Source of the DNA: Picosynechococcus sp. PCC 7003
GTDB taxonomy: Bacteria > Cyanobacteriota > Cyanobacteriia > Cyanobacteriales > MRBY01
Assembly (NCBI RefSeq): GCF_001693255.1
Contig: NZ_CP016474.1
Span: 1,754,661 to 1,818,660, forward strand
Length of the DNA: 64,000 nt
Reading direction: 5' to 3'
Below the pieces are notes generated by a model. That model saw nothing but the letters and a program-made list of their open reading frames with translations, made no database searches and was not told the DNA's origin. Made by a program: the position numbers and the translations under genes. Positions 1-64,000 of this stretch are shown here, piece after piece; position 1 is the first letter of the stretch; each line of letters starts with the position of its first letter.

Positions 1-861
1 GGTCAAGTGGCATTATTAGAAAACCTCCGCTTTAACCCTGGCGAAGAAAAGAATGATCCTGAATTTGCCAAGCAACTCGCGGCCAATGCAGACATTTATG
101 TCAACGATGCGTTCGGGACCGCTCACCGTGCCCATGGTTCCACCGAAGGCGTCACCCACCACGTTGGTACTTCCGTTGCTGGTCTTTTAATCGAAAAAGA
201 ACTCCAGTTCCTCAAGGGGGCCATCGAAGCTCCCAAGCGTCCCCTCGTGGCGATTGTGGGCGGTTCTAAGGTGTCCAGCAAAATTGGTGTCATCGAAACC
301 CTCCTGGAAAAGTGCGACAAGCTCCTGATCGGCGGTGGGATGATCTTCACGTTCTACAAGGCCCAAGGGAAATCCGTCGGTGGTTCCCTCGTGGAAGATG
401 ACAAGATCGATTTGGCGAAGAGCTTAATGGAAAAAGCCCAAGGGAAAATTTTGCTCCCCACTGACGTGGTTGTGGCAGACAAGTTTGCGCCTGACGCTGA
501 AGCGAAAACGGTTAGTGTTGATGCCATTCCCGATGGTTGGATGGGTCTCGACATTGGTGCTGATTCTGTGAAGGTCTTCCAAGAGGCTCTCGATGGTTGT
601 GGCACAGCGATCTGGAATGGCCCGATGGGGGTATTCGAGTTCGATAAATTTGCTGTAGGTACCGAGGCGATCGCCAAGACCCTTGCGGGGGCGACTGAAA
701 CCGGTACTGTCACGATTATTGGGGGTGGTGACTCCGTTGCTGCTGTCGAAAAAGTCGGCGTTGCAGACAAAATGAGTCACATTTCTACTGGTGGTGGTGC
801 CAGTCTCGAACTGCTGGAAGGGAAAGAGCTGCCCGGTATCGTTGCCCTCGATGATGCCTAA
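1..861 (+). CDS. pgk: Phosphoglycerate kinase, 3' part
   Basis: Glycolytic and Calvin-cycle enzyme that transfers phosphate between 1,3-bisphosphoglycerate and ADP in the cytoplasm. The open frame runs off the left edge, so the N-terminal third is missing and the GTG at 7 is an internal valine, not a start. Visible family signatures are LLENLRF, the [11 protein letters not shown] stretch, [13 protein letters not shown], and the C-terminal nucleotide-binding part with [10 protein letters not shown] and [11 protein letters not shown], followed by [21 protein letters not shown] strong hairpin terminator follows the stop, so this is the end of its transcript. Identity is very secure. Confidence 0.97.
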
Positions 862-892
862 ACTTTTAACTGTTCTTTTGATCTAACAAATA

Positions 893-924
893 CCCCCCTA
901 GCTGATTTAGGGGGGCTTTTTTTC
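893..924 (+). terminator. Rho-independent terminator after pgk
   Basis: CCCCCCTA at 893-900 pairs perfectly with TAGGGGGG at 908-915 around a 7-base loop, followed by CTTTTTTTC. It lies between the convergent pgk and ddl genes. Confidence 0.9.
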
Positions 925-943
925 GGGGAATTTGTCGAGACGA

Positions 944-2005
944 TTAAGCTTGTGGGGCGTCTTCTAGGGCAAATTGCACCAGGCGATCCACCAATTGAGG
1001 GAAGGGAATGCCGCTTTGTTGCCATAACTGAGGGTACATACTCAGGGCCGTAAAACCAGGCAGGGTATTAATTTCGTTAATCAACACCGTCTGGGTCGCT
1101 TCCACATAGAAAAAATCTACCCGGGCAATGCCACGGCAGTCGAGGGCTTGGAAAGCTTTGATCGCGAGTTCTTGAATCTGTTGGGCGATCGCCGCTGGGA
1201 TCTCGGCGGGAATGTGCATACTGGATTTCCCATCGGTATATTTCGTTTCGTAGTCGTAGAAATCACTGTCAAAGCGAATTTCCCCCACCACCGAGGCTTT
1301 CGGCTGATCATTGCCCAGAACGGCGCATTCTACTTCCCGGGCTGTTACCCCAGCTTCAACGATGATTCGACGGTCATATTCAGCGGCAAGATCCAACGCT
1401 TTTTCGAGTTCGTCACGGCTGCGCACTTTACTAATCCCCACAGAAGACCCCAGATTTGCTGGTTTGACGAACATTGGGTAGTTAAGCTGGGCTTCAATGT
1501 TGTCGCAGACTTTTGGGAAAACGCAAGGGCCAGACCACACTTCCGAACGCAGCACGCCCACATAATCCACCTGGGCCAGACCCGCTTGGGCAAAGACCAT
1601 TTTCATCGCCAGTTTATCCATACCGGCGGCCGAACCGAGCACTTTACTCCCCACAAAGGGCTTTTCCATCAGGGTCAGCAGACCTTGGAGGGTACCATCT
1701 TCGCCATTGGGACCATGGACAATGGGAAACCACACATCAACGCTAGGAGCCGCTGGGGGAAATTGCCAACGACTGGCCGGATCAACGGTTTCTGCGGGGA
1801 GAGCTTTTCCGGCAGTGAGCACCTGTTGGGAAATCTCTGGGCCGTGCCAAATGCCATTGCGGTCGATGTAAAACGGGAGGAGTTCGTATTTTTCGGAGTT
1901 ATCATCCTGGGCAAAGGCTTTGGCGATCGCTGCCGCTGAGACGATAGAAACATCATGTTCCCCAGATTTTCCCCCAAACAATAAACCAACCCGTTGCCGT
2001 GCCAT
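944..2005 (-). CDS. ddl: D-alanine--D-alanine ligase
   Basis: ATP-grasp enzyme that joins two D-alanines for peptidoglycan precursor synthesis in the cytoplasm; 353 residues from the start chosen here. The N-terminus [20 protein letters not shown] is the typical Ddl opening with its glycine loop. Later come [11 protein letters not shown], the ATP-grasp core [15 protein letters not shown], and the metal-binding C-terminus RVDFF...[11 protein letters not shown]. The frame is open 29 codons further upstream, but those residues are not Ddl-like and run into glcF, so the ATG at 2005 is preferred. It starts 29 bases after glcF stops on the same strand, so the two may be cotranscribed. Confidence 0.95.
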
Positions 2006-2034
2006 CACGTTCTCCACCATAGATATCGGGATCA

Positions 2035-3360
2035 TTATAGGGGCAAGGGGACGCCGCGAATGGCAAAATCGAGCAGTTCCATGGGATGCCATAGGGGAAT
2101 TGTTTGGCCCTGTTGTTGGAGATGGTTCTGGATTTGCAGACTACAGCCTGGATTCGCCGAGGCGATCGCCTTTGCGCCAGTGTTTACGAGATTGCGAGCT
2201 TTGCGTTCTCCTAGTTCGGCAGCGATGTCCGGCTGGAGCAGGTTAAATACCCCGGCACTCCCGCAACAGAGATTATGTTCAGCGGGTTCACAGAGCTGCA
2301 CATGGGGAATTTGCTGGAGCAGATCGCGCGGTTGGGCAGAAATTTTTTGGCCATGGAGCAGGTGACAAGCGTCCTGATAAACAAGAGGCAATGTGTCAGA
2401 GGTTAAAGGATTTAAAGGGGTCGTTAAACCCACCGTCGCGAGAAATTCCTGGGCATCGCGCACCTTGGCCGCAAAATTCTGGGCTTTTTGGGCATAAGCT
2501 GGGTCGTCCTGTAAAATTCGTCCGTATTCCTTGAGGGTATGGCCACAACCAGCGGCATTGATAATGATGTAATCGAGGTCTTGATCGGCAAAGCTATCGA
2601 TCATCTGTCGCGCTAATTCTTGGGCTTGCTCCGTTTGTCCTTGGTGGGCCGGGAGCGCCGCACAACACCCCTGACTTTTGGGAATCACCACTTCGCAACC
2701 ATTAGCCGTTAAAACCCTGGCCGTTGCCTCATTCACCGGAGAAAAGAATAACCGTTGGACGCAACCCAGCACCATGCCAACGCGATACCGTTTTTCTCCC
2801 TGGGCCGGAATCAGAGTGGGTAACGATTGTTTGCTGGCCTGGAGATTAACTTGGGGCAAAATCAACTCCATCGCCGCCAACCGGGGAATCAACTTCAAAA
2901 TACCTAGTTTACGAACAAGCCACTGCAGACCCGAATTTTGGTAAAACCACAGCAATGGCAGCAGCAATTTTAGGCGCAAAGGATAGGGGAATAGGTTGAA
3001 AATCAGCCACCGAAATAGGCGATCGCCCAGGCTTCTGGTGTAGTTGCGCTCAATTTGCGCCCGCATCGAGGCCAGTAGTTCGTCATAACGGACCCCCGAA
3101 GGACAAGCCGAGGTACAGGCCAAGCAACCCAGACAACTATCGAAATGTTGCACCGTGGCGCTGTTAATTTCCGCCTCTCCCTTGGCGATCGCATCCATCA
3201 GGTAGATCCGACCCCGGGGAGAATCCATTTCAGAGCCGAGCACCCGATAACTCGGACAAGTATCCAAACAAAAGCCACAATGCACGCAACTGTCGATCAC
3301 TCCCTGTTCTGGGGGAAGCTGCGGGTCAAAACCACCTAATTTTGTGTCAGAAAGGGTCAT
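2035..3360 (-). CDS. glcF: Glycolate oxidase iron-sulfur subunit (GlcF-like)
   Basis: Electron-transfer subunit of the glycolate dehydrogenase/lactate oxidase family; in cyanobacteria it would serve photorespiratory glycolate oxidation. 441 residues. Two ferredoxin-type 4Fe-4S motifs are near the N-terminus: [14 protein letters not shown] (about residue 25) and [14 protein letters not shown] (about residue 75). Two cysteine-rich CCG-type domains follow, with [34 protein letters not shown] and [10 protein letters not shown]. No GlcD/GlcE flavoprotein gene is adjacent, so a partner must lie elsewhere. The exact substrate (glycolate or D-lactate) cannot be read from the sequence. Confidence 0.88.
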
Positions 3361-3410
3361 TGCTCGTCCAAAAACTACCTCAAACCACTATAGAAGTTTG
3401 CGACTCCGAG

Positions 3411-3434
3411 AAAAAACCTCCCAGGATAGGGAGG
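3411..3434 (-). terminator. Terminator of the outer-membrane protein gene
   Basis: Read on the minus strand, CCTCCC, a 6-base loop and GGGAGG (3434-3417) are followed by TTTTTT (3416-3411). It lies between the small porin-like gene and glcF. Confidence 0.85.
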
Positions 3435-3495
3435 CAGAAAATCAACATGATTTGTAACGTCCTAAATGATTAACGGGTAATTCCCGGTTAAACAC

Positions 3496-3960
3496 CTAAC
3501 GACCTTGGGGGAAAACGTAGCCAACCCCCAGGGTGAGACCCACATCCGCATCATCGGCAAACCCAACATTGAGACCGACATTCCCCACAAAATCCCGTGA
3601 GAAACGGTAGTCAATGCCGCCAGTGGCCAAGAAGTCGGTGTCTCCAGAATCTGTGACTATGCCGGCGCCAACATAGGGATTGATGCGTCCCCGGGCCGCA
3701 AAGTCATAGGTAATTGGTAGCGTGACGGAGGTATCTCCCCCAAAATTGACGCCAGGGCGGAAGGATACGTTGTTTAGAATCGCAATTTTACTGATCACCG
3801 TGACTCCGTCATCGGCAACACTACGATCAGGATCGGTTAAACCGACATTTCCAGCAATACCAATGTAACTGTATTGATTTGTGGGAGTGATTTGGGCCTG
3901 GGCTGCACCAGCCGTGAGCATAACGCTACCTAGGCTAAGTAAAGCAACTATTGTTTTCAT
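3496..3960 (-). CDS. Small outer-membrane beta-barrel-like protein
   Basis: 154 residues with a clear signal peptide (MKTIVALLSLGSVMLTAGAAQAQ, likely cut after AQA). The mature part is a series of short alternating strands rich in Gly, Asp and aromatic residues, such as YSYIGIAGNVGLTD, GRINPYVGAGIV and FVGNVGLNVGFADD. It ends LTLGVGYVFPQGR, with an aromatic near the C-terminus as in outer-membrane barrels. The size suits a barrel of about eight strands. I do not recognise a named family, so transport or structural function is open. It is monocistronic, with its own terminator just downstream. Confidence 0.6.
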   Translation of the reverse strand: MKTIVALLSLGSVMLTAGAAQAQITPTNQYSYIGIAGNVGLTDPDRSVADDGVTVISKIAILNNVSFRPGVNFGGDTSVTLPITYDFAARGRINPYVGAGIVTDSGDTDFLATGGIDYRFSRDFVGNVGLNVGFADDADVGLTLGVGYVFPQGR

Positions 3961-4105
3961 GATTGAGCACTCCTCAAAACGTTTGAAACTCGTCTGAAAA
4001 AGCCTCGCTTAGGAGAGCAAAATCAGGTGTTTGACAAGTTTCCTTACACTTCCATTGTAGGATTTTCGTTCAGGAGTTGGGGTGAGATAGCTGGGTATGG
4101 CTGCT

Positions 4106-4402
4106 TTATTCGGGGTTAATGCTGTCCCGTTGCCAAGCACCATATCGCTCGGCGTAGAAGGAAAGAATCGCTTCAAGTTGTTGGCGATCGCCTTGGGGGA
4201 GATCTGCTGGATAGTGGAGACGCATTTCCCCAATTTGGCTATGGAAGTAATTAAATTTTGGCGATCGCCGTAACTCTAATTCCACCTTTACCTGGGGCAC
4301 CTGTTGTAGATGGGCCGCCACCTCCCGATAAATGGCCAGGGGCAGATCCTCCCGCCGCAAACATTCTGTGATCAGTTCTGTTACAGTGCCCGGAGTTGTC
4401 AC
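4106..4402 (-). CDS. Conserved hypothetical protein
   Basis: Soluble 98-residue protein with mixed alpha/beta composition; no family recognised. It begins VTTPGTVTELITECLRRED and has a charged middle (VKVELELRRSPKFNY) and a helical end (QQLEAILSFYAERYGAW). I chose the GTG at 4402 because AAGGA lies 8 bases before it; a TTG at 4426 in the same frame has no obvious ribosome binding site. HIP1 palindromes lie inside the frame. It stands alone between the porin-like gene and the lipoprotein gene. No function is proposed. Confidence 0.5.
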   Translation of the reverse strand: MTTPGTVTELITECLRREDLPLAIYREVAAHLQQVPQVKVELELRRSPKFNYFHSQIGEMRLHYPADLPQGDRQQLEAILSFYAERYGAWQRDSINPE

Positions 4403-4508
4403 AATTGCTGTCCTTTTCCACGTCAAACATTAGGAGCATTGTACCGTTTTGCCTGCTCCCCTTGGGGGGTAATATTTCGATGGTGATTGGCTTGTTTTCT
4501 GGACGAAT

Positions 4509-5255
4509 TTAACCTTCTTCTAGGGTCGGAACAGTACGTTCTCCAGGATTACTCGCCACCGAAGTTTCATTGAGTTTTTTCTGAATCGTCATGCCGTACT
4601 GCTCCAGAGTGACAACGGGAACACCCCGATTAAAGGCGATCGCTTTTACAAGTACCTGACCATTGGCCACATAGTCTCCCACCTTCACATAGCGGCTAAA
4701 ACGCTCATCGGGGGATTCCACCATGACATAATCAATCCCCCCTATTTGGACAACCCCAGTAACCTTGGTATTGCGGGCTGCTGTAGGCTCTGGTAGGGCA
4801 GGGAGAACCGGCGTAAAGTCCAGAGGTGGCGGTGGGGCGATCGCCACGGCTCCAGGGAGTGTACCTGGCGTAGTCTGTCCAGGGGTACCAGCGCCATTGG
4901 CTGTACCTGGGGCACCCGGTTGCGTACCAGAAGCAGTCGGTGTTGGTGTTGGTGCTGGGGGAGGCGCTAAAGTCACCTGGGGCACAATGGGAAGATCCGC
5001 AAAGGGATCTGGCCGACCTTCTGCGGTGGCTCGACGACGGGCATCCGGGTCAGTAGACGGAATCAGCACAGAAGATAATGTTTCTGTTGTGGGGGGGGCA
5101 AACAATTCAGCGTCTGGCTCCGGAGCTGGAGTTGGCGCTGTGGCTTGGGGAGTTTCAGGGGTCGGTTCATCACCGCCACCACCGGGCAATAGAGAGCAAC
5201 TCCCGAGTGTTAAACCCACGGCAGCAAGGGGCAACAACAGAAATATTTGACGCAT
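4509..5255 (-). CDS. Proline-rich lipoprotein with conserved C-terminal domain
   Basis: 248-residue secreted protein. The N-terminus MRQIFLLLPLAAVGLTLGSC is a lipoprotein signal with a lipobox (LGSC), so it should be lipid-anchored. Residues about 25-150 are Pro/Ala/Thr/Gly-rich low-complexity sequence (PTPAPEPDAELF, PAPTPTPTASGTQPG), probably an extended linker. The last 85 residues form a compact domain (TGVVQIGGIDYVMVESPDE...YVKVGDYVANGQVLVKAI) that resembles, by eye only, the small beta domains of PilP/GspC-type pilus and secretion proteins. An alternative start at 5276 would add seven residues before the signal; ATG 5255 is preferred. Confidence 0.6.
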   Translation of the reverse strand: MRQIFLLLPLAAVGLTLGSCSLLPGGGGDEPTPETPQATAPTPAPEPDAELFAPPTTETLSSVLIPSTDPDARRRATAEGRPDPFADLPIVPQVTLAPPPAPTPTPTASGTQPGAPGTANGAGTPGQTTPGTLPGAVAIAPPPPLDFTPVLPALPEPTAARNTKVTGVVQIGGIDYVMVESPDERFSRYVKVGDYVANGQVLVKAIAFNRGVPVVTLEQYGMTIQKKLNETSVASNPGERTVPTLEEG

Positions 5256-5442
5256 GGCGGCAACCTCAACACACAATTTTGGGGCAGGATATGGATGAAA
5301 ATGAAGTTTTAAAAAGTTGCTTCCAGTGTAGAGGAAAGTGCCAGATTGATTCTGAATTAATTGGTGAAATTTAACGGTTACCGATTGATGGGACGAAAAT
5401 CGGTTCCTTTGATCCTCGAAATACCCATGAGGAGTTACGCAA

Positions 5443-6123
5443 ATGCTTGTTTTACACCACAGTCATTCCTGGGATGTTTCCCCTGCGATCGCCCGGGAGA
5501 TTCAAACGTCACTACGACAATGGCTCCTGCTCCAAGATTGCTTACCTACAAAGGTCAAAACCATTGCTGGGGTTGATGTAGGCTTTGAGGAACGCTTCAT
5601 GATCACACGGGCGGCGGTGGTGGTTTTATCATTTCCCGATTTGGAGATTATCGAAACGGCGATCGCCCGCTGCCCCACGTCCTTTCCCTACGTACCAGGG
5701 CTATTGTCGTTCCGGGAAATCCCTGCTATCTTAAACGCCTTAGAAAAAATCACACACCTGCCAGATTTATTGTTCTGTGATGGCCAAGGCTATGCCCATC
5801 CGCGCCGTTTGGGGTTAGCTTCTCACTTGGGTATCTTGTTAGATTTACCGACGATTGGGGTGGCAAAATCCCGCTATATTGGTACCCACCAGGACGTTCC
5901 CCTCGAAAAGGGACAGTGGGTGCCTTTACAGGATCACGATGAAACCATTGGCGCTGTGCTCCGGAGTCGGACGAAGGTGCGTCCCCTCTATATTTCTGTG
6001 GGCCATCGGGTCAGTTTAGCCACGGCCATTGATTTTGTCCTCGCCTGTACGCCGAAATATCGCCTCCTGGAACCCACTCGCTTGGCGGATAAACTGGCTT
6101 CTCGAAAACCTAATTTCCCATGA
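5443..6123 (+). CDS. nfi: Endonuclease V
   Basis: DNA repair nuclease that nicks near deaminated bases such as inosine. 226 residues, normal length. The catalytic acids can be placed by alignment with the E. coli triad (D35, E89, D110): D45 in AGVDVGFE, E92 in LLSFREIPA and D113 in LFCDGQGYAHPR. The lesion-sensing wedge appears as PYVPG (residues 82-86). ATG 5443 is preceded by AGGAG eight bases upstream. It is the only gene before the hairpin at 6130 and appears monocistronic. Confidence 0.95.
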   Translation: MLVLHHSHSWDVSPAIAREIQTSLRQWLLLQDCLPTKVKTIAGVDVGFEERFMITRAAVVVLSFPDLEIIETAIARCPTSFPYVPGLLSFREIPAILNALEKITHLPDLLFCDGQGYAHPRRLGLASHLGILLDLPTIGVAKSRYIGTHQDVPLEKGQWVPLQDHDETIGAVLRSRTKVRPLYISVGHRVSLATAIDFVLACTPKYRLLEPTRLADKLASRKPNFP

Positions 6124-6129
6124 AAAATA

Positions 6130-6151
6130 CCGCCTTTTGGCGGCATCGTTT
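6130..6151 (+). terminator. Probable terminator after nfi
   Basis: CCGCC (6130-6134), TTTT loop, GGCGG (6139-6143), then CATCGTTTT. A short, weak U tract, but it begins only six bases after the stop codon. Confidence 0.55.
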
Positions 6152-6154
6152 TCC

Positions 6155-6383
6155 GTGAACTACCCCGCCGCAAACAGAGGGGCTTCCTACCCAAAGAACA
6201 GCTTTCTATTCCGAGGAATAGCGAGTCTTATATTCTGGCGATAGGCGGACTCCCCGGTTCCCGAGGACAAAAATCACGGTCACAAAAAATACTTTGTATG
6301 TGTCTAGCTTGGTTTTCGCTATCCGTTGCCGTGTCAACGACATAATTATAGAGCATTACGCCCCAAGGGGCGGGGATTTCAAC
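6155..6383. mobile_element. Possible IS200/IS605-type end remnant or structured RNA element
   Basis: Non-coding, palindrome-rich stretch. It opens with GTGAACTACCCCGCC (6155-6169), a sequence I associate with the 3' ends of cyanobacterial tnpB-type elements. It ends with a hairpin CGCCCC-AA-GGGGCG (6359-6372) running into GGGGATTTCAA. CCCCGCC near the left can pair with GGCGGGG near the right, closing a domain of about 200 bases. Inside are CTATTC-CGAG-GAATAG (6206-6221) and a GAGTC/GACTC pair. No transposase frame is present. The TCAA at the right edge resembles IS200/IS605 right-end cleavage sites. A structured RNA is the alternative reading. Confidence 0.35.
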
Positions 6384-6412
6384 CCTTTGCCGTTAAAAAG
6401 CCAATTAGTGGT

Positions 6413-6925
6413 TTAGGCGATCGCACAGGCACGACGGTAACACCACCGCAGCAAAGTGATTCCCAAAATAAATTTTGCGGCTTCTAGTACCCAATACAAA
6501 CTGTGCCACACTGACATCTGTAAAGGCATCGTTGCCGTCCCATTGAGGCCAGTCATTTCTAAGCCAAAGCCAGCTAACTGAGGCGTAATCAAATAGGTAT
6601 AAAGTAAAGCAATATTTAACAAAATGCTGGCAATGACGAGGGCATTTAAGGCTTGGCGATCGCCAAAGAGATGTTCAAATTTAAACCCAAAAAAGATTGT
6701 TAAAATCCCGGCGGCACAGACCACCTCTAAACGGTTAAACACCCCAAACAAAACATATCCCGTGCTGATAAAACCGCTGTCGGCCATCATCCCGGTCATT
6801 GACAACACAGGAATGATTACAAAATCGAGGAGGAAAGAGGCACTCAACCAAAACCCCAAGATTGTCATGACAATAGCCGATAAGTTGAGGGAAAATGGTT
6901 GCTTTTTGAGGGCGTCGTTGAACAT
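6413..6925 (-). CDS. Four-helix membrane protein (DUF4149-like)
   Basis: 170-residue inner-membrane protein with four hydrophobic segments at about residues 14-42, 55-80, 93-115 and 140-162. An acidic/aromatic region, FKFEHLFGDRQ, lies between the second and third. The layout and the NRLEVVCAAG motif in helix 2 recall DUF4149-type proteins, but this is recognition by eye. The C-terminus is basic (RWCYRRACAIA), suggesting a cytoplasmic end. It stands alone between the element at 6.2 kb and lipA. Function unknown. Confidence 0.6.
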   Translation of the reverse strand: MFNDALKKQPFSLNLSAIVMTILGFWLSASFLLDFVIIPVLSMTGMMADSGFISTGYVLFGVFNRLEVVCAAGILTIFFGFKFEHLFGDRQALNALVIASILLNIALLYTYLITPQLAGFGLEMTGLNGTATMPLQMSVWHSLYWVLEAAKFILGITLLRWCYRRACAIA

Positions 6926-7055
6926 GGTTTCTTCTCCCGAAACGGGGCCTTACTTTTTTTAGCTTAAAAGCTCAGGGAACCCCATCGAAAGCATCGCCCC
7001 AAAACGACATAATCTAGTAATACTCTTTCATAAATCGCAATAATTTATACGGTCT

Positions 7056-7958
7056 CTAGGCGGACTCGCCAGCATGGTAGGAACTACGCACCAGAGGCCC
7101 TGAACGCACATGGGAAAAACCCATTTCCTGGGCGATCGCCCCTAGGTGTTCAAATTCCGCTGGTGTCCAATATTTTTGTACCGGTAAATGAGCGAGAGAA
7201 GGGCGCATATATTGGCCTAGGGTGAGGCGATCGCACCCCACCGCCCGTAAATCCCGTAATGCTTGGATAATTTCTGTTTCCGTTTCCCCATGGCCGAGCA
7301 TTAAGCCTGATTTCGTCGGGATCTCAGGATTGTACGCTTTTACCAATTCCAAAACCCGGAGCGATCGCCCATACTTTGCCCCCCGACGCACGGGACCCTG
7401 GAGCCGTTCTACCGTTTCAATGTTGTGGTTATAACAAGTCGGTTGCGCTGCCACCACTGTTTTGACCCGTTCTGCCTGGGCTGTCTCTGCCCCTTTTCCA
7501 CTCCAAAAATCCGGGGTCAGCACTTCAATTTGTGTCCCTGGATTTTCCGCCCGGATCGCTGCCATCACCGCCATAAACCAGCCGGCTCCCCCATCGGCAA
7601 GATCGTCCCGTGCCACCGATGTCAACACCACATAACTCAGTCCCAACAGCCGCACCGACTCTGCCACCTTTTGGGGTTCCTGGGGGTCAAGGGGGAGGGG
7701 AATTTGGCCTTTATCCACCTGACAAAACGCGCAGGCCCTAGTACATACTTGCCCCATTAATAAAAATGTTGCGGTTCGATTGGCGTAACACTCACCCCGA
7801 TTCGGGCATTTTCCCTCCTCACAGATGGTATGAATGCCCCGTTGTTTAATGATTCGCTGTACCGTCGAGATCTCACTCGCTTTACCAAGGGGAGCTTTGA
7901 CCCAATTGGGCATGGGCAAAATCGGGACGTTGGAGGAGTGAGGCGCAGAAGGAGCCAT
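7056..7958 (-). CDS. lipA: Lipoyl synthase
   Basis: Radical-SAM enzyme that inserts two sulfurs into protein-bound octanoyl groups to make lipoate for 2-oxoacid dehydrogenases and the glycine cleavage system. 300 residues. The auxiliary-cluster motif [12 protein letters not shown] is near residue 45 and the radical-SAM motif CTRACAFC near residue 73. GLMLGHGET and the C-terminal RSSYHAGE, whose serine ligates the auxiliary cluster in known LipA structures, are present. No lipB or octanoyltransferase gene is adjacent. The start [17 protein letters not shown] is reasonable; cyanobacterial LipA N-termini vary. Confidence 0.95.
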
Positions 7959-8231
7959 AATTTTTATAAAAACACTGTTGAGAGATGTTCTGGAATTTTT
8001 AGAATTAGTTTACTGAAAATCCAGCTAACCCAACATCCCTAGGCGTGGGGCTAACCCCGTGGGCAACATCACGGTGGCTTCAGGCCGATGAGTATGTCAA
8101 ACTGAGAAAAACTCAATCGCTTAACTGCTAAATGATCGTAGATTTTGGTCGAAGCCTCTAAACTTTTTACCAAGTCCACGCCATCATAGAGACGACCCAG
8201 TCAGCTATTTTATGTTGTGAAGGAGTATGTT

Positions 8232-8786
8232 GTGACCCACAAAATCCTAGTGATTGACGACAGCAAAGTGATCCGCATGCGGGTTAAGGATATGCTGCCA
8301 GAGGGGAATTTTGAAGTCATTGAGGCCAAGAATGGACTTGAGGGTTTCAATCTTATCAATACGGAACATCCCAATCTGATCATGTTGGATTTTCTCCTGC
8401 CGAAGATGAGCGGCTGGGAAGTATACCAAGAAATTCAAAAGCGCCCGGAACTAAAGGCGATCCCTTTGGTGCTAATGTCTGGCCGCAAGGAAGAAGTCAC
8501 CGAAAAGCTACCGGAACCCTTTGAACTGTTTTCCTTCATCGAGAAGCCCTTTGACCAAAAGCAACTGATCAACGCCATCAAAGATGCAATGGCGAAGGCT
8601 AGAAAGCACGCACAGACAATCCCAGAGGCTCCCCTTGCTTCCCTCAGTGCGAGCACAACGGGGAATCCAATGGCATCAGAAATTGTGGCGTTGCAGGCGA
8701 AGGTGAACGCCCTCCAAGGGGAAATCGATCTGCTCAGAAAACAAATGGCACAGTTGGTTAGTTTTGTGAAACAAAAGCTGAAGTAG
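8232..8786 (+). CDS. CheY-like response regulator with coiled-coil tail
   Basis: 184-residue single-domain response regulator. The receiver starts VTHKILVIDDSKVIRMRVKD. The acidic pair is in VIDDS, the phospho-acceptor Asp in LIMLDFLLPKMSG, and the conserved Lys in FIEKPFDQ. No DNA-binding domain follows; a Ser/Ala linker leads to a heptad-like C-terminal helix (EIVALQAKVNALQGEIDLLRKQMAQL), probably for dimerisation or docking. GTG 8232 is chosen because AAGGAG at 8220-8225 sits six bases before it; the in-frame GTG at 8217 would place that site inside the gene. No kinase gene is near. Confidence 0.85.
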   Translation: MTHKILVIDDSKVIRMRVKDMLPEGNFEVIEAKNGLEGFNLINTEHPNLIMLDFLLPKMSGWEVYQEIQKRPELKAIPLVLMSGRKEEVTEKLPEPFELFSFIEKPFDQKQLINAIKDAMAKARKHAQTIPEAPLASLSASTTGNPMASEIVALQAKVNALQGEIDLLRKQMAQLVSFVKQKLK

Positions 8787-8855
8787 GCTCGCTAAACTGA
8801 ACCAGTATTCTTGGCCAAAGGTCAATGGCGACAACATCAAGGGATAGTAATTTCG

Positions 8856-9056
8856 ATGGGCGCACAGCTTTATTCTTTAGTTAAGGTGTTGGTGATTTCG
8901 GCGGCGGGGGCGGCGTTAATTAAGTATGGCTTGCCCTATGGTTTTGGCTTGGGGGCGATCGCCTCATCTAATGGCGGTGCTGTGGCGGCGATTTTACTAC
9001 CGGCGCTGGTGATGGCCGGGCTATTGTGGTGGCGGAGTATGTCCCAGACTTCCTAA
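8856..9056 (+). CDS. Small two-helix membrane protein
   Basis: 66-residue hydrophobic protein, MGAQLYSLVKVLVISAAGAA through LLWWRSMSQTS. Two membrane segments are visible, about residues 7-30 and 38-58, joined by a Gly/Ser-rich loop. The ATG at 8856 is preferred over a TTG at 8811 that would add 15 polar residues. It lies 69 bases after the response regulator on the same strand and may share its transcript. No family recognised. Confidence 0.5.
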   Translation: MGAQLYSLVKVLVISAAGAALIKYGLPYGFGLGAIASSNGGAVAAILLPALVMAGLLWWRSMSQTS

Positions 9057-9116
9057 ATGGGTAAGGGTTAGTCAAAACTAAGACATAATCAAAACAACAG
9101 CACTAACTTGAGGCGT

Positions 9117-10334
9117 GTGAGTAACGTGGATTTTCGGAAATGGAGCGGCTTCATTGTTCTTCTGAGTTCCCTTTATATTCTCTGGCAAATTAAAGCGTTT
9201 TTACTGTTGTTACTCACGGCGGTGATCCTGGCCAATGCTCTCAATGTGCTGGTGATCAAGCTACAAACCTGGGGCGATCGCCTCGCGGCCCGTTTCAACC
9301 AACCCCTCCTGCGAATTGGACGCTCCTTTGCGGTCTTTACGGCCCTATTTCTTGTGGCATTAATCCTATGGCTTGCTTTAACCATCGTTATTCCACCTTT
9401 TATTGGCCAGTTCCAAATTCTGTTTAGCAAGCTCAACACAGGCTTCTATGAAATTGATGGGTGGTTAGATGCACAAATTCTCAGAATTGAAGAGAACTTT
9501 GGCTTGCAGATCAGCGAACAGTTACCGAACTTCGATGAGGTTATTCCACAACTCTCCACCCTCCTTAATGAGCTACTCAATCGTGGCTGGAGTCTATTTT
9601 CCGACTCCCTCAAGGTGCTTTTGAATGTCTTGTTGCTCACGGTTTTAACCTTGATGTTTCTAGCAGATCCCCAACCCTATCGCCAGGGATTTATTCGTTT
9701 GTTTCCGTCCTTTTATCGGCGGCGAGCAGACGAAATTTTGACCCTTTGTGACGCAGATCTCAAGGGCTGGGTAGCGGGCATTATGTTTAATATGTTTTGC
9801 ATTGGTGTGTTGAGCTATGTGGGCCTCTTGATTTTGGGGTTGTCATTGGCTTTACCCCAGGCAATTTTGGCTGGTTTACTAACCTTTATTCCCAATATTG
9901 GCCCCGCTTTGAGCGTGATTCCCCCCATCCTCATTGCTCTGTTGGAAGCTCCATGGAAAATCTGGGCAGTTTTGATCTTATATTTTGTAATTCAGCAGGT
10001 AGAGGGGAATGTTTTGACCCCCTGGGTGATGGCTCGGCAAGTATCCCTACTCCCCGCCGTAACGCTTCTGGCGCAGGTTTTGTTTGCTGTGACATTGCAG
10101 TTGGGTTTTTTGGGGCTATTTTTGGCATTGCCCCTGGCAGTTATCGGCCAAGTAATCGTTCGGGAAGTCTTGATCAAAGATATTTTAGACCCTTGGCAAG
10201 CGAAGGAAGAAGGCCAAGTATTGGCCATGGTTTCTGGAATTGTAGATATTGAATCCAGTCAATCAGTAGCCGCAGAACCAAGGGGAAAAACGCCAGAATT
10301 GCCGACGGACCATCCGCCGGAGTCCCCCAGTTAA
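9117..10334 (+). CDS. AI-2E family transporter
   Basis: About 405-residue inner-membrane protein of the AI-2E/PerM family of exporters and Na+/H+-type antiporters; substrates differ among members. Hydrophobic segments cluster at residues 10-40 and 70-95, then after a soluble amphipathic middle (residues 100-150) at 155-180 and in five or so segments from 220 to 350. Family-like stretches include PNIGPALSVIPPILIALL and VIQQVEGNVLTPWVM. The C-terminal 50 residues are soluble and Pro/Glu-rich. Start is uncertain: GTG 9117 follows AGG closely, and GTG 9126 and TTG 9108 are possible. Confidence 0.85.
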   Translation: MSNVDFRKWSGFIVLLSSLYILWQIKAFLLLLLTAVILANALNVLVIKLQTWGDRLAARFNQPLLRIGRSFAVFTALFLVALILWLALTIVIPPFIGQFQILFSKLNTGFYEIDGWLDAQILRIEENFGLQISEQLPNFDEVIPQLSTLLNELLNRGWSLFSDSLKVLLNVLLLTVLTLMFLADPQPYRQGFIRLFPSFYRRRADEILTLCDADLKGWVAGIMFNMFCIGVLSYVGLLILGLSLALPQAILAGLLTFIPNIGPALSVIPPILIALLEAPWKIWAVLILYFVIQQVEGNVLTPWVMARQVSLLPAVTLLAQVLFAVTLQLGFLGLFLALPLAVIGQVIVREVLIKDILDPWQAKEEGQVLAMVSGIVDIESSQSVAAEPRGKTPELPTDHPPESPS

Positions 10335-10393
10335 GGAAAACTTTGTGTACCCTTGTTAAGAGTGATTTTATTTCTGGTTGAGGAATTTGATGT

Positions 10394-11653
10394 ATGGGCG
10401 CGTCCCGGAGTGATTGGCGATCGCCAGTGGTCTTAAGTCTAGTTGTAAGCTGTGCTGTGAGCCTCAGTGGCTGTGGTGGTCAACCGCCCCAAGCCCAAAC
10501 TCCCCAGGGAGTACCGGTGAAATTCGAAACCTTAGACCCCGATCTGCTCGCCACCACCACTGAATATGTGGGGGTTTTAGAAGCTGATAATCTCGTTACC
10601 CTGAAACCAGAAGTAGACGGCATTGTCCAAGCCATTCAAATCCAAGAGGGGGATACGGTCGCGGCGGGAACACCTATTTTGACCCTCAAGTCAGAGCGCA
10701 GCCAGGCTTCTTTGCAACAGGCGATCGGCGGGGTAGAAGCAGCCCGGGCGGCCCAAACCAATGCCGAAGCCCAACTCAGTGCCGTCAATGCGGAAAAGCT
10801 CGAAGCCCAGGCCGATTTAAAACTCCGAGAACAAGATCTTCAACGGATTAAAAGCCTCGTGGATACCGGAGCTTTACCCAAGCGGGATCTCGACCAGAGC
10901 CAACGGGATCTAGAGGTGGCCAAGGCGCGACTAAATACCATTAATCAACGGATCAAAGCTGCCCAAGCGAGCGTGAACCAGGCCAAAGCTAATCTCCGCC
11001 AATCAAATAATACGGTGGCGATCGCCAACGAAGACCTCCGGGAAACTCAAGTAACAGCCCCCGTTACCGGCATCATTGGCGACTTAACCGTTCAACCAGG
11101 AGACTACCTCGAACGGGGAGCCACCATTGGCACCATTGCCCAAAATACGCGCCTTAGCCTCAACTTTTTTGTCCCCATCGAGCAGGCTGCTGATCTTCGT
11201 CTCTCCCTACCTGTCGAGCTGATTGACTATCGCACCCTAGAAACCGTAGGTCGGGGCCAAGTAAGTTTTATTTCCCCGGAAGTAGACCTTGCATCCCAAA
11301 CCATCCTGGCGAAGGCCAGCTTTGATAACCCTGACAATCGCCTTTTCACAGGACAACAGGTCAAAGCCAAACTCATTCTGAGTCAGCAAACGGGAGTTTC
11401 GGTTCCCGTCACCGCTGTGTCACGCATTGGCGCAGAAACCTTTGTCTTCGTCACTGCCCCCAATCCCGACGCCCAAGGGGAAAATGATCCGCCTTTAATT
11501 GCTGTGCAAAAACCCGTCACTTTAGGGGCCATTGAAGGCGATCGCTATCAAGTGCTAGAAGGCTTAACCACCGGAGAACAGGTGATTACCACGGGCATTC
11601 TCAATTTGACCGATGGCACCCCTGTCTTCCCCCAAACCGAGGAAGTCTTCTAG
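10394..11653 (+). CDS. RND-type efflux periplasmic adaptor (membrane fusion protein), lipoprotein
   Basis: 419-residue HlyD/AcrA-family adaptor linking an inner-membrane pump to an outer-membrane channel. The signal ends in a lipobox, LSGC (residues 24-27). The order is a biotinyl-lipoyl-like half (VTLKPEVDGIVQAIQIQEGD), a long alpha-helical hairpin (about residues 100-210, rich in Ala/Gln/Glu), the second lipoyl half (VTAPVTGIIGDLTVQPGDY), and beta-barrel and membrane-proximal domains ending DGTPVFPQTEEVF. AGGA nine bases upstream supports ATG 10394. No RND pump gene follows; the next gene is convergent, so the partner must be elsewhere. Confidence 0.88.
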   Translation: MGASRSDWRSPVVLSLVVSCAVSLSGCGGQPPQAQTPQGVPVKFETLDPDLLATTTEYVGVLEADNLVTLKPEVDGIVQAIQIQEGDTVAAGTPILTLKSERSQASLQQAIGGVEAARAAQTNAEAQLSAVNAEKLEAQADLKLREQDLQRIKSLVDTGALPKRDLDQSQRDLEVAKARLNTINQRIKAAQASVNQAKANLRQSNNTVAIANEDLRETQVTAPVTGIIGDLTVQPGDYLERGATIGTIAQNTRLSLNFFVPIEQAADLRLSLPVELIDYRTLETVGRGQVSFISPEVDLASQTILAKASFDNPDNRLFTGQQVKAKLILSQQTGVSVPVTAVSRIGAETFVFVTAPNPDAQGENDPPLIAVQKPVTLGAIEGDRYQVLEGLTTGEQVITTGILNLTDGTPVFPQTEEVF

Positions 11654-11667
11654 TAAAGCGCGAGAAG

Positions 11668-12168
11668 CTAGTTAATGCCGATCACATATTTGCGCCATTC
11701 GTGGTTGAGATCGTCCCGAGTGTATTTTAAAAGCTCGAAATAGAGGCTACTGTGGGGTTTGCGCGGCTGGATCAATAACTCCATTTCCGCTTCTTTGGGG
11801 GTGCGATTGCCCTTGCGCACATTGCAACGCATACAGGCGGTGACGAGGTTTTCCCAACTGTCTACGCCGCCCCGCGATCGCGGAATAATGTGGTCGAGGG
11901 TCAGTTGTTCGCCGCGCTTACGACAATATTGGCAGGTGTGGCGATCGCGTTCCAGAATATTTTTACGGGTCAGGGGAATCTCGCGGTAGGGCACTTTAAT
12001 GTAGTGGCGCAGGCGAATGACGGTGGGGAGAGGAAAATTCTGGTAAATGACGCGGCCATTGTGTTCTAGGCTTTCGGCCTTGTCTTTGAGCAACAACACC
12101 ACTGCCCGACGCCAACTGGTAATGTTGAGCGGTTCATAGGAGGCATTTAGCACCAATACCTTGGCCAT
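11668..12168 (-). CDS. HNH endonuclease
   Basis: 166-residue HNH nuclease of the type widespread in cyanobacterial genomes. An N-terminal domain (MAKVLVLNASYEPLNITSWR...) precedes the HNH core at about residues 90-135. The core has two CxxC pairs for structural zinc (CQYCRKRG and CMRCNVRKGNRTP) flanking the catalytic LTLDHIIPRSRGG and an Asn in WENLVTAC. No methyltransferase or phage genes are nearby, so it is a stand-alone nuclease. It ends 14 bases from the convergent efflux adaptor. Its biological role (repair, homing or defence) cannot be read from the sequence. Confidence 0.85.
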   Translation of the reverse strand: MAKVLVLNASYEPLNITSWRRAVVLLLKDKAESLEHNGRVIYQNFPLPTVIRLRHYIKVPYREIPLTRKNILERDRHTCQYCRKRGEQLTLDHIIPRSRGGVDSWENLVTACMRCNVRKGNRTPKEAEMELLIQPRKPHSSLYFELLKYTRDDLNHEWRKYVIGIN

Positions 12169-12315
12169 ATTCTCTGCGTAATGTTTAAAAGAAAGACGCT
12201 AGACTCAATATTTCCGCCTATGCTAGCACAGCTCTCAAAGACAGGGGGGCGTTGTCGCCATGGAGGCCATTACGCCACAATTTGTGTATATCCTTGATGA
12301 TTTAAACTTTTTTCA

Positions 12316-13239
12316 ATGAAAATTGCGATTACCGGTGCAACAGGTCTTGTGGGGCAACGCTTAGTTGAACGCTTGTACCCTACCCATGAGCTTTTAGTCT
12401 TGACCCGCAGCGAGGCCAAAGCCCAAGGTATTTTTCCAGCCTCAGCCTATCCGAAGCTCAAGATTGTGGCCTATATGCCCACGGAATCAGGCCCCTGGCA
12501 AGACTGTATTTCTGGCTGCGATGCGGTGGTGAATCTGGCCGGGGCTCCCATTGCAGAACAACGCTGGACACCCAGCTATAAGCAAGAAATTCGCCACAGT
12601 CGCCAGGGGGGAACAGAAAAAATCGTTGAGGCGATCGCCAAAGCCGCCCAAAAACCCCAGGTACTCATTAATCCCTCTGCTGTCGGCTATTACGGCACCA
12701 GTGAAACCGCCACCTACACTGAAACGAGTCCTCCCGGTAACGACTTCCTCGCAGACGTTTGTCAAGCCTGGGAAGCGGCGGCCCTAGAAGCCCAAAACCA
12801 CGGCACTCGCACCGTCATTCTCCGGTTTGGGATTGTCCTTGCCAAGGAAGGAGGCGCCCTCGCAAAGATGATTCTCGCTTTCAATACCTTTGTCGGTGGC
12901 CCCCTTGGTACAGGGAAGCAGTGGGTCTCTTGGATCCACCGCGATGACCTTGTTAGCTTGATTGAAATGGCCCTCACCCGCGCCGATTGGCAAGGTATCT
13001 ACAACGGCACTGCCCCCAATCCAGTCACCATGGAAACCCTGGCCCAAACCTTAGGCTCCGTGATGAAACGCCCGGCTTGGCTACCTGTCCCCGGCTTTGT
13101 TTTAGAATTACTCCTCAGTGATGGTGCAAAGGTCGTCTTAGAAGGGCAAAAAGTGCTCCCCAAACGGACTGAGGAGGCCGGTTTCCAGTTTAAATTTTCT
13201 GATCTCAAAGCCGCTCTGATCGATTTACTGGTTAATTAG
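12316..13239 (+). CDS. TIGR01777-type NAD-dependent epimerase/SDR protein
   Basis: 307-residue extended short-chain dehydrogenase-like protein of the YfcH/TIGR01777 group, sometimes labelled a cell-division inhibitor on thin evidence. The Rossmann motif MKIAITGATGLVGQRLVERL opens it. NLAGAPIAEQRWTPSYKQEIR is typical of the family. NPSAVGYYG carries the active-site Tyr, but the canonical YxxxK lysine is not evident. WVSWIHRDDLV and the C-terminal DUF1731-like segment (RPAWLPVPGFVLELLLSDGAKVVLEGQKVLPKR) complete the family pattern. Substrate unknown. Confidence 0.88.
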   Translation: MKIAITGATGLVGQRLVERLYPTHELLVLTRSEAKAQGIFPASAYPKLKIVAYMPTESGPWQDCISGCDAVVNLAGAPIAEQRWTPSYKQEIRHSRQGGTEKIVEAIAKAAQKPQVLINPSAVGYYGTSETATYTETSPPGNDFLADVCQAWEAAALEAQNHGTRTVILRFGIVLAKEGGALAKMILAFNTFVGGPLGTGKQWVSWIHRDDLVSLIEMALTRADWQGIYNGTAPNPVTMETLAQTLGSVMKRPAWLPVPGFVLELLLSDGAKVVLEGQKVLPKRTEEAGFQFKFSDLKAALIDLLVN

Positions 13240-13329
13240 ATCCTCAGTAGCATGACGATCCATCCATACTTTTTAGGGTTGGCACCCTATTATTTTTAAT
13301 CAAGATTTATCGTTCTTTTTTAACAAATC

Positions 13330-13614
13330 ATGTCTGAAATTATCACTGCCGCAGTAAGCGATCGCATTTGTAACCACATGAACAAAGACCATGGCGACGC
13401 GGTTCTCCTTTATGCAAAGCATTTTGGCCAGTGTCATCGTGCAGAAGCCGCAAAAATGTTGTCCCTTGATGAAACGGGGATGGCCCTTGAAGTGACTGAC
13501 ACAACCGGCACAGAAGCGGTACGGATTCCTTTCCCCAAAACCTTGGCCAACGCGAAAGAAGCTCACACTGTTTTAGTAGAAATGATGCAAGCGGCCCAAG
13601 CTGATCCCACCTAA
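13330..13614 (+). CDS. dri1: DUF2470 heme-binding protein, Dri1-like
   Basis: 94-residue stand-alone DUF2470 domain, the fold found at the C-terminus of HugZ-type heme oxygenases. It matches in length and motif the cyanobacterial Dri1 (Synechocystis Ssr1698), reported to bind heme and to interact with succinate dehydrogenase. Visible candidate ligands are H16 and H21 in NHMNKDHGDAVLLYAKHF and H79 in NAKEAHT; to my memory H79 is the axial ligand in Dri1. It stands alone between an SDR gene and a small membrane protein. The family call is firm; the Dri1 role is inferred. Confidence 0.8.
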   Translation: MSEIITAAVSDRICNHMNKDHGDAVLLYAKHFGQCHRAEAAKMLSLDETGMALEVTDTTGTEAVRIPFPKTLANAKEAHTVLVEMMQAAQADPT

Positions 13615-13841
13615 GTAAACTCCCAGCAACTTGAATCATAGTTTGTTTAAAACCGCCGATCTCAAGCACTCTGTGGGGGATGGGCGGTTTCTGAGTGGCC
13701 TGACACATCTCAAAATTTTATAAAAATTTAAGAATCATGTCCTTTACAGTATGCGTTCCATTTAATTGGTTACTCTAAAGTCAGTTCAATGCGCCATATC
13801 CCAAAGCAAACGAGCGCTTGTGGCTAAGGATCTCCTGACTT

Positions 13842-14123
13842 ATGAAAGCGACCCCTAGATTTTTCTCTTCACTGTTTATCACCGTTACGATGAGCTTTTT
13901 GGCGCCGATGGTGATTTGCGGTTTACTTTTGACTCTCTGTGCAGCGGTGGGGATTTTCCCTGGGGTAACCGTTGAACTGTTAACGGATGCCTTTAGTAAT
14001 ATCCTTAAAGTGTTTGGCAATGGACGCATTTGGGAAGGGGTCTTGGTCATTGCGATCGCCTGTGGTTTTGTCGGCGGTATGTTTGAAACCTTTAACTTTT
14101 ACTATTACCAAAACATGAACTGA
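13842..14123 (+). CDS. Small conserved membrane protein
   Basis: 93-residue hydrophobic protein starting MKATPRFFSSLFITV. Two membrane segments are visible, about residues 8-42 and 60-82. It ends FETFNFYYYQNMN, an aromatic soluble tail. No family recognised. It is transcribed with its neighbours on the plus strand, but gaps of over 130 bases on each side suggest its own promoter. Confidence 0.5.
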   Translation: MKATPRFFSSLFITVTMSFLAPMVICGLLLTLCAAVGIFPGVTVELLTDAFSNILKVFGNGRIWEGVLVIAIACGFVGGMFETFNFYYYQNMN

Positions 14124-14259
14124 GGAACTAAATCCCTGGGGGCGACCGTCTTAGGACATAACGGAAAATTACGATTGGTTACCATGGAAATAGGTAAATT
14201 CTTGGTTTGTCATCCAATCTACCTTCCCTATTAAAAACAGCCACAGGAACACAAGCATC

Positions 14260-15129
14260 ATGTTGCATCGCCGGAAAAAACGCTGGATGTATGGTCTATT
14301 AGCCTGCATTGTCGCGATCAGCGTCAACCTTGCGACACCCACCGTAAGCCAGGCGGGTTTTTTTGAAAATCTTTTACGGGGCGTTTTGATCTGGGGGGTA
14401 CAGAGTTATCAAATCTCCAATCTCTCGGATGCCCAGGAACAGGACTTTGGTCAACAAATTCACAATGAACTGACCCGTTCCGGCCAGGTAAAACTCTATC
14501 AAAATCAGCGGGTTGTAAGTTACATCAACGAAATTGGTCAACGCCTCGCTCGCCAAAGTACACGCCCCAATTTAAATTACAGATTCTTTGTCGTAGAAGA
14601 TGACAGTGTGAATGCCTTTGCCACCATGGGGGGCTACAACTACGTCAACACAGGACTGATAAAAACCGCCGCCAATGAGGCAGAACTTGCCAGTGTGATT
14701 GGCCATGAAATTGGTCACATTGCGGCGAAACATTCCCTAGAACAGATGAGAATGCAGGCACGGAACCAGGGGATTCTGGCGGCGACGGGCTTGGATAGTA
14801 GTCAGATTGTTCAGTTGGGGGTGGCGATCGCCGTTGATTATCCCAACAGTCGCAGCGACGAAACGGAAGCAGATGATCTCGGATTTAATATGTTGACCCG
14901 GGCCGGTTATGCCCCAGAGGCGATGGCTTCCTTTATGAAAAAGTTAATGGCTGCCAACAGTGGTGGCGGTCGTCCCCCTGAATTTTTGAGTACCCACCCA
15001 GCCACCAATGATCGGATTGCTCGACTTCAAAATAAAGCAGCTCGTTATGCTGGTAATCCCCAAGGCTCGCTCTACGCGGAGGGGTTAAATCAGCAACGTT
15101 ATCGGAGTCGGATGTCGCCCCTGCTTTAA
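14260..15129 (+). CDS. M48-family zinc metalloprotease, secreted
   Basis: 289-residue periplasmic protease related to BepA/YfgC and LoiP. The N-terminus has a basic start and a hydrophobic signal (LLACIVAISVNLATPTVSQA) with a cleavage site near residue 30. The catalytic motif HEIGH is at residues 149-153 in VIGHEIGHIAAKHS, and the third zinc ligand is the Glu in SRSDETEADDLGFNML. STHPATNDRIARLQ is the usual C-terminal motif. No TPR domain follows, so it is the short form. A role in envelope protein quality control is inferred from the family. Confidence 0.92.
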   Translation: MLHRRKKRWMYGLLACIVAISVNLATPTVSQAGFFENLLRGVLIWGVQSYQISNLSDAQEQDFGQQIHNELTRSGQVKLYQNQRVVSYINEIGQRLARQSTRPNLNYRFFVVEDDSVNAFATMGGYNYVNTGLIKTAANEAELASVIGHEIGHIAAKHSLEQMRMQARNQGILAATGLDSSQIVQLGVAIAVDYPNSRSDETEADDLGFNMLTRAGYAPEAMASFMKKLMAANSGGGRPPEFLSTHPATNDRIARLQNKAARYAGNPQGSLYAEGLNQQRYRSRMSPLL

Positions 15130-15268
15130 ATTCTTTGGTCTTAACTCAGTTTTTTAGGCGATCGCTCTTCCCCCGGGCGATCGCCTTGTGTGTGTACCGA
15201 TGGGCAAAAAAATCCCCCATGGTGTTGGGGGAATAGCAAATCCTGCTTTATGGATGAAAGTAAGACTG

Positions 15269-15754
15269 TTAACGGCCGCCGCCCTGTTTTTGTTTGAGGA
15301 TATCGAACATGGCATCCTGAATTTGTTCCTGGAGAGTCGGGTTATTGGGCAACTGATTACTAATGCGATTAAAGGTGCTGCGGGGCATAATATCGTCGAT
15401 GAGATTGGGCAAGACATTGTTGCAGTAGTTGCGTACTTTCCCAATGGCAGCACGGTTATTGAGGCGGTTAATGCTTTGGGGCTGATCGCAGCGAATTTCC
15501 CAGTCCGGTTTGCGGCCAATGAGATTTTCGACTTCCAGCAGGAGATTATCCATGCTGTTGTTGCCGTAGATCGCCAGATAAGCCTCGGCATAGCGATTGA
15601 TGTCTGCGGTGCTCGGTTGTTGGGCGATCGCCTGATTTTGCCAGCCAAGAATTTCCGGTTTGAGGGTTAATTGGGGGGCTAGCCCCAAGCCCAGGGAGCT
15701 GAGGGTGAGGCAACTGCCCAGCAGATAATCTTGGAAGCGACGGGGTAAAAGCAT
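15269..15754 (-). CDS. Secreted hypothetical protein (possibly DUF4168-like)
   Basis: 161 residues. The first 45 form a long hydrophobic signal region with a plausible cleavage after QAIAQ. The mature part is polar and helical, with INRYAEAYLAIYGNNSMDNLLLEVENLIG and a conserved-looking centre containing two Cys (EIRCDQPQSIN and VRNYCNNVLPNLID) that could form a disulfide. The alternation SxADINRYAEAYLAI recalls DUF4168 proteins, but the match is uncertain. It lies between an M48 protease and holA, both with independent orientation or spacing. Confidence 0.55.
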   Translation of the reverse strand: MLLPRRFQDYLLGSCLTLSSLGLGLAPQLTLKPEILGWQNQAIAQQPSTADINRYAEAYLAIYGNNSMDNLLLEVENLIGRKPDWEIRCDQPQSINRLNNRAAIGKVRNYCNNVLPNLIDDIMPRSTFNRISNQLPNNPTLQEQIQDAMFDILKQKQGGGR

Positions 15755-15874
15755 AATGACCGATGGGGAATAAAAATCAGCGATGGCAAATTTTAAACGT
15801 ATTCAATATTAAAGAATAGGTTTTAGGGAGGGAAGTTCCAGGGGAAAAGTTTTTTCTGCCATGATTCCAAGGGT

Positions 15875-16855
15875 TTAACGGAAATGCTGACAGAGTTCAA
15901 GGATCTTCGTCGGGAGAATCTCCGTGGCGATCGCCCCTTGTTTTAGACCGGCTTCAAGTTCGAGCAAAATCGGCAGGGTTTTGAGGAGTTGCTGGCTCCG
16001 CAACCGGGCAATCTCTTTTTTGAGAAAATATAGACGTTTGGGATTTTTGAGATCCGCGAGTTTGGCGATCGCCTGATCGTCCCGTTCCCCCGCCTCAATC
16101 ATTACCTTGATAATTGTCCATAATCGGAATTGCCCGATTAATGTCGCCACAATCCGCAGAGCTGGTTCATTTTGCGCCAACAGTTCCCCCACTAGTTGAA
16201 TGGCTAAACCACCATTGCCTTCCCGGATCGCCTCACAAAGTTGCAAGCTATTTTGGTTCGTTGCTGCCACCAGGATTTGAATGTCAGATTGAGTTAGCGG
16301 TTGTGTCCGGTTCCCTTGATAAATTCTGAGCTTTTCCAACTCATTCCAGAGCCGCCGCGTATCATTTCCCACCGCCTCACCGAGCAATTCTGTGGCTTGT
16401 CGATCTAAATTCACCCCCAATTCCCGCGCTGTTGCTTTAACGCGATCCGCAAGGGCTTCCGTTTGCCAGGGAGGAATCGGCGAAAACTCTCGCACTTTGG
16501 CGTGTTCATGGATAAATTTTGTCGATTTTAGCCGCTTGTCCGGTTTTTTTCGACTGGTGATAAGGAGATGGGAGCTATCTGGGACGACGGGCAACGTGCG
16601 TTGTAATTCCTGTAAAAGACTATCTGAACAGGATTGACACAGGGTTGCTTCATTGAGCCAGATCAAGCGTCCTCCCATGCCAAAGGGCGGCGTCATCACC
16701 TCGTTGAGGGCATCAATGGTACTTTCCTCTTTGCTGCCGTCGTAGGTCTGAAAATTAAACGATAGCCACGCCGGATCTAAGACCGATTGCTTAATCTGAT
16801 CCACCGCTTGGGCGATCGCAAAATCATCCTCTCCCCAGAAAAAATACACCGCCAT
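15875..16855 (-). CDS. holA: DNA polymerase III delta subunit
   Basis: 326-residue clamp-loader subunit that opens the beta sliding clamp during replication. It begins MAVYFFWGEDDFAIAQAVDQIK, the typical HolA opening (Y-G-E-D). A AAA+-like fold without a functional Walker A follows, with LLITSRKKPDKRLKSTKFI in the delta' interacting region. The mid-part ELLGEAVGNDTRRLWNELEKL is the conserved domain-II/III hallmark. It diverges from ycf3 with only 68 bases between starts, so their promoters overlap. Confidence 0.9.
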   Translation of the reverse strand: MAVYFFWGEDDFAIAQAVDQIKQSVLDPAWLSFNFQTYDGSKEESTIDALNEVMTPPFGMGGRLIWLNEATLCQSCSDSLLQELQRTLPVVPDSSHLLITSRKKPDKRLKSTKFIHEHAKVREFSPIPPWQTEALADRVKATARELGVNLDRQATELLGEAVGNDTRRLWNELEKLRIYQGNRTQPLTQSDIQILVAATNQNSLQLCEAIREGNGGLAIQLVGELLAQNEPALRIVATLIGQFRLWTIIKVMIEAGERDDQAIAKLADLKNPKRLYFLKKEIARLRSQQLLKTLPILLELEAGLKQGAIATEILPTKILELCQHFR

Positions 16856-16923
16856 CGCAATCCGCTAAAATCACAAACAAAGCAAGGTAAAGTAAATAGA
16901 GCATCCCTCGCAACGTAACCATT

Positions 16924-17445
16924 ATGCCCAGAACACAGCGCAACGATAATTTCATCGACAAAAGCTTTACGGTGATGGCCGATATCATCCTCAAAATTCT
17001 GCCCACCAACAACCGCTCCAAAGAAGCCTTTGCCTACTATCGCGATGGGATGTCGGCCCAAGCTGATGGGGAATATTCCGAAGCCCTCGAAAACTACGAA
17101 GAAGCCCTGAGACTCGAAGATGACCCCAACGATCGTAGCTATATCCTCTACAATATGGGCCTCATTTATGCCAGCAACGGCGATCACCGTAAAGCCCTAG
17201 AACTCTACCATGAAGCCATTGATCTCAACCCTCGGATGCCCCAGGCTTTAAATAACATTGCTGTGGTCTACCACTACCAAGGCGAAAAGGCGAAGCAAGC
17301 CGGCAATGAAGACGAATCGGAAGCGCTCTTTGATAAAGCCGCCGAATATTGGAAGCAGGCGATCCGCATTGCGCCAAACAACTACATCGAAGCCCAAAAC
17401 TGGCTAAAAACCACTGGCCGCTCGGAAATGGACGTCTTTTTCTAA
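16924..17445 (+). CDS. ycf3: Photosystem I assembly protein Ycf3
   Basis: 173-residue TPR protein at the thylakoid membrane required for assembling PSI, which interacts with PsaA/PsaD. It starts [20 protein letters not shown], as in cyanobacterial and chloroplast Ycf3. Three TPR units follow: about residues 35-68 ([20 protein letters not shown]), 72-105 ([20 protein letters not shown]) and 112-150 ([20 protein letters not shown]). gatC follows after 55 bases. The first 37 bases around the start are echoed at 18505-18541. Confidence 0.97.
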
Positions 17446-17500
17446 ATTAGCCCGTCATTAAAACTTTAAAAAAGCAAGCATTCACATTGAGAATTTAAAC

Positions 17501-17794
17501 ATGATTGATCTTGAACAGGTTCGCAAGGTTGCCCATTTGGCACGGTTGGAATTGACGCCGGAAGAGGAACAACGTTTACCATCCCAACTCAGTGCGATTT
17601 TGGATTATGTCGAACAACTCAGCGAACTGGACACGGACAATGTAGAGCCGACTACCAGAGCCATTGATGTGAGTAATATTACCCGCGCCGATGAGCAAAA
17701 AACCTTTGGCGATCGCCAATTGCTGCTAGACAATGCCCCGGATCGCGAAGAAGACTACTTCCGCGTCCCCAAGATCCTCGGCGAAAGCGAATAG
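17501..17794 (+). CDS. gatC: Asp-tRNA(Asn)/Glu-tRNA(Gln) amidotransferase subunit C
   Basis: 97-residue small subunit of the GatCAB complex, which converts misacylated Glu-tRNA(Gln) to Gln-tRNA(Gln). Normal length. Family hallmarks are MIDLEQVRKVAHLARLELTPEE, LSAILDYVEQLSELDTDNVEPT and the end REEDYFRVPKILGES. gatA and gatB are not in the window, which is usual in cyanobacteria. It follows ycf3 and ends in a terminator. Confidence 0.95.
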   Translation: MIDLEQVRKVAHLARLELTPEEEQRLPSQLSAILDYVEQLSELDTDNVEPTTRAIDVSNITRADEQKTFGDRQLLLDNAPDREEDYFRVPKILGESE

Positions 17795-17817
17795 ACCATT
17801 ATTCTTTGAGTATTGTT

Positions 17818-17865
17818 AGCCAGGTTTCTCTGTTTACCGCCATGGGGAGATCTGGCTGCTTTTTT
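17818..17865 (+). terminator. Terminator after gatC
   Basis: AGCCAG (17818-17823) pairs with CTGGCT (17852-17857), with further TCTC/GAGA pairing inside the stem, followed by GCTTTTTT. It abuts the 3' end of the convergent hicB. Confidence 0.75.
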
Positions 17866-18211
17866 AGATTTCTTGATCAACAGACTGCACCGCTTCCTGC
17901 AGAATCTCTGTAATCCACTTGTTAATGCTAATATTTTTGCTGGTCGTAATCATTGAGATTTCCCGGTGTAGCTCCGGCGGCACTCGCAAATTAAACCGTC
18001 CTGAATAGTCTTTTGTTGGCTTAATCCCTTTTTCGGCACAGACTTCGAGAAAAGTATTAAGAGAATTTCTAAATTCCTGGCGGAGTTCTGCTGGATTACT
18101 ACCATAAAAATCTGCGCCGCCATTTAACCCCAAGATTTCGCCGCGAAATAAGTCGAGTTCGGGATCATACTCAATTTTTGCTCGATAACCATCAAGAATC
18201 ATCATGTTCAT
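17864..18211 (-). CDS. hicB: HicB-family antitoxin
   Basis: 115-residue antitoxin. The N-terminal partially degraded RNase-H-like fold (LDGYRAKIEYDPELDLFRGEILGLNGG) is typical of HicB. The C-terminal ribbon-helix-helix (FNLRVPPELHREISMITTSKNISINKWITEILQEAV) would bind the operator and autoregulate the pair. It lies directly downstream of the hicA frame; in the uninterrupted toxin frame the hicA stop and hicB start overlap as ATGA at 18208-18211. The antitoxin appears intact although the toxin is interrupted. Confidence 0.85.
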   Translation of the reverse strand: MNMMILDGYRAKIEYDPELDLFRGEILGLNGGADFYGSNPAELRQEFRNSLNTFLEVCAEKGIKPTKDYSGRFNLRVPPELHREISMITTSKNISINKWITEILQEAVQSVDQEI

Positions 18212-18462
18212 GGTTTTACTCCGTGGGATTCTAACTATTTCCGAATGCTGGCAACGGCTCCTTTATCAGTTTTAGGGGAAGGGTGAGGTCGATGAAAAAC
18301 CCGCACTTCACCAAAGAGAATTACAGCAACTCGCGATCCGCTTCTCTCGGAAATTTCTGCTCCTAGTTCCAGCAAGAGCCCCTCAATGTCAGACCAGGCA
18401 ATGTTGCCACTGATGGGCCTTTGAAAAATAAGCGCTAAGGTTTTACTGTTTTTACGCTTCAT
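18208..18462 (-). pseudogene. hicA: HicA-family toxin with amber stop near the C-terminus
   Basis: HicA toxins are small dsRBD-like mRNA nucleases. The frame MKRKNSKTLALIFQRPISGN is a typical start, and WSDIEGLLLELGAEISERSGSR carries the usual fold. The catalytic-type His lies in VRVFHRPHPSPKTDKGAVASIRK. A TAG at 18235-18237 stops the frame after residue 75. Beyond it the same frame reads LESHGVKP and then TGA overlapping the hicB ATG. Homologues I recall continue IRKWLE.NGVKP, so the TAG is most simply a TGG (Trp) to TAG change removing the last nine residues. The shortened protein might still be active; a sequencing error is possible. Confidence 0.72.
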
Positions 18463-18504
18463 TTAGTTAAGCACCTCGATGGTACTACAAAAAAGTACCA
18501 AAAT

Positions 18505-18541
18505 ATTATGCCCAGAACATTGCATCACGATAATTTCATCG
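18505..18541 (+). repeat. Diverged copy of the ycf3 start region
   Basis: This 37-base stretch matches 16921-16957, the bases around the ycf3 start codon, at 32 of 37 positions. It includes ATTATGCCCAGAACA and GATAATTTCATCG exactly. Its reading frame (MPRTLHHDNFIVRR...) stops after 28 codons and soon loses resemblance to Ycf3. It looks like a relic of a partial duplication lying upstream of queF. Confidence 0.55.
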
Positions 18542-18683
18542 TGAGAAGGGTCGCAGTTAAAATATATGTTTCGTGGGGGTCTTGGCCTAATTAATCTCAA
18601 AGAAATTTCCTAGAAGCCCAAGATTTCAACAAAGATTTGTACAATACAATACGGTTTCTTTAAAAAATATTAAGGTTTTACCC

Positions 18684-19085
18684 ATGGGCCAGACCACAGA
18701 AGCACAGACCCTAAAGTATGGGGAGCGCGAAATTGAAAACGGCGAGCTGATCACCTTCCCGAACCCCCGCCCCGGACGACGTTATACCATTAACATCACC
18801 CTGCCAGAATACACTTGTAAATGTCCTTTTTCTGGCTACCCGGACTTTGCCACGATTTATATTTCCTACGTTCCTGACCAAAAAGTTGTAGAGCTCAAGG
18901 CAATCAAGCTTTATATCAACAGTTACCGCGATCGCTATATTTCCCATGAAGAAGCAGTTAATCAAATTCTCGATGACCTGGTAGCGGCTTGTGACCCCCT
19001 CGAAATGACGATCAAAGGGGACTACCAACCCCGTGGTAATGTGCATACTGTCATTGAAGTCACCCACACGAAAGAACAGGCATGA
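18684..19085 (+). CDS. queF: NADPH-dependent preQ0 reductase (QueF)
   Basis: Reduces 7-cyano-7-deazaguanine to preQ1 in queuosine biosynthesis. 133 residues, the short unimodular form with a T-fold. The covalent-catalysis Cys is in [17 protein letters not shown], the family motif for substrate binding is [22 protein letters not shown], and the end [11 protein letters not shown] is typical. The ATG follows a 220-base gap in which I looked for a preQ1 riboswitch and did not see one. The gene overlaps lgt by four bases (ATGA), implying translational coupling. Confidence 0.95.
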
Positions 19086-19957
19086 TGATTTTCGCTTGGC
19101 AGTTCCAATCCCCCGGCCCCATTTTGTTTGAGGTGGGTAATTTTGCAATTCGCTGGTATGGTCTTTTGATAGCGATCGCCGTGTTGATTGGGGTGAATCT
19201 CTCCCAATTTTTGGCAACGCGACGGGGGGTCAAACCGGAGTTACTAGCCGATTACATTATCTGGGGAATTATCGGGGCCATTCCCTGCGCGCGCTTGTAT
19301 TATGTGCTGTTCCAGTGGCGTAGTTACGCGGATCGGCCCCAGGATATTATTGCGATTTGGCAAGGGGGCATTGCAATCCACGGGGCGATCCTTGGTGGCG
19401 TGATTGCAGCCTTGATTTTTTGTCGTCTACATCGAATTTCTTTTTGGCAGCTAGGGGATTTGATCGCGCCTTCCTTGATTTTGGGTCAAGCTATTGGTCG
19501 CTGGGGGAATTTTTTCAATTCTGAGGCTTTTGGGGCACCGACTGATTTACCCTGGAAGCTTTATATCCCCCTCCAAAATCGTCCTTTAGGTCTTGTGGAA
19601 TACGAGTATTTTCACCCAACTTTCCTCTATGAATCTGTCTGGAATCTTGGGGTTTTTGCCTTGCTCCTCTATCTGTTTTTCTGGGGTATGCGCCATGGCG
19701 ATCGCCTCAAAACAGGCACGATTTTTCTGACCTACTGGATCGCCTATAGTGCGGGCCGGGTTTGGATTGAAGGCTTGCGAACTGACAGTTTGATGCTTGG
19801 TGGTATTCGCATTGCTCAACTGGTCAGCTTAACCGGGATGGCCCTTGGTATTTTGGGGTTGGTTTGGTTGTACGTCCTCAAACGGCGTCTGCCCGATGTG
19901 CGATCGCCGCGGGAATTGCGAGAGGCAGAAGCTATCCCAGAAAATTCTGAGACTTAA
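19082..19957 (+). CDS. lgt: Prolipoprotein diacylglyceryl transferase
   Basis: 291-residue inner-membrane enzyme that transfers diacylglycerol to the lipobox cysteine of prolipoproteins, the first step of lipoprotein maturation. About seven membrane segments. The signature [13 protein letters not shown] lies near residue 145, with the essential Arg and Asn residues, and [13 protein letters not shown] follows. The start ATGATG sits inside the stop of queF. Its clients in this window include the adaptor at 10.4 kb, the lipoproteins at 4.5 and 24.3 kb, and the solute-binding proteins. Confidence 0.96.
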
Positions 19958-19993
19958 ACCATTACCATTGCTCCTCTAATCACAAGGTTATCC

Positions 19994-20551
19994 ATGGGCC
20001 AAACCATCCTCGTTACTGGAGCGGTCCGCTCCGGCAAAAGTGAATGGGCAGAACACCTTGCCCTCCAGTCCCAACGCCCCGTCACCTATATTGCAACGGC
20101 CACCGAAGATCCTGATGACCCCGAATGGATGGCCCGTATCCAACACCACCGCGATCGCCGCCCCGAAACTTGGGGATTTATCGGTGAATCAGTCCATCTA
20201 ACCGCCGCCATTCACCGCACGCCTGAAGACCACTGCGTCCTCGTAGATTCCTTAGGTTTGTGGGTTGCTAATCATTTAGAAACAGAGCCTGCTCCTTGGC
20301 ACCAGCTCACCACAGCATTTTTAGAGACCGTCAAAAATTCCCCACGGATCCTAATCCTCGTCGCTGAAGAAACCGGTTGGGGCCTCGTGCCTACTTACCC
20401 ATTAGGACGCTTATTCCGCGATCGCCTAGGTCGCTTGATCCGCGAAGTAGGCCTTGTTGCTGATCAAGCCTATCTGTTAGTGGGTGGCCACGCCTTAGAT
20501 ATTAAAAAGCTAGGACAACCCTTGCCTCCAGTAAAAACGCCCCTTAGCTGA
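19994..20551 (+). CDS. cobU: Adenosylcobinamide kinase / guanylyltransferase
   Basis: 185-residue bifunctional enzyme of the cobalamin nucleotide-loop assembly pathway (CobU/CobP). The P-loop GAVRSGKSEWAE is at the N-terminus. YIATATEDPDDPEWMARIQHHRDRRP includes the His that is guanylylated in CobU. LVDSLGLWVANHL is the Walker-B-like strand, and LVAEETGWGLVPTYPLGRLFRDRLGRL is the family C-terminal signature. It lies 36 bases after lgt, so queF-lgt-cobU is likely one operon. No cobalamin riboswitch was seen upstream. Confidence 0.93.
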   Translation: MGQTILVTGAVRSGKSEWAEHLALQSQRPVTYIATATEDPDDPEWMARIQHHRDRRPETWGFIGESVHLTAAIHRTPEDHCVLVDSLGLWVANHLETEPAPWHQLTTAFLETVKNSPRILILVAEETGWGLVPTYPLGRLFRDRLGRLIREVGLVADQAYLLVGGHALDIKKLGQPLPPVKTPLS

Positions 20552-20865
20552 AGTTGATTGTATCTTTTTGTAACAAAAACTCTGCTAGATATTAAGAAAA
20601 GTGTTTACACTCAGGTTATAAAATCCTTCAGAAGGCTGTATGCCCATGGAGTATGTGTTATTTTAAGAAACGTTAACCGTCTGGAATAGCCTATATTTCA
20701 TAAGGTTGACCCGCTTACGTAGTTTCAGGAAACTCCCCCGACCATAGGATTTATACCTATTGGCTTTTGCTCATTTGACAGGGAGAATCCATAACAAGGA
20801 AACTAGCGTAAGCCATTTAATATCCAACCCTTGTTCATTCATATAGACAAGAGGAATTAAAAACT
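20552..20865 (+). promoter_or_regulatory. psbD upstream region
   Basis: 314 non-coding bases between cobU and psbD. A TTTACACT-cag-GTTATAAA arrangement at 20604-20622 resembles the HLR1 element bound by RpaB, but the spacer is three bases rather than two and one copy is imperfect. TTGACA occurs at 20775-20780 without a convincing -10 hexamer at normal spacing. GAGG before the ATG serves as the ribosome binding site. No RNA gene or conserved frame seen. Confidence 0.4.
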
Positions 20866-21924
20866 ATGACTATTGCAGTCGGACGCGCGCCCCAGGAACG
20901 AGGCTGGTTTGATGTCCTCGATGACTGGTTAAAGCGAGATCGATTTGTCTTCGTCGGTTGGTCCGGTATCCTCCTGTTCCCCTGCGCCTTTATGGCTCTC
21001 GGTGGCTGGTTGACTGGTACCACCTTCGTTACTTCTTGGTACACCCACGGATTAGCATCCTCTTATCTCGAAGGGTGTAACTTCCTGACTGTTGCTGTAT
21101 CCAGCCCCGCTGACAGCCTCGGTCACTCCCTCCTTTTCCTCTGGGGCCCCGAAGCCAACTGGAACTTTGCCCGTTGGTGCCAACTCGGTGGACTCTGGAG
21201 CTTTGTTGCCCTCCACGGTGCTTTCGGTCTGATCGGCTTTATGCTGCGTCAGTTTGAAATTGCCCGTCTGGTAGGAATCCGTCCCTACAATGCGATCGCC
21301 TTCTCTGGCCCCATTGCGGTATTCGTCAGTGTATTCCTGATGTACCCCTTGGGTCAGTCTAGCTGGTTCTTTGCACCTAGCTTTGGTGTCGCTGGTATCT
21401 TCCGTTTCATTCTGTTCCTACAAGGTTTCCACAACTGGACCCTGAACCCCTTCCACATGATGGGTGTTGCAGGGATTCTCGGTGGTGCCCTGCTCTGTGC
21501 GATCCACGGGGCGACAGTAGAGAACACCCTGTTTGAAGACAGTGACCAAGCAAATACCTTCCGGGCATTTGAGCCGACCCAGGCAGAAGAAACCTACTCG
21601 ATGGTGACCGCAAACCGTTTCTGGTCTCAGATTTTCGGGATTGCGTTTTCCAATAAGCGTTGGTTGCACTTCTTCATGCTGTTTGTACCTGTAACCGGGC
21701 TGTGGATGAGTTCTGTGGGTATTGTGGGTTTAGCATTAAACCTACGAGCCTATGACTTCGTATCCCAGGAGATCCGCGCAGCGGAAGACCCTGAATTTGA
21801 AACGTTCTACACGAAGAATATTCTGCTGAACGAAGGTATGCGGGCCTGGATGGCACCGCAAGACCAAATTCACGAACAATTTGTATTCCCTGAGGAGGTA
21901 TTACCCCGTGGTAACGCTCTCTAA
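20866..21924 (+). CDS. psbD: Photosystem II D2 protein
   Basis: 352-residue reaction-centre core subunit that, with D1, holds P680, pheophytin, Q_A and the non-heme iron. Five membrane helices. [29 protein letters not shown]... is the standard D2 N-terminus. [41 protein letters not shown] carries the tyrosine-D/chlorophyll region. [35 protein letters not shown] has the iron and chlorophyll His ligands. Its 3' end overlaps psbC by 17 bases. Full length and apparently intact. Confidence 0.99.
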
Positions 21925-23290
21925 TGCGCCCATTTCCGGTGGTCGTGATATCGAATCGACCGGCTTTGCGTGGTGGGCTGGTAATGCCCGCCTGATCAAT
22001 CTCTCCGGTAAGCTCTTGGGTGCCCACGTTGCCCATGCTGGCCTTATCGTATTCTGGACTGGTGCGATGACTTTGTTTGAAGTCGCCCACTTTGTCGCAG
22101 AGAAGCCCATGCACGAGCAGGGTTTCATCCTAATGCCTCACCTCGCAACCCTTGGTTGGGGTGTAGGCCCCGGTGGGGAAGTTATCGATACTTTCCCCTA
22201 CTTCGTTGTTGGTGTATTACACCTCATCTCTTCTGCGGTTCTCGGTCTTGGTGGTATTTACCATGCTGTCCGTGGCCCTGAAACCCTTGAAGAATATTCC
22301 AGCTTCTTTGGTTATGACTGGAAAGACAAGAACCAAATGACCAATATCATTGGTTACCACCTCATCCTTCTCGGCTGTGGTGCGTTGCTACTTGTCTTTA
22401 AAGCGATGTTCTTTGGTGGTGTATACGACACTTGGGCCCCCGGTGGTGGCGACGTGCGTATCATCAGCAATCCGACTTTGAATCCTGCGGTGATCTTTGG
22501 TTATCTGTTCAAGGCTCCCTTTGGTGGTGAAGGTTGGATCATCGGTGTCAACAACATGGAAGATATTATCGGTGGTCACATTTACATCGGTTTGATTTGT
22601 ATCTTCGGTGGTATCTGGCACATCCTCACCAAACCTTTCGGTTGGGCCCGTCGGGCGCTCGTTTGGTCTGGTGAAGCTTATCTTTCCTACAGTCTCGGTG
22701 CTTTGTCCTTAATGGCCTTCATCGCGACTTGCTTTGTTTGGTTTAACAACACTGCTTACCCCAGTGAGTTCTATGGCCCGACTAACGCTGAAGCGTCCCA
22801 GTCTCAGGCTTTAATCTTCTTGGCCCGTGACCAATCTATGGGTGCGAACGTTGGTTCTGCTCAAGGTCCTACTGGTCTTGGTAAGTACCTGATGCGATCG
22901 CCTACTGGTGAGATCATCCTTGGTGGTGAAACCATGCGCTTCTGGGATTTCCGTGGTCCTTGGTTGGAGCCGCTTCGTGGCCCCAATGGTCTTGACCTCG
23001 ATAAAATCCGCAATGACATTCAGCCTTGGCAACTGCGTCGTGCGGCTGAGTACATGACCCACGCCCCGAATGCTTCCATTAACTCTGTTGGTGGGATTAT
23101 TACGGAGCCTAACTCCTTTAACTTTGTGAACCTCCGTCAGTGGTTGGCTGGTTCTCACTTCGTTCTTTCTTTCTTCTTCCTCGTTGGTCACCTGTGGCAT
23201 GCTGGTCGTGCACGGGCGGCTGAAGCTGGTTTCGAGAAAGGGATTGACCGTGAGACTGAGCCCGTACTGAACATGAACGAGCTTGACTAA
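21908..23290 (+). CDS. psbC: Photosystem II CP43 chlorophyll-binding protein
   Basis: 460-residue inner antenna subunit of PSII with six membrane helices and a large lumenal loop between helices 5 and 6. That loop contains the Glu and Arg that contact the Mn4CaO5 cluster ([25 protein letters not shown]). The start is GTG 21908 ([20 protein letters not shown]), with TGAGGAGGT at about 21890-21898 inside psbD as its ribosome binding site. This matches the known GTG start and overlap in cyanobacteria and chloroplasts. A strong terminator follows. Confidence 0.98.
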
Positions 23291-23340
23291 GAGTTTGTTG
23301 AGCCTTCAGTTGAGTCACTGAATTTCACTCATAGAAACCA

Positions 23341-23371
23341 AAAAACTCCTGCCCTAGGGTAGGAGTTTTTT
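23341..23371 (+). terminator. Terminator of psbDC
   Basis: AAAAACTCCT (23341-23350) pairs perfectly with AGGAGTTTTT (23361-23370), with additional CCC/GGG pairing in the top of the stem. A terminal T run follows. It may also serve the convergent dehydrogenase gene. Confidence 0.92.
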
Positions 23372-23389
23372 GCTTGGGGGATACAACCT

Positions 23390-24262
23390 TTAGGAGAATG
23401 TATATGAGCGGAACATGGCTTGGGTGCCTTGTTCGAGGGCATCGGCCAACTGGGCGGTGTCTTTAAATTTTTGGGTTGCCAGGGCTAAACCGGGTAATTC
23501 TAGGTCTGCGAGACTTTCGTTGACTAGGCGGAGGTCTTTGATAATGTGCTTGACCATGAAACCCGGTCGAAAATCGCTAGCGGTAATTTTGTGGCCGAGG
23601 TTGGCGATCGCCCAGGAACCTGCCGCCCCGGTCTGACAAGCTTCGATCATTAAATCAGGGTCAATGCCTTGGGATTGGGCCAGCTTAATCGCCTCACAGA
23701 GGGCCACCATATGAATTGCGCAAAGAACTTGGTTACACATTTTTACAGCCTGGCCACTACCTGTCTTCCCGCAGTAGTAAATATTCTTACCCATGGCTTC
23801 TAGGTAAGGTTTGGCTTCGTCGAAATCAGGGCGATCGCCCCCACCCATAATCGTCAAGGTGCCATTTTCTGCGCCGACATCCCCACCACTGATGGGGGCA
23901 TCGAGGAACCGGAGATTTTTGGCTTGGAGTGTTTCGGCAATTTCCTGGGCCGCACGGGTGCCAATGGTGCTGAAATCAACAACCAGGGCATTGGGTTTAG
24001 CATGGTGGATCACCCCTTTTTCCCCTAGGAGAACTGATTTCACGTCGGGGACATCGCTCACACAACTAAAAATGTAATCTGCATCGTTTACCGCAGTGGC
24101 GATCGCCGGGGCAACGGGCAAACCCGCTGTGGCCACCCTAGCTAAATGAGGACTGGCAGCGGAACGATTCCAAACCGTGACTTGGAAACCTTTTTTCTGG
24201 AGGTTGAGGCTCATCGGTGCCCCCATGACCCCCATGCCGAGAAACGCAATTTTTTTCGTCAT
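23390..24262 (-). CDS. NAD(P)-dependent beta-hydroxyacid dehydrogenase (GLYR / 3-hydroxyisobutyrate type)
   Basis: 290-residue oxidoreductase. The Rossmann motif is in KIAFLGMGVMGAPMSLNLQKKGFQVTVWNRS, where the NR after the second strand suggests NADPH preference. FLDAPISGGDVGAENGTLTIMGGG is the substrate-binding signature. The catalytic Lys is in GSGQAVKMCNQ, about residue 171. Family members reduce glyoxylate or succinic semialdehyde or oxidise hydroxyisobutyrate. A glyoxylate reductase role would suit photorespiration, but the substrate is not decided by the sequence. Confidence 0.88.
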   Translation of the reverse strand: MTKKIAFLGMGVMGAPMSLNLQKKGFQVTVWNRSAASPHLARVATAGLPVAPAIATAVNDADYIFSCVSDVPDVKSVLLGEKGVIHHAKPNALVVDFSTIGTRAAQEIAETLQAKNLRFLDAPISGGDVGAENGTLTIMGGGDRPDFDEAKPYLEAMGKNIYYCGKTGSGQAVKMCNQVLCAIHMVALCEAIKLAQSQGIDPDLMIEACQTGAAGSWAIANLGHKITASDFRPGFMVKHIIKDLRLVNESLADLELPGLALATQKFKDTAQLADALEQGTQAMFRSYTFS

Positions 24263-24295
24263 TAGTTATTAATGATGATCAAGATCGCTTCTAGG

Positions 24296-25735
24296 TTACT
24301 CCGGGAACAACTGAATTTCCGGAGACTCTAGATCATTGGTGCTTTGTTCTAGGGGATCTGTCTCTGGGGAAATATCCGATTCTGGCACAGTGGGGCTTGG
24401 CTCAACCTCTGGCTCAGGAGCGCTTTCAGTGGTTTCCGGGGGAGACGATATTTCTGGTTCTACTTCAGATTCCGGTGCGGTTGGTTGTGGGGCTTCGATC
24501 TCTGGAGCTGTGGTGGGAGCGACCTCTTCATCAATCTCTGGCGGAAGATCGGGTTGCTTAACTTCCAAAGATGACTCAGATTGACTGGGGCTTGCCTCCT
24601 CGACGGTGGCAGCAGGTTCTTCTGCCTCGGCTGGCATTGTCTCAGGCGCATCAGGAGAGGGGATGGGTTCCGTCTCTGGTGTTACTTCTTCTTCTAGTGT
24701 TGGTAACGTTTTTTCTACAGCAGGAGCTACTTCTGTTTCTGCTGCGGGCATGGGTTCATCAATTTCCGGAACAACGGTTGGTGCTGGCTCTGATGTTTCT
24801 TCCGGGGTGGTGGTTTCTACTTCAGGGGTGAGAGGCTTGGTGGTAACGAGACGCTTCGCGGTTCTGAGGGAGAGTTTATTTTGGACGAGCTTGGCCAGGG
24901 TATCGTTGAGCTTCGGATCGTAGTTAATGACGCGGACAGGGCTATTGTAGATATTTTCTAGCAGTTCCCCTTGGTCATCGATAAATTCCAGTTTGAGCCA
25001 GTTTTCGCCTTTTTTAAAGCCTTCGAGGTAGATGGGGTGCCAGTCATCGAGAATAAAGCTCTCACCATTAATGGTGATCCGGATGCGCCAGTCGTTTACA
25101 TCGTCACTATTGTCGGCCTGGGCAATGAAATGGAGTGGGGCATTGGTCAGATAAAAATCCAACATGATCGGCTCGGCACCATAGGTTCCCTGGGGACGGC
25201 TATAGGTAAGCAGGGGCTGTTGGAAATCGGGAATATTATTATTGCTCTTGGTGAAAATATTAAAGGTGGTTTCGGCGTAGGCACCTTCGTTTTTAAAGCT
25301 TTCGTGCCAGGGACGGGAGGCAAAGGCGCGGATCAGGTGGCTACCGGGACTGAGGTTTTCGAGGGTGACGGGCTTGCTGGTGTCATAGACGGCAATGTAG
25401 GGCTGGTCATCGACAAACAGGTGAACGTGCGGCCCCATGCCTAGTTCTTCGTCTTTGAAAATGGGTAGGTCATTGACCTGGAGCTGGACGTCGATGGTGG
25501 TGCTGTCAAAGGTTTCGTCGGGACGGGGACTGAGAATTTTGACCTGGGGTTGGTATTGGTCTAATTCTTGGCGCAGTGCGGTAATGAGGCTAGGAGTCGC
25601 CACTTCTGTGAGTGCTTGGGTGGTGACGGGCGTCGGTTCGCGATTGAGATCACTGGCGAGACGGGCATCGAGGCGATCGCCACAACTCCACAGGCCCAAT
25701 GCCAAAACAATAAGGAGAATAATCCGCTTAAACAT
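24296..25735 (-). CDS. Lipoprotein with Pro/Glu-rich C-terminal tail
   Basis: 479-residue secreted protein. From ATG 25735 it starts MFKRIILLIVLALGLWSC, a lipobox signal; an upstream start would add 20 non-signal residues. Residues about 70-300 form beta-rich domains with Ig-like features (VKILSPRPDETFDSTTIDVQL, GPHVHLFVDDQPYIAVYD, SHLIRAFASRPWHESFKN). From about residue 310 to the end it is almost entirely Pro, Glu, Thr, Ala, Ser and Val (ETTTPEETSEPAPTV, SPPETTESAPEPEVEP), probably an extended acidic stalk. No named family recognised; an envelope-associated role is inferred. Confidence 0.65.
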   Translation of the reverse strand: MFKRIILLIVLALGLWSCGDRLDARLASDLNREPTPVTTQALTEVATPSLITALRQELDQYQPQVKILSPRPDETFDSTTIDVQLQVNDLPIFKDEELGMGPHVHLFVDDQPYIAVYDTSKPVTLENLSPGSHLIRAFASRPWHESFKNEGAYAETTFNIFTKSNNNIPDFQQPLLTYSRPQGTYGAEPIMLDFYLTNAPLHFIAQADNSDDVNDWRIRITINGESFILDDWHPIYLEGFKKGENWLKLEFIDDQGELLENIYNSPVRVINYDPKLNDTLAKLVQNKLSLRTAKRLVTTKPLTPEVETTTPEETSEPAPTVVPEIDEPMPAAETEVAPAVEKTLPTLEEEVTPETEPIPSPDAPETMPAEAEEPAATVEEASPSQSESSLEVKQPDLPPEIDEEVAPTTAPEIEAPQPTAPESEVEPEISSPPETTESAPEPEVEPSPTVPESDISPETDPLEQSTNDLESPEIQLFPE

Positions 25736-25828
25736 TTCCCACAGTCCTTGATAAGCCACGCTTTTTATCTTCTCACTGACCCGACAAACAGCCAATGGTC
25801 AAAATGATAATGGGCTGTTTCTATCAAA

Positions 25829-26533
25829 TTACCAGCGAATTTTGTAGAGATGGAACAGTTCGCCAGATTGTTCTTTGATGATTTTGGCCCCGGATTTTTT
25901 GATCAGGGCTTGCCAGTCGTTGAGATTTTCGAGGAATACTTCGGCGCCCAGGTAGGTTTCGAGGATTGACCAGTCTTCGGCCATGTCTTGGGTTGGGTCA
26001 ATCACATCAAAGACAAAAAAACTGCCTGGTTTGAGGACACGCTGGACTTGTTCTAATACGGTTTCCCAATATGCCAGGGGATAGTAACAGCTAAATCCGG
26101 TGGCGATCGCCAAATCGAAAAAACTGTCCTGGTAGCTTTCGAGGTGATGGGCAGGTTTGTTCGAGATGCCCTTAAAGAGTTTGGAATTGAGCTGGGGGGC
26201 GCGGGATTGGAGGATTTCTGTGGCAACTTTGCTGATGTCTTGGCCATAAAAATAAGCATTCCAGTCGCGCCAAGGGTAGATCAAAAAGCTGATCCCGCAA
26301 CCTAGATCGAGGCAATGTTGATTTTTCTTCGGTTGGGCTAATTCCCAAAATTTCGAGGTAACGCGGTTCTGGAGTTTGCCGGATTGCCAGTCGAGGAAAA
26401 TAGGCAGGGCTTGTACTTCGTCGGGAAGATCGGGCCTTTGGTTTTGGTATTCTGCGTCGAAACGTTTGGCGATCGCCTCCGTGAGGGTAAACCAATTCAA
26501 TTCGCGGTTATCGGTGGGTAACTGGGAAAACAT
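25829..26533 (-). CDS. Class I SAM-dependent methyltransferase
   Basis: 234-residue soluble enzyme from ATG 26533, chosen over a TTG four codons upstream. Motif I is in HCLDLGCGISFLIYPW. The acidic residue ending strand 2 is in AYFYGQDISKVATEIL. Motif IV-like FDLAIATGFSCYYPLAYWE and VLKPGSFFVFDVIDPTQD follow. The substrate is unknown; the layout suits a small-molecule methyltransferase. It lies in a minus-strand run but is separated from the lipoprotein gene by about 90 bases. Confidence 0.8.
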   Translation of the reverse strand: MFSQLPTDNRELNWFTLTEAIAKRFDAEYQNQRPDLPDEVQALPIFLDWQSGKLQNRVTSKFWELAQPKKNQHCLDLGCGISFLIYPWRDWNAYFYGQDISKVATEILQSRAPQLNSKLFKGISNKPAHHLESYQDSFFDLAIATGFSCYYPLAYWETVLEQVQRVLKPGSFFVFDVIDPTQDMAEDWSILETYLGAEVFLENLNDWQALIKKSGAKIIKEQSGELFHLYKIRW

Positions 26534-26674
26534 GGGCGGCCCCAAATCCTAAAAAAGCATCCAAGCCATTCCATTGTACAAGTCGCCTTCAAAGAAAATT
26601 TTCAGGTCTGTCTTCGGAACAGTACAGTGTTTCTATAATCTTAGGTGTAAATCTAGCATCTATGTCCCCAAGCT

Positions 26675-26818
26675 ATGCAGCAATCCATCTGCCTCAACCC
26701 TGCTTGCTCCAGCTTCAATCCGATTCAACACAATTATTGTTCCCAATGCCGCACCCTCTTAGTTCCAAAATACCGTTATGAAAACCGCCTGCCAAGCCGG
26801 TCTGTCGGGGGTCGATGA
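26675..26818 (+). pseudogene. Orphan 4-Cys prefix segment of a Ser/Thr kinase-type gene
   Basis: A 47-codon frame, MQQSICLNPACSSFNPIQHN followed by YCSQCRTLLVPKYRY. The pattern CxxxxC...CxxC followed by a basic hydrophobic stretch and RY is the zinc-ribbon prefix that in cyanobacteria precedes Ser/Thr kinase domains (…LL..RYR…GQGGFG). Here the frame ends after NRLPSRSVGGR with no kinase domain in any frame downstream before tldD. Most likely a decayed remnant; a genuine 47-residue zinc-ribbon protein is the alternative. Confidence 0.45.
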
Positions 26819-26908
26819 CCTAGATAAGTGGCGTGGGGCAGGAATACTCAAGAGCGATCTTGGTTGGGAAGCCCGTGGTGTGCTCTTAGGGTCAGCGTCG
26901 GGAGGATG

Positions 26909-28300
26909 TCACCGGCCACCGACGACAACATTTTTAATGCGCAAGTGAGGGCCGCCAACACTGACAGGTAATCCTCCTTGGCCACCTTTACCACAGCCGC
27001 CGTTGGTATAGAGGGTGTCGTTACCGATCGCCTCAATGTCCTTCAGAGTTTGGAAGACATTACCAGAAAGGGTGACATCACTAACGGGTTCGGCGATTTT
27101 GCCATCACGGATCATGTAGCCTTCTGCCGCCGCAAAGGTAAACATTTCCCCATTGGTTTGGCCGCCAATCATCCGCACTGCATAAACCCCTTCTTCGATA
27201 TCTTGGATCATTTCTGCAAAGGGGGTATCGCCGGGCTCAATCGCCGTATTCGTCATGCGTACCAGGGGCGGATAAGAAGCTTGTAGGGCGCGGGCATTAC
27301 CTGTGGGGGCTTCGCTCATTTTGCCGGCGGTTTCCCGGGAGTGGAGTCGCTGGGTAAGCACACCGTCTTTGATGAGATATTTACGCTGACCGGGCACCCC
27401 TTCGTCGTCGTATTTCATCGTGCCGGGCAGATCAGGAAGGGTGGCATCATCGATCACATTCAGTTGGGAAATACCGAGGGGTTTACCGATAGTGAGCAAC
27501 TCCTGCATCCGGGGATTTTCATAGACAAAATCTGCTTCGGATAAGTGGCCAAAGGCTTCGTGGATAAAAACCCCTGCGAGGTAAGGATCAAGGACAACAG
27601 TATATTGGCCGCCTTTGACGGGTTTGGCTTCTAGTTGGCGGATGGCTCTTTCGGCTGCACCTTTAACGCGATCGCCAATCCCAAGGAGCACATCAAAATC
27701 ACAGCGGGAATGAATGGATTCAAACCCCTGGCGGACAACCCCATCTTCGCCCCTGGCGATCGCCCCAAATCTACCGTTAACATCGAGGCGTTCTTGGATG
27801 ATGCAACTGCCGTTGGAGTTGACGAAGTAGGTGGTGACAAAACTGTCACTGATGCTCGCCATGGTGGTTTGAATCCGGGGGTCATAATCCAGCAAAATTT
27901 GATTGTATTTCGCCAGCAGATCCCGTTTTTCCTTAAGGGAAATAGTGCGGGGGTCGGTTTTAATCTCTACCGGCACATAGTCTTCGATGGCACCACTGGG
28001 AGCGAGTTGGGTCGATTCTTTCCCCACAAGTTTCGCTTGGGAAACCGCTTCAGCAACGCGATCGCCTAATTCGGCAAGGCCATTGAAGGTGACAAAACTC
28101 CAACCCCCCTGGTGGCAGGCCCGAATCCCGCCGGCGAGGGCAAAACTACGGTTACTGCCGTCGAACTGCGCCCCCCGGAAGGCCAGACTGGTAGATTCAC
28201 TCTGCTGCACCCGAATTTCTAGGTAGTCCACAGCCTCTTGATGGGTGGCGATCGCCCCTTGGAGGGCATCGGTAATCTGTTGCATGGTGAGGGTCGTCAT
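26909..28300 (-). CDS. tldD: TldD-family metalloprotease
   Basis: 463-residue TldD/PmbA family zinc protease; TldD/TldE act on unfolded peptides, CcdA and microcin precursors in E. coli. The active-site motif HEAFGH, an HExxxH, is in GVFIHEAFGHLSEADF. The C-terminal third has the family features GQTNGEMFTFAAAEGYMIRDGKI and TNGGCGKGGQGGLPVSVGGP. No partner tldE gene is adjacent. It begins six bases after the solute-binding gene stops, so it is the last gene of a three-gene operon. Confidence 0.93.
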   Translation of the reverse strand: MTTLTMQQITDALQGAIATHQEAVDYLEIRVQQSESTSLAFRGAQFDGSNRSFALAGGIRACHQGGWSFVTFNGLAELGDRVAEAVSQAKLVGKESTQLAPSGAIEDYVPVEIKTDPRTISLKEKRDLLAKYNQILLDYDPRIQTTMASISDSFVTTYFVNSNGSCIIQERLDVNGRFGAIARGEDGVVRQGFESIHSRCDFDVLLGIGDRVKGAAERAIRQLEAKPVKGGQYTVVLDPYLAGVFIHEAFGHLSEADFVYENPRMQELLTIGKPLGISQLNVIDDATLPDLPGTMKYDDEGVPGQRKYLIKDGVLTQRLHSRETAGKMSEAPTGNARALQASYPPLVRMTNTAIEPGDTPFAEMIQDIEEGVYAVRMIGGQTNGEMFTFAAAEGYMIRDGKIAEPVSDVTLSGNVFQTLKDIEAIGNDTLYTNGGCGKGGQGGLPVSVGGPHLRIKNVVVGGR

Positions 28301-28306
28301 CGATCT

Positions 28307-30100
28307 TTACTCCTTAATTTCAGCCGCAATCGTTAAGTCTTCAAGGTTCCAGAGGGGGCCACCCAGGGCCGAATGTTGCACCCCTTCAATTTTGTCACGC
28401 ACCGCCGCGAGGGAATAATTGTTCACCAGATGGATAAACGGCAAATATTCCGCTGCGAGTTCTTGGGTTTTAGCATAAATCTCCTTACGTTTGTCGAGAT
28501 CCAGCTCCTGGGCCCCTTGGATGTAGAGATCCGCAATTTCCTGTTCCCAATCATTGATCACCCGGTCGGTCAGAGGTGTGGTACCTGGCCGTGCTGCTTG
28601 GTTAAACATATGCAAATTACCGTCGGGAAACCACACATTGGCACCACCATTAGGCTCATTTCCTCCTGTTAAACCCAACAAGAAACAATCCCAATCGAGG
28701 GAATTGCTCAACTTATCGACGAGGATATTAAAACCAATCGGGCTATAGTCCACCTGCATCCCCAGGGCTTCGAGATCCTGCTCAATTTGGGTGGCCATCG
28801 CCTCACGGATTTTGTTGCCCGCATTGGTAATCAAAGAAAAACGCACCGGATTATTGTCGGCATCAATTAATTGCCCCTGGGCGTTGTGGGAAAAGCCCGC
28901 CTCTTCGAGGAGCGCCTTGGCCCTGTCCGGGTCGTAATCGTAGGTTTGCACCTGGTCGTTGTAGAAGGGAGATTGCACTGAAATCGGCGAATGTTGCACT
29001 TCCCCTAAACCTCGGTAAATATTATTCACCATGCGCTGGCGATCAATGCCATAGGCCACAGCCTGGCGAAACTTCAGATTGTTAAACCATTTCGACTTAA
29101 TGGGATCGACGAGGGGTTTACCGTCCCGCTTCCCGGTATTGAGATTAAAGGAAATAAAACTCGTGCCGTAGGCTTCACCGCCGTTGTAGATGGTAAATTC
29201 GCCCCGATCTTCTTCCCGTTTCAGGAGCGAAAAATAATCTGGGCTGACCCCTGTAACATCCAAGTCACCAGACCGGAATTGCAGCAAGGTGGTGTCGGTG
29301 TTGGGGACAATTTGCCAAACGATTTGATCCACGTAGGGTTTGGGGGTTTGCCAGTAGTAGGGATTGGGCTGAAAGATTAAGCGCTGGCCCACGGCATAGT
29401 TAATCAACTGGTAAGGGCCGCTGGAAACTAAATCTTGCGGTGGCGTGCTGACGCCCCAGGTACCCAAAAAGAGGGGATTGCCTTCGCTGTCGGTCTGCTC
29501 AACGCTTTCGCGGAGGACATGTTCTGGCAGAATTTCCAGGGCTGTATTGTTGAGGAAAGGCGCAAAGGGTTCGGTGATCGTGAATTTCACTTGGCGATCG
29601 CCTACTTTTTCCACCGTCGGTAAAGTCCCGGCAATGCCCACCCGCAGGCCATCACGGGAATTGGTGGGGATTTTTTCGTTGAGATAAATCTGGTTATAGC
29701 TAAAGACAACATCATCAACGGTGAGGGGTTCCCCGTCAGACCATTGCAGATTGTCCCGCAGGGTAAAGGTCAAGCTGAGTTGATCTTCGGAAAATTCCCA
29801 GGATTCGGCAAGCCGGGGCTCCGTTTCTCCAGTGACGGGATTTTCGGAAACTAAGCCTTCGTAGGTAAGACCAAAAATACTGGGTGACTCTGCCGAGAGG
29901 GCCGGGTTAAAGGTTTTTGGGTCACTGAGGACGCTGATCACAATTTGGTTGTCCCCTGCCCCCGTGGCGTTACTGGCTTGGGGATTACAGGCGGTGAGGA
30001 CAGAGGGCAGAGTTAAGGTAAAGGCGATCGCCGCCACAAATGCCCAAAACCGCTGTAACCGAAATAATTTAGAGAATTGAAATGATTTATTCTTCTTCAT
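28307..30100 (-). CDS. ABC transporter solute-binding protein, family 5 (peptide/nickel type)
   Basis: 597-residue extracytoplasmic lipoprotein from ATG 30100, starting MKKNKSFQFSKLFRLQ. The signal ends with the lipobox LTAC. The mature part matches DppA/OppA-like proteins: NPALSAESPSIFGLTYEGLV, LAESWEFSEDQLSLTFTLRDNLQWSDGEPLTVDDVVFSYN and AVAYGIDRQRMVNNIY. Known ligands of the family are peptides, nickel chelates and some sugars. No permease or ATPase for it is adjacent. It overlaps the preceding 131-residue gene by 14 bases and is followed closely by tldD. Confidence 0.9.
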   Translation of the reverse strand: MKKNKSFQFSKLFRLQRFWAFVAAIAFTLTLPSVLTACNPQASNATGAGDNQIVISVLSDPKTFNPALSAESPSIFGLTYEGLVSENPVTGETEPRLAESWEFSEDQLSLTFTLRDNLQWSDGEPLTVDDVVFSYNQIYLNEKIPTNSRDGLRVGIAGTLPTVEKVGDRQVKFTITEPFAPFLNNTALEILPEHVLRESVEQTDSEGNPLFLGTWGVSTPPQDLVSSGPYQLINYAVGQRLIFQPNPYYWQTPKPYVDQIVWQIVPNTDTTLLQFRSGDLDVTGVSPDYFSLLKREEDRGEFTIYNGGEAYGTSFISFNLNTGKRDGKPLVDPIKSKWFNNLKFRQAVAYGIDRQRMVNNIYRGLGEVQHSPISVQSPFYNDQVQTYDYDPDRAKALLEEAGFSHNAQGQLIDADNNPVRFSLITNAGNKIREAMATQIEQDLEALGMQVDYSPIGFNILVDKLSNSLDWDCFLLGLTGGNEPNGGANVWFPDGNLHMFNQAARPGTTPLTDRVINDWEQEIADLYIQGAQELDLDKRKEIYAKTQELAAEYLPFIHLVNNYSLAAVRDKIEGVQHSALGGPLWNLEDLTIAAEIKE

Positions 30101-30482
30101 TGCCCTGTGCCCCATCTAAACGCCCTAGTTCATACACCCCACAGCCAGCACAGGCCATTACGCCCAAACTGATCGCCCAACTGTGGCCGAGGCTCCACTC
30201 CACTCCAAAGTTGCAACCGGCGCCAAAGAGCAAAAAGGGCAAAATACTTAGGAGCGAGGCCGAAAAAGCACTTTTGGATTCACGAATTTCTTTGTCCTTT
30301 TCAAATTCTTCTTCGGAAAAATAAAGCGATCGCTCGGCCCAGTTCATCCAACGCTCTAGACCATTCAAGATCCCTTCCCGCAACGGAGCAATACCGATAT
30401 AAAGGGCAAAGGCCCAGAGGCAAGCGCCGGCGATCGTGCTGGCTTCGATGGGAATCATAAAGGGAAAAAATTCACGCAACAT
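30087..30482 (-). CDS. Small membrane protein upstream of the solute-binding gene
   Basis: 131-residue protein with three hydrophobic segments, about residues 5-32, 78-92 and 100-118. A charged amphipathic stretch between the first two contains FSEEEFEKDKEIRESKSAF. No family recognised. It is the first gene of an apparent operon with the family-5 solute-binding protein (14-base overlap) and tldD. It does not look like an ABC permease, lacking the EAA loop and having too few helices. Confidence 0.55.
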   Translation of the reverse strand: MLREFFPFMIPIEASTIAGACLWAFALYIGIAPLREGILNGLERWMNWAERSLYFSEEEFEKDKEIRESKSAFSASLLSILPFLLFGAGCNFGVEWSLGHSWAISLGVMACAGCGVYELGRLDGAQGNEEE

Positions 30483-30588
30483 GGGGAGAGTAAGGGCGAC
30501 AACTGTGTTTAAAGATTGTATCGATTGTGGTGGTCTTCGGCATCCTCTCCCCCATGATCTCCCCCGGCAATGGCGATCGCCCTAGGAG

Positions 30589-31845
30589 TTAAACCATCTC
30601 TAAAGGGGGAATTTCCGAACGCTGCATGGTGGCCTCTAACTGCACTTCTGCCATATCCGCCTCTACTGCTGCCATCAGTTGCTCCCGGAGGTCGGGCATC
30701 ACAGCCAAGGCCCTGGTCCAATCGGGAATGCGGTACACAGCCGGCTCGTGCATATATTTATCAAAGGCCAAGGGAATGATTTGTTCAAAGCTTTCGACGG
30801 TCATTTCTTCCCGGTGGCGGTCATAGGGAATACCGTTACAGGTCGCATCAACAAAATATTGACGGATCATATCCTGGGCCACACGGCGGAACTTCACCTG
30901 GAGCGCGATTTGGTGCCCTTCAGAGAAAACAATCGACTCTGTTTCTGTCAGGGTGCGCAGGATCGAAGACAAAATTTCGGTGCACATTTTCTGTAATCCT
31001 TCTTGGGGATTGTTGCCTACCGCTTTGTGTTTGTGGTCAAAGAAGCCCAGATCTACCTGGGCCACCCGTTTCGGCGCTACATTGCGATAAACTTCTGCCA
31101 ATAACCCCACCTCAATGCCCCAGTCACAGGGAACGCGCAGATTTAAAGCCAGATCTGCGGTCATGGCAAATTCACCGGCGAGGGGATAGCGATAGGATTT
31201 GAGGTAGTGGAGATAGGCATTGCGTCCCAGGACATCTTCGAGGGTTGCCAACAGAGGCGCAACAAAGAGGCGCACAACCCGGCCATTCATCGCTCGGTTT
31301 TCGAGACCGAGACGGGTGTAATAGGCTTTGTTATAGGCAATGCCAAATTCTGGCTCCACGATGGGATAAAACAGCTTGGCCACCAGGGAACGGTCAAAGG
31401 TGACAATGTCGGCGTCATGGAGGGCGATCGCCCGGGCATCTAGGGACGCCAGGCCAAGGCCCAGCCATACTGCCCAACCCTTGCCCATGTAATCAAGGAG
31501 ATTGAGATTTTGGTGGGCCAGCTTTTCTAAAATGCCGCGAATCCGGGCCCCATTCGTCCAAATGACGTTGACTTTTTGGGGCAATTCGCTAAAAAACATC
31601 ACGGCATGGTGATATTGTTCGACGGTTTCGGCGTGGAGACAAACATTGACCGTTTGGATGTAGGCACAGCCTTTTAAATGTTCTTTGATCCGGGTGAGGG
31701 CAGGCCGTTGTAGCTCTTCGTAAAGGGAAGGAATGAGTAACGCCATGGGGCAAATTTCACGAAGATTCATCAGGCGTTTTTCGAGGTAATCCAGATCGGC
31801 ATCAAGATCATGGATGGTGGTGATGAATTCTTGGCAAAAGTCCAT
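30589..31845 (-). CDS. gpgS: Glucosyl-3-phosphoglycerate synthase
   Basis: GT81-family retaining glycosyltransferase making glucosyl-3-phosphoglycerate from an NDP-glucose and 3-phosphoglycerate, the first step to the compatible solute glucosylglycerate. 418 residues. The acceptor/donor region is VNVIWTNGARIRGILEKL. The metal-binding acidic motif is in ALHDADIVTFDR, and GLENRAMNGRVVRLFVAPLL and DWGIEVGLLAEVYRN are typical of GpgS. It diverges from the phosphorylase and gpgP genes across a 316-base control region. A mannosyl analogue is unlikely given the GT81 pattern. Confidence 0.9.
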   Translation of the reverse strand: MDFCQEFITTIHDLDADLDYLEKRLMNLREICPMALLIPSLYEELQRPALTRIKEHLKGCAYIQTVNVCLHAETVEQYHHAVMFFSELPQKVNVIWTNGARIRGILEKLAHQNLNLLDYMGKGWAVWLGLGLASLDARAIALHDADIVTFDRSLVAKLFYPIVEPEFGIAYNKAYYTRLGLENRAMNGRVVRLFVAPLLATLEDVLGRNAYLHYLKSYRYPLAGEFAMTADLALNLRVPCDWGIEVGLLAEVYRNVAPKRVAQVDLGFFDHKHKAVGNNPQEGLQKMCTEILSSILRTLTETESIVFSEGHQIALQVKFRRVAQDMIRQYFVDATCNGIPYDRHREEMTVESFEQIIPLAFDKYMHEPAVYRIPDWTRALAVMPDLREQLMAAVEADMAEVQLEATMQRSEIPPLEMV

Positions 31846-32161
31846 TGCTAGTCACCTAAATAAAAAGAAAATCTTAAAATTCGCCTTTAAATTAACCCAA
31901 TTTTGCGGGGTTGGCCGTATCTAAAGCGACGTAAAAATTACTACAATGTCAGCTTCATTTGTTGATAGGCTGAGATTTAACTTGAGTAAAGGGTGAGTCA
32001 GTCGTTTTTTTGTCCCCAAGAAAATACTGAAAAAGCAGATCAAACTGATTTCTAAAATGATGTCTTTTGATGCTGTAGTGATAAGGCCCTGGGGCTTTAA
32101 AAAAAGCGAAGTCGGCAGATCCTTCGATGAGTGAAATTAGCGTGTTTGTCCTGTTACTCCT
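31846..32161. promoter_or_regulatory. Divergent control region between gpgS and the phosphorylase gene
   Basis: 316 non-coding bases, AT-rich. It contains the NtcA-type site listed separately at 31931. The plus-strand leader from the predicted start near 31978 to the ATG at 32162 would be about 185 bases long. No riboswitch motif or terminator was recognised in it. On the minus strand no TAN3T box lies 20-24 bases from the NtcA motif, so gpgS probably uses another promoter. Confidence 0.6.
31931..31971 (+). promoter_or_regulatory. Predicted NtcA-activated promoter
   Basis: GTA-aaaattac-TAC at 31931-31944 is an exact match to the NtcA consensus GTA-N8-TAC. After 21 bases comes TAGGCT (31966-31971), fitting the TAN3T -10 box within the 20-24 base spacing of class II NtcA promoters. 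It points towards the phosphorylase-gpgP genes. It suggests induction under nitrogen limitation. Confidence 0.65.
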
Positions 32162-33919
32162 ATGACCATTCCCCAGATTGCAGGTCTTGGCGATCGCCTT
32201 GATGAATTTTTTGCGACCCTGTATCCCAACCATCCGCCTACAGAGTTAGTTGCGCGCTTGGAGCGGGTGCTTGCGCCCCATTTAATGGCGACGGCGGGAA
32301 GCGAAGATTTATGGGATCAGAGTACAGCCCTGATGATTACCTACGGGGATAGCCTATACCAACCCAGTGCGGATAATGGCCCCAATCCTCTCCAGGTACT
32401 TTTGATTTTTCTGCGGGAGCGGCTCCAGGGGGTGATTAGCGGTGTGCATATTTTGCCGTTTTTCCCCTACAGTTCCGATGATGGCTTTGCGGTGATCGAT
32501 TACCGCCAGGTCAATCCACAGTTGGGCAGTTGGCAAGACATTGAGGCGATCGCCGCCGAATTTGAAATGATGGCCGATCTTGTGATCAACCACGTCTCCA
32601 GTGAATCAGACTGGTTTCAGCAGTTCCTCGCCCAGGAAAAACCCGGCTGTGACTATTTCATTGAGGTGCCCCCAGATACCGATACCCAGTTAGTGGTGCG
32701 GCCCCGCAGTAGCCCTCTCTTAAGTAAATTTGCCACGACAAAAGGCGATCGCCACGTCTGGACAACCTTTAGCCGCGACCAAGTAGATGTCAATTTTGCC
32801 AATCCGGACGTTCTGTTTGAGTTTATCGATATCCTCTTGGGCTACTGCCAACATGGAATCCGCTTTATTCGTCTCGATGCGGTGGGCTTTCTCTGGAAAA
32901 AATTACAAACTGCCTGCATTCACCTGCGGGAAACCCATCTGGTAATCCAATTGATCCGGGAGATCCTCGCCATCACCTATCCGCGCACCGTTTTGATCAC
33001 CGAAACCAACGTCCCCAACCGGGAAAATCTCAGTTATTTTGGCAAGGGCAACGAAGCCCACATGATCTACAATTTCAGCCTGCCGCCTCTCCTCCTCAAT
33101 GCATTGATTCGCGGCGAAGCCCGGCACCTCAAAACCTGGATGAAAAGTATGCCCCCGGCCCAGGATGGTTGCGCCTATTTTAATTTCACCGCCTCCCACG
33201 ATGGCATTGGCCTCCGTCCCGCCGAAGGTCTTCTAGAAGGCCAAGAATTCGAGCAATTGATCAAAACCATGGCCGATTTTGGGGCCAGGATCAGCTACCG
33301 TAGTCTGCCCAACGGCACCGAAAAACCCTATGAATTAAATATTTCTTTGTTCGATGCCCTCAAAGGCACCATCACAGGCCCCGACCCTTGGCAACGGCAA
33401 CGGTTCCTCTGTTCCCAGGCGATCATGATGTCCTTAGAGGGAGTGCCGGCGTTTTATATCCATAGTTTTTTGGCGACCCCTAATGATGATGCCAAGGTAG
33501 CCGCGACGAACCATAACCGCAGCATTAACCGCCACCAATGGGATTATGATCTGCTCCAGAAAAAGCTCACTGATCCTGACTCTGACCAGGCTTGGGTCTT
33601 GCGAGAACTCATAAAACTCATCGCGATCCGTCGCCAGCAGCCTGCTTTCCATCCCAACGCGACCCAATATACCCTTGATTTCCAGAGTCCGGCAGTCTTT
33701 GGTTTTTGGCGTCAGAGCCGCGATCGCCGCCAGAGTATTTTCTGTTTGTTTAACCTGGGCGATCGCCCCACAACCATCCCAGTGGCAAGCTTAAACCTCA
33801 TTTGCACCGACGACTGGCAGGATCTGTTGGGTCAAGTTGTGTTAGAAGAAGGCACAACGGACATTTCCCTAGCCCCCTATCAAACTGCGTGGATTACCAA
33901 TGTTCCTCTGCTTCACTGA
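32162..33919 (+). CDS. GH13 subfamily 18 glycoside phosphorylase, probably glucosylglycerate phosphorylase
   Basis: 585-residue sucrose-phosphorylase-like enzyme. The (beta/alpha)8 motifs are HILPFFPYSSDDGFAVIDY, DLVINHVSSESDWF, the nucleophile Asp in GIRFIRLDAVGFLW (about residue 239), the acid/base Glu in VLITETNVPN (about 281) and FTASHDGIGLRPAEG. The family includes sucrose, glucosylglycerol and glucosylglycerate phosphorylases. Its position between gpgS and gpgP favours glucosylglycerate, cleaved to glucose 1-phosphate and glycerate; that is inference from context. Its stop lies inside the gpgP start region, a 20-base overlap, so the two are translationally coupled. Confidence 0.85.
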   Translation: MTIPQIAGLGDRLDEFFATLYPNHPPTELVARLERVLAPHLMATAGSEDLWDQSTALMITYGDSLYQPSADNGPNPLQVLLIFLRERLQGVISGVHILPFFPYSSDDGFAVIDYRQVNPQLGSWQDIEAIAAEFEMMADLVINHVSSESDWFQQFLAQEKPGCDYFIEVPPDTDTQLVVRPRSSPLLSKFATTKGDRHVWTTFSRDQVDVNFANPDVLFEFIDILLGYCQHGIRFIRLDAVGFLWKKLQTACIHLRETHLVIQLIREILAITYPRTVLITETNVPNRENLSYFGKGNEAHMIYNFSLPPLLLNALIRGEARHLKTWMKSMPPAQDGCAYFNFTASHDGIGLRPAEGLLEGQEFEQLIKTMADFGARISYRSLPNGTEKPYELNISLFDALKGTITGPDPWQRQRFLCSQAIMMSLEGVPAFYIHSFLATPNDDAKVAATNHNRSINRHQWDYDLLQKKLTDPDSDQAWVLRELIKLIAIRRQQPAFHPNATQYTLDFQSPAVFGFWRQSRDRRQSIFCLFNLGDRPTTIPVASLNLICTDDWQDLLGQVVLEEGTTDISLAPYQTAWITNVPLLH

Positions 33920-34751
33920 TCTCGACGGCACCCTCCTCAACCACGATGACTATCGCTACGATGCGGCGATACCAACAATCCAGACCTTGAAACAAGCGGG
34001 AATTCCGATCATTCCCACCACCAGCAAAACGAAGGCAGAGGTGCTTGACCTGCGCGAGTCCCTTGGGTTAAAGGATCCATTTATTGTGGAAAATGGTAGC
34101 GGCATTTTCCTGGAACCGGGCGATCCACGGTTTGATTTTTCAGAATTGGATGTGGCGATGACGACCGAGGCCACCCTCACCACCATTACCCTCGGCATTT
34201 CCTACGCCCAAGCGCGACAATCCCTCCAGAATTTGGCCCAACAGATTGGGGAACCCTTGACGGGGTTTGGGGATTTAAGTCTGGAGGCATTACAGGATCT
34301 CACGCAGTTGCCCTTAGAAGCGTTAAAACAGGCGGGCGATCGCCAATTTAGTGAACCTTTTTTGCGGCCCCAAACGGATTTAGCACAGTTAGAATCTTTA
34401 GCGAAAAAAGCTGGTCTGCAAATCCTGGTGGGGAATCGCTTCTGTCATCTTTTGGGGGCGGGAGCCGGAAAAGGGCGCGCCGTGCAACTCCTCCAGCAGG
34501 CATGGCAAAAAGCCCATCCGGATCAACCGCCCATCAAAACCCTCGGCCTGGGGGATAGCCCCAATGATTTGTCTTTACTAGAAGCCGTCGATGTGGTGAT
34601 CGCCGTACCGGGGCCAGAAGGAGTGAACCCGAAGCTAGCTTCCCATATTCAAGAGCAAGGCTGGTTAGTCGCCCCCTATCCCGGTGCTAAGGGCTGGGCC
34701 GCCGCAGTAGAAAAACAATTGAATGAGTTAGATCATCCCTTGGCGCGGTAA
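33900..34751 (+). CDS. gpgP: Glucosyl-3-phosphoglycerate phosphatase (MPGP-type HAD)
   Basis: 283-residue HAD-IIB phosphatase that removes phosphate from glucosyl-3-phosphoglycerate, giving glucosylglycerate. Motif I is MFLCFTDLDGTLLN with D7 and D9. IPIIPTTSKTKAEV holds motif II, and VENGSGIFL is characteristic of mannosyl-/glucosyl-3-phosphoglycerate phosphatases. Motif IV is in TLGLGDSPNDLSLLEAVD. Together with gpgS it completes the two-step pathway. Whether it also accepts the mannosyl substrate cannot be told. Confidence 0.88.
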   Translation: MFLCFTDLDGTLLNHDDYRYDAAIPTIQTLKQAGIPIIPTTSKTKAEVLDLRESLGLKDPFIVENGSGIFLEPGDPRFDFSELDVAMTTEATLTTITLGISYAQARQSLQNLAQQIGEPLTGFGDLSLEALQDLTQLPLEALKQAGDRQFSEPFLRPQTDLAQLESLAKKAGLQILVGNRFCHLLGAGAGKGRAVQLLQQAWQKAHPDQPPIKTLGLGDSPNDLSLLEAVDVVIAVPGPEGVNPKLASHIQEQGWLVAPYPGAKGWAAAVEKQLNELDHPLAR

Positions 34752-35400
34752 GACCTCCAGAGCATCTCTGATTCCTTCCGGTAGCAAGTCTATAGAAAAT
34801 TCTTATCACTTACTTATTTTCTACTTATTTATATGGGGCTCTCTTTTGCAGTTAGTCGGCATCACATACTTCTTGATAGCTACACAACAATACAATCACA
34901 ATTCTACAGATTACTTTTCAAATAGACCTTAAAAAAATATTCTATTTTCCCAAGGAGATTTTCGTTAAATTTATCGATATTGAGCGATATTTAGAGTGAC
35001 TTTTAACGTGCCAACTGGTTTGGGGAGAATGAATGAAAACGCTGTCAGCATCCCCTGGCAAAATCCAGAAAAGCTTTTCCACGCAAAGACTTGAGCATAT
35101 TTTATCTAGCCTTAATAAAAAATTAATATCTATACTTTAATCTTGGTTTCTAGGAAAGTCGCTATAGTCTTAAAACGATCATGGATGCCTAGTCTAGTAT
35201 CATCCACGGGAACGAAATATCTGTACCTACATCCGTACTTGCAGGCATATTGTCACTTTAAATACAATTCTCCCTGGGGAAAGATGGCTAAATAAGATTG
35301 TCCACAGAAAATTTCATTGGGTTTTTGTTCGGGAAAAACATTATTCTCCTTATCGATTACTCCTCATATTTTTGTTGCGCTGATAAACGGATTAAAAAAG
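34752..35400. other. AT-rich intergenic region without a supported gene
   Basis: 649 bases, markedly more AT-rich than its surroundings and free of HIP1 palindromes. The only item of note is a 21-codon frame at 35029-35094 (MNENAVSIPWQNPEKLFHAK...) with GGGGAGA three bases before it; I see no homologue and do not call it a gene. Short A/T-rich direct repeats such as ACTTATTT occur near 34810. The promoter of the EAL gene presumably lies towards the right end. Confidence 0.5.
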
Positions 35401-36741
35401 ATGATGAATACCCAGTTTTCCAGTAATGCTCTCCCTACTCAATTTGACTTAAAAAATTTTTTTCAATCCGTTAAGCAACAGCACAGTGAAAAGTCTTTTA
35501 TTGGCGTATTTTGTTTGACTTTCGATCGATTCCAGCGGGTGAACGAAAACCTGGGTCATGAGGTGGCAAATCGATTATTTGCCCAGGCCATAGAGCGCTT
35601 GCGGACTGCTGTTCAACAGTATGGTGAATTAGCACATCTCAATGGTTTTGAGTTTTCTGTCGTGCTTAATCCTCTCCCGAGTAAAAAGGCGATCGCCAAT
35701 GTTGCCAAGAAAATTTTAGAGATATTTTCCCAAACCTTTTCCTTAGAACATGGCCAAGAAACCTTCGTTGGTATCAGTATTGGAATGGCAATCTATGGCC
35801 GCGATGGTTTGAATTTGGCGACCCTACTGAAAAACGCCCACACTGCGATGTTGCGCGCCCATGACCAGGGAGGGCACCAATCGATATTTTTCTCCATGGC
35901 CTTTAATATCGGGCGCTCGAACCACCTTTCTTTAGAAACAGAATTACGCAAGGCGATCGCCCAGAATGAACTAGAAGTAGTCTACCAACCCAAAATCAAT
36001 ATCCAAACAGGTCAGCTCACTGGTGCCGAAGCCCTATTACGTTGGTTTCATCCCGATCACGGTCTTATTTCTCCTGCTCGATTTATTCCTCTCGCCGAAG
36101 AAACAGGGTTAATCATTCCTATTGGTGAATTTGTAATCCAAGAAGCCTGTCGTCAACTGCGCCAATGGCAACTGACTGGACTGAAAAATTTCACCATGTC
36201 CATTAATCTTTCTGCCCGACAATTTGCCCAATTAGATTTACACCAACGCCTTAGTCAAATCATCATCGAACATCAACTTCAACCCCAAGACATCGAACTC
36301 GAACTCACTGAAAGTACCCTCGTCGGCTATGGAGATGGCTCCCTCCGTCGTCTCAAGGCCTTGAAAACCCTGGGTGTACAAATTTCCCTTGATGATTTTG
36401 GGACTGGCTACTCTGCCCTGAGCTACCTCCAGCATGCCTGTTTTGATAAGGTCAAAATCGACCGCTCTTTCATTCAGAAAATCCACAGCAACCCCGCGAA
36501 TGCCGTGATTATTAGTGCCATTATCAGCATGGCCCATAAGCTCCAAATTAAAGTCGCCGCAGAAGGGGTAGAAAGCCAGGAAGAATTGGAATTTCTCAAA
36601 CAATTTAACTGCGACGAAATCCAAGGGTTTGTCTTTAGTCGGCCAATCCACGCGGCCCAGTTTGAGCGATCGCCTTTTATGACCAATGCCTTTGAGCGTC
36701 TGGCCCCCGAAAAGCAAAATCAGTTCGCCCTAGCCGCCTAA
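35401..36741 (+). CDS. c-di-GMP phosphodiesterase, degenerate GGDEF plus EAL
   Basis: 446-residue soluble protein. Residues about 30-180 form a GGDEF fold whose signature has become NGFEF (in [13 protein letters not shown]), so cyclase activity is unlikely. The EAL domain (about 190-430) keeps the expected catalytic and metal residues: [48 protein letters not shown] and IQGFVFSRP. It should therefore hydrolyse c-di-GMP. There is no membrane segment or sensor domain. ATG 35401 is chosen; 28 upstream in-frame codons look non-coding. Its own ribosome binding site is weak. Confidence 0.85.
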
Positions 36742-36814
36742 TCGTTCCCAGAAAAGACCTGAAAGTGGGGTAAACTTTTAAGCCAGTAAACCCAGACAAT
36801 ACAGGGAGACAATC

Positions 36815-37453
36815 TTGGGCATTGAACTGCGCAGCTATGTTTATCTCGATAGCCTGCAACCGCAACACGCATCCTACATTGGGACGGTCGCCCTTGGATT
36901 TCTCCCCCTACCAGGAGACTCATCCCTCTGGATTGAAGTGTCCCCAGGCATCGAAATTAACCGCATTACCGATGTGGCCCTCAAATCCACCTCCGTGCGC
37001 CCAGGGGTACAGTTTGTCGAACGTTTGTATGGGCTACTCGAAATTCACTCGCCCCGCCAAGGGGAAACCAAGGCCGCGGGCCAAGCAATCCTCGATTCCC
37101 TGGGGGTCACGGCTAAGGATTGTCTCAAACCAGAGGTGGTCTCTAGCCAAATTATTCGCAACATTGACGCCCACCAGGCCCAATTGGTAAACCGCAATCG
37201 ACGGGGACAAATGTTGTTGGCGGGTCAAACCCTCTACGTGCTGGAAGTTCAACCCGCAGCCTATGCCGCCCTCGCAGCCAATGAGGCGGAAAAATATGCC
37301 CAAATTAATATTCTTCAGGTGACGGCCGTGGGGAGTTTTGGCCGGGTTTATCTTGGGGGTGAAGAGCGGGACATTATTGCGGGTTCCCAGGCCGCCCTGG
37401 CGGCGATCGCCTATGCCCCTGGCCGACCCCAAGCAACCCAGCGTCAAGAATAA
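36815..37453 (+). CDS. ccmP: Carboxysome shell protein CcmP (tandem BMC domains)
   Basis: 212-residue BMC-T protein that forms stacked trimers with a gated pore in the beta-carboxysome shell. It starts with TTG 36815 ([21 protein letters not shown]), supported by AGGGAGA seven bases upstream and by the fit to known CcmP N-termini. Two BMC units are visible: residues 1-105 ([33 protein letters not shown]) and 106-205 ([41 protein letters not shown]). It lies apart from the main ccm cluster. A pentapeptide-repeat gene follows after 14 bases. Confidence 0.92.
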
Positions 37454-37467
37454 TTCTGAAACGAACC

Positions 37468-38376
37468 ATGGCATCTCAACCGCTCACTATCCTCAAACAA
37501 GGCACCCTGGCCTGGCTCCAATGGCGGCAAGCTAACCCTTCAGTGATCCCTGACTTGAGTCACGGCAACCTGAGCCGACTTAACTTGCGGGGGATAGATC
37601 TCAGTCGCTGTAATCTGTCCCAATGTCTCCTTGACCACAGTCGTTTGATTGCCGCTAACCTCCAACAAGCCGATCTGAGTAGTGCCCAGGGGGAATCGCT
37701 GCACCTTCTGGATGCCAATTTGCAGTCTGTCAACGGCAGTAATGGCCACTTTGCCAATAGTAATTTTTCGGGGGCCGACCTCAGTTTTGCCAACTTGATC
37801 GGGGCGGACTTGCGTCAATGTTGTTTGCAGGGGGTCAATTTCTACCACACCAATTTGATCGGTGCCAATCTCCGCTACAGCAGTCTCCTGGGGGCAAACC
37901 TCAGCCAAGCCCAACTGCATCGCGCTAATTTAAGCGAAACAAACCTGAATGAAGTGAGTTTCAACGAAGCGGATCTCAGCCAAGCCAATTTATTTGAGGC
38001 GGAAGTCGGTCAGGGACAGCTTTATAAAGTTAAACTTATGGGCGCAGATTTGACCCAAGCCCACCTCCACCACAGCTATCTATTTGGGGCAAATCTCCAG
38101 GGGGCAACCCTCCGTAAAACCGATCTGCGCTGGAGTAATCTGGCCTATAGCAATCTGGTAGGGGCTGACTTAGATACGGTAAATCTTCGGGGAGCAGATC
38201 TGAGCCATAGTGATCTCACCGGGGCGTCTCTGGTGGGGGCAAATCTGCGGGGCTGTCTGCTCCGGGGGGCAAATCTCCAGGGTTGTAACTTAGAAAATGC
38301 CAACCTAGAAGGGGTTGCTTTGGGACGGGTCAATTTGCAGGGGGCAATCATGCCCGATGGTCAACGACGTTGTTAG
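37468..38376 (+). CDS. Pentapeptide-repeat protein
   Basis: 302-residue protein made almost wholly of A(D/N)LXX pentapeptides from about residue 28 to the end (NLSRLNLRGIDLSRCNLSQC, ANLIGADLRQCCLQGVNFY, ANLRGCLLRGANLQGCNLEN). It should fold as a right-handed quadrilateral beta-helix of roughly 13 coils. There is no signal peptide or membrane segment, so it is probably cytoplasmic. It is 14 bases behind ccmP on the same strand and very likely cotranscribed, which raises a link to carboxysomes. Functions of cyanobacterial members are mostly unknown. Confidence 0.85.
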   Translation: MASQPLTILKQGTLAWLQWRQANPSVIPDLSHGNLSRLNLRGIDLSRCNLSQCLLDHSRLIAANLQQADLSSAQGESLHLLDANLQSVNGSNGHFANSNFSGADLSFANLIGADLRQCCLQGVNFYHTNLIGANLRYSSLLGANLSQAQLHRANLSETNLNEVSFNEADLSQANLFEAEVGQGQLYKVKLMGADLTQAHLHHSYLFGANLQGATLRKTDLRWSNLAYSNLVGADLDTVNLRGADLSHSDLTGASLVGANLRGCLLRGANLQGCNLENANLEGVALGRVNLQGAIMPDGQRRC

Positions 38377-38457
38377 ATTCGGTGCTATGTCGCTGGGAAA
38401 GGCTGTGTAATTAAGACTTAAGCTAGGATTGATGTAGTCCCTGCGGAGTCGAGATCT

Positions 38458-38841
38458 ATGTCTGAATTTGGCGATCGCCTTGGTGAAAATCGTCTGCGGC
38501 AATTACGTCTTTACCTCTATTTGGTGCCAATCCTCGGTTTTTTTCCGGCATTATGGCAGCTCTATGGATCTAAAGGCGATCGCCGTGAACAACAGATCAG
38601 TCGCCAGGCCATTATGCTAATGCTGAGCTGGCTAAGTCTCTACCTGGGGTTAGGCTGGGGGAGCGGGCATCTGGCAGGCATCGGAGGCTTTCGGGTGATG
38701 TATCTCAATGCCCTCTTGACGTCTGGATATTTTCTCGGTTGCTTTGTTTTGATGGTGCGTGTTTGGCAAAAATCCGCTAAAACAACCCCAACAAGCACTG
38801 ACCCGGTGGCTGACAATTTCGAGGAGTATTTTCTCAAGTAA
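38458..38841 (+). CDS. Conserved membrane protein with three hydrophobic segments
   Basis: 127 residues, starting MSEFGDRLGENRLRQLRLYL. Hydrophobic stretches lie at about residues 18-37, 52-70 and 78-102. A basic segment with GSKGDRREQQISRQAI lies between the first two. The C-terminal tail is polar and acidic (ADNFEEYFLK). No family recognised. A HIP1 palindrome is inside the fifth to eighth codons. It precedes the LCP gene by about 90 bases and may be cotranscribed with it. Confidence 0.55.
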   Translation: MSEFGDRLGENRLRQLRLYLYLVPILGFFPALWQLYGSKGDRREQQISRQAIMLMLSWLSLYLGLGWGSGHLAGIGGFRVMYLNALLTSGYFLGCFVLMVRVWQKSAKTTPTSTDPVADNFEEYFLK

Positions 38842-38934
38842 AACTCACCAAAAGTGGAACCTCTGGTTTAGCATAGCTATCAAAGTATTTCGTCCCGCAA
38901 TTTTTAGTGTGGTCTTTCCGGTGTGAGGAAACCT

Positions 38935-40398
38935 GTGCCTGCAACAAAATCATCCCTAGCAAATCAACGTCTATCGGCCAAAGCAACCCAAAAACAAAAA
39001 AACGCTAAAGCGAACCTGTTTCAGAAGTCGCCTACGAAAAAACGGCGGCCCCTTTCAACCTGGCACTGGTTGATGATTTGGTGCGGTTTGACGGGCGTTT
39101 CGATTGTGTCTGCTACGGCGGGTGCTTTACTGGCGGTGTCTCTTTCCTCCACACCCCTCCGCCAAACCCCCATCGCCCCGGAAGAACTCAATGTCTTTTC
39201 CCAGGATGAGGCGATCGCCAAACAATCCCTCCGCTTACCAGAACTGACGCGCCCTGTAAATATCCTGCTGCTAGGGACAAAAGTGCTCACCTCTGAAGTG
39301 GACGACGGTACCAGTGAAGATCTCGGTTACCATGCCCTCGTCAATTCCTTTGAGGGGCTGGCCGATACCATGCTATTGCTGCGTTTTGACCCTGCTGACA
39401 AACAATTGTCAATCCTCTCTATTCCCCGGGATACCCAGGCTAATATCGAAGGTTACGGCCTCTCGAAAATTAACCATGCCAACGCCTACGGTGGTGCTGT
39501 CCTCACCGCCAAAACCGTAAGTGATCTCCTGGGTGGCGTCGAAATTGACCGCTACATCCGCGTCAATGTCCAGGGCATTGGCAAACTCATCGATGCCCTC
39601 GGTGGGGTCACTGTCTACGTCCCCAAGGACATGAAATACCAGGACGATAGCCAGCGCCTCTACATCAACCTCAAGGAAGGGGAACAGCACCTCAATGGCG
39701 ACGAAGCCCTCCAATTTCTCCGGTTCCGCTACGACGAATATGGGGATATTGGTCGCGTCCAACGCCAACAAACGTTGATCCGTGCCGTTCTAGAGCAAGG
39801 CTTAACCCCCAGTACCTTGGTGAAATTTCCCCAGGTAATGTCGATTATTCAATCCCACATTGATACGAACATGAGCGTGCAAGAACTGATTGCCCTCGCT
39901 GGCTTTGGTTCTCAGATCGACCGCAGTAATATTCAGATGGTGATGCTCCCAGGGGAATTTAGTGGCGATGGCAGAAACGGCAGCACGAGCTATTGGTTAC
40001 CCCACCGCAGCCGCATTAGTCGGGTCATGGCCCAGCATTTTGACTTGCAAACCGATTACGCGAGCAATTTAGATTTTCTCTCTCCTGGGAATGTTCGCAT
40101 TGCAATCCAAGACAGTACCGGCAACCCCCAAGCGGTGCGATCGCTCCTTCAGCATTTAAATGAAACAGGTTATAGTCGGGTCAGTATCGCCCAGGACTGG
40201 TCAGAACCCTTGGAAAGCACACGCATCGTGGCCCAAAAAGGCGATGACCTCGCAGCTTCCGAAATTCGCGCGAACCTGGGTTTTGGGGAAGTGCGGGTAG
40301 AAAGTACCGGAGTATTAAATTCTGACATCACGATTCAACTCGGCCGAGATTGGCTTCCCCTCGCAAATAACCTTCCCGGTCAAACAACGGTCAATTAG
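38935..40398 (+). CDS. LytR-CpsA-Psr (LCP) family protein
   Basis: 487-residue membrane-anchored phosphotransferase family thought to attach glycopolymers to the cell wall. A basic N-terminal tail and one membrane helix (about residues 48-70) precede the LCP domain. That domain carries [67 protein letters not shown] and [20 protein letters not shown], with the Arg and Asp residues that bind polyprenyl phosphate. The last 110 residues resemble a LytR_C domain. GTG 38935 is chosen because AGGA is five bases upstream; a GTG at 38923 has none. It ends tail-to-tail with purT, overlapping 4 bases. Confidence 0.88.
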
Positions 40399-41567
40399 AG
40401 GGATTCAACAATTTTGATTGTGGCGGCGGCTGTTGTTGCTTTTTGGCGGGCTTCAGCGGCATCTTTCCCCTTGGCGAGGGCGACCCCCATGCGACGATAG
40501 GGACGAGAATCAGGCTTGCCAAATAAACGGAGATCTGTGTCTGGAATAGCCAAGGCTTCCGCAACGCCTGTAAAGGTAATTTGATCGCTATTTTTCTCGG
40601 CTAAAATCACCGCACTAGCCGCCGGACTCAGCAGTTCAATCGTGGGAATCGGTAAGCCAAGGATCGCCCGGAGATGTAATTCAAACTCATTAAGATTCTG
40701 GGAGATGAGCGTCACCATGCCGGTGTCGTGGGGCCGGGGCGATAGTTCAGAGAAAATGACTTCATCTTTGGTGATAAAAAATTCCACGCCAAAAATGCCA
40801 GCGCCACCGAGTTTATCGGTGACTTTACGGGCAATGTCTTGGGCATCTTTTACTTGGGATTCTGTTAAACCCACGGGTTGCCAAGATTCTTGGTAATCGC
40901 CCCGTTCTTGACGATGGGCGATCGCCGGACAAAAGAGCGTTTCTCCTGCCCACTGGCGGATGGTTAACAGCGTAATCTCGACTTCAAAATCGATAAATTC
41001 TTCGATGATAATTTTGGCGGTGTCACCTCGAGCGCCCTCAATAGCGTAATTCCAAGCCGCTTCTAATTCGTCGGCGTTGTTCACCACGGATTGCCCTTTG
41101 CCCGAGGAGGACATCACGGGTTTGATCACGTTGGGAAAACCGATATCTTGGGCCACGGTTTTGAGTTCTTCGAGGTTGGTGGCGTAGGCGTATTTGGCGG
41201 TGCGTAAACCTAATTCTTCGCTGGCGAGATCCCGGATGCGATCGCGGTTCATGGTGAAGTTGGTGGCAGCGGCGGTGGGAATGACAGTGTAACCAGCTTG
41301 CTCAAGTTCAAGGAGCTTTTCGGTGCGAATCGCTTCCACTTCCGGCACGATCAGATCCGGTTGATGTTTTTTGATCACAGCTTCGAGGGCAGCCCCATCG
41401 AGCATCGAAATGACTTCCCGTTGATCGGCCACTTGCATCGCTGGGGCATTGTCATAGCGATCAACTGCAATCACGGTATTGCCTAAGCGTTGGGCGGCGA
41501 TCGCCACTTCTTTCCCCAGTTCTCCAGAACCCAACAACATGATTTTTTTCGGTAATGCGATCGCCAT
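40395..41567 (-). CDS. purT: Formate-dependent phosphoribosylglycinamide formyltransferase
   Basis: 390-residue ATP-grasp enzyme that makes formylglycinamide ribonucleotide from GAR, formate and ATP in purine synthesis. It starts [20 protein letters not shown]; the HIP1 palindrome overlaps codons 2-4. ATG 41567 has AGGTG just upstream, while the longer frame to 41591 lacks support. Signatures include [84 protein letters not shown] and [10 protein letters not shown]. Confidence 0.95.
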
Positions 41568-41612
41568 TTTTTCACCTATTGCCAAGAACAAAACAGAGAT
41601 ATCATACCGTTT

Positions 41613-42806
41613 TTAGCCGTACACACGCCCCCGCCAAGCCTTGGGTTTTCTTCGGGCTGACAGGAAAATCCGCGCCACTGCAAAGGGATCGGCCAAGGGC
41701 GATAGCCAAAACAATAAAGCACTTTTTCCCTCGCTAAATTGGCGGTCGTAAGAACCGGAAATGGCCAACAGCATCCCAAAGCGCACCAGGAGCAAAAAGA
41801 CATTTAAGCCTAACCAGCTAGACAAAAAGGGGTTGCTTAGACCTTCTTCGAGGCCCCCAAACAGCAGCATCGTTAAGGGAATCGGTAAGCCTTGCACCAT
41901 CGTCAGCAGCCATAGTTGCCCCCAGAGTTCCGTCTGGGAAGTGGCATCCTTTAAATCAAGCGATCGCCCCCATTCGTCCCAGGTTTCGCGCATCCCTTCG
42001 TACATTCTGACTTTAATAATTTTCGCCCCATCGAGAAAACCAACCTTATAACCCGCCTTCGCAATATTTCTTGCCAGGGTCACATCATCACAAAACGATC
42101 CCGCCGCCGAACGGTAGCCCCCGACTTTTTCTAATACCTTACGCCGACAGAGGAAACATTGCCCGTTGGCCATCACACTGTCTTGATCCGGCTGGCGAAT
42201 CCCCGCCACATCAAAGCGAAAGAGTAGGGTCATCAACAGGGCCGGTTGTAACCACCATTCCCCCGGCGATCGCAAAATAAACTGGGGCGACAAGGAAACC
42301 AAATCAAACCCTTCCTCCTCGGCGGCCTGCAACACACTGGCGATCATGCCCCGTTGCGGTTGGGTATCGGCATCCACTCCTAAAATCCACTCGCTGTCTG
42401 GCGAACTGTGCTCAAAGCCCCAATTCAACGCCCAGGGACGGCCCACCCAACCCTGGGGCAGCGGATCATCCGTTAATAACCGAAACCGAGGATCAGCCTT
42501 GGCTTGCGCTAAAACTTTTTCCCTGGTGCCATCGGTGGAATTACTATCAACGACGAGGATTTCTCGCACTTCATAGCTCTGCTGACTTAGTCCATCCAGG
42601 CAGGGTTGGATCCGTTCTGCTTCGTTGAGGCTCGGCACCACCACCGTCACCGCAGCCAAATTGTTCGAATGGGAGGGCTTCGGTGTCAAAGGCGATCGCC
42701 GCACGGCCCCCTTCATCAACCGCGCCAGGACAATCAAGGCCCCACTACCCTGAATGAGTAGCCCCAACAAGCAAACACCACCGATCCATACCGGGGAAAA
42801 ATCCAT
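41613..42806 (-). CDS. cruG: Carotenoid 2'-O-glycosyltransferase, CruG-type
   Basis: 397-residue family-2 glycosyltransferase with membrane helices at the N-terminus and three or so near the C-terminus. GT-A features are VTVVVPSLNEAERIQPCLDGL, VVDSNSTDGTREKV and ILGVDADTQPQRGM, where the DxD binds the nucleotide sugar. CDDVTLARNIAKAGYKVGFLDG follows. Its place directly behind cruF matches the arrangement described in Synechococcus sp. PCC 7002, where CruG glycosylates myxol to make myxoxanthophyll. The glycosyltransferase call is certain; the CruG assignment rests on context. Confidence 0.85.
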   Translation of the reverse strand: MDFSPVWIGGVCLLGLLIQGSGALIVLARLMKGAVRRSPLTPKPSHSNNLAAVTVVVPSLNEAERIQPCLDGLSQQSYEVREILVVDSNSTDGTREKVLAQAKADPRFRLLTDDPLPQGWVGRPWALNWGFEHSSPDSEWILGVDADTQPQRGMIASVLQAAEEEGFDLVSLSPQFILRSPGEWWLQPALLMTLLFRFDVAGIRQPDQDSVMANGQCFLCRRKVLEKVGGYRSAAGSFCDDVTLARNIAKAGYKVGFLDGAKIIKVRMYEGMRETWDEWGRSLDLKDATSQTELWGQLWLLTMVQGLPIPLTMLLFGGLEEGLSNPFLSSWLGLNVFLLLVRFGMLLAISGSYDRQFSEGKSALLFWLSPLADPFAVARIFLSARRKPKAWRGRVYG

Positions 42807-42838
42807 AACTTAAGTAATTTCCAACTAAAAATAAACAC

Positions 42839-42867
42839 AAAAAACCCCCAGTTTTGAATTATGGGGG
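42839..42867 (-). terminator. Terminator between cruF and cruG
   Basis: On the minus strand GGGGG/CCCCC halves (42867-42863 and 42849-42845) flank a 13-base loop and are followed by TTTTTT. It lies after cruF and before the cruG start, so it may limit read-through into cruG. Confidence 0.75.
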
Positions 42868-42883
42868 CGATACGAAAAAGTAG

Positions 42884-43792
42884 TTAACGACCAGCACCCA
42901 CTGGCATTTTTCCAGTCGTGGTATCTACTACCGGCATCGTCGTCGTTGATTGGCTCGCTTTGGGAATGCTGAAGTACAGCACGGTAATTGGTGCCAAGCC
43001 CAGCAGAATCCCCAACAGAATGGGGGGATAAATGCCGCCACCAATGCTCATCATCATCGCAAAACCGAAATTCAAGAGATACATCGCGAAGGGCAGCATC
43101 AATTGTTCCCGGGAAAGATTAAGCGGTTGCTTGCCCCAAAACAGGCTGGCAATGCCCATAAACACACAACCTGTCCCGAACCAACCGGAGAAATTTTCAT
43201 AGGGCATCCCAAAAAATGGCCCCACTACTTCCCATTCCCAGAAAGGCACAGCGGTTTGGCTCATGCCCGGATCTAAAACAAAATCCCAAGAAGTGAGCAG
43301 TAAAGACCCAAGGGCGATCGCCGCCAGAAAATACACCCAACGGGGCAAATTATATTTTTGCAAACCCACCCGCGCGATCAGAAAACTACTAAAGCCCAGG
43401 TAGAACCAGGATAGAGGAATGGTAAAGGGAACTAACCCCGCAATCTTGTAGCCCAAACCGCTGGTGTAGTGATACGCCCCAAACGGAAATCCCGTACTGG
43501 TGCCCATTAGTTCCGCTGACACCGACACCGCCAGCGCTGGCACCAGAAAAGACAACAAATATTTCTTTCCCAACAGGCGATAAGCATAAACAGTGACGGC
43601 AGCCATCCCCAGGAGCATGTACATCACACCACCGTTGGCCATCGAGAGACGAAAAGCAACCTGGCCAAAATCTGGCAAGCTGGCAATGAAATTGGCATTT
43701 GGTAAAACAAGCAGTAAGCCCGCTAAACCAAAGGCCATGGCCAACCCATGACCCCACAATAGATATTCTTCTGGCTTGAGCCTAATTTTCAT
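42884..43792 (-). CDS. cruF: Carotenoid 1',2'-hydratase CruF
   Basis: 302-residue polytopic membrane protein of the DUF422/CruF family. It hydrates the psi end of gamma-carotene derivatives on the path to myxol glycosides. About seven to eight helices. Conserved-looking polar motifs are SAELMGTSTGFPFGAYHYTSG, LGYKIAGLVPFTIPLSWFYLG, SWDFVLDPGMS and WEWEVVGPFFGMPYENFSGWF. ATG 43792 is chosen, with an AGGAGGT about 11 bases upstream; the frame extends much further but without family resemblance. cruG follows on the same strand beyond a terminator. Confidence 0.9.
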   Translation of the reverse strand: MKIRLKPEEYLLWGHGLAMAFGLAGLLLVLPNANFIASLPDFGQVAFRLSMANGGVMYMLLGMAAVTVYAYRLLGKKYLLSFLVPALAVSVSAELMGTSTGFPFGAYHYTSGLGYKIAGLVPFTIPLSWFYLGFSSFLIARVGLQKYNLPRWVYFLAAIALGSLLLTSWDFVLDPGMSQTAVPFWEWEVVGPFFGMPYENFSGWFGTGCVFMGIASLFWGKQPLNLSREQLMLPFAMYLLNFGFAMMMSIGGGIYPPILLGILLGLAPITVLYFSIPKASQSTTTMPVVDTTTGKMPVGAGR

Positions 43793-43862
43793 AACTGGCG
43801 CTGACCTCCTGGCGTCCCTGGGGCGCAAAATTGAACTGAGAAGCAATTGACACTCCCCATAG

Positions 43863-43880
43863 TTTACAAAAAATTGTAAA
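43863..43880. promoter_or_regulatory. Perfect inverted repeat between cruF and the response regulator
   Basis: TTTACAA-aaaa-TTGTAAA, 18 bases, in the 239-base divergent region. A further GTTACAAA lies at about 43896. TTTACA-type half sites resemble those of RpaB HLR1 elements, although HLR1 is a direct repeat. Candidate operator. Confidence 0.4.
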
Positions 43881-44031
43881 TAAATCTGTAGATCGGTTAC
43901 AAAACAACCTCCCATGTTGTTCGGTATTCGTAATACCCTTGGTTTGATTGCGTTTTTTAAAGGTGGGATCAAACCCTCCGGAGTATTGCTGGGCAAACTC
44001 CAACATGTTTACTTTCAGCGGGTGCAGGTTC

Positions 44032-44694
44032 ATGAAACGGATTCTCGTAATTGATGATGATCCTATCTTGCAAAAGATTTTAGAAAACTTACTGACGCAA
44101 GCTGGGTATATCGTCGAGGTCGTTTTTTCTGGCAAGCAGGGACTCGATATTTGGCTTGAGTTTCAACCAGATTTAATCGTTTCTGATGTTTGCATGCCGG
44201 AAATGGATGGCTTTGAATTCTGCCGGTATATTCGTTCCCAACCGACAGGGCAGTTAATTCCATTCTTATTTTTGTCGAGTCAGACGGATTTAGAGGCCCG
44301 CATTGAGGGGCATTTTTCGGGGGCGGACGACTACATCGCCAAACCTTTTGAAATGAAAGAGTTGTTGGCCAAAATTGAGCGTCAACTAGCCAGGTCAGAG
44401 GAAATCCAAGCAGAAATGCAACGACTCGCTGCCCAGGCTAACATTGAACAGATGAAGCAAGCCCCAGAGCCACTCCCGCTAACCCCCGCTGAGATGCGTG
44501 TTTTTGGGGAGGCCGTCCAGGGTTGGACAAATAAGCAAATTAGTGAGCATCTCTATGTGAGTCCACGCACGGTACAGACCCACCTCAGTAGTATCTTGAG
44601 TAAGTTAGGGCTTGAGAATCGGTCTCAATTGGTACGGTTTGCCTACGAAAATGGCTATGAAAAACCAGTGGATACCTCCTCGACGCAAGACTAA
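44032..44694 (+). CDS. NarL/LuxR-type response regulator
   Basis: 220-residue two-component regulator. The receiver domain (residues 1-120) begins MKRILVIDDDPILQKILENL, with the phospho-acceptor Asp in LIVSDVCMPEMDG, a Thr/Ser-equivalent in FLSSQT and the Lys in YIAKPFEMKELL. A helical linker rich in Gln/Glu/Met follows, then a LuxR-type HTH (LTPAEMRVFGEAVQGWTNKQISEHLYVSPRTVQTHLSSILSKLGL). ATG 44032 is the start that gives a normal receiver. No sensor kinase gene is adjacent. Targets unknown, but cruF lies divergently. Confidence 0.88.
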   Translation: MKRILVIDDDPILQKILENLLTQAGYIVEVVFSGKQGLDIWLEFQPDLIVSDVCMPEMDGFEFCRYIRSQPTGQLIPFLFLSSQTDLEARIEGHFSGADDYIAKPFEMKELLAKIERQLARSEEIQAEMQRLAAQANIEQMKQAPEPLPLTPAEMRVFGEAVQGWTNKQISEHLYVSPRTVQTHLSSILSKLGLENRSQLVRFAYENGYEKPVDTSSTQD

Positions 44695-44710
44695 GAGCTG
44701 ACTTATAAAG

Positions 44711-44819
44711 CCCCCAGCCCCCAGTCTGGGGGAGATTTTCGGTCAATCAATTGGGATCAGAGTCCCCCATTTTGCCGGAGCTTTAGTGAGGAGCTTTAGT
44801 GAGGAGATTTAGGGGGCAA
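44711..44819. repeat. C/G-run REP-like repeat with 13-base tandem duplication
   Basis: Palindromic CCCCCAG-T-CTGGGGG (44718-44732) stands right behind the response regulator and may act as its terminator. Downstream, GAGCTTTAGTGAG is repeated exactly twice in tandem (44778-44790, 44791-44803), then GAGATTTAGGGGGC. The GATTTAGGGGG word recurs at 47644-47690. The rest of the 377-base gap to gun4 holds no gene that I can see. Confidence 0.55.
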
Positions 44820-45071
44820 ACCAAGAAATTCATTTACTTTACAAATAGCCTCTAAAAGTCAGGCAGTTTACAGTGTTGTGAACAAGATTCTTAAGCAAGA
44901 GTCAATATTTCCTACTGTGTCCTGTGATAGTCTGGTTTGATGGTGATTTCCGTCTAACTGGGTAGAGCCTTATCGCTCTGCTTGACTCAATAGTGATTTT
45001 GACGGCGATCGCCTACGCACTACATCCATCACAACATTTTTGACGCAACACATTGGGGAGACACAATTTAC

Positions 45072-45767
45072 ATGGAGGCAACCAGCGATTTACTGCAAGA
45101 ATTTTCGGCATTATCGGCGAAAAAGCAGCTCGAAAAAATCCCCCAACTGATTGATCAAGGGGATGCTGGTTTTGCTTGCTTGAGAGAATTTTTGCTGGCG
45201 CAAGAGGGCCAGGCGGCGACCCCTGTCATGGGGAGAATTTGCCAAGTGCTCACCCAGAATCAAACCGCCGAAAATTTACTGTTTATGCAGCAAGAATTTC
45301 CGGAGGGGGTCGTTGAACTCAAGTCAGCGCGAGATATTGACTACCAAATCATTCAAGACAAATTGATCGAAGAGGAGTTTCTGGAGGCGGATATTCTAAC
45401 CCTCCAGAAAATGTGTGAGCTCGCTGGGGAATCCGCCGTCAAGCGTAAGTGGCTCTATTTCACGGAAGTGGAACGGTTTCCAGACGAGGATCTGCTCACC
45501 CTCGATCAGCTATGGCAGGTTTATTCTGGGGGTAAATTTGGCTTCTCGGTACAGCGCAAATTATGGAATTCCCTCGGTAAGGACTTTAATGCCCTCTGGG
45601 AAAAAATCGCCTGGCGAGATGGGCGGATTTGGGCACGCTATCCCAAAGCATTTATCTGGAATCTAGATGCGCCGAGGGGACATCTGCCCACCTCTAACCA
45701 GTTGCGGGGTGCGAAAACAATCCTCGCGCTGTTCCAACATCCGGTGTGGACAAAGGAAAAGGACTAG
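45072..45767 (+). CDS. gun4: GUN4 tetrapyrrole-binding regulator
   Basis: 231-residue soluble protein that binds protoporphyrin IX and Mg-protoporphyrin and activates magnesium chelatase through ChlH. An N-terminal helical domain (residues 1-80, SDLLQEFSALSAKKQLEKIP) precedes the GUN4 core (about 85-225). The core includes ELKSARDIDYQIIQDKLIEEEFLEADILTLQKMCELAGE, YFTEVERFPDEDLLTLDQLW and AWRDGRIWARYPKAFIWNLDAPRGHLP. The length fits the cyanobacterial full-size form. It converges on ggtD with a 4-base overlap. Confidence 0.93.
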   Translation: MEATSDLLQEFSALSAKKQLEKIPQLIDQGDAGFACLREFLLAQEGQAATPVMGRICQVLTQNQTAENLLFMQQEFPEGVVELKSARDIDYQIIQDKLIEEEFLEADILTLQKMCELAGESAVKRKWLYFTEVERFPDEDLLTLDQLWQVYSGGKFGFSVQRKLWNSLGKDFNALWEKIAWRDGRIWARYPKAFIWNLDAPRGHLPTSNQLRGAKTILALFQHPVWTKEKD

Positions 45768-46627
45768 GATTTTACGGAACCTGCTAAAATTCCCCGCACA
45801 AAGTAACGTTGTAGGCTGAAGAACACACCGAGGGGAACGATCATCGAGATAAAAGCCCCAGCGGTGAGCAGGTGCCAATCTTGACCCCGTGACCCGACTA
45901 AATTACTCAGTTGGATTGTGACGGGGGCGACATCATTGGTGGTGCCTAAATAAACGAGGGCGATGAGCAAATCATTCCAAACCCAGAGAAATTGGAAGAC
46001 GGCAAAGGAGGCGATCGCCGGCATGGAGAGGGGGACGATTAGTTTCGTAAAAATCTTCAGGTGGGACGCCCCATCCACCGCCGCCGCTTCGATTAAATCC
46101 CGTGGCAACTCACCAATATAGTTACGCAACAGGTAAATCCCCAGGGGCAAGCCATACCCCGCATGGGCAAGCCACACCCCCAGAAAACTATTGGATAAAC
46201 CCAAATCTCGATAAGCCCGCAAAATGGGAATCAGGGTCGTTTGCAGCGGCACCACCAACAGACAAACCACCACGATAAACAAAAATTGTCGCCCCGGAAA
46301 TTCCATCCATGCAAAGGCATAGGCGGCAAAACAGGCGATCGCAATGGGAATCACGGTCGCGGGAATGGCGATCGTCAAACTATTAAAAAAAGCCTGGCCC
46401 ATGCCCTCCGATTGCAGTACATCCACATAATTGCCGATGTGATATTGGGTCAGTTCAAAGGGATGCTGAAAAATTGTCCACCAGCCCGTCGCCAACATCG
46501 CATCCCGCCGCCGAAAAGAGCTAATCAATAACCCCGCCGATGGCAATGTCCAAATAAAAGCGATCGCCAATAACGAAATATGAATTGGTGTTTTTTGCCA
46601 AAATTGAGTCTGCTTTTGCTGTGCCAT
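45764..46627 (-). CDS. ggtD: Carbohydrate ABC transporter permease, MalG/GgtD type
   Basis: 287-residue inner-membrane permease with six helices. The EAA loop is in LIEAAAVDGASHLKIFTKLIVPLSMPAI, which contacts the ATPase. The C-terminus is short, as in MalG. It starts one base inside the stop of the partner permease (TGATG), so the two are translationally coupled. The four-gene set resembles the Synechocystis GgtABCD importer for glucosylglycerol, sucrose and trehalose; substrate by inference. Confidence 0.9.
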   Translation of the reverse strand: MAQQKQTQFWQKTPIHISLLAIAFIWTLPSAGLLISSFRRRDAMLATGWWTIFQHPFELTQYHIGNYVDVLQSEGMGQAFFNSLTIAIPATVIPIAIACFAAYAFAWMEFPGRQFLFIVVVCLLVVPLQTTLIPILRAYRDLGLSNSFLGVWLAHAGYGLPLGIYLLRNYIGELPRDLIEAAAVDGASHLKIFTKLIVPLSMPAIASFAVFQFLWVWNDLLIALVYLGTTNDVAPVTIQLSNLVGSRGQDWHLLTAGAFISMIVPLGVFFSLQRYFVRGILAGSVKS

Positions 46628-47604
46628 CAGCGTAACTTCTCCTGTGTTCTAAACCGTCGGATATTACTGATCATTACTGGGATAATTAAAATTAAAAGCA
46701 CGATGGCGATCGCACTACCGCGCCCAAAATTTCGATAATTAAACATCTCTTTAATCATGCGACTGGCGATCACTTCCGTACCATAATTTCCTCCTGTCAT
46801 CACAAAGACAATATCGAATACTTTTAAGACCAAAATAATAATCGTGGTACTGACGACAAGGATTGTTGAGCGGATCATCGGGATCGTAATTCGCCAAAAA
46901 ATTTGCCAGCTATTTGCCCCGTCAATCCGCGCCGCCTCGATGACTTCTTCGGGAATCCCTTTCACCGCCGAAGATAAAATCACCATCGCAAAGCCTGTAT
47001 AAAGCCAAATCATGATTGCAATTAGGGCAAAATTATTTACCGATTGCTCCACAACCCAGCCCACAGGTTCAAAGCCAAAATTCACCAGCAGTGCATTTAA
47101 AACCCCAATCTGATCATCGCCAGCGGGTTTGTAGGCGTACATAAATTTCCAGATGACACTCGCCCCCACAAAGGAGATTGCCATCGGCAAGAAAATCAGG
47201 GATTTAATAATTGGTTCATAGCGCACTTTATCGACTAAAACGGCAATAATTAACCCTAAACTGACGCTGATTCCCGTGACCAAGACAAGCCAGAGTAAAT
47301 TGTTTTTAAAGGCAATTAACATTGCCCGATCCGTGAAGGCAAAAATATAGTTTTTGAGTCCGACAAAGTTTTGCGATCGCCCATCTAAAAAGCTTAGATA
47401 AAAAGTTTGCACCGTCGGCAAAATCAAATAAGCAGACAGCAACAATAATGCCGGAGAAATATAAACCCATGGCAACAACCGCTGATTCCAGGGTTTCGGC
47501 AGGGCATTAATCGCAAGATTGGCTAAATAAAATAGCCCAATCACACCGCCACAACCGATGGCGATCGCCAAGACGACGTTCAACAGACGCGTCCAAAATT
47601 CCAT
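46627..47604 (-). CDS. ggtC: Carbohydrate ABC transporter permease, MalF/GgtC type
   Basis: 325-residue permease with about eight helices; the EAA loop is in VIEAARIDGANSWQIFWRITIPMIRSTI. ATG 47604 has GGAGG five bases upstream; ATG 47607 and 47616 are close alternatives. The frame stays open to 47715, but that extension (DIPLNPPSKGDFD) is a translated REP-like repeat, a common source of mis-called starts in cyanobacteria. It is separated from the binding-protein gene by that repeat and pairs with ggtD downstream. Confidence 0.9.
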   Translation of the reverse strand: MEFWTRLLNVVLAIAIGCGGVIGLFYLANLAINALPKPWNQRLLPWVYISPALLLLSAYLILPTVQTFYLSFLDGRSQNFVGLKNYIFAFTDRAMLIAFKNNLLWLVLVTGISVSLGLIIAVLVDKVRYEPIIKSLIFLPMAISFVGASVIWKFMYAYKPAGDDQIGVLNALLVNFGFEPVGWVVEQSVNNFALIAIMIWLYTGFAMVILSSAVKGIPEEVIEAARIDGANSWQIFWRITIPMIRSTILVVSTTIIILVLKVFDIVFVMTGGNYGTEVIASRMIKEMFNYRNFGRGSAIAIVLLILIIPVMISNIRRFRTQEKLR

Positions 47605-47643
47605 CATGACCTCCATGAAATACTTATAGTCCTGGTTAAAGAA

Positions 47644-47690
47644 GGATTTAGGGGAATCGAAGTCCCCCTTTGAAGGGGGATTTAGGGGGA
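47644..47690. repeat. REP-like palindromic repeat between ggtB and ggtC
   Basis: A perfect palindrome TCCCCCTT-TG-AAGGGGGA (47663-47680) is flanked by two copies of GGATTTAGGGG (from 47644 and 47678). It sits between the stop of the binding protein gene and the start of the permease. It could stabilise the upstream mRNA or damp downstream expression. Confidence 0.65.
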
Positions 47691-47692
47691 TG

Positions 47693-48994
47693 TCACTCCG
47701 GCCAGCTATTTTCAATATTGGTTAAAACCGTTTCCGCATCTGCGCCGCCGACATAGTCCACCATGCCCGACCAGAACGTGCCTGTTCCCACCGCACCGGG
47801 CATCATGTCCGACGCATCAAAGCGGATCACATCCGCATTATTCAAAATCTCTGCTTGTTTTCGGCTCAAATCCGTGGGATACAGGGCTAAATCAATGCCT
47901 TGTCGCGGCGAAAGATATCCCCCCAAGCCAGCGGCGACCTCGTGGGGCGTTTTACTGGCGAGGTATTCCATTAATTGTCGCGCTTCCGGGGTGTCATTAA
48001 ACATCGCAAACACATCCCCAGCCACCAAAATTGGTAAGCCTTGATCGGGATTAATCTGCGGGAGGGGGAATACATCGACATCTTCATCAAGATTAATATC
48101 CGTCGGTAAAAATGCCTCAATAAAGTTCCCCTGCTTGTGTAGGTAGCAGTTGGGATCTTCGCCAAACAATCCCTGAATTGAATCCCCAAAAGGCGTACTC
48201 AAGGCACTCACTACGCCACCATAAACATAATCCTCGTTGCGGACAATGTCGCCGAAAATGTTAACTGCATTTTCTACCGCCGGATCGTTAAAGGGGATTT
48301 CGTGGCTAATCCACTGGTCATAGACATTGGGGCCGGCGGTGCGCAGCATAATTTCTTCAACCCAATCAGTGCCGACCCAACCTGTAGCATCACCACTTTC
48401 CATGCCAATACACCAGGGGGTTTTGCCTTCAGATACAAGGCGATCGCTCAAGGCCAGCATTTCATCCCAAGTGGTAGGAATTTCGTAACCATTCGCCGTA
48501 AATTGCTGCGGGTTGTACCACACTAAACTTTTGACCGAAGCCCGATACCACACCCCATAGGGCACATTATTTACACTGCCAAGCTGAATCCACGATTCGT
48601 CGTAAGCTGCTTGCAAATCCTCAAGACTCATGAATTCTGTCAGGGGAACCAGCATACCTTCCCGCGCAAAATCTGCCATTAGTCCTGGTTGGGGAAACAT
48701 CGCTAAATCAGGCGGATTACCAGAATCAACCCGAATCGGGAGGGTCGTCGCAAAGGTATCTGTACCTTCGTAAACCACTTCGATGCCTGTTTCTTCAGTA
48801 AAAGGAGCGAGGGCAGCCTCAATTTTTTCCTGTTGCTCCCCAATCATCACCCCGAAAACAGTGACTTGTTTAGTATCACTCGCTGTGCCGTCTCCAGAAG
48901 TTGTTTGTTCGCCAACACAACCTGTTAAAACGAGTGCGGAACTAAGTGCGAAGGAAGTAAGCTTAAGTGGAGATCTTTTTTGTAAAAAAAACAT
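47693..48994 (-). CDS. ggtB: Sugar ABC transporter solute-binding protein, GgtB type
   Basis: 433-residue periplasmic lipoprotein of the family-1 (MalE-like) binding proteins. The signal has the lipobox LTGC near residue 26. Typical features are VTVFGVMIGEQQEKIEAALAPF, VVYEGTDTFATTLPIRVDSGNPPDLAMFPQPG, YGVWYRASVKSLVWYNPQQF and PTTWDEMLALSDRL. SGDATGWVGTDWVEEIMLR matches alpha-glucoside/osmolyte-binding relatives. It is the second gene of the ggtA-B-C-D order. The ligand is inferred, not shown: glucosylglycerol-type solute, sucrose or trehalose. Confidence 0.88.
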   Translation of the reverse strand: MFFLQKRSPLKLTSFALSSALVLTGCVGEQTTSGDGTASDTKQVTVFGVMIGEQQEKIEAALAPFTEETGIEVVYEGTDTFATTLPIRVDSGNPPDLAMFPQPGLMADFAREGMLVPLTEFMSLEDLQAAYDESWIQLGSVNNVPYGVWYRASVKSLVWYNPQQFTANGYEIPTTWDEMLALSDRLVSEGKTPWCIGMESGDATGWVGTDWVEEIMLRTAGPNVYDQWISHEIPFNDPAVENAVNIFGDIVRNEDYVYGGVVSALSTPFGDSIQGLFGEDPNCYLHKQGNFIEAFLPTDINLDEDVDVFPLPQINPDQGLPILVAGDVFAMFNDTPEARQLMEYLASKTPHEVAAGLGGYLSPRQGIDLALYPTDLSRKQAEILNNADVIRFDASDMMPGAVGTGTFWSGMVDYVGGADAETVLTNIENSWPE

Positions 48995-49078
48995 TCATAA
49001 AGGTTGAATTCAACAAATTAGTTAAAAGAGAAATTGTGATTTGAATTGGGTTTAAACTATCTAAAATAACAGATGGTT

Positions 49079-50194
49079 CTATGCAATAACTGTTTCCATT
49101 TCGCGATCAAAAAGATACAGACGTTGGACATTCCACAACACATCAAGGGTTTCTCCCTGTTTAACCGTAGCACGGGGGTCAAATCGCGCCACAAACTCTT
49201 CTTGTTCAGCCGTTGTGAGGTAAACAATAAGTTCATTGCCCATCATTTCAATCATATTGATTGTCGCTTGCACAGGCATAGTGGGGATATCAGGGGGCAA
49301 ATATTGAGGATGGTAAATATCTTCGGGACGAATCCCTAAGGTGATCGGCCGATCCTTAAAGGTCACGCCACCATCAACGATAAATTGCGGTAAATATTTT
49401 TGAATTGAAATTAAATTCTGACCCAATTTTAGACAGGGTTCTTCTTCATTGGTCGTTTGCTCTACGTCAAAGAAATTCATCGCGGGACTACCGATAAATC
49501 CGGCGACAAACAAATTATTGGGATTGTTATAGAGATTGCCGGGACTATCGACCTGCTGCAAAATGCCATCCTTCATCACGGCAATGCGATCGCCCATGGT
49601 CATCGCTTCCACTTGATCGTGGGTGACGTAAATAAAGGTGGTATTAAGATCTTGGTGGAGTTTGCTAATTTCTTTGCGGGCTTGAACGCGCAATTTAGCA
49701 TCGAGGTTTGAGAGGGGTTCATCCATCAAAAAGACGGCGGGTTTGCGAACAATTGCCCGCCCCACTGCGACCCGTTGCCGCTGTCCGCCTGAAAGCTCCT
49801 TGGGTTTGCGTTGTAATAATCTTGCGATCCCTAATTGGGCGGCAGCACTCTGGACACGCTTGTTGATCTCGGTTTTATCAACTCCCTGCAATTGCAGACT
49901 GAACGCCATATTTTCATAGACGCTCATGTGAGGATAGAGGGCATAGGATTGAAACACCATCGCAATGTCACGATCTTTGGGGGAGAGGTGATTCACGCGG
50001 CGATCACCAATGCAAATTTGCCCGTCTGTAATGGACTCTAGCCCGGCCAATAACCGGAGAGACGTGGTTTTCCCGCAGCCAGATGGCCCGACAAATACTA
50101 AGAATTCACCATCTTCGATGGCAAGGTTGAGGTTGTTGACGGCGACAAAATCATCAAATCGCTTCGTCACTTGCTCGAACGTTACGCTAGCCAT
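49079..50194 (-). CDS. ggtA: Sugar ABC transporter ATP-binding protein (MalK/UgpC/GgtA type)
   Basis: 371-residue ATPase. Walker A is [12 protein letters not shown], the signature [17 protein letters not shown], Walker [13 protein letters not shown] and the switch His in [10 protein letters not shown]. The C-terminal 130 residues form the MalK-type OB-fold regulatory domain ([24 protein letters not shown]). It is the first gene of the operon, 84 bases ahead of ggtB. In Synechocystis the corresponding ATPase gene is separate from ggtBCD; here all four are together. Confidence 0.92.
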
Positions 50195-50269
50195 AGAAAG
50201 TTTTGGATTGACAACAATTATTCCCCATTAAAGCGAATAATCCTCAAATTTCCCAAAACTAAAACCCCC

Positions 50270-50953
50270 TCATTGGGGCTGTTCGGCTTGCAATTGTCCC
50301 ATAAACCACTGAGCTACTTGGGCATTACCGTCTAAGGCAACACGCTCTAGGGCTTCTTCTAACAATGCTTTCGGCAAATTCTTTAAAACCTGAGATGTTT
50401 CAACGGATTCATAGCGTCCAGACTCATTTAAAACTAAGAGAAAAAACCGTTGGGCTTGGACATCAATTACCCAATATTCGGGGATGCCTAAAGCGGCATA
50501 GATTTCTTTTTTACGGTCTAAATCATGGAAAATTGTCGTGTCAGAAATTTCACCGACTAAATCAGGGACGCGCCATTCATCGAGGTTTAAATAACGGCGA
50601 TCGCCTTGTTTCCAAACGGGATGATTGTTCCCAAGATACAAAACTAAATCAGGTGCAGCCGCAATTTTTTGTGAGCTTTTTTCTAATTGACAACCGCCCA
50701 TTAAATGTCCTGTATTTTCTGGCTTAAATGCAAACCAAAAGCCAATGAGTAGCGTAAATAAATTATTAACTGAAGCGTGATTAATTCCTTCTGCATCCAT
50801 TTCAAGTAATAGTGAATTTTGATAAAAATAGAGTTTTTGTTTATTGAGATCATCCGTCGGTAAATCCCGTTGTTGTTGGTACGCTTCCCACTGGGCTGGA
50901 ACCCAAGGGGCGATCGCCTCTTTCCGGCGTGCATTCTTCATTGAAGCAACCAT
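50270..50953 (-). CDS. Uma2-family (DUF820) putative endonuclease
   Basis: 227-residue member of the PD-(D/E)XK-like Uma2 family, which is greatly expanded in cyanobacteria. Core motifs are APDLVLYLGNNHPVWKQGDR, RVPDLVGEISDTTIFHDLDRKKEIYAALGIPEYWVIDVQAQRFFLL. These supply the acidic residues and the Lys expected of the nuclease fold. Functions are unproven for nearly all members. It lies beside aspA and the ggt operon with no toxin, antitoxin or mobile element next to it. Confidence 0.85.
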   Translation of the reverse strand: MVASMKNARRKEAIAPWVPAQWEAYQQQRDLPTDDLNKQKLYFYQNSLLLEMDAEGINHASVNNLFTLLIGFWFAFKPENTGHLMGGCQLEKSSQKIAAAPDLVLYLGNNHPVWKQGDRRYLNLDEWRVPDLVGEISDTTIFHDLDRKKEIYAALGIPEYWVIDVQAQRFFLLVLNESGRYESVETSQVLKNLPKALLEEALERVALDGNAQVAQWFMGQLQAEQPQ

Positions 50954-51030
50954 CGGTCATTCTCCAGATCATTTAGTCCCATTGTAAGATCTGATTTTGT
51001 GTCCTCCCCTTACACTGATGGGAGGTAAAT

Positions 51031-52449
51031 TTGATTAAATTAGCAAAAATGAGCGCAGATTTTCGCATTGAAAAAGATTCCATGGGCGATCGCCAAATCC
51101 CCCACGATGCCTACTATGGCATCCAAACCCTCCGGGCAACGGAAAATTTCCCCATTAGCGGCCTAAAGCCTCTTCCCACCTATGTCGATGCTTGTGTGCT
51201 GATCAAAAAAGCCACAGCACTGACTAATAGCGAATTGGGTTGTATCCCCGAAAATTTGGCGACGGCGATTGTCCAAGCCTGTGATGAAGTGCTCAAAGGC
51301 AATCTGCGTGATCAATTTGTGGTTGATGTTTACCAAGCCGGGGCTGGCACTTCCCACCACATGAATATTAATGAAGTGTTGGCGAACCGTGCCCTCGAAC
51401 TCCTCGGCGGCGAAAAGGGCGATTACCAAACCGTCAGCCCCAATGACCATGTGAACTATGGCCAATCCACCAACGATGTAATTCCTACAGCAATCCGCAT
51501 CGGTGCTTTACTCGCCCTCGAACATTGTTTATATCCGGCTCTCTCTGGGGCGATCGCCACCCTTGATAACAAAGCCGAAGAATTCGCCCACATCGTCAAA
51601 TCTGGCCGTACCCATATGCAGGACGCGGTTCCCGTGCGTTTAGGGGAAGGATTCCGTGCTTGGGCAGAAATTCTCACCGCCCACATGGGACGCATCGAAA
51701 CTGCTGCAAAGGATCTAACCGTTTTAGGGTTAGGCGGGAGTGCTTCTGGCACAGGTTTAAACACCCATCCCCAGTACCGTTTCCGCGTCGCCGAAATTTT
51801 AAGTGAGCTGATCGGGCAACCCTTAACTTCTGCGTCGCACCTAATGGCAGCCATGCAAAGTATGTCGCCTTTTGTGAATGTGTCTGGCTCCCTGCGTAAC
51901 CTCGCCCAGGATCTGGTGAAAATTTCCCATGATTTGCGCCTGATGGATTCTGGCCCCAACACTGGTTTTAAGGAAATTCAGTTACCGCCCGTCCAACCCG
52001 GTTCCTCGATTATGCCCGGTAAATATAACCCCGTCATGGCAGAAATGACCTCGATGGTCTGCTTTCAGGTGATGGGCTACGACACGGCGATCGCCTTTGC
52101 GGCCCAGGCTGGTCAACTAGAGCTGAACGTGATGATGCCCCTAATTGCCTATGATCTGATCCACAGCATCGAAATTCTTGGCAACACGATCAAAGCTCTC
52201 AGCGAAAAATGTTTGGCTGGGATTACCGCCAATGAACAACGCTGCCACAATTATGCAGAAAGTAGTCTTTCCCTTGTCACGGCCCTGAATACCCATATCG
52301 GTTATCTCAACGCCGCCGATGTCGCCAAGGAATCCCTGCAAACGGGCAAAACCCTCCGGCAAATTGTCCTTGAGCGAGGCTTAATGGATCAAGCAACCCT
52401 TGCCCAAGTCCTCGACCTCGAAAAAATGAGTCAATTACCCGGCAATTAA
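51031..52449 (+). CDS. aspA: Aspartate ammonia-lyase (aspartase/fumarase superfamily)
   Basis: 472-residue lyase that deaminates aspartate to fumarate. The flexible-loop signature GSSIMPGKYNPV contains the catalytic Ser. Other motifs are GAGTSHHMNINEVLANRALELLG, YGQSTNDVIPTAIRI and SGRTHMQDAVPVRLG. The stretch CFQVMGYDTAIAFAAQAGQLELNVMMPLI and the tail GKTLRQIVLERGLM look more like aspartase than class II fumarase, but a fumarase is not excluded. GGAGGT at 51021-51026 favours a TTG start at 51031; an ATG at 51049 is the alternative. Confidence 0.82.
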   Translation: MIKLAKMSADFRIEKDSMGDRQIPHDAYYGIQTLRATENFPISGLKPLPTYVDACVLIKKATALTNSELGCIPENLATAIVQACDEVLKGNLRDQFVVDVYQAGAGTSHHMNINEVLANRALELLGGEKGDYQTVSPNDHVNYGQSTNDVIPTAIRIGALLALEHCLYPALSGAIATLDNKAEEFAHIVKSGRTHMQDAVPVRLGEGFRAWAEILTAHMGRIETAAKDLTVLGLGGSASGTGLNTHPQYRFRVAEILSELIGQPLTSASHLMAAMQSMSPFVNVSGSLRNLAQDLVKISHDLRLMDSGPNTGFKEIQLPPVQPGSSIMPGKYNPVMAEMTSMVCFQVMGYDTAIAFAAQAGQLELNVMMPLIAYDLIHSIEILGNTIKALSEKCLAGITANEQRCHNYAESSLSLVTALNTHIGYLNAADVAKESLQTGKTLRQIVLERGLMDQATLAQVLDLEKMSQLPGN

Positions 52450-52542
52450 TCGGACAGAAAAAAGGCGATCGCTGAAATCTTCATAAAACAGTTCGGGTTA
52501 AGCCGAAGGGTAAGTAAATTAGTTTAGTTTGGACACTGCTAG

Positions 52543-52866
52543 CTTACCCTACCCCTCTTCCCTTATCTCGAACCCACATTAGAAAGCATTGTGGCGATCG
52601 CCCAGCGAATCTTGAGATCTATCAATCAGTTTGCCGTGCCTGTGGGAAACTCCTTTTGGTATGGCAGTCTCAGCATTGGCGTGGCGGCGCGCTTAGCCGA
52701 TATGGATAACTTTGAAGCCCTGATTAAAATGGCAGATCAGAGCCTTTACCTCGCTAAACAGTCTGGCCGAAACTGTGTTAAAACAATCTTCGACCAGCGC
52801 AAAACCAGATCTCAGACCGTGAAAACCCGGGGGGCCTTACCGAACAGTAACGGACAACAATCCTAA
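52543..52866 (+). pseudogene. C-terminal remnant of a GGDEF diguanylate cyclase gene
   Basis: After an in-frame TAG at 52540-52542, the frame reads PYLEPTLESIVAIAQRILRS and then SLSIGVAARLADMDNFEALIKMADQSLYLAKQSGRNCVK. This is the last third of a GGDEF domain, downstream of the GGDEF signature itself, which is absent. A GTG at 52591 keeps 91 codons open, but the product could not be a cyclase. It ends overlapping ccaA by four bases. Interpretation: a truncated relic left by deletion or rearrangement. Confidence 0.65.
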
Positions 52867-53612
52867 CCGCTCACGGAAAACGTATCAGTTTCACCGTACC
52901 AACCCGCTAAAGTCTGTCCAGAAGCGATGGTGTAAGGAATTGGACAACCTTCTACGGCTTCCCGTTCCGCAAAGGGACTTTCGTCAATGAGGCTATAGTC
53001 TGGCTTCACATAGGCATGTTTCGCTTCGTCGTAGGCGAGGACTTCCCCGTTTTCGATGTTATAAATCCAGCCATAGATTTTTAGTTTGCCCTGGTGGAGA
53101 CGCGATCGCACCACGGGATAAGTTTTGAGATTATCAATCTGGACAAGAACATTTTCCGCGACGAGGGTTTCGACCAGTTCTTCCCCTTCGCAGTGGGGGT
53201 AAGTATCCCGGACGAGGCGACGGGTGGCTTCGGCGTGTTTGAGCCAATCGTAAACCAGAGGCATATCCGCTTGGAGTTTATTTAATTTCAACAATCCCTT
53301 CATCGCGCCACAGTGGGAATGGCCACAAACAATAATTTGCCGAATATCGAGACCTTGGAGGGCGTATTCTAAAGTGCCCCCTTCGCCACCATTGGCCGCA
53401 CCATAGGGGGGAATAATATTGCCAGCATTACGGATGACAAAAATTTCGCCAATATCTGTTTGGGTAATCAGCGCCGGATCAACGCGAGAATCGGAACAGC
53501 AAATGAAAAGAACGCGGGGCTTTTGGCCGTGGGAGAGTTGTTCAAAAAGATCCTGGTGGCTCGCAACATAGCTTTGCTTAAATTTGTCCAGGCCGCGAAT
53601 AAGTTTTTTCAC
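52863..53612 (-). CDS. ccaA: Beta-class carbonic anhydrase
   Basis: 249-residue zinc enzyme interconverting CO2 and bicarbonate; in beta-cyanobacteria the CcaA type acts inside carboxysomes. The zinc/catalytic motifs are CCSDSRVDP (Cys and the Asp-Arg dyad) and CGHSHCGAMKG (His and Cys ligands). IRNAGNIIPPYG is the conserved loop. The C-terminal 55 residues (YDEAKHAYVKPDYSLIDESPF...) form the extension typical of cyanobacterial CcaA. GTG 53612 (VKKLIRGLDKFKQ) fits the family start better than TTG 53633. Confidence 0.92.
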   Translation of the reverse strand: MKKLIRGLDKFKQSYVASHQDLFEQLSHGQKPRVLFICCSDSRVDPALITQTDIGEIFVIRNAGNIIPPYGAANGGEGGTLEYALQGLDIRQIIVCGHSHCGAMKGLLKLNKLQADMPLVYDWLKHAEATRRLVRDTYPHCEGEELVETLVAENVLVQIDNLKTYPVVRSRLHQGKLKIYGWIYNIENGEVLAYDEAKHAYVKPDYSLIDESPFAEREAVEGCPIPYTIASGQTLAGWYGETDTFSVSG

Positions 53613-53819
53613 TGTGCGATCGTCCGATGTCAAAACGAGGTGACTACTGAGGGATCATAGTAAACCAAAACAATCCATTTAGATAAATGAGGATGGCACA
53701 TATTTTTCATAAGGTAGACCAATCACCTAAGGAGATTTTTGGCGATCGCCGCCTTGATAATCCCGTTAATTTCTCCCCTAGATGCCGCTAAAATAAGCTT
53801 GATTCAATCGGTCGAGCCT

Positions 53820-54596
53820 ATGCCGGATTTAGCCACTCCCATCCTCAATGTCCAACATCTAACCCGGCGCTTTGGGGGTCTGGTGGCGGTGCATGATGTG
53901 TCTTTTCAGGTGACACCAGGGGAGATTTTTGGCTTAATTGGGCCGAATGGGGCAGGCAAAACGACTTTTTTTAATATGTTGACCGGGATGATCTCCCCTT
54001 CCCAAGGAAGCATTCTGTACCAAGGTCGAGGGATTCATGGTCTGGCGCCCCACCAAATTGCCGCCTCTGGTATTGCACGGACGTTTCAGAATCTGCGCTT
54101 GTTTGGAAATTTATCGGCCCTGGAAAATGTGGCGATCGCCCGCCATCTGCACCAAAAAAACAACATTTTCGAAGGAATTTTCGGTTTACCCAAAGCAAAA
54201 AAGGCGGAACAGGAAACCTACGACCGAGCGAAGGAATTGTTGGATTTGGTGGGTTTAGCCGGAAAATACCGTCAACAGGCGAAAAATTTTTCCTATGGGG
54301 ATCAGCGGCGCTTAGAAATTGCCCGGGCTCTAGCGTTGGAACCCCAGCTTTTACTCCTCGATGAACCCGCCGCCGGGATGAACCCCAACGAAAAAGGCGC
54401 TTTGAGTGATTTAATTCGACAGATTCGGGCGCAATTTGACCTGACGATTCTGTTGATTGAGCACCATATTCCCCTGGTGATGGGACTGTGCGATCGCCTG
54501 GCAGTGTTGGACTTTGGCGAACTGATTGCCCTCGGTTTACCGGAAGTGGTTAAGGCAGATCCAGCGGTGATCGAAGCGTATTTGGGGGATGAGTAA
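53820..54596 (+). CDS. livG: Branched-chain/neutral amino acid ABC ATPase (LivG/NatA type)
   Basis: 258-residue ATPase from ATG 53820 (PDLATPILNVQHLTRRFGG). Walker A is GLIGPNGAGKTTFFNML, the LivG-specific IARTFQNLRLFGNLSALENV follows, the signature is FSYGDQRRLEIARAL and Walker B is LLLLDEPAAGMNPNE. In cyanobacteria such ATPases belong to the Nat-I neutral amino acid permease. The matching LivF gene follows directly (stop TAA, then ATG), but no permease or binding-protein genes are here. The open frame extends to 53739 without support for an earlier start. Confidence 0.9.
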   Translation: MPDLATPILNVQHLTRRFGGLVAVHDVSFQVTPGEIFGLIGPNGAGKTTFFNMLTGMISPSQGSILYQGRGIHGLAPHQIAASGIARTFQNLRLFGNLSALENVAIARHLHQKNNIFEGIFGLPKAKKAEQETYDRAKELLDLVGLAGKYRQQAKNFSYGDQRRLEIARALALEPQLLLLDEPAAGMNPNEKGALSDLIRQIRAQFDLTILLIEHHIPLVMGLCDRLAVLDFGELIALGLPEVVKADPAVIEAYLGDE

Positions 54597-55298
54597 ATGT
54601 TGGAACTAATCGATGTCTCGGTCAATTATGGCGGTATCGAAGCCCTAAAAAATATCCATTTAACGGTGAATACCGGAGAAATTGTCACCCTGATCGGGGC
54701 GAATGGGGCAGGAAAAACCACCACCCTCAAGGCTATTTCGCGACTTGTGAATCTCCGCCAAGGCCGAATTTTATATAACGGCACCGAGATCACCACAAGC
54801 GCCCCCCATGCCGTTGTTAGGGCGGGCATTGCCCATAGCCCAGAAGGACGACGGATATTAGCGCGACAAACAGTTTTAAGCAATTTAGAATTGGGAGCCT
54901 ATACCCGCCAGGACACCTTAAGGATTAAGGCGGATCTCGAAAAACAATTTGCCATTTTCCCGCGCCTCGCAGAACGGAAAAATCAAATTGCTGGCACCCT
55001 CAGCGGTGGGGAGCAACAAATGTTGGCGATCGCCAGGGCGGTGATGGGTCGGCCGAAACTCCTGCTCCTCGATGAACCAAGCCTTGGTCTAGCCCCCCAA
55101 ATCGTCAAAGAAATTTTTCAGGTGATTCAACAACTCCACGCCGAAGGCACCACGATTCTTTTAGTGGAACAAAATGCGAGTCTGGCCCTCGAATGTAGCG
55201 ATCGCGCCTATGTTTTGGAAGCGGGTTACCTTAAAATTAGCGGCAACGCCCGGGATCTACTCAGCGATGAACGGGTCAAAGCGGCCTATCTGGGCTAG
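54597..55298 (+). CDS. livF: Branched-chain/neutral amino acid ABC ATPase (LivF/NatE type)
   Basis: 233-residue ATPase. MLELIDVSVNYGGIEALKNI, Walker A LIGANGAGKTTTLKAI, AGIAHSPEGRRILARQTVLSNLELGAY (LivF hallmark), signature LSGGEQQMLAIARAVMG, Walker B LLLLDEPSLGLAPQ, and VEQNASLALECSDRAYVLEAG. It forms the second half of the ATPase heterodimer with the preceding LivG and starts immediately after its stop codon. The membrane and binding subunits must be encoded elsewhere, as in other cyanobacteria with scattered nat genes. Confidence 0.93.
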   Translation: MLELIDVSVNYGGIEALKNIHLTVNTGEIVTLIGANGAGKTTTLKAISRLVNLRQGRILYNGTEITTSAPHAVVRAGIAHSPEGRRILARQTVLSNLELGAYTRQDTLRIKADLEKQFAIFPRLAERKNQIAGTLSGGEQQMLAIARAVMGRPKLLLLDEPSLGLAPQIVKEIFQVIQQLHAEGTTILLVEQNASLALECSDRAYVLEAGYLKISGNARDLLSDERVKAAYLG

Positions 55299-55327
55299 GT
55301 GCTCATTTTTCTCCTGCGATACTAATT

Positions 55328-56062
55328 GTGAAAGCTGTTCGTTTTGTTCCTCCATATCCCAAGGCTTGGCGGAAGGTCATTCGTCTCTTTTTCGCCACGG
55401 CGATCGCCTTGATTTTGGTGCGAAATGCGTTGCCCTTGATCCGGCAAATTAGCTTTTTTGGCCTGTACCAAGTCGCCACAACCGAGAAAGTCGTCGCCTT
55501 GACCTACGATGACGGCCCAGCCCCTCCCTACACCGAAGCTATTTTAGAGGTTCTCAACAACTACCAGGCGAAGGCCACCTTTTATGTGGTGGGGCAAAAT
55601 CTCGAAATTTATCCAGACACCGTTCGCAAAACCATCGCCGCTGGCCATGAACTGAGTAACCATTCCTACGAGCACAAATACATGGCCTTCCGTTCCTGGG
55701 ACTACATCACCAACGAAGTAGACAAAACGGATCAATTGCTGCGAAATTTGGGGGTGACGGGCCAGATCGATTTTCGGCCGCCCTGGGGACGTCGTTTTCT
55801 CCTGTTACCCCTTTATCTCCATCAGCAACAGAAACGCCTCGTAATCTGGAATGTAGATTCTTTTGATTGGGAACTGGATGCTAGTCCCTCGGACATTGCG
55901 GCCCGGGTGATTGGGGCGATACAGCCCGGATCCATTGTTTTGATGCATGATGGCGGTGGCGATCGCCAACGCACCGTAGAAGCGACAGATTTGATTTTGA
56001 GTCAACTGACCGAAGCGGGCTATCGCTTTGTGACCGTGGCCGAACTCTTTGAATTGTCCTGA
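55328..56062 (+). CDS. Polysaccharide deacetylase (NodB/CE4 family)
   Basis: 244-residue protein with an N-terminal signal anchor (about residues 20-45) and a CE4 deacetylase domain. The catalytic base motif is in ALTYDDGPAPPYTEAI (TYDDG), and the metal-binding His pair is in HELSNHSYEHKYMAF. RPPWGRRF is motif 3, WNVDSFDWELD motif 4 and IVLMHDGGGDRQRTVEA motif 5. It likely removes N-acetyl groups from peptidoglycan or an exopolysaccharide. The start is GTG 55328. It ends three bases from the convergent chlR. Confidence 0.9.
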   Translation: MKAVRFVPPYPKAWRKVIRLFFATAIALILVRNALPLIRQISFFGLYQVATTEKVVALTYDDGPAPPYTEAILEVLNNYQAKATFYVVGQNLEIYPDTVRKTIAAGHELSNHSYEHKYMAFRSWDYITNEVDKTDQLLRNLGVTGQIDFRPPWGRRFLLLPLYLHQQQKRLVIWNVDSFDWELDASPSDIAARVIGAIQPGSIVLMHDGGGDRQRTVEATDLILSQLTEAGYRFVTVAELFELS

Positions 56063-56065
56063 AAA

Positions 56066-56449
56066 TCAAGCCGATTGCACCGAATCTATTTCCCCCTGCA
56101 AGGGACAAACGCACGTATCTTGTTCGAGCCATTGGGAGCCGACCTGATGAAGGGCCGTCATCACCGGTTGAATTTCTCGCCCCTTGGCCGTTAACGAATA
56201 TTCAACACGAGGCGGGATCTCGGCATAGATGCGCCGTTCCACGAGGCCATGGGTTTCTAGTTCTCGCAGGCGCACCATTAACGTTTTAGTACTGATCCCC
56301 GGTAAAGCCTTAAGCAACTCATTGGTGCGGCGATCGCCCGTAAAAAGCTCCCGCAACACTAAAATTGACCATTTATTTCCCAACAAATCCACCACAAATT
56401 GGATCGGACATTGGAAATTGACATCATTACAAAGATTGGGGTCAGTCAT
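56066..56449 (-). CDS. chlR: HxlR-family Fe-S transcription activator ChlR
   Basis: 127-residue winged-helix regulator. The HxlR core is PIQFVVDLLGNKWSILVLRELFTGDRRTNELLKALPGISTKTLMVRLRELETHGLV. It has exactly four cysteines, C7, C14, C113 and C115, close to both termini, which suits the oxygen-sensitive 4Fe-4S cluster described for ChlR of Synechococcus sp. PCC 7002. There it activates the low-oxygen operon lying divergently next to it. The same arrangement is seen here: acsF-type cyclase, heme oxygenase, hemN and a desaturase gene on the plus strand. Confidence 0.9.
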   Translation of the reverse strand: MTDPNLCNDVNFQCPIQFVVDLLGNKWSILVLRELFTGDRRTNELLKALPGISTKTLMVRLRELETHGLVERRIYAEIPPRVEYSLTAKGREIQPVMTALHQVGSQWLEQDTCVCPLQGEIDSVQSA

Positions 56450-56529
56450 TGGTCAAGCACACTCCACTACCAAAACTTTAACATTTCTTCAATGTCCCTG
56501 GAATCCGAACGGGGGCCATATTTTTTTAC

Positions 56530-56551
56530 TCTAGGTAACTATAGGCTAGCC
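56530..56551. promoter_or_regulatory. Candidate ChlR operator
   Basis: In the 183-base chlR/acsF-II gap, TCTAGG-TAAC-TATAGG (56530-56545) gives two similar hexamers with a 10-base period. It runs into the perfect palindrome GGCTAGCC (56544-56551). CTAG words at 56531 and 56546 frame the site. Assigned by position and repeat structure only. Confidence 0.45.
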
Positions 56552-56632
56552 GGAGAAACCCTCTTGAAACTTCAGGATAATTCCGAAAAGATGAGTCCCA
56601 GAAAGATTTAAAAAACGCCCTTTAATCAGCCT

Positions 56633-57709
56633 ATGGTTACGCTCACTGACCAGCCGAGTCCAGAACTCCTCAGACCAGGGGTTAAAAAACCAGTTCAAGA
56701 AACCCTCCTCACACCCCGTTTTTACACCACGGATTTCGATAAAATTGCCAAAATGGTGCTCTCTTCCCACGAGGAAGAAATTTTGGCGGCCCTCGAAGAA
56801 TTGCGCGCCGATTATAACCGCAACCATTTCATCCGTGACGAAAGTTTTGAGCAATCTTGGGATCATTTCGATGAGAAAACCCGCAGCATTTTTATTGACT
56901 TTTTAGAACGTTCCTGTACATCTGAGTTTTCTGGTTTTCTTTTATTTAAAGAGCTTTCCCGCCGCCTCCGCGATCGCAGCCCAATCCTCGCAGAAGCGTT
57001 CCACCTCCTAGCCCGGGATGAGGCGCGCCATGCGGGATTTATTAACAAATCGATGGTGGACTTTGGGCTTTGTTTAGACCTGAAATATCTTACCCAAAAA
57101 CGCACCTATACTTTCTTTCCGCCGGAATGGGTGATTTACACCGTTTACCTGTCGGAAAAGATCGGCTATTGGCGTTATATCCTCGTGTATCGCCACCTGG
57201 AAAAACATCCAGAACATAATATTTATCCGCTGTTTAAGTATTTTGAAAGTTGGTGCCAAGACGAAAACCGCCACGGGGACTTTTTTAAAGCCCTATTGCG
57301 ATCGCAAAAATCCCTCTGGAAAACCTGGCAATCTCGGCTATGGTCGCGCTTTTTCCTCCTGACGGTGTTTGTCACCCATTCCCTGACGACCCTGGAGCGG
57401 TCTGATTTTTACGAAATGATTGGCCTCGATGCCCACCAATACAATCGAGATGTCATTCGCAACACCAATGAAACGTCCCTGCGGGCTTTCCCGGAAGTGC
57501 TCGACACGAACCATCCCCAGTTTTTCTCCCGCTTAGAAGCCTGCGCCGCCGCCAATGAACATCTCAAGGCGATCGCCACCAACGGGAAACCGAAAGTAAT
57601 TCAGTTTTTCCAAAAAGTCCCCTGGATCGCCAGCATTGTTTGGCATATGGCTTTGATTTTCTTCACGAAGCCTGTGGATGCCGAAGCCCTACGGGCCGAA
57701 GTTCACTAA
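56633..57709 (+). CDS. acsF2: Mg-protoporphyrin IX monomethyl ester oxidative cyclase, low-oxygen form
   Basis: 358-residue di-iron enzyme (AcsF/ChlA) that forms the isocyclic ring of chlorophyll. Cyanobacteria have an aerobic ChlA-I and a micro-oxic ChlA-II; this copy, beside chlR and ho2, is the second type by context. The di-iron ligands lie in the two E(D)xxRH motifs LLARDEARHAGFINKSMVD and WCQDENRHGDFFKALL, with ILAALEELRADYNRNHF near the N-terminus. Two hydrophobic stretches may associate it with the membrane. First gene of the ChlR-controlled operon. Confidence 0.93.
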   Translation: MVTLTDQPSPELLRPGVKKPVQETLLTPRFYTTDFDKIAKMVLSSHEEEILAALEELRADYNRNHFIRDESFEQSWDHFDEKTRSIFIDFLERSCTSEFSGFLLFKELSRRLRDRSPILAEAFHLLARDEARHAGFINKSMVDFGLCLDLKYLTQKRTYTFFPPEWVIYTVYLSEKIGYWRYILVYRHLEKHPEHNIYPLFKYFESWCQDENRHGDFFKALLRSQKSLWKTWQSRLWSRFFLLTVFVTHSLTTLERSDFYEMIGLDAHQYNRDVIRNTNETSLRAFPEVLDTNHPQFFSRLEACAAANEHLKAIATNGKPKVIQFFQKVPWIASIVWHMALIFFTKPVDAEALRAEVH

Positions 57710-57755
57710 AGATTTCCCTCAGCATTTTTCCGCCCATTTACCCCATGGAGTAGCC

Positions 57756-58508
57756 ATGACAACCCTATCCCAACGCCTCCGATTTGGTACCCAAACTTCC
57801 CATACCCTCTCAGAAAATACGGCCTTTATGAAGTGTTTTTTGAAGGGCATTGTGGAGCGGCAACCCCTCCGGAAGTTGATGGCCAATTTGTATGCGGTCT
57901 ACTACACCCTAGAGACAGCCTTTGAACAGTACAAAGACCACGACATTCTAGGGGAAATCTATTTTCCGGAGTTGAACCGAGTACCCCATCTGGAAGAAGA
58001 TCTTGCCTTCTACTACGGTGAGCATTGGCAAGCGCAGTTGGAACTGCTCCCGGCGGGTAAAGTCTACCAAGCACGCTTACAAGAACTGGCCGCCACTGAT
58101 CCGGTACTCCTGATTGCCCATGCCTATGTGCGCTACATGGGGGATCTGTCTGGGGGTCAGAGTTTAAAGAATATTATTCGCTCGGCCTTAAAGTTACCCG
58201 ATGCCCAAGGCACCAGATTTTATGAATTTGACCATTGGCCGACCCCAGGCGATCGCCGCAATTTTAAATTGCAATATCGGGACGCCCTGGATCAGTTGAA
58301 TTTAGACGAAGAAACCATCCAAAAGATTATCAACGAAGCCAATTATGCCTTTGCCCTCAACCGGGATGTGATGCACGAATTGGAGCCAGACGTCAAAGCC
58401 GCCATTGGCGAACACACCTTTGATTTGTTAACTCGCCAAGACCGTCCGGGCAGTACAGAGAGCCGCGATCGCCAGCCCGATGATCCGGCCCTCGTGGCGT
58501 CTTCTTAG
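57756..58508 (+). CDS. ho2: Heme oxygenase, second isoform
   Basis: 250-residue enzyme opening heme to biliverdin for phycobilin synthesis. The proximal His is in LRFGTQTSHTLSENTAFMKCF. The distal helix is HAYVRYMGDLSGGQSLKNII, with the Gly pair that lines the heme pocket. NEANYAFALNRDVMHEL follows and a short polar tail ends the protein. ATG 57756 has GGAG upstream; the longer open frame overlaps acsF2 without support. Its place in the low-oxygen operon identifies it as the HO2 type. Confidence 0.93.
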   Translation: MTTLSQRLRFGTQTSHTLSENTAFMKCFLKGIVERQPLRKLMANLYAVYYTLETAFEQYKDHDILGEIYFPELNRVPHLEEDLAFYYGEHWQAQLELLPAGKVYQARLQELAATDPVLLIAHAYVRYMGDLSGGQSLKNIIRSALKLPDAQGTRFYEFDHWPTPGDRRNFKLQYRDALDQLNLDEETIQKIINEANYAFALNRDVMHELEPDVKAAIGEHTFDLLTRQDRPGSTESRDRQPDDPALVASS

Positions 58509-58647
58509 AACCTGTTTTAATCCTCTATTCCTACAAGTTCCCCTGAGCACTTTTGTGATGTGGTTTGAAAGCTTAACGTCGCCCTGAAGTGGAGGTGCCG
58601 GGGGATTTTTTTGAAACATCAACTGCTTTAATTAATCTTTTTTTCCC

Positions 58648-60045
58648 ATGAATTTAGCTTGTCAAAATGTCCGCTTTGATGGACAGCTTCTCCAAAAATA
58701 TAATCAAGCGGTTCCCCGCTATACCAGTTACCCCCCCGCAACGGAATTAACCCCCGATTTTGATGGGGATCTTTTCCGCCAGGCGATCGCCATGGGGAAC
58801 TATAAGAAAACCCCGTTATCCCTTTATTGCCACATTCCCTTTTGCGAAAAGCCCTGTTATTTCTGCGGCTGCAATACGATCATCACCCAGTACAAACCCG
58901 CCGCCGCTACCTACCTGGATTACCTCATTCGCCACATTGAACAGGTTGCCCCCCTCGTCCAAGGCGATCGCCTCGTGCAACAACTGCACTGGGGTGGCGG
59001 CACGCCCAACTACCTCACCCTGGATCAAGTCACCCGACTGTGGCAGACCCTCCAGGACAATTTCCAATTTGCGCCGGATGCGGAGATTTCCATTGAGATC
59101 AACCCCTGTGAGGTGAGTCGCGAGTATATTGTTGCTTTACGTCAGCTAGGGTTTAAGCGGATCAGCTTCGGCATCCAAGACTTTAACCCCAAGGTGCAAG
59201 AAGCGGTGAATCGCATTCAGCCGGAAGAAAAACTCTTTGAGGTGATGGCCTGGATTCGGGAGGCAGGTTTTGAGAGCGTCAACGTAGATTTGATTTATGG
59301 CCTGCCCTACCAAACCCTGGCGACGTTCACGGAAACGGTGGAAAAAACGATTCAACTCAACCCCGACCGGATCGCTGTCTTTAGCTTTGCCTATGTGCCC
59401 TGGTTGAAACCTCTGCAAAAACGGATGCCCGAAGCGGCGATGCCCCCCACCGCCGAAAAGCTAGAAATCCTCAAGATGACCATCGCTAACCTGACCTACC
59501 ACGGTTATGTGTTCATCGGCATGGATCACTTTGCCAAGCCCAACGATGAATTGGCGATCGCCCAACAGGCGGGGGAACTGCACCGGAATTTCCAGGGCTA
59601 CACCACGAAGCCGGAATCGGATCTTTTGGGATTTGGCATGACATCGATCAGTATGCTCCAGAACGTTTACGCCCAGAACCATAAAAAGCTCAAAGATTTT
59701 TATGCCGCCATTGATCAACAAATTCTTCCCATCGAAAAGGGCGTTCAACTCAGCCAAGATGACCTGATTCGTCGCACTGTGATCATGGAATTGATGTGTC
59801 AGTTCCAACTGTCGGCCCCCAACCTCGAAAACAAATATCACTTAGGCTTTGATTTAGACTTTAACGATTATTTCCAAGCCGAACTCAATGCTTTAAATGA
59901 TTTGGAAGCCGATGGCCTGATTCACCGTTCTGGAGATGGTTTCCAGGTGTCGCCCAGTGGTCGGCTGCTGATCCGCAATATTGCGGCGGTGTTTGATACC
60001 TACCTGCAACACAAAACTGAGAAAACCTTCTCCAAGGCGATTTAG
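58648..60045 (+). CDS. hemN: Oxygen-independent coproporphyrinogen III dehydrogenase
   Basis: 465-residue radical-SAM enzyme making protoporphyrinogen IX without oxygen. The cluster motif is in YCHIPFCEKPCYFCGCN (CxxxCxxC plus the extra Cys of HemN). VQQLHWGGGTPNYLTLDQ, FKRISFGIQDFNPKVQEAVNRIQ, VNVDLIYGLPYQTLATFTETV and FIGMDHFAKPNDELA are diagnostic and separate true HemN from HemW. Third gene of the operon, 139 bases after ho2. With the cyclase and HO2 it supplies tetrapyrroles when oxygen is scarce. Confidence 0.95.
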   Translation: MNLACQNVRFDGQLLQKYNQAVPRYTSYPPATELTPDFDGDLFRQAIAMGNYKKTPLSLYCHIPFCEKPCYFCGCNTIITQYKPAAATYLDYLIRHIEQVAPLVQGDRLVQQLHWGGGTPNYLTLDQVTRLWQTLQDNFQFAPDAEISIEINPCEVSREYIVALRQLGFKRISFGIQDFNPKVQEAVNRIQPEEKLFEVMAWIREAGFESVNVDLIYGLPYQTLATFTETVEKTIQLNPDRIAVFSFAYVPWLKPLQKRMPEAAMPPTAEKLEILKMTIANLTYHGYVFIGMDHFAKPNDELAIAQQAGELHRNFQGYTTKPESDLLGFGMTSISMLQNVYAQNHKKLKDFYAAIDQQILPIEKGVQLSQDDLIRRTVIMELMCQFQLSAPNLENKYHLGFDLDFNDYFQAELNALNDLEADGLIHRSGDGFQVSPSGRLLIRNIAAVFDTYLQHKTEKTFSKAI

Positions 60046-60122
60046 CGATCGCCACCAGTTCCCCTGGGGGAGGATCAACCCACCGATATTCCCCTTTGTC
60101 TTGTTCTATTGTTTGAGAATTC

Positions 60123-60965
60123 ATGACCCAATCTGTGCAACACCCCACCCAAAAACCAACCCTAGACTGGGTTGCCGTGTTCTTTTTCGGTGCGGTTCAT
60201 CTCCTGGCCCTTGGTTTGGCCCCTTTCTTTTTCTCCTGGTCGGCGATCGCCGTTTGCCTGTTTCTCCACTGGCTCTTTGGCAGTATTGGCATTTGTTTGG
60301 GCTACCATCGCCTCTTGAGCCACCGCAGCTTGAAGGTTCCCAAATGGCTGGAATATACCCTGGCATTTATCGGAGCCCTTGCCCTCCAGGGTGGCCCCAT
60401 CTTTTGGGTGGCGGGCCACCGACTGCACCATGCCCACACCGAAGATGAAGTGAAAGACCCCTATTCCGCCAAACGGGGCTTTTGGTGGAGCCATATGCTC
60501 TGGATTTTCTACCCGGATAAGCAATTTTTCGATGCTGACCAATACAGTCGCTATGCCCAGGATCTAGCAAAACAGCCTTTCTATCGCTGGTTAAACCGCA
60601 ATTTTTTGTTGCTGCAAATTCCCTTGGCGATCGCCCTTTATCTCCTGGGCGGTTGGTCTTGGGTGGTGTATGGAATGCTCGTGCGGGCCGTGTTGCTATG
60701 GCATAGCACTTGGTTTATCAACTCCGTCACCCACGTTTGGGGCTACCGCAGTCACCCAAGCGATGACAATTCCCGCAATCTTTGGTGGGCCGCGATCCTG
60801 ACCTATGGTGAAGGCTGGCACAACAATCACCATGCCTATCCCAACGTCGCGAAAGCCGGTTGGCGCTGGTGGGAAGTGGATGTTACCTGGTGGGCCATCT
60901 GGCTCTTACAACGGCTTGGTCTCGCCACTAAAGTTATTTTGCCGCCAGCCGTCGTCACAGAATAA
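60123..60965 (+). CDS. desF: Acyl-lipid/acyl-CoA type desaturase (DesF-like)
   Basis: 280-residue membrane di-iron desaturase of the delta-9 family. The three histidine boxes are HRLLSH, HRLHHAH and HNNHH, in LGYHRLLSHRSLKVP, VAGHRLHHAHTEDE and EGWHNNHHAYPNVA. Four hydrophobic segments surround them. The last gene of the ChlR-type operon, matching the desF position known from PCC 7002. The reaction uses oxygen, so its link to micro-oxic growth may be a high-affinity replacement role; that is inference. Confidence 0.9.
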   Translation: MTQSVQHPTQKPTLDWVAVFFFGAVHLLALGLAPFFFSWSAIAVCLFLHWLFGSIGICLGYHRLLSHRSLKVPKWLEYTLAFIGALALQGGPIFWVAGHRLHHAHTEDEVKDPYSAKRGFWWSHMLWIFYPDKQFFDADQYSRYAQDLAKQPFYRWLNRNFLLLQIPLAIALYLLGGWSWVVYGMLVRAVLLWHSTWFINSVTHVWGYRSHPSDDNSRNLWWAAILTYGEGWHNNHHAYPNVAKAGWRWWEVDVTWWAIWLLQRLGLATKVILPPAVVTE

Positions 60966-61000
60966 GTTTACTTTTAATCATTACGCCAATCCCAAAAAAT

Positions 61001-61035
61001 AATCCCCCATTTTCCGTTTGGTATGGGGGATTTTT
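61001..61035. terminator. Bidirectional terminator between desF and the FKBP gene
   Basis: AATCCCCCAT (61001-61010) pairs perfectly with ATGGGGGATT (61023-61032), with T tract after it and an A tract (AAAAAAT) before it, so it can work on both strands for these convergent genes. Confidence 0.9.
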
Positions 61036-61064
61036 GTCTAAAGCAATATAGATAATGGGTTAGC

Positions 61065-61589
61065 CTAGCGAATACCAAGCAATTCCACATCGAAGATCAG
61101 GGTTGCATCGGGCGGAATCACACCACCAGCACCACGGGAGCCGTAGCCCAGATCCGGCGGAATAATCAACGTCCGCTTACCACCGGGCTTCATGGTGATT
61201 ACGCCTTCGTCCCAACCTTTGATCACTTGACCAACGCCAATCACAAAGGAAAATGGCTCATTGCGCTTAACGGAGCTATCGAATACTTTGCCATTGGTGA
61301 GTTTGCCGGTGTAATGTACCGTCACCATTTCCCCTTCCATGGGGGACGCTCCTTCGCCAACAACTTCGTCGATGTACTGAAGACCAGATTCGGTTGTTGT
61401 TGCTTTTGATAAATCAATATCCATATTTTTGAGTTCCTCGGTGGGATTAGCGGCAATTTGTACCACTGGGCTGGTTGAGTTGAGTTCAGCGGCGATCGCC
61501 GTTTGGCTGGCCCCATTAAAGACCGCAGACAAGATTAACATCACCCCACAGATAACGATGACCCCAAAACTAAGCCAAATTTCTCGCAT
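61065..61589 (-). CDS. FKBP-type peptidyl-prolyl isomerase, membrane-targeted
   Basis: 174 residues. An N-terminal hydrophobic helix (about 5-32, [20 protein letters not shown]) is a signal peptide or anchor. The FKBP domain (residues 65-174) contains [65 protein letters not shown] and [16 protein letters not shown], with the aromatic pocket residues intact. It probably helps fold secreted or lumenal proteins. Monocistronic. Confidence 0.92.
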
Positions 61590-61649
61590 GGATGTTTATT
61601 CACTCCCAGATTTACAAACAGTGTGCATTGCTTTCCTATCTTACCGGGC

Positions 61650-61973
61650 CTATCGCCACTGCTTATTTTCCAGTTCGCGCACCTGCCGCTCTAAACGATC
61701 AATGCGGCCGCGCAGTTCATCCATTTCTGACTGACGAGGCACCCCAAGATCCCGCAAAATATTCCGCACCTGCCGCTCGAAATAAGCTTCTGCATTGCCC
61801 TGTTCGAGTTTGAGTTGGTTCATCATGTCATCGAGCATCGTCTTGGCCTGCTCTGGGTTGATCGTCCCTTCTTTTACCCATTGGTCACTGGCTTCTTTGA
61901 CCTTTTCGGCGACGATCGAGGTAGTCCCAATCCCAATCATCAGCATTTGTTGCAGGAAGTTGTTGTTGTCCAT
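61650..61973 (-). CDS. Phasin-like small helical protein
   Basis: 107 residues starting MDNNNFLQQMLMIGIGTTSI. The first 60 residues form an amphipathic helix with a motif (EKVKEASDQWVKEGTINPEQAKTMLDDMM) like phasin/PhaI-type granule-associated proteins. The C-terminal 45 residues are a coiled coil (EMDELRGRIDRLERQVRELENKQW). ATG 61973 is preferred over the frame extending to 62021. It diverges from hisB over a region with an inverted repeat. Family call tentative. Confidence 0.6.
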   Translation of the reverse strand: MDNNNFLQQMLMIGIGTTSIVAEKVKEASDQWVKEGTINPEQAKTMLDDMMNQLKLEQGNAEAYFERQVRNILRDLGVPRQSEMDELRGRIDRLERQVRELENKQWR

Positions 61974-62024
61974 GGTGTAGTCTGTCTCGTCTTCAGTATG
62001 GGTTTCCCTAAATGGTTTCAACCT

Positions 62025-62041
62025 TAAGCTAGAATAGCTTA
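62025..62041. promoter_or_regulatory. Inverted repeat overlapping a -10-like box
   Basis: TAAGCTA-gaa-TAGCTTA, a perfect 7+3+7 inverted repeat between the phasin-like gene and hisB. It overlaps TAGAAT (62030-62035), a candidate -10 hexamer for hisB, so it could be an operator. Confidence 0.4.
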
Positions 62042-62067
62042 GCGAATTTGAACCTAGTTATATTCTA

Positions 62068-62679
62068 ATGATGCCTGCTTCTTCTGAGTCCCCCCGGATT
62101 GCGACCGTTGCCCGGGTGACGGGTGAAACGAATGTGAAAGTAACGGTAAATCTGGATGGGACCGGCAAGTGTGAGGTAAATACGGGGGTGCCCTTCCTCG
62201 ACCATATGCTGCACCAACTCTGCTCCCATGGTCTCTTGGATCTGCACATCCAGGCCCAAGGGGATTATGAAATCGACGACCACCACACCAATGAGGATGT
62301 GGGCATTACCTTGGGGATGGCGATCGCCAAAGCCATTGGAGAACGCAAAGGGATTCAGCGGTTTGGTCATTTTGTCGCCCCTCTCGACGAGGCCTTAGTA
62401 CAGGTCGCCTTAGATTTTTCCGGTCGGCCCCACCTCAGTTATGGCCTAGAAATCCCCACGGAACGGGTCGGCACCTACGATACCCAACTGGTGCGGGAAT
62501 TTTTTGTGGCGATCGTGAACCATGCCCAAATGACGATCCATGTGCGCCAACTAGACGGCATCAATTCCCACCACATCATCGAAGCAACCTTTAAAGCCTT
62601 TGCCCGGGCGATGCGCATGGCCCTGGAAATTGACCCCCGTCGGGCGGCAACGATCCCCAGTTCTAAAGGGGTGCTTTAG
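62068..62679 (+). CDS. hisB: Imidazoleglycerol-phosphate dehydratase
   Basis: 203-residue monofunctional enzyme of histidine synthesis. The two metal-binding signatures are [20 protein letters not shown] and [14 protein letters not shown], repeated in the second half as [20 protein letters not shown] and [22 protein letters not shown]. No phosphatase domain is fused, unlike the enterobacterial protein. No other his genes are adjacent, as usual in cyanobacteria. The end [15 protein letters not shown] is typical. Confidence 0.97.
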
Positions 62680-62819
62680 GATCTTTTTGAAATTTTGATT
62701 CCCAACATTGCCAAGCAAATTTCCACAGTTAAAGTGTATTGGGGCATTGCTCAGCTCCTCCCCCTCTTATGGAAAGGTTAAGGTACACTTTTCTGAAGAA
62801 TTGGCTCATTTAATCAGTA

Positions 62820-63770
62820 ATGCTCACGGAAAACCCACCTACCTCTAGTCCGAAAGCGGCCCGGCGTCTTTGGCTTGGCGCGATTAAACCCCCCATTTAT
62901 ACCGTGGCGGTTACCCCTGTGCTGGTGACAACGGCAGCGGCCTATGGGGAATTTGGGGTGTTTGACCCGGTGCAATTTGGGCTTTTCCTGGGTGCGGCCA
63001 TTTGTTTGATCGCCTGGATGAACCTGAGTAATGATGTGTTCGACGCAGACACCGGCATTGATGTGAATAAGGCAACCTCGGTGGTCAATCTCACGGGCGA
63101 TCGCCAACTGGTTTTTGCCATTGCCCTCGGTTTTTTGGGCCTAGGGGTAGCGGGCATTGCCCTAATTAGCTATCTCCAGCAGGATTGGACGGTGTTTAAC
63201 TTGTTACTCTTGGCGACGGCGATCGCCTATACCTACCAGGGGCCACCCTTCCGTTTGGGCTATCTCGGCATTGGTGAGTTTGTTTGTTTTCTCGCCTACT
63301 GGATCACGGGGCTGGGAGTCTTCTATAGCCAAGCCCAAACCTTCACACTGAATGCGGTCTGGGCCTCAGCCTGGGTTGCTTTGACCACCAGCATTATTTT
63401 ATTTTGCTCCCATTTTCACCAGGCCGCAGATGATCTAGCCGCCGGGAAAAAATCACCCATTGTTCGCCTCGGTACCTACCAAGGAGCGCAGGTACTGACC
63501 TATAGTCTGGGAGCCGTTTTAGTCTTGACTTGCCTGTTGGTGGCCGCCGGAACCTGGTCGCCCTGGATGCTCCTTACGTTTGCCAGTGCTCCCTTCGCCC
63601 TCAGTCTAATCAACCATGTGCGCCTGAACCATGACCAACCCGACAAGGTGAGTAACTGCAAATTTTTTGCGGTCAAGTTTCACTTCGTCAGTGGTCTGCT
63701 GTTGGCGATCGCCTATGTTTTGTCCTATTACAACCTAGAATTTCTCAGCGTTACAGGCTTGGGTTATTAG
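62820..63770 (+). CDS. menA: 1,4-dihydroxy-2-naphthoate phytyltransferase
   Basis: 316-residue UbiA-family prenyltransferase making phylloquinone or menaquinone-4 type quinones for PSI. About eight or nine helices. The first aspartate-rich motif is [14 protein letters not shown] and the second [21 protein letters not shown], both binding the Mg-diphosphate. [21 protein letters not shown] is characteristic of MenA rather than ChlG or UbiA. Its stop overlaps the convergent yajQ gene by four bases. Confidence 0.93.
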
Positions 63771-64000
63771 CGATAGTTCGTAAACTGAATCGGCATCGGG
63801 AAATCCAAATCCCGCACCGCCTGCATCACCGCCTGGAGGTCATCCTTTGACTTACTCGAAATGCGGACAGCATCCCCTTGGATCGAAGCCTGCACTTTTT
63901 TAAAATCTGTTTTGACCATCTTGGTGATTTTCTTCGCATCATCCTTAGAAATACCCTGGCGCAGGGTAATCACTTGGCGCACGCGGCCACCACTGGCGGA
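63767..64000 (-). CDS. yajQ: YajQ-family nucleotide-binding protein, 3' part
   Basis: The last 77 codons of a YajQ gene that runs off the right edge. Recognisable stretches are [44 protein letters not shown] and the end [13 protein letters not shown]. YajQ proteins bind nucleic acids or nucleotides and, in Xanthomonas, c-di-GMP. The N-terminal half is outside the window. The frame remains open to the last base, so the apparent start at 63982 is internal. Confidence 0.9.

Follow-up and report, generated by a model that had tools for sequence, protein, structure and literature searches.

A predicted NtcA-type promoter facing the glucosylglycerate phosphorylase operon in Picosynechococcus

We consider it likely that positions 31931-31971 of the 64,000-nucleotide stretch analysed here (the window) form a class II promoter through which NtcA activates the ggaP-gpgP operon, a prediction made from the layout of the site and above all from its conservation in relatives. 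The site sits in a 316-base gap between the gpgS start (31845, minus strand) and the phosphorylase start (32162, plus strand). The genes and promoter parts are as follows.

30589..31845, minus strand: gpgS, putative glucosyl-3-phosphoglycerate synthase, divergent (best profile score below the model cut-off; PCC 7002 naming)
31931..31944, plus strand: NtcA-type box GTA-N8-TAC, GTAAAAATTACTAC (from the sequence; half-sites kept in 5/6 genus genomes)
31966..31971, plus strand: -10 element TAGGCT, of the form TAN3T (TA and T invariant, at the same spacing, in 6/6 genus genomes)
31979, plus strand: predicted transcription start, an A lying 41.5 bases downstream of the centre of the box (by the canonical NtcA layout in PMC3898017)
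31979..32161, plus strand: predicted 183-base leader (from the sequence)
32162..33919, plus strand: ggaP, putative glucosylglycerate phosphorylase of GH13_18 (TETN motif, loop A Glu)
33900..34751, plus strand: gpgP, putative glucosyl-3-phosphoglycerate phosphatase (subfamily profile match and PCC 7002 naming)

The site and the genes it would serve

The half-sites of the box are palindromic, and 21 bases separate the box from TAGGCT. A sequence-only reading had proposed an exact GTA-N8-TAC with TAGGCT 21 bases downstream, in a class II layout on the plus strand only. The coordinates bear out the geometry, and the strand claim is also right, since the minus strand has no TAN3T at a distance of 21-23 bases past the box. 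In the 31800-32200 region there was no Rfam match, no sigma-70-type promoter match and no terminator match, and the same sigma-70-type scan recognised no promoter for gpgS.

According to PMC3898017, the canonical class II NtcA box is centred about 41.5 bases before the start and is combined with a TAN3T -10 element, and a ChIP study with 508 putative NtcA sites showed GTN10AC as their strongly conserved core. The window's site resembles the canonical promoters described there (nirA, glnA, urtA) in its GTA-N8-TAC box, its TAN3T -10 element, the distance between them (about 22 bases in those promoters) and the lack of a recognisable -35 element. It differs from them in its spacing of 21, in its predicted 183-base leader and in its target: the canonical promoters serve nitrogen uptake and assimilation, whereas this one faces an osmolyte operon that encodes a phosphorylase and a phosphatase.

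The product of 32162-33919 is a putative glucosylglycerate phosphorylase (GGaP), as it carries both published marks of this enzyme, the TETN motif and the loop A Glu (PMC7178133). TETN (residues 280-283) and E391 within YE(L/I/V)N, taken as the loop A Glu from its sequence context, are invariant in all 12 aligned proteins. Like the described GH13_18 enzyme (EC 2.4.1.352, PMC7178133), the window's protein has TETN and the loop A Glu, here with gpgS and gpgP as neighbours. For the gpgS product, the best model was the NCBIfam equivalog GpgS_Meth, which aligned along almost its whole length and scored 506 bits, below the model cut-off of 700, and the gpgP product scored 256 bits against TIGR01486 (cut-off 165), making it a member of the mannosyl-3-phosphoglycerate phosphatase subfamily. 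The gpgP gene overlaps the 3′ end of ggaP by 20 bases. The enzyme naming is not new, since A2021, A2022 and A2023 of PCC 7002 have already been named GPGS, GGAP and GPGP (PMC10873239). At the time of PMC7178133, experiments had yet to confirm what GGaP does in vivo.

In the mechanism that we propose, nitrogen shortage would raise 2-oxoglutarate and bring an NtcA dimer onto the box at 31931-31944, where it would help RNA polymerase to use the poor -10 element TAGGCT. Transcription would then run from about 31979 across the leader and through both overlapping genes, ggaP and gpgP. The GpgP enzyme would complete glucosylglycerate synthesis, and GGaP would interconvert glucosylglycerate plus phosphate and glucose-1-phosphate plus glycerate; from cell phosphate, breakdown would be the expected direction of the phosphorylase, although it may work towards synthesis instead. 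Since NtcA would drive GGaP and GpgP jointly, faster glucosylglycerate cycling is predicted under nitrogen stress, with a greater capacity to turn over this nitrogen-free anion. We infer NtcA binding, the start site, co-transcription, induction and net flux at ggaP-gpgP. The view of the sequence-only reading that nitrogen controls turnover as well as synthesis is kept here as a suggestion, because gpgP is itself a synthesis enzyme and gpgS is without the class II layout in the genus.

Glucosylglycerate can substitute for glutamate as a counter-ion under nitrogen limitation, and it turns over in PCC 7002; PMC11009771 cites both points. The literature searched included no recognisable report of NtcA control of gpgS, ggaP or gpgP, and we claim no priority. 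Nor did it yield nitrogen data on A2021-A2023 of PCC 7002, the genes named in PMC10873239. With a conserved putative nitrogen promoter on ggaP in a genus that includes a genetically tractable model strain, the phosphorylase as a nitrogen-stress enzyme becomes a testable question.

Conservation in the genus and genome-wide controls

The site is convincing because of its conservation in relatives and not because of the single sequence. GTA-N8-TAC occurs five times in the window against 4.12 expected, which is no enrichment, and a genome-wide count of the class II layout with a spacing of 20-23 gave 33, compared with 96 for a reversed-pattern control; in the other five genus genomes the reversed control is likewise commoner than the layout. 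Motif frequency was therefore rejected as evidence for the site. In one of these genomes (G004), a 43-base string with GTACTTATTTTTAC is identical at six listed places (for example, C1:507632-507674) and resembles a mobile element; its copies inflate the motif counts there. When the gap was shuffled with its dinucleotides preserved, GTA-N8-TAC-N21..23-TAN3T pointing towards the phosphorylase arose in 0.18% of 5000 shuffles, and the layout towards ggaP arose in 0.08-0.38% over the individual genus gaps (5000 shuffles each).

The genus set comprised six Picosynechococcus/Limnothrix genomes, including that of the window (G000), and all six carry the divergent gpgS and ggaP-gpgP cluster. GTA-N8-TAC-N21-TAN3T is found at the same place in five of them, and in the sixth (G001) the box reads GTA-N8-GAC, again followed by N21 and TAGGCT, a tolerable variant since GTN10AC is the conserved NtcA core. 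In the alignment of the six genomes, eight of the nine motif-defining columns are invariant, compared with 34 of the 316 gap columns overall (hypergeometric p 7e-8, uncorrected for phylogeny), and all eight columns of the N8 spacer vary. With the nine-column shape slid along the gap, 31931 scored 8 and 31932, overlapping it in the same block, scored 7; elsewhere the score was at most 5. The earlier assignment of a class II NtcA site facing the phosphorylase and gpgP is thus supported by relatives, with five exact matches and the sixth one base off. NtcA itself (TIGR03697) is above the model cut-off in all six genomes.

The 33 sites of G000 were also compared with the 53 sites of G004, a distant member of the genus in which 49 loci cover the sites, using the translated similarity of their surroundings. 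Five of the G000 sites have a counterpart in G004 that is oriented alike towards the matching gene:

response regulator: recurring site, protein 81% identical
NblB-like HEAT-repeat gene: recurring site, 50% identical; 60 bits against the NblB model, whose cut-off of 300 it does not reach
ferredoxin-nitrite reductase nirA: recurring site, 81% identical, above the model cut-off
DUF1830 gene: recurring site, 68% identical
ggaP: recurring site, 70% identical

Among these, nirA at least is a nitrogen gene, and the NblB-like gene is probably another; nirA is listed among the canonical NtcA promoters (PMC3898017). The pairs L041/L277 (same region as L040), L042/L265, L042/L269, L047/L243, L048/L268 and L055/L251 were left out of the five, either because the site faced the shared gene differently, because the region was already counted or because the similarity was weak (25-33% identity). 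Ahead of the NblB-like gene (L040/L041, G000:C1:1662354-1662422), a single palindromic GTA-N8-TAC has TAN3T on both sides, at 22 and 21 bases, and its gene-facing layout recurs in G004 (L277). The DUF1830 gene, with the class II layout both in G000 (L053, C1:2650903-2650945) and in G004 (L258), is a candidate member of the nitrogen regulon.

The layout is an incomplete guide to the NtcA regulon, since several nitrogen-related controls (ntcA, the glnA gene of G001 and the ammonium transporters) are without it in full. Comparable, less perfect sites precede glnA in G000 (GTG-N8-TAC-N22-TAGGAT) and G002 (GTG-N8-TAC-N22-TAN3T); no such site was found at glnA of G001, and the G003 scan fell inside a split match. 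Upstream of ntcA, none was found in five of the six genus genomes, and G004 has only a distant match (-791) without TAN3T. In all six genomes, one ammonium transporter family match per genome has GTA-N8-TAC 559-577 bases upstream without a downstream TAN3T, and the eight other transporter copies scanned have no GTA-N8-TAC.

With these results in hand, we regard it as very unlikely that the box and the -10 element are a chance match without function. Such layouts are indeed fewer across the genome than matches to the reversed control, but this one stays at the same place across the genus while its spacer is scrambled, and shuffling recreates it only at the low frequencies given above. It is also unlikely that the box is bound by a CRP-family regulator other than NtcA. 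GTA-N8-TAC is short, and each genus genome has 4-6 further family matches besides NtcA (4 in G000); however, the box fits the NtcA consensus and spacing (PMC3898017), and nirA and the NblB-like gene are among the genes at which the layout recurs in G004.

Predicted promoter direction in relatives outside the genus

A class-wide search for gpgS covered 388 genomes drawn from a larger group and gave 123 matches in 120 genomes. Three loci outside the genus (L138, L139 and L140, from families f43 and f48) have a gpgS that is 75-80% identical; among 6 and 42 genomes from the orders of G089 and G226, no further members of this gpgS clade were found (E 1e-170). In all three, gpgS and ggaP are divergent, and gpgP comes next in two of them, the contig of the third stopping within ggaP. 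Each has GTA-N8-TAC in the same gap, 61-67 bases from the gpgS start, and each box is followed, in the gpgS direction, by a TAN3T after 22-23 bases; this gpgS-facing layout appeared in 0.18-0.48% of the shuffles of these gaps. L139 has a second box closer to ggaP, and L140 has a box with one mismatch that faces ggaP at class II spacing; these extra boxes may allow control of both sides there.

The gpgS-facing TAN3T in all three close relatives is a new observation, and the direction of the promoter may have changed. Going by their position, we infer that the boxes of the genus and of these three loci are one ancestral site. We put forward, tentatively and as a reading that may well not hold, that this NtcA site kept its place as the promoter reversed, driving gpgS outside the genus and ggaP-gpgP in Picosynechococcus/Limnothrix. 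The gpgS tree places L138 as the sister of the genus and L139 with L140 as the sister of both (starred support), a topology under which a gpgS-facing promoter is the simpler ancestral state. The ggaP tree groups the three loci together (87/77, not starred), which leaves room for a change in either direction. If the reversal is true, nitrogen starvation would lead to synthesis in one lineage and to cycling in the other, or else GGaP would run towards synthesis and couple glucose-1-phosphate with glycerate in starved, glycogen-rich cells. Such a reversal would offer a simple case of a pathway rewired between synthesis and recycling at an NtcA site.

NtcA could also act on both sides of the gap within the genus, with the same dimer activating ggaP-gpgP in the class II manner and activating or repressing gpgS, as a shared switch of the pathway. 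We find this conceivable but somewhat doubtful. The short distance from the gpgS start to the box speaks for it (only 76-87 bases between them in the genus genomes), as do the gpgS-side elements of L138-L140 and, in G003, a -10-like TAATAC, not a TAN3T, that was read by eye on the gpgS side at 23 bases from the box. Against it, none of the six genus genomes has a gpgS-side TAN3T at a distance of 21-23 bases, even with one box mismatch allowed, and the scan described above recognised no gpgS promoter. An NtcA-activated promoter facing ggaP-gpgP is the reading that we favour for the window.

Occurrence of the layout among other glucosylglycerate loci

From the 123 gpgS matches, 30 loci and 17 of the 46 belonging to family f34 were examined, and the remaining 76 were left out (G064 being partly covered through L010). 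The f34 genomes are 1.6-2.9 Mb in size and are presumed to be marine picocyanobacteria. Their clusters are like the window's in the divergent order of gpgS and ggaP-gpgP, seen in 17 of 17 sampled loci, but they differ in their estimated gaps of 54-85 bases, in their proteins (34-47% identical) and in the class II layout, which lies between gpgS and ggaP in 0 of the 17. Three related f34 loci (L166, L167 and L173) carry a GTATTGG..AATAC palindrome, either inside the gap or where ggaP begins, without TAN3T at 21-23 bases.

Other arrangements of these genes were examined as well. Of 22 gpgS genes without an adjacent ggaP, 2 have GTA-N8-TAC in the 700 bases upstream (for L150, 392 bases only); of 34 ggaP loci without an adjacent divergent gpgS, 3 have it in the 600 bases upstream. 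The 34 come from 39 ggaP loci examined, with L058, L071 (the same stretch as L152), L079, L080 and L081 left out; they include L076 and L078, which repeat contigs of L017 and L019, L010, in which gpgS is downstream, and the distant paralogues L020 and L021. The divergent loci L152, L156 and L165 have no class II layout in either direction, and in L152 and L156 GTA-N8-TAC is present but far from gpgS.

The layout as a general feature of glucosylglycerate makers was thus rejected, being absent from all 17 sampled f34 loci and rare in the other gpgS and ggaP settings. Within this sample, ggaP-facing control appears to belong to one lineage and to be no rule for glucosylglycerate makers. Among the three ggaP loci with a box, only L082, from the cyanobacterial MAG T3Sed10_344R1, has class II spacing. 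No gpgS lies within 3 kb upstream of it; at its position 2729, GTAACCTGTCATAC is followed by TAN3T after 21 bases, which may be chance.
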